From assembly GCA_036971615.1 (NCBI GenBank), contig JAYKKR010000013.1, positions 496,001-560,000 on the forward strand: a DNA stretch of 64,000 bases, in the 5' to 3' direction. Source of the DNA: Amyloporia xantha. Taxonomy: Eukaryota; Basidiomycota; Agaricomycetes; Polyporales; Adustoporiaceae. This document shows positions 1-64,000 of the stretch, piece after piece; position 1 is the stretch's first letter; each line of letters begins with the position of its first letter. The notes under the pieces are model-generated. The model had not been told where the DNA came from, ran no database searches, and was given only the letters and a program-made list of their open reading frames with translations. The translations under genes were made by a program, and so were the position numbers.

Positions 1-2194
1 GTACAAAGCCTTCTCCAAATAGTGCGACGCCTTCTCGAACTGATCTGCAACATGTTCCCATTCATGCAATGTCACGCATATCTAGACGAAAGTCAATATA
101 AAATCGTGCAAAATTGTCGTCCGCTCGTACCGTTTCCCACTCAATAAAATCCACCGGTATCTGAGAAGCTTCTTCCGCAGGTTGATGTTCTGAAACTTCT
201 TGCTCTTGTTGATTACCGTCATTCACGGATGTATCGGGGTTCGCTGCCGCTGAACGCTTCGAAAACCTAGTCCGGCGACCACTAGACCCCTCGCTCTTAG
301 GCTGAACGATGGGTTCATCAAGCGTGCCCCCTTGGCCGCTGCTCCCATCTGCGTCTACGTCTACGTCTGCGTCTGCATCTGCGTCTGCATCTGCGTCTGC
401 GTCTGCATCTGCGTCTGCGTCTGCGTCTGCATCTTCAGACAACTCAGTAAGCTCACTGGCAGCGTCGTCGCTCTCCAGCCCAGTCTTCAAATCTTCAGCA
501 GGATACTTTTCGTCACTCGCACCATCAACATGCTTTGTCTTCCCTTTACTGCTGCTTTTTGTCTTCTTGCTAGACTCCGGGGCAGGGGTCGTGGCCTCGT
601 TTAGCCACTCATCCGGTATTTGCTGCCACTCATCTTCTTCCATAGACTGAGCGCCGCGAAGCCTGGCACTCGCCCTCGTCCCAAAGGTCGGTCTCCTCGG
701 CGACCTTTGCGGGGATGCGCCGGTGTCGGGGTGTGCCCTATTCTGCCTTGTCGACCAAGAGTGCGACTTGCCGGCGGCAGCCAGTGCAGCAGACTGGCGT
801 TGGAACTCGGCCAGCTCTTTGGCTTGCACGTCAAGCTTCTTGTTCGCTTGCAGTTTCGCTGCCCGTGTGCTCCTCGCACTGGGCGTCTGCTCTACGATTG
901 GAGTGGATGCTTGTTTTGTCTTACCGCGAGATGAACGACCACTCGGCGTCTGCGGTTGCACCCGCTTTCGCTTCGGCGATGTCTGGGCAACAGATTCATA
1001 CTCCTGCTCTTCGCCTTTGCTCGTCGAGGGCCTAGCCTTGGACTTGTTGTTAGCGGGTCGCTTCCTTTTGAGACCCTTGGGAGGTCTAGGGGGTACGCGC
1101 TGAATCCATAAGCGATCGGCTACTCGAGACATTGATATCAGCTTGGCAAGTAAGAATGACAGACGAGGCGGATAACTGACCGCCGATCAACCAGTAAGCA
1201 TTTGTCTTTGCGTCATAACCAATGGGTTCGATTCGCTGCAGAACAGAACGAACTCCAGGGTTAGTCGGAGCCGACTCGAGCAAATCATTGAGCTCACCCA
1301 TTGAGCTGCTTCGTCGTCATCCTTCATGATGGACCTCAGACGATGGGGATTCTGAAATTGCCACTCGGTAAGGAGATGCAACGAGTCAAGCTTGACCAAC
1401 ATTGGGAGGTCTGCCCAGTCCTTGCTCTCTTCCTGAGGCATTTCGACAGCGTCCTCCTTCTTAACCAATGTGTCTTCAGGAGGCCCAGTATCTGGCTCAT
1501 ATTGCGCATTTCCATTCTGCGGTGCAGACTGTGACGCATCCTGCAGCTCTGAATGTTCAGCATTTGCCTCGCCGCTTGAATGGGCTTGTGCTGCATCTCC
1601 CGATGTCTCAACAACGCTCCCCTCCGCGTCTTCCTCTACGGAGTTCGCTGGATCGTCTGAGGGCTCGGGGGAAGGCTCTTTAGGTTCTGGGCCGATTGGA
1701 TTCGCCTCAGGGTCACGTCTCATGTATTGCTTGCGCAATCCGGTCTGCCAGGTATCCAGTCTGTCTCGCGATGGTGTAAGGGGACGTCATCGCTTGGAAA
1801 CAAGGAATACGAACGTTATTTTACGATCCTGGGTCAAGGTGTAAAGCAACCTCTGCATTACTCGCGGGAGATATAGCATAGTACCACGCGTGAGGTCGTC
1901 TTCGACATCCTATCGAAGAACGTTTAGTATTACGCCACAAGTCGCTATGCGTATTCGATCAGCTTTTCGGAAATTAAAGTGGCTGACCTGCAATGTGACA
2001 TCGTTCATGGCAAGTAAAGGTGCGAATGTAAAGAAGAACTGGCTGAACGCGGCCCACTTCCATTGTCGCCTGAGCAGCTGGAGGTCGGCAGCCCATGCGG
2101 GGTCAGACTGAGCGAGCTGCAAGAGATCATGAGGCAGGACGGTGGGAGGACCGGTAGGGGCAGGTGTCGCGGGAGTTAAAGTGCGACGAGGCAT
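1..2194 (-). CDS. DDT/WHIM-domain chromatin remodelling protein (3' part outside window)
   Basis: Likely nuclear chromatin-remodelling factor of the DDT-domain family. The first exon (2194 to 1988) starts MPRRTLTPATP and reaches a DDT-like helix (KWAAFSQFFFTFAPL). It continues through exons carrying DVEDDLTRGTMLYLPRVMQR and LDTWQTGLRKQYMRR. A WHIM-like motif RIEPIGYDAKTNAYWLIG is rebuilt by joining across a GTGAGC...CTGCAG intron near 1300-1230. The next exon is very basic (LWIQRVPPRPPKGLKRKR) and low-complexity, and contains a long Asp-Ala repeat. The last visible exon (about 70 to 1) reads VTLHEWEHVADQFEKASHY and runs off the left edge, so the C-terminus is unknown. At least five short introns keep the frame. 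The family call rests on the DDT/WHIM pattern; the exact complex (ISWI- or RSF1-like) is inference. Confidence 0.72.
351..433 (-). repeat. In-frame hexanucleotide microsatellite encoding (Asp-Ala)n
   Basis: About fourteen tandem 6-bp units of the type tctgcg/tctgca lie inside the DDT-protein gene. On the minus strand they encode an alternating Asp-Ala run in an acidic linker. The unit length is a multiple of three, so expansion or contraction would keep the frame. Confidence 0.85.
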
Positions 2195-2564
2195 CGGAGA
2201 CGCAGGCGTCCGACCTTTTTAAAGCAACTGAAGCCGGCAATCGACTAACGAAGTCTGACACGATGTCGAGGAGAAGTAGAAGCAGCCGCGAGGTTGCGAG
2301 GGCCCTTTTCTGCGGCGAAAGATGAGAGAGTAGGACAGAGAGAGCGGGGGGGTTGAGGACGTCGATGTCGGGAACGGTGAACACAGCGAGCGGTGTAATG
2401 TCGATCTCCCTCTGCTGCAGTGTTCGTCTTCATCACATCACGCGCCCGTCCAATTATTTATTTATCGTTATTTTTGACATCTGTCTATTCCAATTTCCCA
2501 CGGCCTCGGTTATCCCATCCGTCGTGTCTTCCAATCCAACGGGCATTGACTCGCGAGTCGCATC
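2195..2564. promoter_or_regulatory. Divergent intergenic region, DDT gene / Alba-like gene
   Basis: These 370 bp separate the start of the minus-strand DDT gene from the start of the plus-strand Alba-like gene, so they must hold both promoters. A minus-strand open stretch from 2384 exists but has no recognisable content or splice link to the DDT gene. I see no clear core promoter motif. Confidence 0.5.
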
Positions 2565-3413
2565 ATGTCTGCAAATGAACAGACAGCCATGACTGCACAA
2601 GCAGAAGAGGCTGATGCTGCAACAGCGACGGTGCACGAGATGAGAATCACCCAACAGGGCAAAATGCATTCGTGGGTGGACTTCGCTTTGGATTTCTTTC
2701 AGGTTGGTTCTCGCCATCCTCACTTGCGCTTTCTTGTTCTGACACTGACCTGAACAGCGCAGAAGAATCCTGAAGGAGCTTTGACGCTTCATACTCTGCC
2801 TGCAAAAAAGAATCCCTCGCCGGACGGAGCGCTAAACAATCAAGCCGCCGTCCCTCCAGAGAGTGAACAATCAGGCTCGTCGGTGGTGGTCGCCACAAAG
2901 CCGCCACGCATGCATACGTCCACGTCTACAATTCCTCGGCTCATCTCTGTGGTAGAAATCATCAAACGAGAATATCTAAAAACACTCGACCCCGAGCTGT
3001 CGGACGCCGGGAAGCTCTCCGGCCTGCATCAGTACAACGAACTCGGCGAGCTTGAGGAAAACAGCAATAATGCACCGGAAACTGCTGAAGAAGAAAGGCA
3101 GCAGGCACTTATCACTGCATTGCAGGGAAAGCGACAGTGAGACTTCTAACAGTTCTTGTCTTCCTTGAAGTCCTCTCATGTACACATCCAGTTTGAGGCA
3201 GCACAAGGTGCCATTCATGAAAGTGACCTTGTGTCTAAAAGAACTCCCAGACTTGGTCTCTAACGGGGCAACGTGAGTTTTCTGAATAAATTATGGTCTA
3301 CACTGATCCACATATCTCATATCAGGTACCAAAAGCCGCAAGTACGGATACTATCCAGGTCAGCTAAAGCCCGTCTAAAACGGAGGACAAAGAAATCTGA
3401 GATGGCCGAATAA
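2565..3413 (+). CDS. Alba-like nucleic-acid-binding domain protein
   Basis: Four exons are inferred: 2565-2702, 2763-3136, 3192-3272 and 3326-3413. All junctions are GT-AG and the frame stays open. The protein starts MSANEQTAM and contains MRITQQGKMHSWVDFALDFF, a Ser/Pro-rich linker, TIPRLISVVEIIKREYLK, LHQYNELGELEE, VPFMKVTLCLKELPDL and a basic C-terminus (SRSAKARLKRRTKKSEMAE). This order matches fungal proteins annotated as Alba-like: a small alpha/beta nucleic-acid-binding fold related to RNase P/MRP subunits. About 226 residues. Target and process are not visible from sequence. It is divergently transcribed from the DDT gene. Confidence 0.78.
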
Positions 3414-4306
3414 ATGTGTAAATACGCCCCAAATCGATGTATCTATAACTATTGTACAGATCTTGTGTCATAATGCACGCCTACAAAGGCAAGCATCGCG
3501 TTCGGACGCGGCCCTGAAGCTTGAAGACTTCTACTCTGGTCGCCAATGAACTGAAAAGTGATGTTCCGTTTGGATTTGGTTTGTATCTCTGCCAAACTGG
3601 CTCCTGAAGAAGCTCATACAGGCAAGTTGACATCAGGAAGATGCGATTAACGCTAATGATGTTGTCGTCGCTACGGACTCAATCCCTCGAATTCTACATG
3701 GTTCCCCTAAGAAGCCGAATTTGTTCTGTCATAAGTGATGTACCACCGTGCGGCCGTGATGACGATGAGAAGGATCCAATTTGTATCGCAAGAAGAATCA
3801 GTGATTCAATCCCCCAACTGCTACATCGCATTCCAAAAAATGGCCCTCTCATAGCGACGGGTACCATCGTACGCGTACGTATGGCAAAGACGAGCTGTAC
3901 ACGCAATTTCCGTTGCCCAAAAGAGCAGCGCATAGGAGGCTTGAAACTGAAGCTTATAACTTCTGATAGTAAACGTACAAATTTGCACTTCACTTCGAGT
4001 CTGTACAAGAAATCAATGCATCTGGCATTTTGCGTGATACAAGTGCATTGAATTGAGAAAATAAGGTACACAAGCATATGAAAACGACAATCGTTGCACA
4101 GACAGAAATCTACGTGAGCTCTGCGTAAGGTCTGTCTAGCTCATTACAGACACTCTTAAGATGCAACATGATTACGACTGACGACCACAGCAGATAGCAG
4201 GTTCTAAGGTCGTGTCACCATAAAATAATGCAAGACAGCACGGGCGACAACTCAGCCGCGACGAAAGCCCTCGAGAGGAAAACAGGCCAAGATATCGCAC
4301 GAAAGT
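3414..4306. other. Intergenic stretch between convergent genes, no gene seen
   Basis: This 0.9-kb gap lies between the ends of the Alba-like gene and the DBP2 gene, which converge here. Open frames of 127 and 136 codons overlap on opposite strands but show no family signature, no splice support and no codon pattern like the neighbours. It probably holds the two 3' untranslated regions. Confidence 0.5.
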
Positions 4307-6999
<2,693 letters not shown>

Positions 7000-7515
7000 G
7001 ATGTGCTGTAAGAAAAAAGAAAGCGGTAAAGGGTTACAAACGTGTGGGAAGAGTCCAGAGTAACCTGGCGAGATGGGGGTAAAGATGAAAAAAAGCGACG
7101 ACACGCCGTATCTGCTTATATATGGCGGACTCCCTGCACCGCTCAGGGTCACGGCGCGACGGTACACCCGAGGACCCCGAATTGTAACCAGTCACAACAT
7201 AGTCACATCACGCCCAAGCAGTTAGTGGACGATGTCGGACAACATAAAGCATTGGGTATCAGAAACACGAACATAGGGAATACGGCATAATTACAGAGCG
7301 AGCAAGGACGACAGCGTATATATATGATACAGACTTTCGATATGGGTTTACTCTAGAAAGCGGCGGAGAATCGTCCGCCCAAGTGCTGCAGCTCAAAGCT
7401 GTCTCATACAAGTATTCATGAAATGCAAGTGGTGGTGGTGATACAACCCGGCTGAAATGGATCCATATACTCCTGGACGAAAGCATATTGAGAACGAGCG
7501 GTGTCGGCAACGCAC

Positions 7516-8469
7516 TCACATAACGAGGCACGGGTCTTTCTTTCTTCGATGACTGGAATGATCGTCCGGATATCGTTTGCGCATCTGCCGTACAAGATCT
7601 TCGAACACCTCCGTGACATGCCAATTCCTCTTGGCAGACGTCTCGTAAAACGGGAGGTTCCAACGTCGGGCGAGATCTTGTATTGTGGCTCGCGAGACTT
7701 CGCGTTCGTTGTTCTAGACTAATTGAGCCGCTGTGGAGATGTAAAAGAGACGATGCATCGCACCAGATCTAGCTTGGTACCAACCACGACGATAGGAATG
7801 TCCTAATAGGCCATGAGCTGACCGAAGAATCCCTATTAATACACATGACGTACCTTGTCAGTACCCTTCACTTGATATATCTGCTGCCGGATAGTGTCAA
7901 TTTCTCTCAAACTGCTTTCTTGCGTCAAGCTGTGTATGATCGCCGGTTATGGCTACTGATAGTGCTGTGCGAACGCTCGGAAAACATACCTGAAAACAAG
8001 AACAAACCCTCGTCCGTTCTACACGATAAGAGCACTGAGACAACGTCACAGCGTGATCAGATATGAATTGGACATACCTGGAGATAACGTTCATTTAGAG
8101 CCGTGAACTGTTCTGTGCCTGGAGTATCGAGAATCTCGAGCTGCATCAATAGGCGTAAAGACCACCTGACGATGCGGAGTGATATTAACAGAACAAACCT
8201 CACAATCCTGACCATCCACAGTGAAATCAGTACGATACTCCTCTACGGAGCGCTCATTAGATGCCTCGGTATCAGTCGAGTGAGCAGCATACCTTCTATC
8301 GTGGGGTTGTACTGCTCAATGAACGTGTTGCGGTGGAATCGAATGGCGAGAGCCGACTTGCCTACGCCTCCAGCTACTCAAATAGAGGTAATCAGTCTAG
8401 TAGGATGCAGCCATAAAGCGCAGCCTCACCTCCCAGGACCACGGCACTGAACTTCCGCGCTGGTCGCAT
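7516..8469 (-). CDS. Ras-superfamily small GTPase, Rap/Rsr1-like, CAAX-terminated
   Basis: Membrane-anchored GTP switch protein. Eight exons (8469-8430, 8373-8293, 8242-8199, 8140-8078, 8018-7990, 7929-7854, 7802-7764, 7713-7516) encode 189 residues. Visible motifs are the P-loop GAGGVGKSAL, switch I with YNPTIEEEYRTDF, DTPGTEQF, VVGTKLDL, ETSAK, and a basic tail ending RRKKDPCLVM, a typical prenylation box. The Thr after DTPG matches Rap/Rsr1, which in yeast directs polarity. Two residues are atypical: Pro where Ras/Rap have Ala (DTAG), and Thr in place of Asn in NKxD, as in Rho GTPases. The subfamily is therefore less sure than the superfamily. One intron (8198-8141) has a GTTTG donor. It lies tandem to DBP2 and divergent to the cyclophilin gene. 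Confidence 0.88.
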
Positions 8470-8960
8470 GCGTGATACAGGACCCTGAGCAGAGGATCAA
8501 GAGGGGCAGCTGGCTGGCTGGACTCGGAGAGACGAGAAAGGCAGATGTAGAGAGCGCCTGAGCTTATGAGGCCTGCATAGAGACGCGAGTCGTGTTCACC
8601 TGGCGGATCGTGGCACGCAGAAGAGATGCCTGACATAGGCGCGCGGTGCAATATCACAAGTCACTCCGGGGTCTGAATCTGCATCCGACGTGCGCAGCTC
8701 GGTCTTACTCGAGCTGAGCCGAGCTGGCTCTCTCGCCCGGAGATATTGTATCTGGCAGTAAACGATAGTGGCATCCAGTTGTATCGGCAGGCGAGCAGTC
8801 CGTTTTCCAGATGACGGACGAGGACAACAGAGCGCTAACTAAGGAACAGGCTTAGCTTGAGTCGCTGCGGGCGGTCCCCGGTCACTGCTCGCCAAAAGTC
8901 ACCAGCCTTCAGACGCGCCTCTGATCCCAAGTCTTCTCTGTTCTACCGCAACTGCCAACC
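8470..8960. promoter_or_regulatory. Divergent intergenic region, GTPase / cyclophilin
   Basis: These 491 bp between two divergent start codons must hold both promoters. A minus-strand open frame (8657 to 8397) is a shadow. Repeated gctcg/gagct words occur near 8690-8730, but I see no motif I can name. Confidence 0.45.
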
Positions 8961-10402
8961 ATGGTGCGCCCACGAGTGTTCTTTGATATTTCTATCGACG
9001 GCACGCCTCTCGGGAGGTCAGTGAAATCGCACTAGCTTTATCGCAAATCCAGCTGCTGATATCTAGTACTTTTGTAGAGTGATCTTCGAGCTCTTCAACG
9101 ACACCGCGCCGAAGACATGCGAAAAGTGGCTATGCATCAGCACATTCTAGCGGTGATGTACTTTCATGCTGACGGCGATCTGGAATCCAGCTTCCGTGCG
9201 CTATGTACGGGCGAAAAGGGCCTATCGCCGCTGCTAGAACGACCGTTGTATTACAAGAATAGTATCATACACCGATCAATCAAAGGTTTCATGATCCAGG
9301 GCGGAGGTGTGCAGTTGTGCAATTCCATCAGGTGTTGTTGTTCACCTATCTTCTATCATCCAGACTTTACGAAACGCAATGGCACTGGTGGAGAATCTAT
9401 CTATGGTGGCACGTTCGCGGACGAGGATCTGACACGACCTCTTGACTCTGAAGGGTATGTAGGCCAGTCTTTTAATCCACCTGTCATCTATTAAATATCG
9501 CTAGCCTGCTATGTATGGCGAACAAAGGGCCCAATACAAATGGTTCTCAGTTCTTTGTAACCCTGCGAGATTGCCCGCATCTTAATGGTGCGCATTCAGC
9601 TGCGCCTGCATCCGACTTGGTGGCTAACATATCGATTTGATAGGCAAGCACGTCGTATTTGGCAGAGTTATTCGTGGATATAAGGAAGTAATCGAGAGGA
9701 TCACCGAGGTTCCAGTAGACGAGAAGGACCGCCCCACTGTTCCCGTTGTTATTCACAACTGCGGCGAACTTGTACTCCGCGCTAAGGTCCAATCGCAAGA
9801 GCCTGAAGGTAAGTCAACATCATGTAGTTGCACGTCTGACATTCTCACCTACATACTCAGTGAAAGTCTCCGCACGCTCACTGTCAGACCGCGAGAGCGA
9901 GCATTCGGGTGACGAGAGGCATCCTCATCCCAAGAAGCGTCGCCATCGTCGCTCTGAGAGTCGCGACCACGATTCGGATGAGGACGAGGACAAGGTTCGT
10001 GAAGGCCGACACCACAAGAAGAACAAGACCAAATCTAAATCCAAGTCGAAAAGCAAACACAAGAAAGGCCGTTCACTTTCCCCGTCTGCACCCAAAGGTG
10101 TCGACGAAAATGAGCCGAACCCTGATCCCGAGGTGGAGACGGAGGAGCAGTACGACGCGCGGCTGGAGAGGGAGGAGAAAGAACGGCTAGAGGCGGCGAA
10201 GAGGAGGGAGCTGGAGAGGCTGAAGAGACGCCTGGGGGAAGAGACCGCGCAGACGGCGAACGGCGTGAGGTTCAAGGGTGAGTCGCGTTGCATGTTCCCC
10301 ACGAAGCAGAAGACAGTTACTGAACACAGCCTTCGCGCCCTTACAGGCCGTGGCAGGATGAAATATGTAGATCCTGAGACTCGTGGGCATAGGGATGATT
10401 GA
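8961..10402 (+). CDS. SR-type cyclophilin, peptidyl-prolyl cis-trans isomerase (PPIG-like)
   Basis: Proline isomerase with a charged tail, likely nuclear and linked to splicing. Eight exons (8961-9016, 9078-9125, 9191-9306, 9364-9454, 9505-9587, 9644-9808, 9861-10277, 10347-10402) encode 343 residues. Residues 1-175 form the cyclophilin domain: [48 protein letters not shown] and HLNGKHVVFG. The catalytic Arg, Phe and Gln are kept. The Trp that binds cyclosporin in CypA is His here (PHLNGKH), as in PPIG-type cyclophilins. The rest is a mixed-charge Ser/Arg/Lys tail ending [18 protein letters not shown]. It is divergent from the GTPase gene. Confidence 0.92.
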
Positions 10403-10615
10403 GGACTAGGATGTAGACCCGGCACGGTGTTGTGGTCTTGCTTGCAATCTCCAGAGAGGGATTAACTACGCGCGTGCAATGGCTCGACAAATCACAGTCA
10501 TGGACCATATGCATTGTTTCGTGGAACGAGACAGTACACGCGGAGGGCCAGAGAGCCTTATTCAAGTTGATGCAGGAGTAAGCATATCGGTATACTTTCT
10601 TTCCCGACAAGATTC

Positions 10616-11165
10616 TTAATTTATACCCGTGTCGGAGACACTGTCGCCTGATTCCTTACTCTGCGCGGACTTGCGGGGTCTGCACCAAGTAAACAACGTT
10701 CCTTGGCTCTCAGGGTCGTCGATACATGTAACTTGAAGCTGAACCGGCTCATCCGTAGTAAGTACTGATTTGTAGTTCCTGATTCGCCCTGAACCCAATG
10801 TTATATTTAAGTTATATTCCGCTGCTAGCAAGTATTGCGACAAAGACGTCCCAGTGAGGTGCTTATAATTGTCCTGTGCGGTCGTGGATATCGGTACCTC
10901 CGGACCCGTTCGCAGATAGGTGTACCCCACCTATTTCGATATTGCACACTCAGCTTTTCCTCGAGCTGATACGAGACATAGTCGAAACGTATCACTGCTT
11001 GGAGCTTGGGATTGCTGGATAAGTTGACGAGTCGATCCGCGCTCCATCGTACGCGGAAAATCTGGATTAAACGAGGAAGCCTCAACAGTTTTGGGCAACG
11101 ACCTCGGTCATATAAAGAAACAGTCTCAAATGTGCTGATGCAAATAACGACCTCATAATCGTCAG
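10616..11165 (-). pseudogene. Fragment of an unrecognised protein-coding gene
   Basis: A minus-strand open stretch reads LIADDYEVVICISTFE, then PKLLRLPRLIQIFRVRW and LQAVIRFDY. It can be joined over a 47-nt GTCTCG...AATAG intron to VGYTYLRTGPEVPIST and further to a stop at 10616. The composition looks coding, but no start codon or upstream exon fits, and a stop lies just before LIADD. It looks like the C-terminal remnant of a fungus-specific hypothetical protein. I do not recognise the family. Confidence 0.35.
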
Positions 11166-11326
11166 CTATCAGTCTTGCTTAAACGATGGTTATTCGGTGT
11201 TAGAGTCTCGACCATTCCCTGATCGACAGTGATGATACAATGTAACATAAGACTCGTATATAATGATCTTCTATATTACAACGCAGAGTAGCACTCTGTC
11301 TTATATAGTAGCAACTATATTCAATG

Positions 11327-12429
11327 TCACTTCTCTACAGCCACATTGGTCGTAGCCATCAGTGTTGGGTCTACGTCGAGGTACAAACCAAACTGTACGT
11401 ACTTGGGCCTAATTTCATCCATTTCGGTATTTTCTTTTCTGTCGGTGCTGCAGGGGCGGCCGAGACAGAGGCCGCTGTCGAGGAGGCCACCGTAGATGAC
11501 TGCGCCGGAGGATCGGCGTCGAAGTTGGGCGGAGCTGGAAGGTCCTCTGCCTGCTCCAAGACGAATGGTGCCAGTGGTGCAGGAACATCGGTATCTACGT
11601 GCGATCAACATGTAGTCAGACCATGAGAGAATCAGAGCAAGCAGAAATTCATGACGTACGATTGAGCGCATCATCCTCGAACCTGAGCAACAACACCGAC
11701 GACGGGGCGAGCTGTAGCTCCACTAGCGACAAATCGCGCACCGTCGGGTCGGATACCTTGAACTCACGCTTCGGAGGTGTCTGGTCTTGCATATTAAACT
11801 AATCTCAGCCGTGGGCCCGACCCGGAAGAAGCACAGTTACGCACAGAGCACAAATTTGATAGATTTCGCGTCCTCGCGAAGCGATCCACGCACGAAAGCG
11901 TAAACAGAGCGAATCTTGTCTGTGGAGGGGGAAACGTCTTCTCAAGCTGGCTACGGTCGCTGAACTTCACACGGATTGTAGTCTGGATTTACGAAGGTTC
12001 ACAAACGCGATCACACTGTGAGGCTGAAGTGAACGCACAGTTGGCCATCGTGCGCGCTTCGCTTTCTCTTCCGATTCACGCATTGCTTGTGTCCGAAGTG
12101 GTGCATTGACTAGAGATTGTGTTCGCGCAGATAGGGAAGCCTGCGCAGCCTTCAGATCCGCGGTACTTGGTTGGAAATACGAATCAGGGAGTTCCTCTTA
12201 TACACCATGTAGAGGTTTGAAGAGATAGATTTGCAAGGATGCATAGTATCATCGACACCGGTCAAGATCAGTGAGCGGACCATACGAAAGAACTGACGCA
12301 CATACTCCGCTCAGTAGCAGATTGAGGGGCCTTGTAATACCTGAATGCGGGAAGCGGCTCTGCATTCTGCACGTCAGCGAGTGCTGAATCTGAGCTGGTA
12401 CTTGTAGCAGGTTCGATGTTGGACGACAT
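11327..12429 (-). CDS. UBX-domain protein, TUG/Ubx4-like, with a frame break
   Basis: Putative Cdc48/p97 adaptor. Six exons are inferred (12429-12306, 12196-12039, 11982-11845, 11785-11660, 11594-11403, 11334-11327). The parts read MSSNIEPATSTSSDSAL, PDSYFQPSTADLKAAQASL, TTIRVKFSDRSQLEKTFP, TDKIRSVYAFVRGSL, YQTPPKREFKVSDPTVRDL and a tail KIPKWMKLGPKK. The middle blocks form a UBX beta-grasp domain. Between LEKTFP and TDKIRS the frame shifts by two bases at a homopolymer (GGGGGAAA on the plus strand, 11927-11934), so the gene cannot be read through as given. The N-terminal ubiquitin-like domain of yeast Ubx4 and TUG is not seen upstream. It is divergent from the PITH gene (574 bp). Confidence 0.72.
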
Positions 12430-13003
12430 AGGAAACAAGAAAGTGCCGCGATGACGTGGATACTTGTACGCTGCACAGTGCACACCCTTTGTATGGGTTC
12501 AGCGCTCACTAATGATTCGCTTAGCTAAGGGAAATGACTTGAACAGTCTCGAATTCACCAGTAACGATACATACAGGACTGCAAAGACTACCAACACTAA
12601 CTCCTGCCTGATTGGCTTCCCCACGAAACGTCAGAGACTACCTAGAGAGAGATGAAGTCAGCGGAGCTAATGAATGACTGCAGAAATTGCAGATCAGAAG
12701 TGAATAGTTGTCTCAGACCGTCGACCCCAGGGCACACTGGCGAGTACACCCCTTTGGTATGAGGCCAACGGCAATCGAACGCAAATTACAAGAGTACATC
12801 ATGCAAGATAAAATGAACAGAGTACTCACAAAAGACAAGGCGGATGGGACACAAAATTTGGGATTTCTCGGGCATTTCAACGATCGCCTTGCTTGGTTCT
12901 ATTTGTCATCAGTGGCTTTAGCATTACCTCCACACCATGACGATATATTATGTACTCAATCTCAGAAAGACTTGTACGAACTCATTCTCTTCTACCGACC
13001 ACG
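12430..13003. promoter_or_regulatory. Divergent intergenic region, UBX / PITH genes
   Basis: These 574 bp lie between two opposite starts. Open frames here (for example 12708-13139) overlap the real PITH start out of frame and show no family content. I looked for a missing N-terminal UBL exon of the UBX gene and saw none. Confidence 0.4.
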
Positions 13004-13926
13004 ATGGCTCATAATCACTCTCACGGAAATTGCAATGACGAGTCGCATCACCACGATCATGAGCACGGCATCCCTGAGGCTCAGGGTCATCGAGACAATC
13101 TCTTTTCGTACATTGACCGCCCCAATGTTGTCGCATTGAATGTAGCTACCCCTGGCAAAGGACCAGAAGTCATTAAACCCTGGGACGAGCGGTTAGATGA
13201 GACTACAGTAAGGCTATAGGTATCCCGTTCTTTGCCTATTAATTTTGTCTCGCAGTTCCTAGAGTCAGACGAGGATGATCAGATGTAAGTGTCCGTTCGT
13301 TCCCATATATGATTCCCTCCCTAATCCCGCAGGATAATCCGTGTTCCATTCACGGGTTCTGTCAAGCTACGCGCGGTGCTGATCAAGGCAGGGCCCGGCG
13401 ATCAAACGCCCGCCAAAGCGGCGTTGGTAAGTGCACAGTCTACTCTGCGAGAGTATCGGAAACGATGCCAAAGTATTCTTTAGCACAGCAATATTGAGAA
13501 TGTAGACTTCTCGGATATTGCAGATCTCACCCCAGTTCAGGAATTTGACGTTGCCCAAGGCAGAGACGTAGGCGAGTATCATGTCAAGTGCGTAACTCAT
13601 TCCCCTCGATGTTAGCACAAGGATGTCTACTGACTCTGCGACTTACAGGCCAGCCAAATTCCCGAATGTCACTTCGATCACCCTGTTTTTCCCTGCCTCG
13701 CAAGGAGGGGATACGACCCGAATATACTATATTGGTTTTCTTGGGCAGTTCAGCGAGGTAATGGCGGCTCCTTTCTCGTCTTCTCACACGATCTAATTGA
13801 TCGTTATTCTGCAACGTGCAGCGCAAAAATGCGCCTGTTATAACAGTGTATGAATCGCAGGCCAATCTTGCTGATCACGAGAAGATCCAGGGCATGGATG
13901 GCAATCTCAGTACTCCGCAGCCCTAA
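13004..13926 (+). CDS. PITH domain protein (TXNL1 C-terminal/PITHD1 family)
   Basis: Six exons (13004-13207, 13256-13284, 13333-13426, 13484-13587, 13649-13757, 13822-13926) give 214 residues. The N-terminus is His-rich (MAHNHSHGN...SHHHDHEHG). The PITH domain follows: LFSYIDRPNVVALNV, KPWDERLDET, IIRVPFTGSVKLRAVLIKAG, NVDFSDIADLTPVQEFDV, KFPNVTSITLFFPAS and TRIYYIGFLGQF. PITH is a jelly-roll domain first known from a proteasome-associated thioredoxin-like protein. No thioredoxin domain is present here, so this is the stand-alone PITHD1-type protein. The His-rich start could bind metal, which is inference. Confidence 0.9.
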
Positions 13927-14171
13927 TGACGTCAGAATACTGGACAGGCATAGCATCATATCAATGTATTTTGTACATCCCCATGTAGCAGTAAGTGCGC
14001 GTCTTCTGGTAAATCCAACTGTACATTTTCCTCAATGAAGAATCTGACCGCCACCCCGGATGTCAAACGTCGATGTCCCCCAATTGATTGGTAGAATAAA
14101 CTTTCATCTTCCGGGATATCATATTGTACAGAATGTAGACAGCTACCATGTAGTACAAATCAAGAAAGGCT

Positions 14172-17073
14172 TCATGATCCCATTCCTGAACCTCCCCCAC
14201 TACCTTCTGGGTTTCGCTGCATGAATGACTGCATCATCTCGAAGCTGACATTTGGCAGACCCGTTCCTCCGCCCATACTCCCTGTACTCGGCGTCCGTCT
14301 ATGCATCATCCCGGGGACTCCTTGCGATCCCATGACATTGGTATCCGTCATCAAGTTCGGTATGGGCGACTGGGACGGCCCTCCTCCTATGGCATCGGAA
14401 AGGGCGACCCCAATAGGCGGTGGCCTACCACCGAGGAAAGGGTTTATGATGATGGGCCCGCCTGGCTTATGCGCTGGCTGCTGTAATGGTGGAGGTTGAG
14501 GGTAGATCTGCATTGCCGCTTGTGCTTTCTGTACCTGCTGTTGTACCTGCTGATGTTGCTGCTGCTGGATCTTCAATTGCTGCTGCTGCCGTTGAAGGTA
14601 GGATTCCAATGCAGTAACCCGGTTCTCCATTGGCACGGAATTCATCGCGGTTTGCTGGGCCGGCGACAGCTTGCTCAAAACGATTGCTAAAGGCGGAGGA
14701 ATTGTCGCCAAGTTGAATCCGCAGATTTCAGGCTTGGGAAGCTCCGGCATCCCTCCAGGCGTAAGGAAAAATGCACCCGCAAGATGGCCGCCTTTCGCGG
14801 AGAAGAGTAAAACCCGTTTCTCCGGAAGTGTCGCCGATTTGAACGTGGCAATCGCGTACTAGATTATAGATGTTAACGATAGAATCACGAGTAGCGGCTT
14901 AAAAGGGGGACTACGCACAATATTTTTCTCTTGCAGAGTCCTAGATAAGTTGCTCAAATTTTCCACATTCGCTGCTCCATCAGCACCCTGTATCTGAGTA
15001 GTGACATAGATGACACAAGTTTGATTCTGAAATCGCTTGAGCCATTCTTGTAGAACGAAAATGGGAACTGCGCGGTCCTCGGATGGTATCAGTCCTATGT
15101 TGTTTGGCCAATTCATCGTGCGTCTGCAAGTCCAATAAACATAAGCGCATCATTGAGCGACCTCAACGGGAACCAAACACGCACAGAAGCTCGCCGTGGG
15201 CCTGCTGTGGCGTAAGGATAGATGCATGCGCTTGAAGGTGTCGACCATTAGGATCAAGGCCTACGCCCCAGGACAATATACCCTCCCACACAACCTGTCC
15301 GAGGGGAGGGTGGCTTTGCTGCTGGCTTGATGTCCCAGCCATTGGCCCTTGAGTATGAGAGAGTTGTTGACCGGTTGGCTGGGGTTGGGGCTGCGGCGGG
15401 AGAGGTGTCCGGTTCCTTTGTTGTTCAACCATGTGCGACATCTGCCCGGCCGGGTTCGGCAATGCGGCGGGCCGGCTTCGCTGTGTCTGCGAAGACGACT
15501 GCTGGAAAACGCTTGGTGGCGCAATCTGATCAGGCATAGTCATACTAGTGGACTCAAACGACTGATTAGCAGTGGGCATGGTGTGCAGTGCCTGGGGGAG
15601 GGACGCGGACGTCTGTAATCCGACACCCTCCTTCGTTTCCGGAGGTCCGTCAGGTCGTTGGCCCGCCGTCGCGCCATCATTGGCGTCCAAAGCAGCAGGC
15701 TGTGAACGCGATTGGGGCAGATGTCCCTGACCTGCGCGAGCTCTCTGTATCACCGCCATTAACTGCTTATACGCCTTCATCATAGTCAAAAAGTCGCTAT
15801 TCGCTGCTGCTGCTTCTTGTTCACGCCCCGCTTGTCGATGCGCCTGATATTGCTGCTGCTTCTGCAGCACCGCTTGCTGCATCTGCCGCATGCGTTCCTC
15901 CATACGCTGCAGTAGGCCCGGGTCAAAACGCTGGTTCATGGTAGATGAGGGTTGTGGAGCGGGATTCACGGATGGCGGTGGTGGTACAGAGTTGGCAACC
16001 TTTGGCGATGGGTCACTGGTAGGGTGGGATTGAACTCGTGTCCGCTTGGTTTCTGGACTACGATCTGGAGCAGTATTACCTTCGTTCGGGCGTTTGAGGC
16101 CTGCAAAAGCATCCTGTTCAGCGGACACAGTAAAAAAAGCCAAAAAAGACTGATATACCTTTCTTCGAAGAAGCTGGGAAGGCGCTCAAGTGGAGAGTGT
16201 GTTGAGGTCGAACCGTGAACCACGGCTTCTGACTTGTTTCTGCCGCCACCTGGAGTGAGATTGGTTGACAGTAAGCAGAGGTCGTCATAATTGCCACGCA
16301 CCGATGTATACAACTCCGAGAACTTGGGCAGCTTCTGGAGCAATATATTGCTATAGCTGATCTCTCTCTGAAGCAGTCGTATTGTGATTATGCAAAGCGT
16401 AGAAGATCGCATGTGCTCACTTTCTGCAGCTCATGTGGAAGCGACTCCCACGAGACGTCGTCCAGTGTTGGAGCCATATTCCAGACAGGCCTTTCAGCGG
16501 AATCTGGCGGTGCTGCCGCTACATGGAAGATATATGACGCGTTGATCTGCAATGCAGCTGAGCTTAGGGGCACTTATAGACATTTCCACGCTACCCTGCT
16601 CACCTCCGTCGAATCTAGCAGGACGTCGAACAACTGTGCCGGATTCTGGTCAGCCGTCGGCACCAGCTGAGACCCTGCAATGAATGGACGCACTTCCAAA
16701 GCAGCCACCAGGCCCTCCAGGGCCGCCATACCCCTCGATCCTCCGGAACCGGTGGTACCAATCCCCAACTTTCCCGGATAGTCTTTAAAGTCCCTAAGCA
16801 CGACCTTTGCCTGCCCAAAGAAGACCTTCTCCAGCAGCGGCGTCGGCCGCGTGTCGGCAGTGCCATAGCTCACAAAGCCTATACGGAACTACGAGAAACG
16901 TGAGCTGTGGACACCGGGTTTGAAGTGGAAAGGAATCGTACGGCGCTTTTGGCATGCAGCTCGGCCAAGCGACGCAACATAGGGTGGATATATTCCTGCA
17001 AGAGTTGTGTCCATTCTGACGCAAGAGCTAGAGAAGAATCCACCACGCAGGCAACAGCCACGAGGTCCGACAT
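14172..17073 (-). CDS. MED25: Mediator complex subunit 25-like protein (VWA domain)
   Basis: Subunit of the RNA polymerase II Mediator, nuclear. The start MSDLVAVACVVDSSLALASE opens a von Willebrand A-like domain. It continues over a GTACG...CGTAG intron to FRIGFVSYGTADTRPTPLLE and LEGLVAALEVRPFIAGSQL. Further exons carry INASYIFHVAAAPPDS, a Gln/Pro-rich linker (from about 16110 to 15180), MNWPNNIGLIPSEDRAVPIF and TCVIYVTTQIQGAD. A second domain reads LFSAKGGHLAGAFFLTPGG, and a Gln-rich tail ends SGGGSGMGS. This matches the MED25 order (VWA, linker, SD-type domain, Gln-rich end). Intron borders between 16260 and 16110 were not settled. Around 750-800 residues. Confidence 0.78.
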
Positions 17074-17847
17074 GGCGTATAGTCTGTCTTTCAGTAGACC
17101 ACCTATGGGCCTTGCCACAGATCTATATAACAGTACCCGCACGCGTCTAGATCTAGAGTCACCAAGAACGTCCTGATGTCACAGTGCGTATGTCGGCACC
17201 TCCTACCTCGCAGAGTTAGAATGGCGAGAGAAGGCCTGTGCACATTGACAAAACCTACAAAATTGCGTATTTTTCCTTGAAAGTTGACCGACGCTGACGA
17301 CAAGTACTTGCCTGGGCCCTGTACTGTACTGGCTCGAATTGAGGCGAAGCGCAGGGCGCTAGTACTTTGATCAAGCGCGCGTGCTCCCAGGCGGCGTCTC
17401 AACAGCGCTATTATAGCAGTGTGTACTTCGTTAAAGTTCGTTTATACAGTTGATATGCAGGGGTGTGAGGAGGATATTCAACCTCGACAAACTGTTGGAT
17501 CAGCACTTTTTAGTCCTTACGGTTCAATTCCAGCTCTGCAAGTCTCGTGCTGCCCCGAAATGTCACACAGTATATTCCTGGAAGTGACGTCTATACGATA
17601 GCTGACACGTGAATTAAAATGAGAAGTCCGCACAACTCGTTGGATACGTATTTTTAATGAGAAGGAACTTCGTATCAGATAAAGCCCGAGAGTAGCAGTG
17701 TGTAAAAGAACATGAGAATGAGACCGTGAATGAAGGGAAAGGACCGTCTGCGAAACAATGTCCTAGTACAAGTCCAGTGCCAGATGAATGCAGTCCGCGA
17801 CAAACATCGACAACTACTTGCCGATACTCGCCGATATGCTCGTGGGT
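17074..17847. other. Intergenic stretch, no gene seen
   Basis: This 0.77-kb gap lies between the start of MED25 and the end of the cell-surface protein gene, both on the minus strand. It should contain the MED25 promoter. A 99-codon minus-strand frame at 17402-17103 has no recognisable content. Confidence 0.45.
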
Positions 17848-18595
17848 TCATACCAGTGTGATCAGCGCACCACCCACCAAGCCAGTCAGCACAGTGACAC
17901 TTAATGCCAGGAAGCCGCTATCTGGTCTCCAGAGCGTCGCACCACTGCTGGCCGCGACAGTGCTCGTGCCTACAAGACTCAGCCACTGACTATATTCTAG
18001 GATAGTGCCGGACGAGACTGGCGTGGGTGTCGTGGTAGGTGCGAACGAGGGTGTAAACGTAGCCGTTTCGACCACGGTTGCACCTGTGAAGATCTGTGAA
18101 GATCTGCGATCGAAGCTACGCGGTAGAAAGCTTACCAGCACCATTGGTAGTAGTGAAAACATAGACTGTAGGCGGAGCAGGACCAGTGGTGTCTGGGGGA
18201 GCCCCTACAACTTGAGGAGGTGAGGTAGTAGCGGCTGCCGTAGTCGGTGTCGTCGACGTTGTAGATAGGGTGGTGGAAGTGGTGGGGTTGGTGGTGGTGG
18301 TGGTAAGGGGAGTGGTGGTCAGTACGGCGGTAACGGTCTCGCTGAAGACATTCCAGTAAGCCCTCGCTAAGGCAAGCCAAGGGCGACGTACAGCGTCTCA
18401 GTGGTGAGAACCCCGAGTTGTCCTAAGGTGACATCTTCAACAACGGTCAGCCCCAGACTAATTGATATCGGACGTCAGCTTGGGTCGGGGAGACAAAGTA
18501 CGTGGGACTCACTTATTCGTCGTGGTCACCAGCTGGCCATTCGCAAAATTCGCAAAAAGAACGGCAAGGACGACTTTCAACGGTGCGTAAAACAT
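17848..18595 (-). CDS. Secreted Ser/Thr-rich, probably GPI-anchored cell-surface protein
   Basis: Small extracellular protein. It starts MFYAPLKVVLAVLFANFANG, a clear signal peptide. Exon 2 (LGLTVVEDVTLGQLGVLTTE) follows. A third exon opens AYWNVFSETVTAVLTTTPLTT and is almost pure Thr/Ser/Pro, typical of O-mannosylated wall proteins. The last exon has ATVVETATFTPSFAPTTTP and ends with a hydrophobic tail (LALSVTVLTGLVGGALITLV), as expected for a GPI signal. Introns near 18510, 18370 and 18130 keep the frame. The exact function is unknown. It is divergent from OLA1 (322 bp). Confidence 0.72.
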
Positions 18596-18917
18596 GGCGG
18601 CCTCAGGCTGGAGCGATGAAGCAAAGTTGTGGTGATAGATCAGAATTCAAGTGGCCGTAGTCACCACTGCGGTAACTCTTCACCTCTCTTCACACTCCTC
18701 AGTCACATGACCGAGGGAATTTTACCTCCTTAAAAAGGAAGCGTGTCTCTCCCTCTGCAAGCTGCCAAAATTTTCGAAAATGATAGATCGATTGGGCGTG
18801 CGATTCTCTGCTTGCTGCATACCACACAGGTCAAGCTCGGCTTCATACTCGTTCTCTGCTCTCGGTTTACGAACATTTTCTCTATCACCTCCAGCAGCAG
18901 CCAAGAGGAAATCCAGA

Positions 18918-21121
18918 ATGCCACCAAAGAAAGCTGCCGTCGAGAAAAAGATTCTCCTCGGGCGACCGAGTAACAACTTGAAGATCGGTATCGTAGGTCT
19001 GTTTCAGTTGGCTGTCCAAACCATACTCATCTCACAAAGTCGTCACACAGGCCTGCCTAACGTAGGCAAATCGTCCTTCTTCAATGTGCTGTCCAAAACA
19101 GGTTAGTGTCTCGTGTTTTGGCTCCTCTTTCGTGCGATAATTTACGTGTCCAATGATTCGCAGACCTGGGTATCGCGAGAAACTTCCCCTATGCTACCAT
19201 GTGAGCTCAGTCGTTGCGTTATTGTGAACCCCTTTGAACTTCGCACCGACTCATCTTCTCTGCGATCTTCTTTGCTGACACGTCAACTCTTCAGCAACCC
19301 AGAAGAAGCGCGTGTTGCAGTACCCGATGCTCGCTTCGAATGGCTTTGCGAATCATACAAGCCCGCATCTCGCGTGCCCGCTTTCTTGACTTGCATTGAT
19401 ATCGCCGGTCTGACTGCTGTTAGTGGAATCTATCTTCACCAGTACGCATAGTAAAGTTTTTACCCTTGTAGGGTGCATCTACTGGAGCAGGTCTCGGAAA
19501 CGCGTTCTTGTCGCACGTACGCGCCGTCGATGGCATCTTCCAAGTCATACGTGCTTTCGACGATGCGGAGATCATCCATGTGGAAGGCGACGTCGACCCA
19601 CTTCGCGACATGGAGATCATTCAGACCGAGCTGCGCCTCAAGGACATTGAATGGGTTGAGAAGGCCTTGGACACCCTCAAGAAGTCTGGCCGTGCGCTAG
19701 GGAACAACAGTCTGGCAGACAAGGCAAAGAAGGAGGAGATTGTAAGTCAGCTGCCCACTTTCTATTCACGGCCTAATCAGATTGCAGGCCACAATAGAGA
19801 AAATCTACAAGGTTCTGACGCAAGATCAGAAGGATATTCGTAAGGTTGAATGGAATAATAAAGAGGTACGTGGTCTTCTCTGCGTGATCGAATATCTGCC
19901 TTCTACTTTTGTGCGATGATAAAGAGCAAGTATGCTCGAACATTAACCCAGCTCGTCGAGGAGGGAGTAACGCCCCATTACCTATGAGATAATGTGACTT
20001 TCTGACATTCATTTACTATCTTTATATCTCATTGAATAGTGCCAGTATTTCATCGTATTCGTATATCGTATCACAATGCCGAAGCGCTTTTTACCATCCC
20101 ATCATTACTTCCCTTCTTATCCTCTTGCCATCTCGTGATCCACTCATGCTAACCAAAATTCATCTTTAGGTAACAGTCTATCCTCGATTTCGGATCCAGC
20201 GCTTCTCTTCTTATGATGATAAAGAGCATACAAGCTCAAATCTAACTCAGCTCGTCGAGGCGGGAGTAACGCCCCATATGCCCTTGAGATCATTTAGTCT
20301 TCTGATCCCTTTATTTCCCCTTTGATGCCCTTACATGTTCTAAGATGAAGGACTGATCTCATTTCGTCCTCTAGATTGACGTGGTGAACGGTCTGCAGTT
20401 GCTCACTGCGAAGCCTGTGACATACTTGGTCAACCTTAGCGAAAGAGACTATATCCGGAAGAAGAACAAATGGTGCGATATCAATACCTAGCGTTATTAT
20501 TGTTGTGGCTAAGAAGCGATGGTGCAGGCTACCGAAGATCAAGGGGTGGATCGACGAGCATAACCCAGGAGACCCCTTGATCCCGTTCTCTGTCGCCTTG
20601 GAAGAACGGCTAGCGTCCATGTCAGAAGAAGAGAAGGAGGAAGAGCAGAAGAAGATCGGTGCACAAAGTGCACTTCCTAAGATCACGCAGGCTGGATACG
20701 CTAGTCTGGATGTACGTTTGGTCATTCGAGATCTCGTGGTTGCCTTCTTGACACATTACATAGCTCATCCGCTACTTCACTTGTGGTCCGGATGAGGTCC
20801 GGGCATGGACTATCCGACGAGGCACGAAGGCGCCGCAAGCAGCTGGTGTCATCCAGTGCGTTGGTCTTTTTTACTTCATAAGGACATGGGCTGACTCTTT
20901 GCACAAGCACTGACTTCGAGAATAAGTTTGTGTGCGGTGAGATCATGAGCTATGAGGATCTGCATGAGCACGGCAGCGAATCCGCTGTTAAAGCCGCGGG
21001 GAAGCTCAGGCAACAAGGCAAGCCATACGAAAGTGAGTATGCAGTTGCTTTGATTGGGCTTTACTGATTATGTACTGTAGTGGTGGACGGAGATATTGCA
21101 TACTGGAAGGCAGGCGCATGA
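18918..21121 (+). CDS. OLA1: Obg-like ATPase 1 (YchF family)
   Basis: Cytosolic ribosome-associated ATPase of the YchF/OLA1 family. The start [20 protein letters not shown] was chosen by family alignment. Exons include 18918-18996, 19051-19101, 19164-19200, 19295-19418, 19472-19741, 19788-19865 and 20375 onward, to the stop at 21119-21121. Visible motifs are [14 protein letters not shown] (P-loop), [52 protein letters not shown] and a TGS domain ([37 protein letters not shown]). NLSE instead of NKxD is the family mark of ATP preference. The intron 19866-20374 is 509 nt and carries two paralogous snoRNA-like units. Confidence 0.94.
19914..20005 (+). ncRNA. Candidate intronic box C/D snoRNA, unit 1
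   Basis: Lies in the OLA1 intron 19866-20374. It has a C-box-like GCGATGA (19913-19919, one mismatch to RUGAUGA) and a D box CTGA at 20002-20005. A GAGC(6 nt)GCTC hairpin follows the C box, and the core CAGCTCGTCGAGG and GGGAGTAACGCCCCAT is shared with unit 2. No strong terminal stem is seen and no rRNA target was assigned, so the class is tentative. Confidence 0.45.
20213..20305 (+). ncRNA. Candidate intronic box C/D snoRNA, unit 2
   Basis: Second copy in the same OLA1 intron, 300 nt downstream. It has a perfect C box ATGATGA (20213-20219) and D box CTGA (20302-20305). From AAAGAGC after the C box to the D box it is 85 nt, the same as unit 1. The hairpin stem GAGC/GCTC is kept while its loop has changed, and the central block is conserved. 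This pattern suggests selection on RNA rather than chance similarity. Confidence 0.5.
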
Positions 21122-22053
21122 TGAAGCAATGATACTCTCATTTGTGGAATGACGAAAAGAATCCAAGAAGTTCATAATCCTCATGTATGCTGCAATTGTA
21201 AACGTACAAGTCGATTTTTCATAATATCAATTGGGTCACTTCTCCACTTGCAGAATCACGAAAGAACTGCTATCCAACATTCTCGAGAACGTAAATTTAC
21301 GAGCGCTTTGGTCTGATGTGTTCAAGATGGCTTTCATGTGCTGCATGCACCATCCGAAGTGATTTGTTGTCTGATTGATGACCACGTTGATATCTTTAAA
21401 TTCGACATCCCGTCAAGCAAGTCCTACTCAAATATTCGAGTATGAGACTCAGGTCATCCAAAAATGCAGAGTGCAGTGGCCGAAGGTACCCGGATTCCAA
21501 ACATAGACAGTAGAACTGGAATTGGTGATACATAAATATAATTGAATCACTGCTTCGAGTCCTTTCCGTACTAAGACAGAGCAACCTTGCCGAGGAATGA
21601 AAAGAAATTGAATTAGCATTATGATTTGCGAATGTACCGGAGTACTTCTTGTCCTGTGTAATGCCAATGTTACTGCCCGAATATTAGTAGTTGCCAGCGG
21701 ATTTGAACGACACCGGTCGGGCTCAGTGGTATATGCGTTCGCCGCACAGGGGCCAGAAGACGAATCGCACAAAGTCTTAGGTCAATATAGAGATCAATCA
21801 GTCAACGATAATAAACAGGATGCAGGAAAGTATGTTCCTCTTCGACAAATCCTAGTACACGTAGACGGGGCCGTGATTGACCCCGCTCTATATATTAGCA
21901 CAATAAGTTCATAGTAACGTCAAGCACATAGTATGTCGTCATGAAGGGCGTGAAGAAAGAGCAAGGGGTACGTAATTCGTCAAGGAAAACAATGGGGAAG
22001 TTTGATAAACCAATTAAAAATCAATCGAAGGGTATGCGTCATGACATGATGGA
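21122..22053. other. Intergenic stretch between convergent genes, no gene seen
   Basis: About 0.93 kb between the ends of OLA1 and the IMD-like gene. Overlapping open frames of about 100 codons on both strands near 21450-21914 have no family content. A short tRNA-like word (ggctcagtgg) near 21720 does not fold into a tRNA. Confidence 0.45.
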
Positions 22054-25000
22054 TTACCGTCGCATGAGATTTGTCGTACTGCGATTTCGAGTACCACCTA
22101 TCAGATCCTTCCGCAAAATGCCATCTTCTTCCACCAGAGCAAGACTAGACCTGCTTCCAAGTCCCCCTGCAATGCCCACACTGCTCAAATTCTTCTTCGA
22201 ATCCAAGGAGAAGGCATTTCCCACCACAGGCATGCTGAGACGTCTGATCCAGCCCTTGGGCTTTTCTGGTCGCAGAGCGATAGGGGGCTGCGCAGGGCGG
22301 GTATCGCGAGCGGACGGCGACTGATCGCGCACTCGATACTGCGAAGCTGAGCAGCTTTCACAACCGCAGAACGGGGCGTGGTCAGAGGGGCGATACAGCG
22401 GTGACGAGGGTTGGCTTGACGTCAGGCTGGACGAAGGCTGTGAGGATACGTTGGGATGAAGGTTCGTACCGCTGAACAACTGAGAAGGACGCGTAATACT
22501 CGACGACATGGCAGGATCAGGTAATGGGCGTGGGGAGAGCCTGGACATGATAGCCCCACGTGAAGTATCGCTCCCATACCCACTATCTGGACTACGAGCA
22601 TTGAGGAAGCGAGCGCGTTCTGCCTCGAGTTCCTTCGCCTTTCGTTCAATTTCGCGTTCTTTCATCCGGAACTCTAATTCCTGCTCCCGCAGCTCAAGCT
22701 CTTCCAATTCTTCGATGCGTCGTCTTCTAAGTGCAATGTTGCCATCCATAGATTGTCGTGATGCCCCAGTAGATGCATAGTTTGCAGAGCTAGCCGATGA
22801 GACTGGAGGCTGAGATATGCGACGCGGCATATCTGGCATATCTGCGGACAGTCGCCGTCGGCTGTCGTTGGGAGATGATGGTGTCAGCCGAGGAGACGTT
22901 GGGGTAGTCGGAGGTGCCTCATATCTATGTGCCAGATGAGACACATTTGCAGGCAAGCGAGGAGCTTCTTTCCGTGGAGGGGAAGATGGTCCAGCCTAAT
23001 ATAAGAATATCAGCCTCGCCAATTATGCGCAATGGACATGGGGTGTACCGTGCGTGTATATTTGTCGCGCAGGGCAGCAACGACGCTTCCAGTGCTATTC
23101 CTTGTGTCGCTCCTCTCAATCGACGTACTTCCTGGAACGCCCGACTGGCCTTGTTCAAAGGCTGTAGCCTTCCGATCCGCAAACCCGGTACCATCTCCAC
23201 TGTTATCATTCGTTGATGATTCTGGAAGACTGGACGCCATGTCGGAGCTCGTTGGAGACTGCGTCTCCTTCACTGGTCGAGCTGTGGTAGACGATAGAAG
23301 CTGGGCATCGGAACGTTCGCTCGGTTTCCGACTCTCTTCGGAAGACGGCATCTGTGCTGTAGTACGTTCATTCGAAGCTTCACGGGTACTGTGGGTTGAG
23401 GACGTCGATAATGTAGCGACAGGTGGATCGTTGTGCGATATCGGCGGTGATTGAGGGTATTCGGTACGTGACTCAGCTGGTGTCATTGGGGCTGGAGACT
23501 CGGTGTTACGAGGGAAAGGGACCTCGGAAGAAGCTTGCCGGACAGTCTGTCCTAATTCCTTTGTTCCTCTCTCAGAATCGCTGAGCTCATTCCCTCTGAC
23601 AAACGGAAGCGGAAAGTGCGTTGGGGGAGAGGGGAAGGAAGCGAGTGACGCCAATGAAGTCGCAGAATGGCTCTTGTGATCCGCAAGCTCCTTGGATGAT
23701 GAGTTCAGAGGCTGACCTTGGACAACCTGTTCTGTAGAGGTCGGGACATAGCGGGGTGGATGGTCGCCAGAAGGGGTGACAGCCCGAGACGATGTGCCCT
23801 GATCCTGTTCTGACGCACGGCGCGACGAGTATTGGGACGCAGAATTATCGACAGGTGCTGCCAAGTCCCGTGAGCCGTCTCGCCCGAATGGAGTTGTATC
23901 TCGTTGGGTTGGAATAGGTAGCTGAACTGGATTGGTCTGGCTCGTGTGCGACTCCACATCAGGGAGGTCTTGGGGCATGGGCCCCGACCATCCCCCTTCA
24001 CAGTAGGCTCGCCACTGGCCAAGCTGACCGACTGTTGGTGAGAACTGTCGCACGCCTTCGCACGAACGCAGCCATTGTCCGTCTGCGACTCTGGCTAGAC
24101 ATGAGGCCAAACTATGCATTATGCTATTGTGCCTTTGAGTTACAAGTAATGTGTGGTTGCTAAACGAGCTGCCGGTTAGAAATGATAATTGGATTAAAAG
24201 TAAATAACCCACTATTTGTCCTGGTTGATCTCTGGGCCCACAGTGCTCAAGACATTCATATAGCGAGTGTGCTCTTCGCCGGCGTCTTGTGGGTTCTTCC
24301 GTGACTTCTTCTCATATACCTGGCCTGCTTGCTTTATCTTAGCATTAGCACTAGCAACGCGGTCGTCGTGAGCCCGTTCCTCTTTCTGCATGAAATAGTC
24401 AGAAATCCATGTTGTATGGTGCAAATAAATAGCTGGGGATGCATAAAACACCTTCCGTCCCAGGTCGTCCACGACAACTTCAATCATAGGCGTCGGTCCA
24501 ATTTATGGATGGACAACTGAATCGGAACGGGACTCTCCTGCACCATGTTATCCTTTTTAAGTCCCGGGTAGGATAACTGTCCAGCCGATCACCCCGAGCA
24601 AATATCAAGAAGCGATCGCTCCAAGTTGCACAGAACGGAAGATATGAATCTAAGCAGGAAAGGGTGCTGCTTCAACCCGCTCAGCTGAATTTCACTCACA
24701 GCCAATTTCTTGAACCACTTCTTGATCTCCGCGCTAATGCTGTCGCATTCCTTGTCCGCAAGCTTGACGAACTTTGCATCAACATCGAACAGGGTCTCAA
24801 ACATGACGGCACTGGTGTTCAAAGCATTGGCTGGATCACATATGGGCGTCGCAACCATGGTCACTTCTGGAGCAGCGCACCTGGTATCTCTGGGACACAC
24901 TTGACACCCGCAGCCTCCCTCAATGCCCGCGCGAGCTTCTTCTCCAGGACGAGAATAGCATTCGCAGCCTCACAATAGTCATTCAACACATTGACTACGA

Positions 25001-25073
25001 CTTCCAAAGATTTGCACGACTTGTGAATTTCGTTACGGTCCGCTAAAGGAGGCTGAAAAGTTCCAGAAGCCAT
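22054..25073 (-). CDS. IMD/BAR-like coiled-coil protein, probable membrane-curvature adaptor
   Basis: Starts MASGTFQPPLADRNEIHKSC. Exons then give VVNVLNDYCEAANAILVLEK, NALNTSAVMFETLFDVDAKF, ECDSISAEIKKWFKKLA, KEERAHDDRVASANAKIKQA, YEKKSRKNPQDAGEEHTRYM and, over an intron at about 24217-24156, YNHTLLVTQRHNSIMHSLAS. This helical N-terminal half resembles fungal IMD/BAR-type domains that bind curved membrane. The second half (from about 23900) is long, disordered and Ser/Pro/Thr-rich. It includes a short coiled coil (RRIEELEELELREQELEFRM) and ends RNRSTTNLMRR. The intron between the KKLA and KEERAH exons is about 300 nt. The family name is from memory; the coiled-coil plus disordered layout is seen directly. 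Confidence 0.65.
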
Positions 25074-27106
25074 GCGAGTGGTTAGTAGATCATAGAGGCT
25101 CGCAGCGGCTGCGCAGTGCGGGACTCGGGAGTACTACGGGAGTTACGCTGAGCAGATGCCAAATTAGCGCCGGATGCGCGGTAGATGACCAAATATCGCC
25201 AAATCAGGGAGCCATATAAGAACATCGTCCAGAGGCTACACGCACTTTGCCTCCGCCCATCGCAAGGACATGGATCGACTTGACAGCATGCTAGTCTAGT
25301 ATGTCGAACATCATAACAACTCAATATTGTATATCAATGTGACTCCGCTTTCTAGGTCTCCCATGTCTCTTGCGATGAATATGGCGGCGGTCACACAGAG
25401 CTAATAGCGTGCGCGGTTTTCCCATTACTTCCTACAAAGATCGCTGAATATTCGCACATTGAAGTCCCAGCTGAGCAGCTGTGTCCAGTATTGGACGTGC
25501 GACTTCAAATCAAATACCCCAGGACTGCCCGTAAACTTAGAAATCTGGGAGGTTGCCACTTGTACTAGTGAAGCCCCGGGTCCCTCGATTCGAATTGGCT
25601 TGGCGGGTCAAACTTCCGCTCGAATAATCACAATGAGACTGCCGCATGAACGTGAGTCTCCGGTTCTCTGCTTGTGGGCTTCTGATTGATTGATAGACTG
25701 TCTTACAGGCACGTCTATCTTCCTGCCTATCCCATCCTGATGATCATTGGGATGTGGTTTGCTCCTTCGGCAACCCATATAAACTACACTGGAGCCGCCA
25801 TGGTGTAGTCACTATCTGTCTAGATCCTTCATGCCCGAGTAACCGCCCAGCACCGATCTACCACGCATTGTCCATTCTGTGGCAAATAGATGTGCTGCCC
25901 ATCCGGCACCATCCTCACTTCGACAGTGACATTCAAGATTGCTCTTCGTGACCTTGTGTATCGGGACATCCACAGTTTGCATATGCGGAGCGTCATTCGA
26001 TCAATTCCGAGGTCATTGAAGTCATCCTCTAGACTAACAAGATTATCCTTGGTCTCGGGAGCGACTAAAATACCTGAAGTCAATGACATCCGACCGTTCT
26101 CCGTTACTCAACGGTGAAGGTAGCGGGATGGCTGCAGATATTTTCCCTTCAAATCAAATACTCCAGGACAAAAGTCGACCATTCACACGAACACCTGCTC
26201 CCATGTCATCATCGTAAAGATGCGTGACCCACACCTCGTTCTTGTGTCATGTTTGCCGCGCACTTCATACTGTGCGCGATTTCCACAGATTCATCGAGGA
26301 AGACACGTTGGACTGGTACAAATACCACCCTCGTGTTCGTCACTCGATGGACGTTCTAGGCTGGCCACATTTCACTATCACGCCGTCCAGACGGTGTGAC
26401 GTGTTTTAAAGGTAGTATATTCAAATCAATTAACCCAGGTCCTATCATCCTTTGTACTCTAGATGAAATTCCGCAACACATCTTTCATCTGTAGAGTAGA
26501 ACTACAACAGCGTCAATGATATGTTACTTCACATCAATTGCAGAATCATTGAATTGTCGAGCGTGGGATGTTACCGTCGCAGTATTGGTATTGAGACATT
26601 GAATCAGATATACATACTGACACTATGAAGAGGTGTACTGTTGTCGAATTTGGTGAAAAGAGTGATTCAGGATGTAACGGACAAGACCGTCCTCGGGAAT
26701 AAATTTTTACAGCTGAGAGACAGGACGTGGGTCCCTGTACTCGGTTTAATCGCATTCAATGTCAAGAAGCAGTGTCGAATAACAAACAATACCATACATT
26801 TGATAGGTCATAATCATCAGTAGTCGTAAGCGTATGCGAGAGCGGGCGTGACAGATATAAAGATATAGAATGGAGACGAAGAGGTAGCGCAGACTCGGGG
26901 AATCACCTAACAGGTCATGATATCATGGAGCGGAAATCGAAGTAGGTATCGCAATGTCACCGGCCTATAGAACGGGTATCGCAGAGGAAGAATGTGGAAG
27001 GTGACCGGGAATATATCAGTTATAGCAGGTCAGTGCCAGAAATTGTGGAACTGGAAATAAAACATAAAACAGTAGTGATCATAACGAAGGATGAGCCCTA
27101 CTGGCT
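25074..27106. other. 2-kb gene-poor stretch with degenerate repeats
   Basis: No intact gene is supported. Three related words, TTCAAATCAAATACCCCAGG at about 25504, TTCAAATCAAATACTCCAGG at about 26155 and TTCAAATCAATTAACCCAGG at about 26419, suggest degenerate copies of one segment. Minus-strand 26089-25829 is open for 86 codons with no recognisable family. Confidence 0.4.
25459..25690 (+). pseudogene. Possible patatin-like phospholipase remnant
   Basis: The plus strand reads CDFKSNTPGLPVNLEIWEVA, then TCTSEAP. IWEVAxxTSEAP resembles the segment before the catalytic Asp in patatin-like lipases, where IWEAARATSAAP is usual. Nothing upstream supplies the GxSxG motif, and downstream the frame soon ends. 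I read it as a remnant; the match is short. Confidence 0.3.
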
Positions 27107-29981
27107 TCACCATATATTGTCATCGTCATGACCCATCCAGCTGTGGTCTTGTGCATGCCGCCACGGCAATGCAGGGAAATGCAAAACAGCACCAGTGATA
27201 GGATCCGTTAAAGCTGTCGTAACACTCGAGTGCGCGTTGGAATCATCGGTCCGCGTAGTCCCGGAGGAGGTGACAGTACCAGACACAGTGACAGGCGTCG
27301 GAAAGTTCGGCATATCTCCCGAGGAAGACGAGGGAGACTGGCGGATCGGTGTCATGGGACGCAGTGGAGGGCCCTGTGCTAAAGGCGACGTTGGGCGCCC
27401 TTCCCAAGGCCCCTCCCTACTGAAAACAGCAGACACCGGGGGAGAACCGACTTCGCCGACTCCCCCACGGCGCCGTGGTCTCCGTTCATCCTCCGAGATG
27501 GAACCGGAGTGGGCAAGTGAGCCACCGCTGCTGGCCGTGAGACCTTGGGAATGCGTTGATGGTCGGGACGACGAGCTATGGTACGTATGGAGGGATGACG
27601 CAGGGGCTGAACCAGAAGTGTTGAGAGCAGAATGCGGGCTTAGGTGCGAACGCATAGAATGCAGAGAACCCCGCTCTGAGCTCTGCGCATTGCGCTGATG
27701 AGAGACCACAGGCTGCGTGACAAATGCTTGGTAAATATTTTGCTCCGACCAGTTAAACAAAGGTTTACTCGCCATTCCGAACGTGGTCCTTCTACCCTCA
27801 CTCGGTCCCCATCCTCCACCACTGGCCAAGCTTCGCCACCCATCTTGAGCGGGTGGCGGCTCGTCTTCCAAAACGTCAATTTGAATCCCGGCGCTACCTG
27901 CTGAGCCACTGGTAATATGCGAATCCCACCAAGCACGGGGGGTAGGCAACGGCACAAGGCCTGGAGGGAAGTCTGGACGACTTGATGCAGCACTGAAAGG
28001 AGAAGCAGGACGCGGAGCGGGAATATCAAGGATGTCTATGGTGTCTGCCGGAGTTTCCTGGGTTGACGGACTCGAAGAGTTATTGTTAGACTCCTCATAT
28101 GAAGGCGGGTCTCCAGGGACGCTGAGATATCCTCCGCTCGTCGTCATCCTAGGAGCATCTCCAGAGGCGGGCGACACCTGCCGCTGCCGCGGTAAAGTGG
28201 GCACCGGTGGTACACCTTGGCCACTTGAACCAAGGGTACCCACAGGCGACGTGACGTCCACCATAGAACTTCCAGGGGTGGACCGAGCATCGTGGTACAC
28301 GGTCCCGCCACTAGCCGCGCTCGCTCGACTCTTCGCACTGACCGACGAAATTGGACGGTCGCCAACGAGTCCCAGCTCCGCCCCCAGACCTGACTGTGGC
28401 CTCGGTCTCCGTCCGAAACTCGAGTCGGGACTGACAGGTTCGTGTGTGGGTAGAGGAGCCCAAGAGACAGGTCGCGAGCGTGACCCTTGCCGAGAGTGCA
28501 TACGGGGCGGCGTGCGCGTATATGGATCAATGACGGCCGCGTCTTCGTCGACGTTACGAGAGCCGATCGGTGAGCCGAGGAACGACATGCGCCTGAACCA
28601 GCTAAGTCGCGGCAAGTTTGCGAGTCTCTCCAAACCAGAAGGCTCGTGCCATGCACTCGGTCCAGCCTCCTCTTCAATATGGGGCACCTTCACCCGGCGT
28701 GCGGTGAACAGTTGTGCAGGTTCCTGTTCTCCGAGACTATCCGAAGACTTCTCTGAAGTGGAAGAAAGGACCTGTGATGCCAATGATCGGGTGGATTTTG
28801 TCTCAGTCCCACGCACTCCCCGAAGGCTGCGCCGCTCTGAACCGATTGGCGGGGGTGGTAAGAGAGGCGAGGTGTGCTCTGGCGGAGACGCGTCGGTAAC
28901 AAGCACCCACGGCGACGCTACACCTTGATCTTCGTTCATGCGAGCGAGTAGCTCGTCACGAGGGATGATCGGACCGCCAATTTTAGCCCCAGATCGGCGT
29001 GTGGAAGTCGAACCGCCCGCAACGGCCGCCGCTGCAGGCATACTCACCAGTGTGTCTGTGCCCGTTTTCGTCTGTGTCATCTCGTTTGTGCCGCTGCGTA
29101 GACTCCTTGTCAGGAATGGATCGCCTTCGTCACCGCTACCGCGTGGCGATCCCTCCCCAGGTGTGCGCTCGCCCGCGCCTCCGTTCTCATGCGCATCGTC
29201 TGGGTTCACCATCTGCCATTCTGTCCAGATTGGTGTCTGCCGCCGTGACCCTCGCCGCGAGAACAGCGTCGTCTGTCGGTTCCAGAAGCTTGAACCGCTC
29301 GTCGATGCCGGGTCGGTTCTTTTCACACCGCCCTGGTGTCTGCGCAGGAGAAGCACAATTAGCACGAGGACGATGAGTAACAGCGAGCCAAGGATTGCGC
29401 CAAGAATCGCGCCAAGCTCGGAGGCCGAGATGGTATGGTGCCCGCCCGCAACCGCGCCGGCAGCACTTGACGAAGACGCGGGAGCTGATGTCACTGGGGA
29501 TGTGACATGTGACGATGAAGATAACGACGACGCAGTAGATGTGAAGAGAGATGTTAGCGACGATGTGGAAGAAGGCGAGGAACTGGGCAGAGTAAAGGAT
29601 GTGGACGGCACAGAGGACATGACGGAAGGTGTAGATAAAGAAGATACGGGGGTGAATGTCGAAGATGCGGGAGGCGTGAGCCCACCATAGGTCCAGGAGC
29701 CATCGGTACCCAGCGGAATCTGACAATATGTTCAGGATTTAGTATACCATGTCTTCGTTCAATCTCGGGGGCGGGCTGCTTGTACAGCACGAAGGGTGAA
29801 TGTACACGATCTCCCTCAAATAGAGCAGCCCCAAACAAGAGAGTTTACTCACGCTAGGTCCATAGTACGTCAACGGCAGGCGGAGGGTCGTGGATGAAGT
29901 AGTCACCACTCCACCCGGTACGGTAATGACCGTAGTCGACAATGTAAGCCACGATGGAAGCACCTGGGTCGGTGCAGACAT
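27107..29981 (-). CDS. Large single-pass membrane protein with mucin-like ectodomain
   Basis: Two exons are inferred: 29981-29853 (MSAPTQVLPSWLTLSTTVIT...LTYYGPS) and 29719-27107 (IPLGTDGSWTYGGLTPPASS...DNIW). A short Ser/Thr-rich ectodomain precedes one transmembrane helix (LGAILGSLLLIVLVLIVLLL) and RRHQ. About 720 cytoplasmic residues follow, Ser/Pro/Arg-rich and low in predicted structure. The layout is like fungal mucin-type sensors but the tail is far longer than in Wsc or Mid2 proteins. No signal peptide is obvious at the chosen start. An upstream exon may supply one, since HFVYIPALCAHA is open before the Met. Function unknown. Confidence 0.65.
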
Positions 29982-30960
29982 AGCATGTGCACAAAGAGCT
30001 GGAATATACACAAAATGAAAGCTGCTGCAAAGAAGTCGTTAATAGAGAGCGTGGGTGTTTATCTGGTACGAACCGTATCAGCTTCGTGATAGATTCGACT
30101 GTAAGATGGGCAGACCTACCACAGTTGAATAAGCAATTCGCTTGTCAGGTCTCGTAGCGGCCACGCTGATAGTGTGTAGTTCTGGAGAGGAGAATGAGGG
30201 TCGCTCGGAAGGAGGAGGAGGAGGAAGAGGAGGAGGAGATAGTACCGGGAAGATGATTCTACTGAGAGTACGTGCAAGTTCAAGTCGACAGTGCCTCACG
30301 TGATCTAAGATCGCTCCCGAATTTGCAATGGCATTCAGATTCCAAATAACCCTTTATTTGGATATCTTGACATGCGTAGGCTGCAGCCTTACGTAAGGAT
30401 AGGAGGTACAACCGGGCCGAACCTCGGGTCTTCAACCTTGTTTTCACGGCTTTTCGCTCCCCTCTCCTATTCGTTCCTGCTCTAATGGGAGGTGGCATGA
30501 GGTGGCATGCCGTCGTAGCCGTACTTGCATGCCGCCTCCTGGCTCCTGCCGCTGTGGCGTCGAATATGCCCGAGCAGCCACACTTGACGGTACTTCCTGA
30601 TAATTGGGGGTGGCGGGGTGGCACGCGGCCTTGTATACCAGTGTGCCATCGGGGATTTTCAGTTGTCAGTGCTTTTGCATCTTGCGATTTTCACATTTTT
30701 GATCTGATTATGGGATGGTAAAGCACCTTACGTCGAAGGTGGGCTGTTAGCACTGAACTTGCTGTTTTCGGATGGTCTGTCGAACTTGAGGGCATGCGTG
30801 TAGTATTGAACATGTACAGCTCAATATGTAGGACAGCTGAAACATAGAAGTCTGAATTGTATCGTCAAGCATTATTGTGCTGCAATCGCCGGGTCAGTCG
30901 CATTTACGGCGCTACATATTATGAGTGGTTATTTGGAACCGGCGGGCGGAGCTGCCAATA
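29982..30960. other. Intergenic stretch with purine-rich tract, no gene seen
   Basis: It holds the promoter side of the membrane-protein gene and a GGA-rich purine tract around 30190-30240. The imperfect repeat aggtggcatg occurs twice near 30487-30510. No open frame has family content. Confidence 0.4.
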
Positions 30961-31837
30961 GGGGTATCCACAGTAGGGTTTCCGCGCAGTTTCCGCTCAG
31001 TTTCGAGCCAGATTCCATTCTGGTTTCCAACTGACCGAGATGCCCGAGAATCCGGCAAAGCCCGGAAACTGGCAAATCAACTCTGATTTGGCCGTTGGAA
31101 ACTGGAGCTTGACGCACCTGCATTTGTTCGGGGTTGTATTAGATAAGCAGATCGATTAGATACAGGATAATCTTGATGTGACGAGATGTGACCCTCTGCT
31201 AATATCCTCACTGGCCACGTCGCAAAAGTGCGGCATGGGCTCGGATAGCTGCTAAATTGTTGATATTGTCCTTACAATTCAATTTAAACGCAATATAATG
31301 GGAGATCATTTATTTTCAATACTGTTACAAAGCACTACATCTCTTATAGCTTGAATTTTAACGATTTCCAGGCCACAGAGGGGGCAACTAATGAATGTTC
31401 GGGCTCCGCATATACCATTGAATACAGTCCGAACTGGTTACATAAATATGCGGAAACATACAATGCTCCCACGTCTTAAGCCAATCAGCGAGCTTTATTT
31501 AAAATATCAGGCGACCGAACATTTTGGCCGCAAAATTAACCTGCTCTGCCCATGTTTACATGCCTTTTCCGAGCACAAACATTATTGTTTATCGCCCTCA
31601 GTGCCGTCGGCATAGTTTGTCACGGGTGGTCATGTGGTCAGGTACCCCTGCTTATCTAATACAACCCCGAACAAATGCAGGTACGTCAAGCTCCAGTTTC
31701 CAACGGCCAAATCAGAGTTGATTTGCCAGTTTCCGGGCTTTGCCGGATTCTCGGGCATCTCGGTCAGTTGGAAACCAGAATGGAATCTGGCTCGAAACTG
31801 AGCGGAAACTGCGCGGAAACCCTACTGTGGATACCCC
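30961..31837. mobile_element. 877-bp fold-back/MITE-like element with 190-bp terminal inverted repeats
   Basis: Left arm 30961-31150 and right arm 31648-31837 are inverted copies, differing visibly only at cgcacctg versus cgtacctg. The ends are GGGGTATCCACAGTAGGG, and TA lies on both sides (30959-30960 and 31838-31839), consistent with a Tc1/mariner-type target. The AT-rich interior has no transposase frame, so it would be non-autonomous. An AAT duplication with ends AGGGG...CCCCT is an alternative boundary reading. Confidence 0.85.
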
Positions 31838-31891
31838 TAATATCTACAAGTATTGATCCTCCGGATTCCTGGATCCCAGTCGCAGTACTTT

Positions 31892-33691
31892 GAGATATCA
31901 GCGAAAAAAAATTGAATCACGGTGACTTGTGGCATCCTGAGAATAATCATAATCTGAATCTTGCTCTATCTCTTTATGAAGGAACTGGTTTGTTCCGCAA
32001 AGCAAAGCGACTAGACCTCCTCGAGCCCTGTCGCCGGTGCAATCCTCAATCACCCCCACGACAGCATAAACGAGTGGGGTTATGAACTCGATCTTGCAGC
32101 CTACGATATCTTCGAAGATTTACAGACTCTCGCGGATCGTGAGGCTGAAGAGGCAATCGTAGCAATGTATGTTTTTTCATTGAATACACACCATTTGCTG
32201 CGCTGAAGCACCTTTCAAGCATTGGCTTTTGGAGCGCATTACTCTATAAGAACGACGGACAGCCGGCTGCACCTATGTTCTCATGTCTCAAATAGCGATA
32301 ACCGGAAGGTCATGGCGTCAGGGAAAATACCAGGGTCATCCATGTTCGCAACTTTTAACTTGGAAGGCCAATACGAAATTGATCTGGGCAGCGTTCAATA
32401 TTATACATTTGTAATGGAGTGTTCAGCACCGTTCGAATCAAAGCACCTTCGTGGTCGCCTCAGCCAGACTGGAGTCACGCTGTCCGGGACCTGGGGTCTA
32501 CCGAATGTCACCTCTGGCCATTTTGTCTTGTCGAAACTACGGCCTGATATCCTGTCCCACCACCCATCGCCTACGGAGTTACAGAGAGACAAGATGCGTG
32601 CGCTTTGGTCTTTTGCACAATTCGCAGTTCTGGACCAGGTGGTCAAGAAGAGGTGCCAGTGGTCATGGACATACTTCAAGAAACGACGAGACTCTCGCAA
32701 TCGTCATGTGAAGCTTCTTTGTCGGACCTATTATGGTAGGCCCCTTGATAGGGACGAAGAACAGGACCTCAAGCAATACAGACAAAACCTGACTCCTGCA
32801 GATGCTCGTTTTTATCAGTCGCTGTGCCATCAGCGCCTGCAGTCGGCCTGTCATCACGGGTACGCCGTCATTTTAGCTCGTCATATTGCATCCTCATCGT
32901 GTATCTTCTTCAATGTGGTCTGTAATAGCTGCGGAGGAATCATCAATGGTGCTCGAGTTGTATGTCTCGACTGTGACACCCACGGCAAGATATTTAGCAC
33001 GATAGACTGCACAGATTGCCATGGACTTGATCGCAGGGCTGATCTCCCTTGTCCTCATTTGCCATCCCACAATGTCCTCAAGTCATGAACCGTCATACAC
33101 CTACGAGATTTCGGCAAGGTCGAGCTCCAAGCGCTGGGCGCTCTGCAAAGGGCAAACACTGCATCCGCCGATATTGAAGACAGGCGCCGCGAACCGCTCA
33201 TCAAGTCTCTGACCGGAGATCGGACAGTTAAGAGTATACGCGCAGATCTGATGTGCGCAATATGCAGTGGAGATCTCACACGACCTTGCTGGTATTGCGT
33301 CGAGTGTGAATGTTAGTCGAATCAATCTTCCCTCAATCAGAATCTACCAATCATTCCCGTAGGCAACGTTTTCATCTGCAACGCTTGCGATGCCAGGGGA
33401 GGTACCTCACAAGGAGAGCATAAAGCCTCACATATTCTGGTGCGATGCCCCGCCCAGGACGTCGACAAAAACGGTATGCCCATAGATCAGAGACTAGACA
33501 GTTGGGAAAGTAAGCTTTGCGAGATGGACGGAACGTTGATTCATCTCAATGGGCAGATGTCAGAGATGGACAGCAGACTTCTTCAAATGGAGGCACGGCT
33601 GTCGGAGGTCGATGGGAGACTCACTCAGGTCGACCAGCGACTAGCGAGGTTAGAGAAACTGATGGAAACGGTTTTGTCAAAACTGGGCTGA
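31892..33691 (+). pseudogene. Decayed ZZ-type zinc-finger protein gene
   Basis: Reading runs LNHGDLWHPENNHNLNLALS, LYEGTGLFRKAKRLDLLEP, then one base out of frame VAGAILNHPHDSINEWGYEL. It continues ITFQALAFGAHYSI and a C-terminal half with two Cys-rich fingers (VCNSCGGIINGARVVCLDCD; MCAICSGDLTRPCWYCVEC), each ZZ-like. The end is a coiled coil (MDSRLLQMEARLSEVDGRL). The gene is broken by an extra base in CCC at 32026-32028 and by TGA at 33086-33088, where both sides are in the same frame and a CGA Arg codon is expected. No start codon is present. The TIR element ends only about 55 bp upstream. The family is unrecognised. Confidence 0.65.
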
Positions 33692-33863
33692 GCCAGCATT
33701 CTATTATCATAATCGAAGTGCATCGCACAATAGGTCCCTCGTTTTGCAAAAGCATTCTTCAGGTAGTTACTCCACGTTCAGCACACCTTCACGAAGACTC
33801 TGTGGTTTCAATCGGTGATTGCACATATGGTTCCACTTGCTAATACATTGATATAGTACGTTA

Positions 33864-34590
33864 CAGCCGTTTGCAGAACATACGGCGCGTGATCGAAATT
33901 TCTTTTTTTGGACAAATATATACATTCTACAGTATATCTGTATTAGCTCAGTCAATACATGTTGGATTGTCTTGAAAATTGGAGCAATGAAATGGCATTG
34001 AAAATCCAGAGGGGATGGTCAACTCAGAATTTTAAAATAATAAGTTTGAACACTTCACAAAAAAGGCATCATGTAAACTCAATATATCTGAATTTCTGTG
34101 GCCCCTGGGTCTTTCTGGGATTATCCCTGAATATACATTGTCCATACCACTCATATAAAGGGGACTGCCAATTTATTTTGTGTGTACAATATTTCTGTTG
34201 GTTTCTGGAAAGATGGAAATCTGGAATGAAATGGTGCAAGAACCACAGGTCATATGGGCAGGCTACAAAAAGCCAAAATAAATTGGCAGTCCCCTTTATA
34301 TGAGTGGTATGGACAATGTATATTCAGGGATAATCCCAGAAAGACCCAGGAGCCACAGAAATCCAGATATATTGAGTTTACATGATGCCTTTTTTGTGAA
34401 GTGTTCAAACTTATTATTTTAAAATTCTGAGCTGACCATCCCCTCTGGATTTTCAATGCCATTTCATTGCTCCAATTTTCAAGACAATCCAACATGTATT
34501 GACTGAGCTAATACAGATATACTGTAGAATGTATATATTTGTCCAAAAAAAGAAATTTCGATCACGCGCCGTATGTTCTGCAAACGGCTG
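33864..34590. mobile_element. 727-bp near-palindromic fold-back element
   Basis: Arms 33864-34180 and 34274-34590 (317 bp each) are inverted copies with only a few visible differences, around a 93-bp spacer. The ends are CAGCCGTTTGCAGAACATAC, and TA flanks both sides (33862-33863, 34591-34592). Open frames in both arms are mirror images, not genes. It looks like a Tc1/mariner-type MITE. Confidence 0.88.
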
Positions 34591-34988
34591 TAATTCATCT
34601 AGACCGCAGCGATAGAATACGCCTTACATGTAGTCTCTGCATTAGTATTAACGAAGACGTTGATTGTTGTGCTATGCATTCTCGCGCAAATCAGGGACGG
34701 AGTAACAAGAGACGGCTCGGACGACCGGCATCGATATCTTCTGCACATTTGACAAGAGCTCCAGCCCTCCTTGTTCGACCCCTTTTGTAGCTATTTTTGA
34801 TTTCATCGCACCTCCATTCTACCCGGCTTGCTCATAACCATTCCATCCGATCAAGTGCTTTCTTTTGAATTTACCGAGGCGCAGCCAAGCCACAAAAAAC
34901 TTACTGAAAACCTGTTGGTGGTATCTTCTGTAGCGCTGTCAGAAATTTTCTCTCGAGTCTATAGTACTTTGCATTTCTCCAGCACTGT

Positions 34989-36035
34989 CTAGCACAAATA
35001 CACCGGACGCCTTTCCAGCTGGACACCATGAGCGTCGCATGTACTCTGCGCTTGCTTCCATCCCAGCGGCTCTTCAACGCCGGTATTGACAATGATCCTC
35101 CTCTGTGTCAGGTCCGATTCGCAGCGCTGCAGCAGGCCCCTGTTCAGCGCTGCGCTGATATTGAGTTCCACGACCGAACTAAATGGCTCGCGCCCCAAAA
35201 TGCTCCGAGTTGGCGGCAGGTCCAAAGTAAGTTGTTCCAGAGACGGACAGGGCAGCAGAGTCTTCAAGAAGCATTTGCAGGAGGCCTCGAGATGCAGATG
35301 GCGGACGTTCGGAAAGCGTTTCATGATGTTGCGCGTCAGGCATCTGTCGCGCTCCCAGGGCGAACAGAAACAGCGCTCGAAGCGGCTCAGGCGCAGATGC
35401 GTGACGGAAGGGATGGCAATCTTTGGGAGGTATGCATCCACTTTCGTGGGGGATGGCTCCGGCCAGACGAGGTAGAGCGAACGAAGAGAGCGCAATTGCG
35501 ACAAGAAGACAAACAGTGCATCCCACTTGGCTGTGTTGGGTTGGATCCCGGATTCGGTGATAAGAACCTCAGCCGAAACACAATGTTGGAGAAATATGTG
35601 AAAGCCTGTGAAGTATTCAGACCAGGTCAAGAAGATGTCCCTTTGGTATTCGTTCTTCATAACGAAGCATAGATGAGAGCGTGGAATCCGCGCCCTTTGA
35701 GGACATCCTTCCTGGTTGGTAGTCAGCAGCCACGGCGGTGCATTGTAGCCCAGTGAGATTGCACGATATCGATGCACGTCGAGCGGAGATTCTAGTATAA
35801 TGTGCCGAAAAGCAGTAAGGAGGGCAATATCTCCCCACATCATGTTGACGCAGCGCAGGCTATCGAAGAGTCTCCAACGAGCGCCGGAGTCAGGACATGC
35901 GAACCAAGCTTCCGCCACGACGACCTCCACTAACTCTGGAGGAAAGTAAAGCTTCGGCGGTTCCAAGGCGAAAGAAAACAGTTCCATTTGTGTGCGCTGT
36001 GATGATATCGACCAAAGCTTTGTGACAGAAGTCAT
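34989..36035 (-). CDS. F-box/LRR-like hypothetical protein
   Basis: Intronless frame of 348 residues starting MTSVTKLWSISSQRTQ. The segment LYFPPELVEVVVAEAWFACP resembles an F-box (LPPEL... helix). It is followed by leucine-rich stretches such as LRSLRSLYLVWPE, VTHLRLSRFERCF, FPNVRHLHLEASCKC and LEQLTLDLPPTR. This is the usual form of the large Agaricomycete F-box-like family, whose members may recruit substrates to SCF ubiquitin ligases. It lies between two mobile elements and looks intact. No expression evidence can be read from sequence. Confidence 0.7.
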   Translation of the reverse strand: MTSVTKLWSISSQRTQMELFSFALEPPKLYFPPELVEVVVAEAWFACPDSGARWRLFDSLRCVNMMWGDIALLTAFRHIILESPLDVHRYRAISLGYNAPPWLLTTNQEGCPQRARIPRSHLCFVMKNEYQRDIFLTWSEYFTGFHIFLQHCVSAEVLITESGIQPNTAKWDALFVFLSQLRSLRSLYLVWPEPSPTKVDAYLPKIAIPSVTHLRLSRFERCFCSPWERDRCLTRNIMKRFPNVRHLHLEASCKCFLKTLLPCPSLEQLTLDLPPTRSILGREPFSSVVELNISAALNRGLLQRCESDLTQRRIIVNTGVEEPLGWKQAQSTCDAHGVQLERRPVYLC

Positions 36036-36306
36036 GACTCGGCGATGATAGAACTTACATATTGTGTTATCAATCGCCGAAATGTATATGTCTAGTGTTG
36101 GTGCAGAACAAGTGGAAGGTGTTTTGCAAAGGAGAGCGCGAGGTGAGAAGTCGCCAATAGCACGGTCATAATCAAAATCAAAGGAATCTGAAACCCATTC
36201 TTATACTGCCCAGACGGCAACTGTAGAATACTAGTACTTTGAATCAATGGCCAACCTGTAGCTATAGCCAGTCGCCAATATTAAGTGCATAGAGACGAGG
36301 CCCGAT

Positions 36307-36361
36307 TATGCCGTTCAAAGTGTACATTAATTATTTTCCCCCGCGCGGCCATGTCGCGCGC
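36307..36361 (+). repeat. Left terminal inverted repeat of the 12.1-kb transposon
   Basis: TATGCCGTTCAAAGTGTACA followed by TAATTATTTTCCCCCGCGCG and GGCCATGTC. It matches the reverse complement of 48369-48423 with a few mismatches. The next 250 bp are rich in ACGCACGCGCACGG-type words, possible transposase-binding subterminal repeats. Confidence 0.88.
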
Positions 36362-36700
36362 CAGAATCACGTGTACGCCTCTTCGCGCACGGCGATTGTA
36401 CATGCCTTATCAACAGAGAAACTCGTTTTACAAGAAACCTCGTTTTACTTGCCCGCACGTACACACTGCGGGGACGCACGCGCGCGGGAGGTGTCGCGCA
36501 CGCACGATCCAGGAGTATCACGCACGCGCACGGCGGCAAGAACCGTGCGCACGGCGAGGGCGACATGCGCACGCACGCGCACGGTGGCCATCTGCGATCG
36601 ACGAAGGCAAACAGAACAATCAGGATACACCGTACGTCTCTTCGATGCCATCGCTCCTACGAGATACAGTGAAGCTAATAAATTTAGTAAAGGACGTATT

Positions 36701-37760
36701 CTAGACCTTCATCAAGGGATCGTCGCGCATTTCGAGCGCATAGCTTGCTTGGAGCTCAATAGCTTTGTCGATAATACGCTCCTCCTCCCCAAATGCTCCT
36801 GAGTCCATGACCAACCCCACAGCTGCCTCCCGACAGCCTACTGTCATTCCATCAAGGGTGAGCTTCATCACCTCTTCGGGCCCGCTCATGAGGCTCAGTG
36901 CGAGATATGGATCCGGATGCAATAACTGTTTGCCGATTTTCTGCAGCCATCTCTCGGACCATACGCGAATGCATTGTTTATGATTGGTACAGCCGTCACA
37001 TGCCAGGTGGTCAATTTTCGGCGGTACGATGGCGATCGTCTTTCGCAGGAGCTCAGAACTTTCCTGAACGCGCCCTATTAGATTGTGAGTCGGCCATCCT
37101 AACCACTTCCGTTCCTCATCGGTGAAATCCTTGAGAGGGGTTGAGACAAGCTGACGGAAAGCCGGTCTGACCCAATTTGGGAGATCGAACAGGCGGGCCA
37201 GTCGAAGTCGCAGTGCAGGACGAATTTGGCCTTCAATCTGTTGAAGGTAATAGATGGCCCATTTGCGTGCACTTGGAGCTCCCCACTGTGATGCTACTTT
37301 CAGCACGGCGATAAGACATTCCTGTTCATACGGTGGTTCTTTCCATCTGAAATTGATATTATTGTTAGATAAATTCAAATTGGAACAATGTGGGTATCAG
37401 ACGCACTCTCCGTAGATGTACTCAAGTAAGTACTCGAATTCCTGCACTGAAACCTGAGGTGGCCGCGTCGGGTTGGCCTCACATATCCCGTCGGACAGCT
37501 GTCCTGCTGGTAGCATGCACATATCCCCCCACAGCTCGATTCCTCTCTTCTGCATGACACTGCTGTGAAGCTTGTATAGAGTGTTTCCAACCTGGTCATT
37601 TTACAATTCAATTGTTGCTGAACTTGCTATTTCACAGATCCATTCGTTGGGACTGACTCACCTGACAAAAGTGATCGCCGTCGGGAAAATAGTAGTCTGA
37701 AGAGTGGATGGGTTCGGCTTTTGAAAGAGGTGATTCTTTGGTGTTCACATGTGGACTCAT
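36701..37760 (-). CDS. BTB/POZ-domain protein carried inside the transposon
   Basis: Three exons join cleanly: about 37760-37665 (MSPHVNTKESPLSKAEPIHS, YYFPDGDHFCQ), about 37592-37415 (VGNTLYKLHSSVMQKRG, SVQEFEYLLEYIYGE) and about 37347-36701 (WKEPPYEQECLIAVLKVASQ ... MRDDPLMKV). FPDGDHFCQVGNTLYKLHSS is the BTB core seen in Agaricomycete BTB proteins. The third exon holds an HLACDGCTNHKQCIRVWSER stretch with three Cys and two His. The frame is intact. It lies wholly between the transposon's left repeat and transposase gene, and starts 223 bp from the transposase start on the opposite strand. Its role in the element is unknown. Confidence 0.78.
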
Positions 37761-38352
37761 GGAGTAGAATATAGATGTATGGCTGTTGTTTTGGTGCAAT
37801 GAGGACAAGGGAAGTCTGATGTGAGCTCAAGGGGCTGAGACAACCGAACGCAAGAACTGACTTCGGCCGCGCCGCCGCGGCTATTTCCCGAATTGGGTAC
37901 AGTGCCTACGCCGCCTGTCTTGTTGCACCCCTGGTCGATATTGTACTCCTACGCATGCACTACTTAGCTATCCTATTGCCGACATGCTTCATCCATTCCC
38001 CCCTCTTCCACTGGCCCCAATACATGCTGCTTGGTCAGCAAATATCCGCAATGCTTCTAGGCGATTAGAAGAGGCATACCGGCGAGCGTCCCAACTGCTG
38101 CGGCTGGACGATTCTGATCCCCTCCAGCTCCGCTATCATCACGACAAACTCACCAATGACATGCTTCCTATCCTCACAGCTATGGAAATGGACATGCATG
38201 AGGACCCGCCCCTCCCATTGGCTTGGATCGAGGCTGCCGCTCTCGCTATCGGTTCACTGATCGTCAAGTTGGAGTCAACACTCCGCGAAACTGATGGAAT
38301 GTAGGTCTACAGTAACCGGCATCTTATTATAGGTGAAAGTTCATACATGTTG

Positions 38353-38656
38353 TGTTGAACGATTAGTTTCCAACTATAGTAGTCGCACTTCCATACTTGG
38401 TAGTCAGTACTTACTCATTTCTATGATGTTCTATGACGTTCCATAGTATGCTCTTGTCTTACTTCATAGGCTCCACTTTCTTACTAAGAAATCTCCACTA
38501 TGATTTCATTATGACTTCATATCTTACTCAGATATTCTATAGGTTTCTGGATACGATTACTAAGGAGCCTTTCATGCATGTATATAAGCAGGGCCTTACA
38601 GCCCACTAGAATACAAGACGGATTAGCCTCCTCTCCTCTATAGTCTGCGCTCAACA
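38353..38656 (+). repeat. Copia 5' LTR
   Basis: Starts TGTTGAACGATTAG and ends GCGCTCAACA (TG...CA). It contains TATATAAG near 38580, a likely TATA box for the element promoter. The copy at 43826-44129 is identical as read. Confidence 0.95.
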
Positions 38657-38675
38657 GGTTATGAGCCCCGCGCTC
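38657..38675 (+). other. Copia primer binding site of half-tRNA type
   Basis: GGTTATGAGCCCCGCGCTC directly follows the 5' LTR. Its complement contains GGGCTCATAACC, the anticodon loop of initiator Met tRNA. Priming by a cut initiator tRNA is known for Copia and Ty5 (hemivirus type). Confidence 0.75.
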
Positions 38676-39114
38676 TAATCTGTCTGACTACTGTGCAGTC
38701 ATCTGTCTTCACTCTTCTATTTACGCTTTCACTTTCTCTTTTGCGCATTTACCCCTTCTATTGCCTTCTTCTTATAAGGCCCCTTAGTAGACTACGTAAG
38801 TACACAGTCCTCAGTTTTGTGACGAACTCTTGGGAGTCTGCACTTCAGTGGGCGGCTCTTAGAGGTCCAAATCCTCTCCTGGGAATAAGGCACCTTACGC
38901 GAAATAGTCAAAGGCGTAACAGGGCCCTCAGGCAACTGCGAAGCAAAACTCTGCGGCTCCATAGGTAGCTGTAGATAGAAGTACTATACAGTAGCTAGCT
39001 AGGCCTTGGGCAATACCCTCTGCGGCATAGTCTCGTCTCGATCGCTCACTTCCCTCAACTCTACCCTGCGTCTTGGCTATTTCGGCTAGCTGGGACAAAG
39101 GTTCACTTCAATAA

Positions 39115-39555
39115 GTGTCCATCTTTGAGCTAGAGACGTTGACTTCTTCATCAGAAGCAGCTGATCCAGTGGCAGATCAATCTCAGTCAGGCGACTCAGA
39201 GGGATCTTCACCAGAGCCAGTACAGCTTATATCTGTCTACCCAACAGATTATAGCTGGAAATTCCCTTACGCAGGCGATTATATTGGTGGTCTTACAGAC
39301 GACGATCTTGGTTATTTCCCATACAATATTGAAAGTAACTCTCTTCGTCACACTGACAGTGAAGAGTACTTTCCAAACCTCTCCAATACATTTTGGGCTA
39401 TACTTCTTCGATCCGATCCTTTTGATCAAGAAGTTAAAGAGGTTAAACCAGATCGATCGCCTCCATCAATTCCTCAATCAATTCCATCAATTCCTCAATC
39501 ACCTTCCATCGCCTATCTCCTTCAGTCTGACACTCGCCCTGACATTTTATTCTGA
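39115..39555 (+). CDS. 146-residue acidic ORF upstream of Copia gag
   Basis: Open frame MSIFELETLTSSSEAADPVA to TRPDILF, ending 5 bases before the gag-pol start. It is acidic and Ser/Pro-rich with an ending of repeated Ser-Ile-Pro-Gln units. No family is recognised. It could be an extra element protein or leader sequence translated by chance. The first Met is at the 5' edge of a long untranslated leader. Confidence 0.45.
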   Translation: MSIFELETLTSSSEAADPVADQSQSGDSEGSSPEPVQLISVYPTDYSWKFPYAGDYIGGLTDDDLGYFPYNIESNSLRHTDSEEYFPNLSNTFWAILLRSDPFDQEVKEVKPDRSPPSIPQSIPSIPQSPSIAYLLQSDTRPDILF

Positions 39556-39560
39556 TCGCC

Positions 39561-42500
39561 ATGGATCCCTCCAAGATTCCTACCTCCACCATTCCCATTT
39601 TTGATGGCACAAACTATATTGCCTGGTCTAACGCCATGCGAGGTGTTTTTAGATGGTCTGGTTCCTGGAACATTGTTGAAGGGAATTCAGGCACACCTCT
39701 TCCTCGTCCTACTGTTGCAGCTACTGGAGAAGACCTCCCTACAATCCAGGCTGCTTGGGATGAGAAGAATGACAAGGCACTTGGTTTGATGACCATCTAT
39801 ATTTCCTCCTCGCTACAATTCCTCATTGGCAATACTACCACTGCTGCTGCAGCGTGGAAAGCAATTAAAGATCAGTATGCCAAACCTGGTGCTGTTGGTG
39901 CATTCGTCTACTTTCAACAATTATTCAATACTCGCTTTGACGATGCCCAACCTCTTCGCCCTCAGATAACAGCACTTGAGGAAATTCGTAGTCGTACCGT
40001 TGATGCTGGGATTGCCATCTCAGATCAATTTGCTGCCCTTATTATTGTCAACGCCTTGCCCAATTCTTATCAGACCATTGCTTCGACTCTGCTGGCTACA
40101 GTTACAGACCTTTCTAAACTTAAACCAGCAGATGTCATCCCCAAAATAATTGAGGAAGAAGCTAGACGTCAGGCCTCTAAAAATGCTAATGTCTCTCGTG
40201 TCTCGTCGACTACTCGTCTCCCAAAGAAATGTAATATCTGTGGGAAGACTAATCACTCGACTGAGAACCATTGGCCTGATGGAAAGCCACCTCAAAAGGG
40301 GAATAAGCAGGGCAAAGGCAAGGGCAAGCAAGGCGGTAATCAAGGAGGAAATAATAAGGGAAGTGGACAGAATCATGGTCAAAATAATGGTAATAATGGA
40401 GCTTCACAAGGACAGGGATCTGGTGCAAAAGTTAACAATCTTCTTATAGAATCTGTACCAGATGTAACGGTAGCATCTTCTTCGTCCAAATCAATTAACC
40501 TTTCCCTGTACCATGTGGGAGATGAGATCGCAAGATGGATGGTTGATTCAGGTTGCACTTCACATGTCACAAACGTCTTTGAAGATTTTGATCACTATCA
40601 TGAATTTCCAGTACCTGGTCATGCGCACTTAGCTGGCGCAGATAAGACCATAGACATCAAAGGTGTTGGAATAGTTCTTCTGAGACATCAGAATAGTGAC
40701 GGAATCATTGTCAACCTGACTCTTAAATCTGTCCTTTATATTCCTGAAGCGTCTCATCGTTTCTTTGCTCCACGCACCATTATTGACCAAGGAGGCTGCT
40801 ATAGTGCCCATGGGGACACTATGAATTTTTGGGCAGGCTCCAAACCGGGTGAGAACCTAATCCTCACTGCGCGATCAAGCCATGATGGTTCAGGTTTCTA
40901 TTGGCTTGAAACCAAAGTGTTTCATCCAAACACCCGGCCTCAGACTCTGCAATCTGTGGAAGCTGACTATGACTTGTGGCATCAACGGTTTGGTCATGCG
41001 GGACGTAACACAATTCGTCAATTGCCTAATCATGTTAATGGCGCACCAAATAGTCTTTCTTCAGCACCAAAGTCTGATCCTTGTGCTGGTTGTGCGCTTG
41101 GCAAGTCCCACAGACAACCGTTCCCACTCTCTTCTACTCGCGCATCTAAACCATTAGAACTTATTCACTCAGATCTCGTCGAAATGCCATCTTTGTCCAT
41201 TGATGGTTTCAAATATTGTGTCACATTCCTCGACGACTTCTCCTCATTTGGTGTCATGTATTACCTTAAGCGGAAATCTGATGCTCTCACCTGCTTTAAA
41301 AGTTATCGAGCATGGGGGAAACTCAGCTTTCTACGCGACTTAAGCGTTTCCGCTCTGACAGAGGAGGAGAATTTATGGGTGAAGAGTTCACACAATATTT
41401 ACATGAAAATGGTATTGAGCGCGAGGCATCTATGCCACAAAGTCCACAACAAAATGGACGTGCAGAACGTTGGCAGCAAACTATTGTAGAAAAAGCAGAA
41501 GCTATGCGTCATCATGCTGGTTTATCCACAGGCTTCTGGAAACTTGCTGTTGAAACTGCCGTTCATATTTACAATCGTCAGCCATTCCGCAGAGCACACT
41601 GGCGTACTCCCATTGAATTATGGAATGGTACTGTTCCAGATGTGTCGTACTTTAGAGTCTTTGGATGCCTAGCCTATGTACATGTTCAGAAGGAGCGACG
41701 CCAGGATAAGCTCACGGCTCGAGCTAAACCTATGGTGTTCGTCGGCTATGAACCTGGATCAAAGGGGTATCGATTCTGGGATAAAGATAGCCGCTCCATT
41801 GTTTTATCGCGTGATGCGGTATTCAATGAGAGATCCTTTCCGAACAAAAGTGCGAATCCTATTCCCGCTGCCCAACAACCGCATGAGCCGCCCGTTCCTG
41901 TAGCTCCAGCACCACAGCCGGCCCTGCCGCTTGGTGATGATGATGCTAATAGGCCTGAACCGGATGCTGACTTGCCTCCACATCCGGGACCACCACCAGA
42001 ACTGCCTAGAAACCCATCTCCTCCACCTCATCCACCTTCTCCAGATGAGCCTCCAGTACCACAACCTCCTCCATTTGTACCTAGACGCTCTACTCGGTCA
42101 ACCGCTGGTAGACCTCCACCACGGCCTGACAATGCGTATGGTGATCGTCACCCTGCAGCTATACAGCGTGACATTGATCAAGGAGGTGGTTTACCTGACG
42201 TCATGGAGAATCTCATCTCAGATCTTCCAGTAGAGTTTATTCTCAACGCCGATCCTCAGTACGGACCTTTTCCACAATCTTATCAGGAAGCGATCTCTCG
42301 CCCTGATCAGACTCAGTGGGAGGCCGCTATGCAGGAAGAGATAGACTCTCAAATGGAGAATGGTACATGGGAGTTAGTAGACTTACCTCCTGGACGTAAG
42401 GCAGTACCTTGTCGTTGGGTTTACACTATTAAACCTGGTGGTAGATATAAAGCTCGGCTTGTAGCCAAAGGCTTTAAACAGGTCAAAGGCATCGATTATG

Positions 42501-43799
42501 ATGAAATATTCTCCCCTGTCGCTCGTTTTGAATCTATAAGATTCTTACTTGCCCATGCTGCTCTTAATGATTGGGAGGTAGAGGCTATGGATGTAAAGAC
42601 AGCATTCTTATATGGCGAATTAGACGAGGAGATATATATGGAGCAACCAGAAGGCTTTAAAGTCCCTGGTCAGGAACACAAAGTTTGTCATCTTTTGAAG
42701 GCTATTTATGGTCTTAAACAGGCTGGCAGACAGTGGAATAAAAACTCCACAATGCGTTGTTGGAATTAGGGTTCACACGTACATATTCTGATGCGGGTAT
42801 TTATGTGTATCGTCATCATGGGGGGATTTAATACTTGTCGTATATGTTGACGATCTATTGCCAATTGGATCTGATCGGCGTCAGATTGCATGGCTTAAAG
42901 GTTGTCTTCAGAAGCGATTTAATGTTCGTGACCTTGGGCCTGTAGAATCTTTTCTAGGCATGCGGATTACTCGAGATAGATCATCCAGAAACATTTGGCT
43001 TGATCAGTCTAAATACATTGAAGAGACACTCGAGCGATTCCAAATGCTAGATGCAGCACCCACACGAACTCCCCTTCCATTTGGCGTACACCTTGTCAAA
43101 GCAGATCCTTCATATGAAGTTGATGCCGCCCTTCGTTCAAAGTACCAGCAGCTCATTGGTTCACTTTTGTGGATCGCCTTAGGCACTCGTCCAGATATAG
43201 CCTATGCAGTTAATCGCCTTTCCCAATATTCTGCTAAGCCTACAATGCAACATTATAAAGCCGCACAATATATTCTTCGCTATTTGAACGGTTCACGTTC
43301 ACTTCGGCTTTGCTACAAAGGCAGCGGATTATCTGGACTCATAGGTTATTCTGACTCTGATTGGGCTGAGAACAAGGACGATAGGCATTCAACTAGTGGC
43401 TTTGTCTTCTTTATGGCAGATGCTGCTATTTCATGGGTCTCGCGGCGACAAAAGACTGTTGCTCTGTCTTCTACAGAAGCAGAGTACATGGCGTTGTCCG
43501 ACTCTTGTCGACAATTAGCCTGGCTTCGGACTCTTCAGTCTGAGATTGGTTTTAAGCCACAAAATGCCACACCTTTATGCATTGATAATAATGGTAGCAT
43601 TTTTCTTGCGGTTAATCCAGCTCATGACAGAAGAACCAAGCACATTGATATACGGTACCACTTTTGCAGAGAGTTCATTGAAAACGGTCATGTCGGTCTT
43701 TTCTTTGTACCTACTGCTGAGCAAAGGGCCGATATCCTCACTAAGAATTTATCTTTCTCTATTCATGAGAAATTTGTACATAGTCTTGGACTAAAGTAG
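39561..43799 (+). pseudogene. Copia Gag-Pol polyprotein with three single-base frame breaks
   Basis: Starts MDPSKIPTSTIPIFDGTNYI. Gag is followed by a zinc knuckle CNICGKTNHSTENHW (about 40228; the last ligand is His, not Cys). Then come protease DSGCTSH (about 40545), the integrase zinc region WHQRFGHAGRN and core (IHSDLVEM, DRGGEF), RT (KARLVAKGFKQVKGIDYDEI, YGLKQAGRQWN, YVDDLL) and RNase H (SDSDWAENKDDRHSTSGF, SSTEAEYMALSD, KHIDIRYHFCRE). The frame breaks at G5 (41314-41318), A5 (42740-42744) and G6 (42820-42825), each consistent with one missing base. All domains are otherwise preserved. Confidence 0.9.
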
Positions 43800-43825
43800 T
43801 TAGCGACTATCTAGTTGAGTGGGAG

Positions 43826-44129
43826 TGTTGAACGATTAGTTTCCAACTATAGTAGTCGCACTTCCATACTTGGTAGTCAGTACTTACTCATTTCTATGAT
43901 GTTCTATGACGTTCCATAGTATGCTCTTGTCTTACTTCATAGGCTCCACTTTCTTACTAAGAAATCTCCACTATGATTTCATTATGACTTCATATCTTAC
44001 TCAGATATTCTATAGGTTTCTGGATACGATTACTAAGGAGCCTTTCATGCATGTATATAAGCAGGGCCTTACAGCCCACTAGAATACAAGACGGATTAGC
44101 CTCCTCTCCTCTATAGTCTGCGCTCAACA
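43826..44129 (+). repeat. Copia 3' LTR
   Basis: Identical to the 5' LTR. It is preceded by the purine tract GAGTGGGAG (43817-43825), the likely polypurine tract for plus-strand priming. Confidence 0.95.
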
Positions 44130-44616
44130 TGTTGCCCTTCAGAGATCGCTCCAATGCTGTAGACATTGCGCCGGTAACTATCGAATACAGCCGCCATGCT
44201 GGTCGCCCTCACAAACACATTGACCGGGCCTACCTGACCGAAATCATGTCACCCAGCCGCAATATCTCAATATCAAACTTAGCCAAGATCTTGGGAATTC
44301 ACCGCCATACTGTGCGAAAGGAACTTCGTGCATATGGGCTGAGGAGGGACTATTCCCCGATATCTGACGCCGATCTCGATCTCATTATCCGTGCATACAA
44401 GGAGCGAAAGCCCGAATCTGGAATCCGGTACTTGATTGCGACCCTGCGTCGACATGGCTTGCGCATTCAGAAGACACGCATCTACCAGTCCTTGGGCCGG
44501 GTGGATGGCCTCGGCCGTGCTCTACGACAGCGGCATACAATACAGCGCAGAAAATACCATTCATCGCGCCCGAATGCACTCTGGCATTGCGATGGCCACC
44601 ACAAGCTCATCCACTG

Positions 44617-44834
44617 TTAGAGTAGACGCTCGCGCGCTAAGCGCCGTAGTACAAACATGTACATACACGGCCAGCGCGATCTGCGACGGCCTCCTTCGTA
44701 TACATTGCTTGCTTCTGCGACTTCTGTGAGCCTTAGGTGTCGGTGTCGGTGTCTGTGCCCTCTCGTGTCCTCTCGCTTCTCATCTCTGGGCTCTCTCAGA
44801 TCACATCTTCCATTCATTCTGCTGACATCCACTG
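44617..44834. mobile_element. 218-bp insertion with 9-bp flanking duplication in the transposase gene
   Basis: CATCCACTG occurs at 44608-44616 and again at 44826-44834. Leaving out the 218 bp between restores the reading WHCDGHHKLIHWGIVIHG. The segment has no acceptor AG near its end, so it is not an intron. Terminal repeats are weak (TTAGAG... / ...CTGCTGA), so the class is unclear; a small non-autonomous element is likely. Confidence 0.65.
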
Positions 44835-46229
44835 GGGTATTGTCATTCATGGATTCATAGATGGTTTCTGTAGAACTGTACGTCTTAGTGTGAAGTTATC
44901 ATTATGTCGGCGAAACTGAGTCTCAACTTGAACAACTGAATGTGGCGATTGCTGGCAGGTCACTGGATTGCAAGCAAGCAACAACAATCTTGCCTCCACA
45001 GTGTTGGATGTATTCCTCAGTGCGACGGAGACATATGGAATACCATCCCATGTGTGTGGTGACCGAGGAGGCGAGAACATTGATGTCTCTGTATGGATGA
45101 TTTTACGGTGTGGTCCAAACAGAGCATCATTTATGTGGGGCAGGTATGTCTGGCCACAGCTTTCAAATAAGAATATCCATTGAATCATGTATAGCTCTAC
45201 TCGAAATACGCGAATAGAGCGACTCTGGGTCGAAGTCGGGCGCCAATTCTGCCGCGAGTGGCGAGCTTTCTTCACTCGTCTTGAGCGATGCCATTTTCTT
45301 GACCGCTCGAGTGCAACACACCTCTGGCTGTTACAGCGTCTGTTTCTCCATGTCATAAATGAAGATTGTCTATCTTTCCAAGCGGACTGGAACGCTCATC
45401 CGATTTCGGGTCCCGATACCAATGACCGAAGCCCACAGGCAAGTCGAGTCTGATGTATCCACATTCCCGCTCTTGCAGATGGCTGAGTAATGCTGTAGGA
45501 CTTACGAATCATTGGCCAAACTACCAATGGAATATATACTGATGATCCGGATGGTAACAACATTGATCCTGATTTATTACACCGATATTATGGTACTACA
45601 GGAGGAAGGGCCCCTCCTCGGCGACAGGGGCACACAGGTGCTGGTCATCCTCCTGAAGAGGAATCTGATGTTGAAGAAGACAATGACGAGATTAATATGG
45701 AAGGACTGCCAGGACAAATCGCTGAATATGAGCAACATCATGTGCGGCACGATCCTATACCAGTCCCAGATCACGCAAGTCCCTTCGTCAACGCCGAGGC
45801 AGAGGAAATGTTTTTCACTGCTCTTGGTATGTTGCAGGATGGTGGAGAATTACCAGAAGGATATGGTCTGATGCCTTATGAGCAAGTTCAGGGTTATGAG
45901 GCAGTCGAGGTCATTCGCTCAGGCCGGCGAAACCGCAAAGAGCTTATTGTGACATTACCGGAACATATTTGGCGGCCACGTACCGAGTACTGGGGCCGCG
46001 CATTATATCTTCTGACCCACATGTTATTAGAATAGGTATATATAGAATGTAGTTTGACAATATGACAGTCTCCTCGCTAGCGCATTGGAGACATAGCCTG
46101 AGTGAAATCCCTCGTATCGCCCGCTCGATTAGTCAGCATGACCTGCAGCATTCAGCATTACGGCGAAATTTGCTCCTTCTCTATCGCTTCGCTTCTCGCA
46201 TCCTCACCTCTCGCATCCTCACCTCTCGC

Positions 46230-47914
46230 ATGGCTTCGAGTTCAGTCAGTGGCCTTTCACCTGGACACTGCACAGCCCTCAATGAATCAACTGCAAAGCC
46301 ATGTATATGCAAGACGTACCAAGAGGGTATTGTCGTCGCTGGCCAACCTGTGGTATGTCGCGAGTGCGGTCATGGCCTGTCGAACCACGATGGAGTCAGG
46401 TCTTATCCTGGCAAAATAAACGAGATCATGCTCGCACTCAAAGCGAATACAGCAAAGATTCAGGATGCCCGTGCTGAGACACTGAAGCACTTTCGGGTTT
46501 CAGCCAACCATAGTGACTCCGATAGTGGTAGCAAGAAAAAGGCCCACACCGTGGCCCAGTGAAAGTGAGTCCAGCTGTCTTAATACATGGGAGGAACATG
46601 GAGCTCAGATGCGATCTTAGAAGCCGAAGAGGGGCAGAAAAAGCAACTCGACAGGGGACCCAACTCTCGTCAAAATCTATTCAATTGTTGTGATTCCTGT
46701 CGGACTCGATGTAAGTAATTCATTTGGATGGTAAAGGTATCACCGACATACCTACAGTCGCCTCATTTGTAGGATGATGGAAATCTTTTTGACCACATTG
46801 CACCCGACAAGCCTGCTTTGCGAGAACTTCGAGACAGTGGATTGGGTGTTACAGACAAGATGGATGGCACCGAACTAGCATTTTCGGAGACATGGGGGCC
46901 TGCAGAAATGCATGCATATATTCGGAAGCACCTCCCGCAGCTATTCAAGTATCTTGCCCGAGAACATCCCTGGATAATGACAGTTGGCGATGGCGATGAC
47001 AAGATGATCAAGATGAAGACATTACCTTATGTTCTACTCTTCAAAAAACAGAACTCCCTGCGGGTAATCGGGGCAATATCGCATCCGACAGGTGAAGATT
47101 ATCGTGAATTCAAAGGGCGCGATGCTGCCTCTTGGAAAGATTCTCATATCTTTATTGGTTCGCAATCATTCAGGATACAGGATGATTGAACTAACATTGT
47201 CCCTCCTATGTAAAGGGACTCGCAAGACAATTCCGCCAGCCGTGTATCAAAACTGGGACCAAAACGACTCCATATTCGGGTCTGATGCCGAGAGCATCAA
47301 TTCAGCACTGCTTCATGAACAGTCTCCAGCTGTCGCAGACAAAGGAAAGGGAAAAGCGATTGACTACCCTAAAGGTACGCTGTGCAACAGCAACCAGAGG
47401 CTGTCAGCTCAACCACATTAGCTGCAGTGACAACAGCAGCTAGGCCGGTGAAGCGTCGCTTCCCTAGCATCTCCGAAGATGGCACAACCGACGAAGAAAT
47501 CATGGCTGGGCCATTGGTTGCGAGTCCACGCAAACCAATGCCAAAAAATCCAAGCTCTTAGCCGAGTTCGATAGAGGTGAGTGGGTGGCATCGCACACTT
47601 GGGTATCAACTGATCACCACCACCTGATACTAGTAGTCGACTTAACGGCACTGCCAGGGCCATCAAGTGCAGTGCCTCAGCAAGAAGCTGCAGCGGTACA
47701 CGGACCAGCAGAAGAATCCAGGCCTGCAACCACACATGTCGACATTGATCTCAGTGAAATTCCCGATAGCGACACTGAAGCAGAACATCAGCGGGCAGCG
47801 ACACCTGTCAGAAGTAACGGCCAGGCAGCCGATTCTTTCAGCAGTCCTGGGGACACATTCGCATCTGTACCAGACCTGTGGCGAGCAGGAGGAAACAACA
47901 ATTTAGACTTTTAA
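46230..47914 (+). CDS. Second transposon gene, Cys-cluster protein of unknown function
   Basis: Start at 46230 (MASSSVSGLSPGHCTALNES); an in-frame ATG at 46062 would add 56 residues. The N-terminus has CTALNESTAKPCICKTYQEG and VVCRECGHGLSNHDG, a Cys cluster that could bind zinc. Later exons give TLVKIYSIVVIPVGLD, NLFDHIAPDKPALRELRDSG, YIRKHLPQLFKYLAREHPWI and TLPYVLLFKKQNSLRVIGAI. Then TRKTIPPAVYQNWD and an acidic, disordered C-terminus with VDIDLSEIPDSDTEAE follow. One frame break is seen at an A6 run (47543-47548). The gene lies inside the transposon's right repeat and follows the transposase gene on the same strand. I do not recognise the family; a role with the transposase is inference. 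Confidence 0.6.
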
Positions 47915-48368
47915 CTCGCACATCAGTGGATAGCAGAGGCATACCTTAATGCTGTCGTACCACCACTATAACTGTAACCAATCTATCATAGTTCTGGCAC
48001 ATTCCAAATGAAATGCAGTGGCGAACCACACAGCTTGCAGTAATGTCGGTAAGATGGAGAATGTGTACGCAACCAGCGGCTGTTGCTCCCACCCTGCTCA
48101 GCATAAGGAAGGCCATCCATGGCCAGAGAGTAACAACAAGCGAACCAGTTGACTGCATTACTTTGCGTGTGCATCGTCCGACTAGGCCAGGGCGGCACAC
48201 GATCGCAGTTCATGCAAGTACAACCAGTCGTTTTGCTGCTCTCTGCGGCGGAGGCTGAGATAAGTGGCAGGCGACGGGGGGAGGGACTTGCCAGCACAGC
48301 GACTCCGTGTGGCTGAGCAAGCACGTGATTCTCGGATGACCCCGGATGGGCGCTAATATGGCGTGCGT

Positions 48369-48423
48369 GCGCGTGACATGGCCGCGCGGGGGAAAATAAT
48401 TATTGTACACTTTGAACGGCATA
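48369..48423 (-). repeat. Right terminal inverted repeat of the 12.1-kb transposon
   Basis: Inverted copy of the left end, followed directly by the CCCGAT target duplication at 48424-48429. Just inside it GTGCGTGCGCG-type words recur, as at the left end but over a shorter stretch. Confidence 0.88.
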
Positions 48424-48454
48424 CCCGATAAAATAAAGGTCACATCTCTCTATA

Positions 48455-50205
48455 CTATGCCTGACCATCACCTCGACCTCACGTGCACCCAGGCTAATTA
48501 GCCCGGCATACCCCCCCGGGATTGCCGGGCTAGCTAGCCTCGAAAGTCAAATACCCTGTAGTTGCCAATAAAGCGAGCAGTAAAGGCGGGCTTGCCTAAT
48601 ACAATAAGTCCCCTTATCTCCCTAGATATCACCGGCATCGCTGATCACGATGAGTACACCGTGCGTCCAGCGCCAGATCACCGAACGCATCGGGATCTCC
48701 CGTGTGACGCGGCGCGCCTGCGCGCCCAATGCGTCGGCGCCGCCGCAAACGATGAGCACGAGAATTGGCTCTCACTCCGTCAATATATTGTGTATTCAGT
48801 TCGAAATTTCACTGATAGTAATAGGATTGTTTTGGATTATATATGTAATGTATGAATGAATACTTTGACACTCAAATGGAAGGATTTTGATTAATTTCTC
48901 TCAAATAGACAATTATCACCCTCCCTGGCTGGCAGTATTATCAATGAGCTCATAAGGCACCACATTTCATGTACTACAGTGCTCTGCTTAATGCTATTTG
49001 GCACCTGTCTATTTGTGAAACTTGATTAGTTTGGGTACATTCAGTCAAATATTGCTATTTCACACTTTCTATATTTCATGTACCTTCTGGTGCCTCAGAT
49101 ATTGATATGCAAAGAGATTAATGTTTTATATAGGTAATATTTGTTTGTGGTACTGTAAGACGACAGGGGATAGAAGACACCGAAAGCAACAGCACCTCGT
49201 TCGGCGAACCGCCGTCCAGCCAATCAGGATGCGCGCTTGCCTAGTGATCGAGTTGAGTGCAAATATGCACGCCACTGTAACCTTCGGGTCCATTTTGCGC
49301 ACTGCATAAGCAATCATGCACTGCTCTCTATACAGCTTGGTAGATAAATACATAGTATACATAGAATTATTTGTGCTAGAACTTCTTTGCTCAATCTCCC
49401 TCTATGTATTGAAATATGTGTGTTACATACACTGTGGCATATATTAGATTTGTTAGAATACCTTTGTATGGGGACTATGTAGAAACAAGTATGTCCACAA
49501 ATATACTTCAAATACACTCAATAAGGCATAGGAGATAGTCAATCAATTAAAGCTCAGTTCACAGTGAGCACAACAGCTTCAGCCCCATTGCAAAATAAAT
49601 TACATTCTATTCCTTCCATTTGAGCCTCAAAGTATTCACTTATACATGGCATATATAACTCAAAACAATCCTATTCCTATCAGTGAAATTTCGAACTAAA
49701 TACACAATATATTGTGAAGCTAGAGCCAATTCTCGTGCTCATCGTTTGCGGCGGCGCCGACGCATTGGGCGCGCAGGCGCGCCGCGTCACACGGGAGATC
49801 CCGATGCGTTCGGTGATCTGGCGCTGGACGCACGGTGTACTCATCGTGATCAGCGATGCCGGTGATATCTAGGGAGATAAGGGGACTTATTGTATTAGGC
49901 AAGCCCGCCTTTACTGCTCGCTTTATTGGCAACTACAGGGTATTTGACTTTTGAGGCTAGCTAGCCCGGCAATCCCGGGGGGGTATGCCGGGCTAATTAG
50001 CCTGGGTGCACGTGAGGTCGAGGTGCTGACCATGCACTGCACATGTCGGCACCTTCCTAATAGAGTAAATTTGGGGCCCAAAACCGCTCTCTTTCGGTGG
50101 GAAAATAACGAACTTCGGCACGAAAGTTTGAAATCTAGCCTGCTGATTGGCTACAGGTCACGCCTGCCGACATGGGGGGTCTGCAGAGTGCATGGTTAGG
50201 CATAG
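48455..50205. mobile_element. Small inverted-repeat element split by a nested insertion
   Basis: The ends are CTATGCCTGACCATGCACT (continued across the insertion) and its inverted copy AGTGCATGGTTAGGCATAG, with TA on both sides (48453-48454 and 50206-50207). Without the 1557-bp nested element and its duplication it is about 186 bp. It fits a Tc1/mariner-type MITE. Confidence 0.7.
48469..50025. mobile_element. 1557-bp inverted-repeat element with 8-bp target duplication
   Basis: Arms of about 415 bp (48469-48885 and 49611-50025) are inverted copies that start CACCTCGACCTCACGTGCAC and diverge toward the middle. The duplication CTGACCAT flanks it (48461-48468 and 50026-50033). Each arm tip also holds palindromic words (AGGCTAATTAGCC). 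The AT-rich interior codes for nothing recognisable. An 8-bp duplication suggests a hAT-like or other 8-bp-TSD family. Confidence 0.85.
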
Positions 50206-50530
50206 TAGGCATACTTCAAATATCTAATCCCATATTGAAGAGACATGTCGAATGGAGTAGGCCAGTGGAAATGATTTCTCGGAGGGCTGTCGATCGATCG
50301 TAGAATCAAAATCACGTGACATTTGGCTCGCCATCAATGGATACCAGGATTATGGATAGCATTGCGGTATCTTTACATGTTCCTCGGCATAAACATCTTC
50401 TCTGACGAGGTCAGTAAATATATGTATAGTTTGTAGATGGATAATTTTTTGATTTCGAAGACTTTCTTTTCAGATACTCACTGTATCCGGATCTGGCCTT
50501 TTCTTTACAAGCGTGCATCTTTGAAGAGTC

Positions 50531-51760
50531 ATGAGCACAGAAGCAGCCCAGCCAACGCGCAGGCTACCTCCCGAGATCTGTGACCACATCCTGGACTGCC
50601 TTTGGAATGACTACGACACCCTCGCAGTATGTAGTCTAGTACATCGGGAATGGCTTGCTACTACTCGCTTGCACATGTTCCGCGCGATCTCTATAAACCG
50701 ACGTGACCACATACGTCTCGGGAAACTCTTCTCTGAATCTCCTTACCTGGTGCAATACGTGCGTCGGGTCGTCATCGACGTTGCTTACAAGTCGCGTCTC
50801 AAGGCAGTGACGGAAATCCTGCTCATCCTTGATAATGTGGAAGATCTCATGCTGCGGAACTGGTTGGCCCACGACTATTCCTTAGAAGACACTATCGCAC
50901 CACACTTCCGCAATATAAAGAGCCTCAAACTTATTGGGCCCGACGTCGAGCCGAAGAACTTGTTCCGACTTTTGTGTATGTGTCCCAAACTCGTCGCTCT
51001 CCAGGTCCAGAACGCGCTGCTCTGGAACACGACCACGATACATCCGGACACTCCGCTTCCTCCAGACCTCGTCGCTATTGCCCCACCTCAGCCAATTCTC
51101 CTCCAGACATTCAAAGCCGATCACATCGAGTGTCTCTTGTTCGCATGGCTGCTCAGAGGACCGCTCGAGATACGTCCTGAGAAGCTGCATCTCTCCTGGA
51201 CCCCCGCACACGAAACAAATACCGACCAGTCGGTTTCGATGTGGATCCCAGAGACGCTGAGGACCGTAGGGTCGTCCCTGAAGCACCTCGTCCTGTCGCC
51301 CGTCTGCTCCTCCCTTGACGAATCCCACGTTCTTGGACTGGCCTCCAACACGAGCCTCGAGACGGTGCACTTGGATATCATTGTCTTGTTCACCATGCGA
51401 GTTGAATGGGTCGGAGATGTCCTCGCCGAGATTCGATCCGACGCGCTGCGTCGAGTCGAGTTTGGCTTCCGTTTTGACTCCGCCAACGTAGAAACGTTCC
51501 GTGATGCGTTGGAGTGGGAGAGCATTGATCATAGCCTCGCGCGGTTAGCCCGAGATCGGCCCAACCTCGAAGTCAAAATCCTCGTGCTCAGTCTCACAGA
51601 TGAGCTGACAGCTGTTCTATACGATTGCCTAAAGAAGTTGCGTAGGGAAAAATGCCGATTCGGTGTAGTTTTGGACGCTCGACACATAGCAGACGTCGTT
51701 GGTGACGATCCGGAAAAAATTCGAGCCACACACAGAGGAAAGGTGGTTCGCATTACCTGA
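50531..51760 (+). CDS. F-box protein
   Basis: Single-exon gene of 409 residues. The N-terminus reads RRLPPEICDHILDCLWND, then TLAVCSLVHREWLATTRLHM and FRAISINRRDH, a clear F-box that would bind Skp1 in an SCF ubiquitin ligase. The rest has leucine-rich segments (FRNIKSLKLIGPD, LKHLVLSPVCSSLDE, TSLETVHLDIIVLF) suited to substrate contact. It ends THRGKVVRIT. It is the first intact gene right of the mobile-element island. Confidence 0.85.
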   Translation: MSTEAAQPTRRLPPEICDHILDCLWNDYDTLAVCSLVHREWLATTRLHMFRAISINRRDHIRLGKLFSESPYLVQYVRRVVIDVAYKSRLKAVTEILLILDNVEDLMLRNWLAHDYSLEDTIAPHFRNIKSLKLIGPDVEPKNLFRLLCMCPKLVALQVQNALLWNTTTIHPDTPLPPDLVAIAPPQPILLQTFKADHIECLLFAWLLRGPLEIRPEKLHLSWTPAHETNTDQSVSMWIPETLRTVGSSLKHLVLSPVCSSLDESHVLGLASNTSLETVHLDIIVLFTMRVEWVGDVLAEIRSDALRRVEFGFRFDSANVETFRDALEWESIDHSLARLARDRPNLEVKILVLSLTDELTAVLYDCLKKLRREKCRFGVVLDARHIADVVGDDPEKIRATHRGKVVRIT

Positions 51761-51877
51761 CTAAACCCCAGTCCATGTTTTCTCGCCTTTGATCTATGAC
51801 CGCCACATATGGAAACCATCTACTTTTTCAAGGACTCGCCGTCGTTTAGTACACGTATTATTCTAGAATTCGAACCT

Positions 51878-54591
51878 TTAAGCAGGGCAGCCTCCGCATA
51901 TCTCATGTCCGCATCCCCAGCAACTCGCTACGCCCACACCCCAAGTCCTGAGCACGAGCGAAATAACACTGACAACACCTTCGCCCAATACGAAGCCGCT
52001 CGCAATGATGATCAGCCGAATCCCGCCATTCTCGCGCCCGAGACGTGTGTAATATACGTGTTCAACGATGCCGCCAATCAGCCGTGCCAGGGAGAATGAC
52101 GGCGTGTTCAGGAAACCGATAGCAAACGCGACACCAGACGGAATCCACTTCGTGTAAGACGCCCCGCGACGTTGCGCGTGCGCCTTGAGTGCAGCGACCA
52201 TGCCGAAGAGGACTGCGAACGCAATCATGAATTCTCCGCTCTTTTGCGGTAGGTCACCGTCACCTATGCCGTAAATATTTTAGCCAAAGTCCAGAAGTAG
52301 GACGGATAGACATACGAAGGAGGCGTGCCAAACCCAACCAGACATATGCAGTCGGCGCAGGGAACGACGGTCCTGGGATTTGATAAGCACGATTGTATAG
52401 CGTATACGCGGTCGTGGTCACTATGATCGACAGGAACGAGCCGATAATCTGTCCGAAGAATTGCGCGCGAGGGGATGCGTGAATAAGGTGACCCGTCTTT
52501 AGATCTTGCATGAGATCGCCCGCTCTGAAAACGAGGATGAGTGTAAGCGAATTGACCAATGCTGATCGAACAACTTACTGCTGAGCACCTGCCTCCGCGA
52601 CTCCTCCAGCAATGATATTCGCAACGATATTGCCAGGCTGGATCCACGCGAAGAAAAGCTGACTGATCTTCCCCAGTCCACTGACTGGATTCAAATCAGT
52701 CTCTCCTAGAGCACGCACGCTGTCGACCATGTTGTGAATTAGCTCATTAAGTCCAGCTCAACAATACAGGAAACGGACCCGAGGACGCTCAATAGTCCAC
52801 CCATGACAAAGCCAATGAGTGTAGCCCACGGTTTGATTCCCTCATTGCCGAAGACGAGCCACACGAGAATCGTCCCGCCGACAACACTACCCGCGAGGCC
52901 CCACAAGACCCAGCGCATTGGCACGAGCCTATCCGGGGTCTCTACCTCCTTCTGTTCCATGTCAGTCTCCGCTGCATCTGGGTCGCCTAGCTTGATAGCC
53001 CCACGCCAGACTTTCTTGTAGACAATCTCCGAAACGACAGGCACGAGAGACACAAGACTGTCCGAGCACATGATCGCGAGCGAGACCCAGAGTATCCAGC
53101 CCCGAGCGCCAGTGGTCATATCACCGACGGGTCCCGGGGCCCATCCTGCATGTTTCGAGATAGGGGAGAGGATCCCCCATCCAACGAGCATTCCCTGTGT
53201 CACAGTTAAACACAAGGAAACAGAGGCGAACCTGGGAAGGAAACTCACCAGGTTCATGCTGAGCGTGGTCGGAAACCCCATGATGATACCTGCAAACAGG
53301 ATTACGACAGGAAGGAGAGAACCCAACCCGCACCATACCTTGTCCTATGTACGAAAGACTGGGTGTAAACGTCCAGAGCCATTCGCTAGCCAGGTAGTTC
53401 CCAAATAGCGGGATAGAGAACACGACAGGGAAGAAATACGCAGCAAGCTACACCTAACAGTTCAGGACCTAAAATGGCGGGCGATAATATAGGGCGTACA
53501 GTCATCACTCCTGAGGCCGTGAAGCTCCAGATGAGCGCTCCCCAGCCCTCCTGCACTACTACTTCTGGTTCTTCGACGTCGACGATGTCAACATGGTCAA
53601 CGGCAGCTCCCTCAGTAGGCACATCTTCCGCCTCCTCTGTGTCAAGTACGCGATATCCTCTTCGCTGCCTTACAGCAGTCTCCGGAGGGGGGATTTGATG
53701 TAGAACAGAAATAAGTTGGGCAGTAGCGGTCCCGGAAGGGAAGGCAAGCTGTTCCTCTATGATCTGGGAGGCAATCTGTGATGATTGCCTAACTAAAAAA
53801 GCTGAAGTCCGTGCTTACCACTTGTTTCCGTATGGGCGGTGACAAGAAAACGCTATCAATAAGTAAATAAATGCGTTCCAAAATCAGCTAAAGACGAGAA
53901 CAAACCCAAAAAATGCAACGGCACAAGACCAGCCAACTGCTCCGATCCAAGACAGATGCAAAGGCGGTACGCCGTCTCTTTCTTCGTCTAGCAGGCCAAG
54001 TGCAGGAAGAATCCCTACAAATCCTGCTGCCAGAGGCATCTATGACATGGTACTTCATTGAAACCAGACCTTTCATTCGCAACCGAAAAGCTATACGGAC
54101 CGTTCCTGTAGCCACGGCAATAGTCTGCAGAACAACGTTCTCTTGAGGAGTAATGGGCGTAGGGAAGAGTTTAGAGATTAAGTATCCTATCAAGGCCGAT
54201 TGTAGGGACATCCTGTGTGCAGAAACAAATATCCAATCTCAATATGTTCTGCAAGCAATACAGCGTATACTGGCGCTCACATACTGATCCATCCCGTCTG
54301 CAGCCCGAAGTAGAGATTCGTGAAGCATAGGAGGCACCCGATGAGGAGACCAAAGAATGCTACCCTAAACTAAAGCGGACTGTTTGTATTGTCTAACATC
54401 AAAGCTGAGAACCAATTCAATACGTACCGTGAATTCCTGCTGCCCACCATCAAGCTTATCCGCGGCATAGTGAGTCTGGCGTCGAAGTTGCCTGCAGAAC
54501 GTTACAACTTTGCGATAGAAATGACAAAATGCAATACCTTATACAGCCAGTGATAGTCATTGTTGTCAATAGATGTATAGGACGTCAACAA
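51878..54591 (-). CDS. OPT-family oligopeptide transporter (YGL114W-like)
   Basis: Multi-spanning membrane transporter for peptides or metal-peptide complexes. The first settled exon starts after an AG at 54592 and reads LLTSYTSIDNNDYHWLYK. Then come THYAADKLDGGQQEFT, FFGLLIGCLLCFTNLYFGLQ, MMSLQSALIGYLISKLFPT, ITPQENVVLQTIAVATGT and MPLAAGFVGILPALGLL. Later exons give FLSPPIRKQVIIEEQLAFPS, NYLASEWLWTFTPSLSYIGQ, MGFPTTLSMNLG, GWILWVSLAIMCSDSLVSLV, AGDLMQDLKTGHLIHASPRA and WIPSGVAFAIGFLNTPSFSL. It ends SCWGCGHEICGGCPA. The true N-terminus lies upstream and was not resolved. Many short introns. Confidence 0.82.
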
Positions 54592-55399
54592 CTACAGGAA
54601 TGGCGCATGCTGCGACTGAGATCTCTGCAAAGAGAGTACTGGCGAGTTGAAGCTCACTCAGCAGCCGACGGAAGCGCCCCGAGTCTAAGGTAGACGCCCA
54701 ATAGACGCCATTAGGAATCCCCGTCTGTTATGTAAGCATTGTGCGCCGTTCCGCCCAAGTATGACAACAAATCTATATAGATCTGAGAGCGTAGATGTTA
54801 GCCTCTTGATTATCCAAAGAAGTAGTCTCCAAGGATATAGGAAATTATCCAAGAGAAATTGATAGATTCTGAGAAATGTTTTCTGCCATTCCGAGCCATC
54901 TGACAGCTGTTTTGTTTTCACAGTGCGGACAAGGGGTTAGGGTTGACTAGGAAGGCTATCTACACGCGCCTATCGGATCCGACTGATCGACCTGAGTCAG
55001 TGACGCGTTACTCTCGTGCGGGGCGTTAGCGCCTACACCCACGATCCACTGCGTCGTTTCCACAAAGCGTTGAAGGAGATTGTCGACTCGCCGCGCGGTC
55101 TGTTGGCCGGTTGCGGGGGTTTGGTGCTGCAGTGTAGGTAATATCGATCAGAACTTGGGAACATGCTTGCCAATGCTGCTCAGGCTGCTCGACGCTCAGA
55201 CAGCAGTACCAGGCAATTATAAATGACAGAGCCCGAGACTCCCAGCCGTCAATTGCGCTCGCTAAGTAAATGACAAGCTTGAAGCTACCTCATTCACCTA
55301 TGCCTCCAAACCGAAAATAAGCAAAATAGGATTTATCCTGTAGAGTACAACGTTATATTGCTACTGCGTTCCATATTCCCTCCGAAACTAAAACACGTT
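54592..55399. other. Intergenic stretch, including unresolved 5' end of the OPT gene
   Basis: The first OPT exon(s) probably lie between 54600 and 54750 but no start could be fixed. A 78-codon minus-strand frame at 54921-54685 has aromatic-rich content (FLLDNFLYPWRLLLWIIK) and no family match. The rest holds no gene that I can see. Confidence 0.35.
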
Positions 55400-57149
55400 T
55401 TACCGTTCTCCGACCTTTTTGATCCCAGCAATCACGCGCTCGTTGCGTCTCCAAAACTCGACGAGAACTTCTGCTAAACGCGTCGGATCATCCTGAAAAT
55501 CTAATCATCAGCGCAAGATGACCGGATGGATCACATTGGGACTGACCTCTTGCAACATATGTCCAACTCCGGGAATGACGACCAGTTGGAACTTGCCCTG
55601 CATTTGACCGATCATCAACTCCTTGTCGAGCCGTTCTGTTCCTGCGAGCACGAGCAGACGTGCCGTACGTGCCGATAGGAACTTTCCGGAGAGGCCTGTA
55701 AACCAGCCTATTCACACGAGTCAGGTTCAAAACAGTTAGAATATACATCGCGACACGCTGAAGATACACACTTGTCCAATACGGTGCTGTGGACCGTAGC
55801 GGGGTACACCAGACATACGCTGGCACGCTTGGCGGTGCGTCTGAGGGGGCCGGTTTGATAATTGCGGGAACGGAGACTCGCGCAGAGTCGGGGTTACGGA
55901 TCGCATTCGTCTTCACGCTACGAGAATCATTTAGGAAACGCTTAGCGTAAAGAGAACGCGACTTACTGCCACTCAATGGCCTCCTCTGGACTGTCGAATC
56001 CTTCCGGACGTGCATCAAGCAAGCTATTCATCATCGGAAGAGCTTCTAACGTGAACTCTGCGTGACGCCGATGGTTCAGGGTAAGGTACAACATCACAAT
56101 CAGCGCAACAGACCTTCCACAATGTCGAGCACTGCAACACCGGTTATCCGATACTTCTGTTCTTGTAGAAGGGGGCACGCGCGGACGATCACAGAGCCGC
56201 CCAAACTATGCCCGACTAACTACGCATGATTAGAGCAGGAATCGAAACAAAAGAAAACGGACATACCAAAAGCGTCGGTGCCGTAGCAGGGTCAGGGAAG
56301 ATTACCTGCAACGTATTCACCAAGTCTGCCGTCAACGTTTCGATGGCAAAGTCTTCCTCGCTCGGTACCGGCTCAGTCGTCCGCGCTGTCTTTCCTACAC
56401 GAGTCATGAGAATCACGTAGTCCCCCATGCTTTGAACCCCGTAATGTACCCACCATGCCCTCGGCAGTCAAGAGCGAGCACCCCACACTCGCCCCTGCTC
56501 ATATCAGTCACCTCCTTCGCGACACACGCAAATGTGAGCGCCGCCTGGCCCGCACCATGGTGGCACACCATCACGGTGCCATCCGCAAACCGCGGCGGTG
56601 TGTAATATGCTCGCACATCCAGGCCCGAAGCTGGCACAGCGATTTGCGTGGCTTGTTCGAAGAAGGCCCCGGCAGATATTGGCGCGAAGGTCGCATTTGG
56701 AGCGCGTTTACGAGCGGAACGGGGTGTGCGGGAGGGCCTGAATCCGAAAGTCAGTAAATGAGTGCGACAGAGGATCCATGGCTATGGTGAGACCCTTCTG
56801 CTTATCTCAAGTCTTGTAGGGGCATCTGCACGCGAGAGGCCATCGCTACAATGCGCTGATCACACAGAAACTCAGATATTCTGAGCGATCAGTTCGCAGA
56901 GCAGCAACACCCCCACGCTACAGGAAATGCGCACAACGAGATTGAACGGCAGAGCTCACTGCTATTCTTGTTTCTAATACCACAAGGAAAAGATCGCGAG
57001 ACTTGCATTGGTGCTGGACCTATGCCCGTGGGCAAAGACCCTACAGAGTCGGCAGCCTCAGATTCCTCATCATCGTTGTCTCCATCCGGGGGAAGCATAG
57101 GCAACTTTGAGATACGAGCCTGCAACGCTGAGCGGTACAAATCAGACAT
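55400..57149 (-). CDS. PPME1: Protein phosphatase methylesterase 1
   Basis: Serine hydrolase that removes the C-terminal methyl ester from the PP2A catalytic subunit. The start [20 protein letters not shown] matches the family. After a 269-nt intron (57006-56738, with a GC donor) it reads [20 protein letters not shown]. Then come [31 protein letters not shown], the nucleophile motif [10 protein letters not shown] (near 56200), [23 protein letters not shown], a substrate-binding [20 protein letters not shown] and [20 protein letters not shown] with the catalytic His. It ends GIKKVGER. The usual GHSMGG is GHSLGG here. Confidence 0.92.
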
Positions 57150-57900
57150 GATGGGGTCGGGATAACTTCAAAAGCCAGGACAATGGTAATCTTTCAAGAC
57201 TACAGTGGCAAGACGACAGGTTCGCCACATTAGTAGATTAATCTCAGGTCTGAGCCGCGTACGTCATAGACAACCTACGTGAGAGATGATCCACCCCCTG
57301 CAAGTGCACGTTACAGCTCAAGCTCAAACGCGGGCCCATCGGTGAACAGATATCCCGCTGATATTTATACCAGCACAAATAGGCTCGAATCTATGGTACG
57401 CTACTGTAAATGATATGACATCGATACCCAACGATTGCAGGTCAGACCAGAATGATGGGAGGACCCATGAGTGATACAAGAGTGACTCGCTGTGCGATAC
57501 GTGAGGAAACATGCGTGGAGGTGAGTATGTAGAAATGTATGCAGGCAGGCGGTATGACGTGATCCAGACTCGAAGGGGACATCAGTGATATCGGGAGGGG
57601 ATGAGATGATGCACAAATGTCGGAGACACGACAAGCGATGTGCGGAGCGATGTAGACGATGCGAGCCATGAAGGTAGGCGGTAATAGGAAAACATGGTAC
57701 GAGTTCCATCAAGTGGTTCGTCAACATTGAGGTCACTTGGGGTGAGGCCGACCAGCTAGGTGCGATGTGCGACCCGAATTTGTGGCGATGGACAAGCGAA
57801 GGGTCGTGCTCTGGAGTACCGAAACAGTCGCCGCATGAGCCGTTAAATAAACACAGCCCGGAATCATGTGGCACATGCTCGATGATATGAGCACGGTAAG
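57150..57900. other. Intergenic stretch, no gene seen
   Basis: About 0.75 kb between the PPME1 start and the MED19 stop, both on the minus strand. A long open frame from the MED19 coding exon runs on through this region (to 57401), but the MED19 reading leaves it by splicing at about 58030, so the rest is shadow. It should carry the PPME1 promoter. Confidence 0.5.
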
Positions 57901-59486
57901 TTACGCGTGCGGCGTTGGCTGTTGTACAGGCATTTCCCTCGCCTGTCCTTGGATATCCTACATAGCACAATTCAAACGAAGTCAATCTAACGCCACGTAA
58001 GCGACGTAAAGCAATAGGGCTGGCACATACCTTGCGCTGTTTTTTGAGTGGCCTAGGCCGTACCCCCGCATTCCCTGCCTTCGCGCCTGCTACCAACAAC
58101 GGCTTCGGGCCCACTCCCCCGTTCATATTCACACCATTGTTCGCCTGTGCCTGCTCTGCACCTGCCCCCACTCCATTTATAGCCGTACTCATCTGCACGC
58201 CATCTCCGGAATGCTCGCGCTCGCGCTTAACGCCACGTTTCGGGGCGCCGAGTTCCGATCTCGGCTGTGCCGCTGCTGGCGCCGATGCTGGTGTTGAGTT
58301 CGGTGTGCTCCGTGCGGGCGTGAACACAGACGTGGGTGCTGGAGTGGTACCAGCAGCAACGGAACCAGGTCCAGGGGTGGGCATAGACTGCGGCGTGCCG
58401 ATGCCGACGGGCGTCCGCCCGCGAGGTTGACTAGGATTTGATTTCTGCGGAGGTATTGCCGCTGTCGAGGGTCGTCGGGGCGCCATACCGGGCTTGGGCG
58501 TCCCCCCACGGACCATAGAAGGTGCGGCAGCGGGTGTTGACATTGACGTGAGCGCAGGTGTAGTGGGAAGACCGGACGCGGAAGATGCCCCCATCGCCGT
58601 GAACGATGTCTGCCCTTGCGCTTTGGCAAGTTTCTTGAGCTCTTTCTATCAACGGCAGGATAGAATCGGGATCAGCCACTCTTCGAATAAAGAAAGTACT
58701 CACCCGCTTCTTCCTATCCTCTCGGGCCTGCGGTGTTTCCGCTACCAATGTATTGATATTCCACTGATCGGAATGTCAGCTCTACCCTGCAGGAGAGGGC
58801 GAAAGACAGCCATACGCCTTTAATGCCTTCGAGGCTAACGGAGAAAGCCTCCCGTTGCGTCTTCAAGTCGAATGGTTGGATGGAGATCTTTTGCTTTGGC
58901 GGTACTTGGATCATTGTTGTCAAATAGTCATCTTTCTTCATTGAATGCTTTCCTGAGCCGGACGAAGACATCATGGAGCAGAGTTGGGACGGTGAGACAA
59001 TAGTGCCAGGGGGCAGCAGAACTCACCTGGTATGCCCTTGATTAGGTACCTATAGGTGTTCTTCGACTTCTTCTCGCCCTTTCCATCGTCTTCATCCCCA
59101 TCAGCTCCCGCTCCCGGTGTGGCGCCAGGTGGTACCGACAACTCCTTCTCTTTGCCCTTGCCCTTGTCGGCGGTACTGGGTGCAGAAGGCAGGCCCACGG
59201 GCGTAGCATATGGGAGGACATACTTGTTGTACGCCTGGAGGAGGTTGACACGAGAAATGAGGTCTTCTGTACTGCGGAGGGGTGGGCGTGGTTGAGGTGG
59301 ACCTAGAGAATGAACATGGGACGATAGACAAGGTCAGCAAATAGTATGCACACGGCGAATGTGAGGTGAGAGACCTGGAGGCGGGAGGAATATGGACGGG
59401 AGCTCTGGTGTCGAGGAGGGTCCAGCGAGTGCATTTGTGGGCTGGAGGGCGTGTTTTGGAGATTGCTGGCCGTCGTCGATGTCCAT
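57901..59486 (-). CDS. MED19: Mediator complex subunit 19 (Rox3 family)
   Basis: Head-module subunit of Mediator. It starts MDIDDGQQSPKHALQPTNAL. It then reads PPQPRPPLRSTEDLISRVNL, LLQAYNKYVLPYATPVGLPS, a Lys-rich linker and the conserved core NTYRYLIKGIPG, KHSMKKDDYLTTMIQVPP, KISIQPFDLKTQREAFSVSL. The core continues WNINTLVAETPQAREDRKKR and KELKKLAKAQGQ. A long Ser/Thr/Pro/Ala-rich tail leads to KPLLVAGAKAGNAGVRPRPL and a final short exon ending MPVQQPTPHA. Introns of about 50-60 nt fall at matching phases. The core is the fungal MED19 signature, and length is about 400 residues. Confidence 0.88.
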
Positions 59487-59819
59487 GTCGGCGATGCGGA
59501 CAAGAGCAAGGGCGCTCTGAACATACAGCAGTGGCGTCTTTCGCGTGCGACGGTGACCGCTGGCCCAAGCAATATTCAAAGTCCGAAATAGCAGTTGCTA
59601 TTGACACAGCAAGCTGCGTTTCGGAGGTTCAATAAACCAAGGGCGGAGTACGAATTGCAGTCCTTGTTGGTGAGATGATTACATCAGGACGGGCGTTTAT
59701 CTTATCTGCGTTGTTCGGGCCTGAGTCCCTGACTAACGGTCACTAACCACGACAGAGTCCGCGCTCTGGCTGAGGGTTGCCGCATGTCCCCTTAACTCGT
59801 CCCACCACCTGCTGCGGTA

Positions 59820-62800
59820 ATGGAGGACGACACTGTATTCCAGGCCACAGACCCCATAGGTTCCTCCACCATCTCTGTCTACGCCCCGTCAGTTTCCAGA
59901 GCTAGATCGTCCGCGGTGGTGCACGAGAACGTTGCTCAGACATCACGCGCGCAACCCGCCATGGTGTCGCATGATCATTCACAGGTCGCTGGCGACGAGA
60001 GAGCGCCCTTGTTGAGCGGCGGTCCCAAGAGGACGAAGAAGAAATGGTATCGCGCTAGACCTTTGTGGTGAGTACAGTTCGTGGCAATTGTCGTATGTCA
60101 CGTTCTTTGTCGCACATAGTGGTATTCGGAAACGGCGGTGTCCTGCTCCATGAATTGCTGTTTGGTCAACGGTAGAGCTCTCAGGGAACGTGCCATTAAC
60201 GCTTGCTAAACGTCGAGCACTCAGATCCCAAAGGGAGAGTGGTAATAACGAATGGCCGTTTCACAAGGCCTGTATCCCTGGTGGCTGTTCGCTGCTGATA
60301 GGAGAAAGATAGCCGATAATAACCCACGAGGGCACTCAAAATGTCCTGCGCTCACAGTGCGGGCGTACTACTACGTCTACTGTGTTCGTCAGGACATGCA
60401 GTGCCCCTTTGATAACTTGGGACGACAGAAGGGCCGCGACTTGCCAGACGCGTTGCGCATGGCATGTGAGACCGCTAGTAAGTGGCCTAGGCAACGTGCT
60501 GCCAGACATCGATCCTTGACTTGTCTACTCCTCTTATCGAGTAGTTTAAATATCCGGTGCAACTTCGCGTTGATCTCGCCGCAGGATCTCGTACTAGAGG
60601 AACTTATGCGACTACGTCGAACGAGAGAGTTTAGTCGACAAAGGATAGTGCACTTGTATTCATGTGTGTATCGATGCGAGTGTTACTCATCGAGCTGCAC
60701 AACAAGTGCATGGCTGATCGATAGCTCATTGAACGTCTAAGGCCTTTCGATCTCGTCCGTCTGGTTTCTATTTTGAATTTCTTGGCTTTCTCTGGCGTCT
60801 TGCATGATGCTAATGGTTCATTTGTATCATGTAGGCTTGTCCCTTTCTCCATCACTGCATCTCTTGTTGTAAGTAGTAGCTTCATTGCTAAATCCAATTC
60901 GACTAAACACCCGGTTCTTAGCGCGGAATGACTCTCGGTCCTCGGGTGGAAATCTTTACACAACTATCATGTAACGCTATTTATGGCCACGATGTCTATG
61001 ACCACACATCGGCCAGCCTCAACAATACTCTCCTTACCTCAAACTATTTTCACGCCCCGTTGCATATTGATCCATCAGGATCCTATCTTCATAGACCATT
61101 TCTCGATTTCTCGGATTCACAAGATCAACCTATCACTTTTATTACACAAGACATGCCTGACACCAACGAAGACGACGACGACGACGAACCAGACCCGCGT
61201 ATCGTGCCATCCAAGCGATGTCTGCAGGACGCTGCCGTGCAGTCTGGCGCTGCGCGACTGCAGACGATCATGACATTCACGATGGGCGTGCTCTCCGCGC
61301 TGACAACCGGATGGTGGGGCCACTTTGGCGAGATGCACGGCCGCACACGGGTCCTGTCCGCAGCCACCATGGGGCTATTCCTCACGTCGGTGTCTTGCGT
61401 TCTGTACTATCCGATCTCACAGATCTCACAGTGATTATTCCATTACAGAGACTTGACATTTATACTCGTGTCGACACCGCATAGCATTTTCGCGGCACAC
61501 GGGCACAAGTTGCTCATCATCTCTCCCATTGTGGAGGGCATGCTCGGCGGATGGCAGACCCTCCAAGCCGGGATCAACGCCTATGTCTCCGACTGCACCT
61601 CTGACGGCTCGCGCGCGCAGATTTTCTCGCGCTTCACCGGTGCCTCCTTCCTAGGACTCTCCGTTGGCCCCGCAATCGGTGCGTTCCTCATCCGACACCC
61701 GCTGTTCTCCGGCCCAGCGAGTTCCAGCGCGCATGGGCCGACACAGACGGTGACATCGGTGTTCTACGTGAGCGCAGCATGCTCGTTCGTGAACCTGCTG
61801 CTCGCGCTGTTCGTGTTTCCGGAGCCGCCGAAGAAGAAGACGAAGGCAGGCCAGGAGATGCAGACGACGATTATTGCAGAGGATGCTACACCAACGGCAG
61901 GGAGGCAAGCACGGGTTCCTTGCGGGCTTCCTTGGTCCATTTGCGCTGCTCGCACCGAGGAAGATCGAGCTTCCCAATGGTGGCACGAGGAAGGACTGGA
62001 GGTTGACCTGGATGGCTCTCGCACTGCTTGTTTACGCTCTGTCCGGAGTGAGTTTTTATCGCCTACATCAGTTAGGATCTTAACACTCTTTGTGTTAGGG
62101 TATATTCCAGATCAAGTACTTGTATGCAGAGCATATCTACGGCTGGGGAGCCGAACAGGTACATAATTCTATTATTACCACGACAGAACCTCTTACTGAG
62201 GAATTGATTAGCTGAGCTACTACATTTCGGCCATGGGTGCTGCACGGACGATGTATCTTTTGGTGCTCATGCCTCGTACGTCACCCTAGCCATGTCCATC
62301 CAGCCCGTTCTCACTTCGTTTTAGTCATTATCCTGGCATTCAAACCGAAGCCCTTACCCGGACCTACTACCGCTGTCGCCGTCATCCCAGGCAAGAAACC
62401 ACCACAGACCCCCGCGCAGATCGCGGCTGAAATGAAGTTCGACTTCTCACTCCTACGCTTCTCTCTTGCGGTCGACTTGTTGTCGCACACGCTAGTTGCG
62501 ATGTCATCACCTGACTCCAGCGCAGGAATGTTCACAGCGTTCACCGCGCTGAGCAGCTTCGGTGCGGGCGTGGACCCTGCGCTCCAGAGTCTCGCGCTCT
62601 GCATCATGCAGACAAACGGGGAGGACAACCGCGGGAAGCTATTTGGCTTGTTCGCGATGCTCAGAACAGTGGGGCAAATGATCCTTGGTGTGAGTATCCC
62701 GCCTCCATTTTGACGATAATTTCCAGTAGCTTATGTCTATCTGATGTCCAGCCGCTTCTGTTTGGTGTCGTATATGGCTCAACGGTCGCCCAATATCCGA

Positions 62801-63036
62801 AGGCCATCTTCATAGCGGCAGGCGGCTTCGTGTTCGTTGCGATCATATTTATGTTCATGGTTCGCCCCGATGCGGGTGCCAAAGGCAGGCGAAGGACTCG
62901 ACGGCTTGAGGACATCGAAATTGAGCGCGGCCGATCACGGATCAGCAAAGATATCAGCAAGTCTAGCGTGCAGGTCACTGTAGGGTCTGTCAGCGAGAGC
63001 TTCTCTGGAGTCGAGTCCGGGTCGGCGCCGCGGTAA
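59820..63036 (+). CDS. MFS transporter with long first intron and a frame break
   Basis: Plasma-membrane or vacuolar carrier of the major facilitator superfamily. Exon 1 (59820-60067) is a cytosolic leader (MEDDTVFQATDPIGSSTISV to RARPLW). After a 767-nt intron come LVPFSITASLV and RGMTLGPRVEIFTQL. Then LQTIMTFTMGVLSALTTGWW with GHFGEMHGRTRVL (MFS loop 2-3 motif), LTFILVSTPHSIFAAHG, GWQTLQAGINAYVSDCTSD and RFTGASFLGLSVGPAIGAFL. The second half carries HGFLAGFLGPFALLAPRK, SYYISAMGAARTMYLLVLMP, MFTAFTALSSFGAGVDPALQ and a basic tail ending ESGSAPR. A one-base shift at GGG (61900-61902) separates the two halves. Confidence 0.82.
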
Positions 63037-63775
63037 TGGTGTCATTGTCCAGGTCGCGGTTCCTGTTACGGCAGTACTTCATCGACGCTAATCCTACTGT
63101 ATGTATGCGTAGAATGCTCTTATAGTTCGAATCACATATTATTCTCTGGTTGATAATCATTGCTCGTCTCCTGAGTTTCTTGGCTGATACCCCCGACACG
63201 GGCTCCGGTCATTTCTTGAATGCCCCGGCGAGGTGGTATATGAGACTCATGCCTAGCATGCGACGAGGCAGTGCGCGTGTGGGAGGTGTTTACAACATGA
63301 GGCGCGGCAGGTCCACATGGACATCCTAGCTCAAAGTGCTTTCGTCCTCAGGAAGATGGAAAACATCGGGAATGCGGCTACGTCCCACTGATTGATAGAT
63401 CGTATGTGCACTGAATGATGCAACCTGTAGACTGCGCTGTTCCATTTCAACCGATTATAATAGCGAAGCGGCCCACTGACCATCGACCCCACGGCCTCGT
63501 CGGACTACACGGTCGATGACGAGCGCTGGACTCAGACTCCTGCAATGCGGTACAGAAGTTGCGAGATGTGTGCGCCGAGAAATTAATAATGAACGATTGT
63601 GAATATTCAGCATCGCACTTGGTGGAGGGGGCGGGTGAGCAGGAGGCGAGTACAGGCTAATGCCACTCCTTGGTACATGGTCCGTTGGGACGACGGGGAC
63701 ATGAATCCGGCTCGAAGGGATGGCAATCGAGGTTACGGACTGGCGCACTACGGGCGTGTATCCTGACCTACATAT
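63037..63775. other. Intergenic stretch, no gene seen
   Basis: About 0.74 kb between the MFS stop and the start of the right-edge F-box gene. A 97-codon minus-strand frame (63748-63455) is Pro/Ser-rich without a recognisable domain. Confidence 0.45.
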
Positions 63776-64000
63776 ATGTCAATGTCCGGTTATACCTTCG
63801 ATGCAGCCAAGGCATTGGGCAACGAAATGCTGCCGTCATCGCTCCCCATCGAGCTCTGGGAATGTGTCAGTGGCTACTTGCGGTATGACCTCGACGCGCT
63901 GTTGGCCTGCAAGAGAGTCTGTCGTGCGCTGTATGGCATGTGCGAACTATATGCGCCGGAGGAGTTCTATAGATTGAATGTGACGCTGCGGTGTCGAAGC
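63776..64000 (+). CDS. F-box protein, N-terminal part only
   Basis: Starts MSMSGYTFDAAKALGNEMLP and runs in frame to the window edge (75 codons). SSLPIELWECVSGYLRYDLD, ALLACKRVCRALYGMCELYA and PEEFYRLNVTLRC form a recognisable F-box. The rest of the gene lies outside. Confidence 0.78.
   Translation, partial: MSMSGYTFDAAKALGNEMLPSSLPIELWECVSGYLRYDLDALLACKRVCRALYGMCELYAPEEFYRLNVTLRCRS

Follow-up and report, generated by a model that had tools for sequence, protein, structure and literature searches.

The analysed window, a 64,000-nt stretch of Amyloporia xantha contig JAYKKR010000013.1, contains a 12.1-kb element (36307–48423, nested DNA included) that carries a DDE transposase gene, a divergently oriented BTB-domain gene and a second plus-strand gene, here called gene 2. 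The element is bounded by 55-nt terminal inverted repeats at 36307–36361 (plus strand, beginning TATGCCG) and 48369–48423 (minus strand, ending CGGCATA), which are 96% complementary to each other, and each repeat directly abuts a 6-bp target site duplication, CCCGAT (36301–36306 and 48424–48429). Both features had been proposed in an earlier sequence-only reading of the window and are borne out here. The right flank of the element is another repeat. Searching the 46.8-Mb genome with the left end gave seven matches, with all seven candidates scored (E ≤ 8e-19), a result that argues against chance as the origin of the inverted ends; the matches resolve into three convergent pairs and one single end. 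Three end-to-end copies are present, C5 (the window copy), C25 and C20, together with a truncated fourth, C14. Exact 6-bp duplications flank all three full copies and all differ (CCCGAT, CCCGCT and AAATAC, respectively), while the termini TATGCC..GGCATA recur in the three full copies and in the single end retained by C14. Sequence identity of the window to C20 and C25 stops at the inverted repeats. In this genome, the repeats at either end are thus not unrelated dispersed sequences, and copies with other duplications, which the sequence-only reading had proposed to look for, do exist; the search for empty sites that it also proposed gave nothing, as none of 28 matches to the joined window flanks in this genome crosses the junction.

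The transposase gene occupies 37984–46032 on the plus strand in interrupted form, with exons at approximately 37984–38300, 44143–44614 plus 44828–44876, 44959–45143 and 45195–46032; splice sites of the gene models were placed by judgement. A model taken from the C20 copy matches PF24764 (rva_4) in Pfam at E 8.5e-56, identifying an enzyme of the rva_4/rve DDE type. Its catalytic residues are D256, D313 and E348 (numbering of the C20-derived model), with a spacing of 34 residues between the second D and the E. Among 120 listed homologues, from 599 relatives reported, the first D is conserved in all 116 rows that carry a residue there, the second in 111 of 113 and the E in 95 of 97. Nearly all listed relatives with a named organism are fungi, which we take to be Agaricomycetes. 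The earlier description of a transposase with HTH and D-D-E residues therefore holds for the catalytic core and in part for the HTH: an HTH-like stretch is present, with Pfam HTH matches below cut-off (HTH_23, 18.5 versus 24.6 bits needed). An HHCC zinc domain ahead of the core is lacking in IS3EU transposases; on this point the analysis covered Pfam, whose zinc-binding integrase domain had no match here. Comparison of the transposase with PDB sequences gave no match. An AlphaFold model of a Pleurotus djamor homologue (pLDDT 86.9) resembles Mu transposase, retroviral integrases and TnsB (best E 1.7e-4; nine matches at ≤0.001), so the core is predicted to have an integrase-like fold. Between the window and truncated C14 copies, positions 45499–46032 show dN of 0.042 and dS of 0.324, and by this measure the C-terminal part of the transposase is under constraint.

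Two later insertions account for about half of the window copy. A 5.8-kb Copia retrotransposon (38353–44129, plus strand) with identical 304-nt LTRs, a TGTTG duplication and Retrotran_gag_2 and RVT_2 domains sits within what is predicted to be intron 1 of the transposase gene, at a site that is uninterrupted in C20. A 213-bp solo LTR (44615–44827, plus strand; duplication TCCAC) splits the exon bearing the first catalytic D and is absent from C20 and C25. Its sequence gave 40 scored matches in the genome out of 69 candidates, including six pairs about 1.4 kb apart. Because both segments are later insertions, the element itself measures about 6.1 kb in its native form; it had been called large, which is true of the 12.1 kb in the window but mostly reflects nesting. 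The sequence-only reading had overlooked both insertions, which interrupt the transposase gene. The C20 and C25 copies are likewise enlarged, by PlavakaB-like elements and another Copia. With the transposase disrupted in the window, C20 and C25 copies and truncated in C14, the family looks unable to move autonomously in this assembly.

The BTB gene (36704–37760, minus strand; 311-aa model) comprises three exons, at 37760–37662, 37591–37403 and about 37348–36704. Its proposed identity is upheld by a match (29% identity, E 9e-17) to a gene in this genome that itself clears the Pfam BTB cut-off; the element model alone scores under that cut-off, and its comparison with PDB sequences gave no match. 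The gene is present in all three full copies, divergent to the transposase, and its window exons are 99.4–100% identical, without gaps, to those of C20 and C25. The first 266 residues are free of stops in all three full copies, and the third exon is open throughout in each. The BTB and transposase genes are read head to head, and the 223 bp between their start codons (37761–37983) constitute a candidate shared promoter, a role suggested by the position of these codons.

Gene 2 (46230–47914, plus strand) lies downstream of the transposase in all three full copies, and has six predicted exons and a 464-aa model derived from C20. A second, unrecognised plus-strand gene had been anticipated, and the Pfam search of the gene 2 model indeed returned no match. 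The window gene carries two one-base frame breaks relative to C20, and that of C25 is broken in the first exon. A search with the N-terminal 110 residues yielded three candidates, none of which scored; the full model (7,996 candidates scored) has one relative among the matches listed, Grifola frondosa A0H81_04733 (33%, E 1.7e-27). AlphaFold prediction of exon 3 from five sequences gave no confident fold (pLDDT 36.9). Between the window and C14 lineages, dN for exons 1–6 is 0.051, 0.038, 0.025, 0.033, 0.059 and 0.030, against dS of 0.256, 0.270, 0.132, 0.091, 0.151 and 0.170, with exon 5 included only as far as a gap and small counts per exon (exon 4, for example, has three silent and four replacement changes). 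The excess of dS over dN in six of six exons shows, by these substitution counts, purifying selection on gene 2.

Elements of the IS3EU/GingerRoot group have TA..TA termini, usually 6-bp target site duplications and an integrase-like core, according to PMC10045372. The present element resembles them in general, having TA..TA termini, 6-bp duplications at three copies and a rva_4/rve DDE transposase whose integrase-like core was modelled on a homologue. Assigned on its termini, duplications and enzyme type as set against published descriptions, the element very probably belongs to the IS3EU superfamily of cut-and-paste DNA transposons; its native form is about 6.1 kb and carries the BTB gene and gene 2. 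This supports the earlier proposal, an IS3EU-like element holding a BTB gene in addition to two genes of its own. In the proposed mechanism, the transposase would bind the 55-bp ends through its HTH-like N-terminal part, and the integrase-like DDE core would cut at the TA ends. The ends would then be inserted into target DNA at cuts staggered by 6 bp, and fill-in would produce the 6-bp duplication. The BTB gene is read head to head with the transposase, possibly from the shared promoter.

Several known systems were compared with this element. Starship giant elements encode a tyrosine-recombinase captain and are ruled out, as the enzyme here is a DDE transposase. Zisupton (KDZ), with 8-bp target site duplications according to PMC12730594, is excluded by the 6-bp duplications. 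The same paper describes TET/JBP-bearing IS3EU families with published ends in rusts and Tuber indicum, which share with the present element 6-bp duplications, inverted repeats of more than 30 bp, a DDE transposase and adjoining passenger genes. These families differ in carrying TET/JBP dioxygenase and alpha-kinase passengers in place of BTB and gene 2, and those of rusts in having ends of the form TAYGG..CCRTA in place of TATGCC..GGCATA (PMC12730594). Neither the BTB and gene 2 models nor the transposase pieces have Pfam matches to TET/JBP or alpha-kinase, and this, with the TATGC end, rules out membership of the rust TET-bearing group. Styx of Zymoseptoria (PMC10853768) is also IS3EU-derived, with a 36-bp inverted repeat, 6-bp duplications and several genes (four, in 7,927 bp), but its other genes contain GATA, CCHC and DUF3577 domains, and it has many copies, some active, unlike the family here. 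Its authors reportedly found none beyond the genus. The earlier remark that such proteins are rarely shown with defined element ends is consequently only partly right, since ends are published for the rust, T. indicum and Styx elements (PMC12730594 and PMC10853768). Our literature search, partial in coverage, found no description of a BTB-carrying IS3EU element and no giant cargo-bearing transposase elements in Basidiomycota. As multi-gene IS3EU elements are already published from rusts, truffle and Zymoseptoria, the element is a new IS3EU family with different passengers, not a new kind.

A second IS3EU-like family lies in the same genome, 21.6 kb long, with three near-identical copies and three different 6-bp duplications (GAAATA, TCACTG and CGGAGC). 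Each of the two families is thus represented by three end-to-end copies, every one with its own duplication, and the 21.6-kb relative points to a capacity of the superfamily for large loads in mushrooms. We tentatively propose, at somewhat short of an even chance, that Agaricomycete IS3EU elements are multi-gene cargo elements that move as a unit and reach at least 21.6 kb, in which BTB, gene 2 and, in the larger family, its unplaced genes would be cargo kept for helping the element, for example against silencing. Somewhat less likely than not is that BTB and gene 2 are chance passengers, captured once and of no use to the element. The similarity of the BTB copies is too great to reveal selection and the window gene 2 is frame-broken, but the low dN across gene 2 speaks against this, as does a BTB gene that stays open in three of three full copies in which the transposase is interrupted. 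It is improbable, in turn, that the host retains the copies for the sake of BTB or gene 2 and that loss of transposase activity has been selected. All six nested insertions recognised over the three copies lie within the transposase gene, which takes up 34% of the element and for which uniform insertion gives 0.336 to the sixth power, or 0.0014, a post hoc figure from few events with introns counted as transposase gene; however, an insertion bias toward this region explains the pattern equally, and gene 2 is broken in the window and in the first exon of C25. Scarcely credible is a segmental duplication or composite repeat with unrelated dispersed ends and a Copia integrase as the DDE gene: a Copia with its own integrase does sit inside and the right flank is repetitive, but the LTRs of that Copia do not enclose the DDE gene, which matches rva_4, and the coincidence of the identity limits with the inverted repeats, each copy with a distinct duplication, already contradicts it.

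BTB and an unrecognised gene join the known passengers of fungal IS3EU elements, and any service they may render to the element becomes testable. A set of unnamed "integrase core" proteins of mushrooms can now be linked with an entire element of defined ends, duplications and genes, which makes it possible to annotate genes of this type as transposons. One ORF of the 21.6-kb family gave three matches among PDB sequences, at E 0.71 or weaker, and the transposase of that family is open in a spliced model.

The window (C5:496001–560000) contains an element (36307–48423) that is, largely in line with the sequence-only reading, a real DNA transposon; it is heavily nested and represents a new family within a known superfamily, IS3EU, which it fits by ends, duplications and enzyme as these are described in PMC10045372 and PMC12730594. 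Its terminal inverted repeats (36307–36361 and 48369–48423; 55 nt, 96%) are directly flanked by CCCGAT, just as the sequence-only reading had described. A search of the genome (46.8 Mb, 60 contigs) with the left end gave seven matches, all seven candidates being scored; six of them form three convergent pairs, and the seventh stands alone. Beside the window copy on C5 (12.1 kb), full copies lie at C20:127811–149290 (21.5 kb) and C25:178608–204235 (25.6 kb), with the flanking duplications AAATAC and CCCGCT, respectively; the anticipated copies with different 6-bp duplications thus exist. An empty site, also sought in the same genome, did not appear: when the flanks of the window copy were joined and searched, 0 of 28 matches crossed the junction. 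The single end, at C14:585325, belongs to a partial copy that is cut off at the point equivalent to window 45342 and is 92% identical to the window element across 3.1 kb. C14:585325–588390 differs from window 45342–48423 by ~10% over the transposase part but hardly at all close to the right end, a pattern that would fit exchange of sequence between copies. Adjoining the window element on its right (~48460–50036) is a different repeat with many copies elsewhere, whose inverted ends are at least ~160 bp long and separated by about 1.5 kb.

The transposon had been described as large; it is real and IS3EU-like, but its 12.1-kb span includes a Copia element and a solo LTR, and comparison of copies gives a native length of ~6.1 kb. 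The Copia (38353–44129) contains gag and RVT_2 domains and is flanked by a TGTTG duplication, and the solo LTR (44615–44827; 213 bp) is flanked by TCCAC. The C20 copy has neither and runs uninterrupted at both sites. Its own insertions are one of 9.57 kb, whose ends are CATCAGG..CCTGATG, and another Copia (C20:140682–146465; GGAGG duplication). The C25 copy holds insertions of 1.46 kb and 18.06 kb with ends of the same kind as the 9.57-kb one. Both Copia insertions are judged to be recent, because the two 304-nt LTRs of each are identical. Two insertions, the 9.57-kb and the 18.06-kb one, contain open frames with matches to the Plavaka transposase PF18759. For PlavakaB elements, PMC12730594 gives CATCA..TGATG as ends and duplications of 2 or 3 bp; these two insertions and the 1.46-kb one are PlavakaB-like, with ends CATCAGGAAAAA, the 1.46-kb one being so called from its ends alone. 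The solo LTR derives from a short LTR element of ~1.6 kb (LTR ~210 bp), whose family matches at least 40 places in the genome (40 scored of 69 candidates), including six pairs ~1.4 kb apart.

All six recognised nested insertions in the three full copies fall within the transposase gene, which makes up 34% of the native length (0.0014 under uniform insertion, a post hoc figure from few events). In the C14 copy the beginning of this gene is missing as well, the break falling inside it. Because these insertions and this loss all hit the same gene, no intact transposase of the family was found among the three full copies and the C14 copy in this genome. A 417-residue model, taken from the C20 copy as far as its insertion, bears out the proposed DDE transposase: it matches PF24764 (rva_4; E 8.5e-56), with rve slightly below and HTH_23 below the cut-off. 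Among the best 120 of 599 reported relatives, D256, D313 and E348 are conserved in 116/116, 111/113 and 95/97 of the rows that have a letter at the position. The best of these 120 is from Pleurotus djamor (55%); one carries the label Salix suchowensis, perhaps a contamination. Taken together, the relatives suggest that the host is an Agaricomycete. The predicted structure of the Pleurotus homologue (pLDDT 86.9; 50 sequences) resembles Mu transposase, retroviral intasomes and TnsB (nine matches at E ≤0.001). Over 45499–46032, dN/dS values between the window and C14 copies are 0.042/0.324.

Both other genes of the reading are also present. The BTB gene (minus strand, three exons, 311 aa) starts head to head with the transposase, the start codons lying 223 bp apart, and is open in all three full copies. 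By itself it scores 13.6 bits against Pfam BTB, short of the 20.5-bit cut-off; a C5 gene that does pass (E 3.5e-7) can be aligned with it at 29% (E 9e-17). Beyond the three element copies, a genome search with its third exon found only two weak relatives (E 2e-5 and 3e-4). The second, unrecognised gene corresponds to gene 2, a 464-aa model of six predicted exons, whose exon 3 is restricted in the genome to the four copies of the element (4/4 candidates); a single outside relative was found, in Grifola frondosa. Relative to the C20 copy, the window copy has two one-base frame breaks and C25 one of these. The three full copies differ too little among themselves for judging selection. For gene 2 between the window and C14 copies, dN/dS values for exons 1–6 are 0.051/0.256, 0.038/0.270, 0.025/0.132, 0.033/0.091, 0.059/0.151 (exon 5, counted up to a gap) and 0.030/0.170, with small counts per exon. 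The uneven silent distances along the C14 copy hint that copies may have exchanged sequence.

Fungal IS3EU elements with TET/JBP and alpha-kinase passengers (PMC12730594) and the four-gene element Styx, also with passengers (PMC10853768), are already published, and IS3EU is listed among the repeats tabulated for Ganoderma, Phlebopus and Colletotrichum lupini (PMC8955403, PMC12411881, PMC11645255). Within the literature covered by the search, neither BTB nor gene 2 was met as an IS3EU passenger.

The remaining rva_4 genes found in the genome sit within a separate 21.6-kb IS3EU-like unit, at C12:1716455–1738028, C3:790963–812569 (minus strand) and C59:689460–711064 (minus strand). The copies are 99.7–99.8% identical (11.7 kb compared in all three, a further 5 kb between C3 and C12), and each has a 6-bp duplication (TCACTG, GAAATA and CGGAGC). 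The ends, TTTGATGGGCCATATTGGACAAAT and, inward from the far side, TATGAAGGCCCTTATTGGACAAAA, are imperfect inverted repeats agreeing at 21 of 28 positions, ungapped; the left one starts with TT, whereas the IS3EU rule is TA. When 68 nt of the left end served as query, no inverted counterpart came up; the sole matches were the three copies themselves and, at 85%, a place on C13. The first 374 residues of the transposase are open in a spliced model (PF24764, E 6.7e-59). A scan of 16.7 kb of the C12 copy for perfect inverted ends of 12 nt accompanied by direct repeats revealed no nested element, though one may be present. Ten frames, one of them the transposase end, gave no Pfam match above cut-off; one frame is confined to the three copies, and another, of 343 aa and with stops in the C59 copy, has relatives at 42–43% on C16, C37 and C24. 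Two of these, C16:574747 and C37:35731, match it at 42% with identical scores and may perhaps belong to another repeated element.
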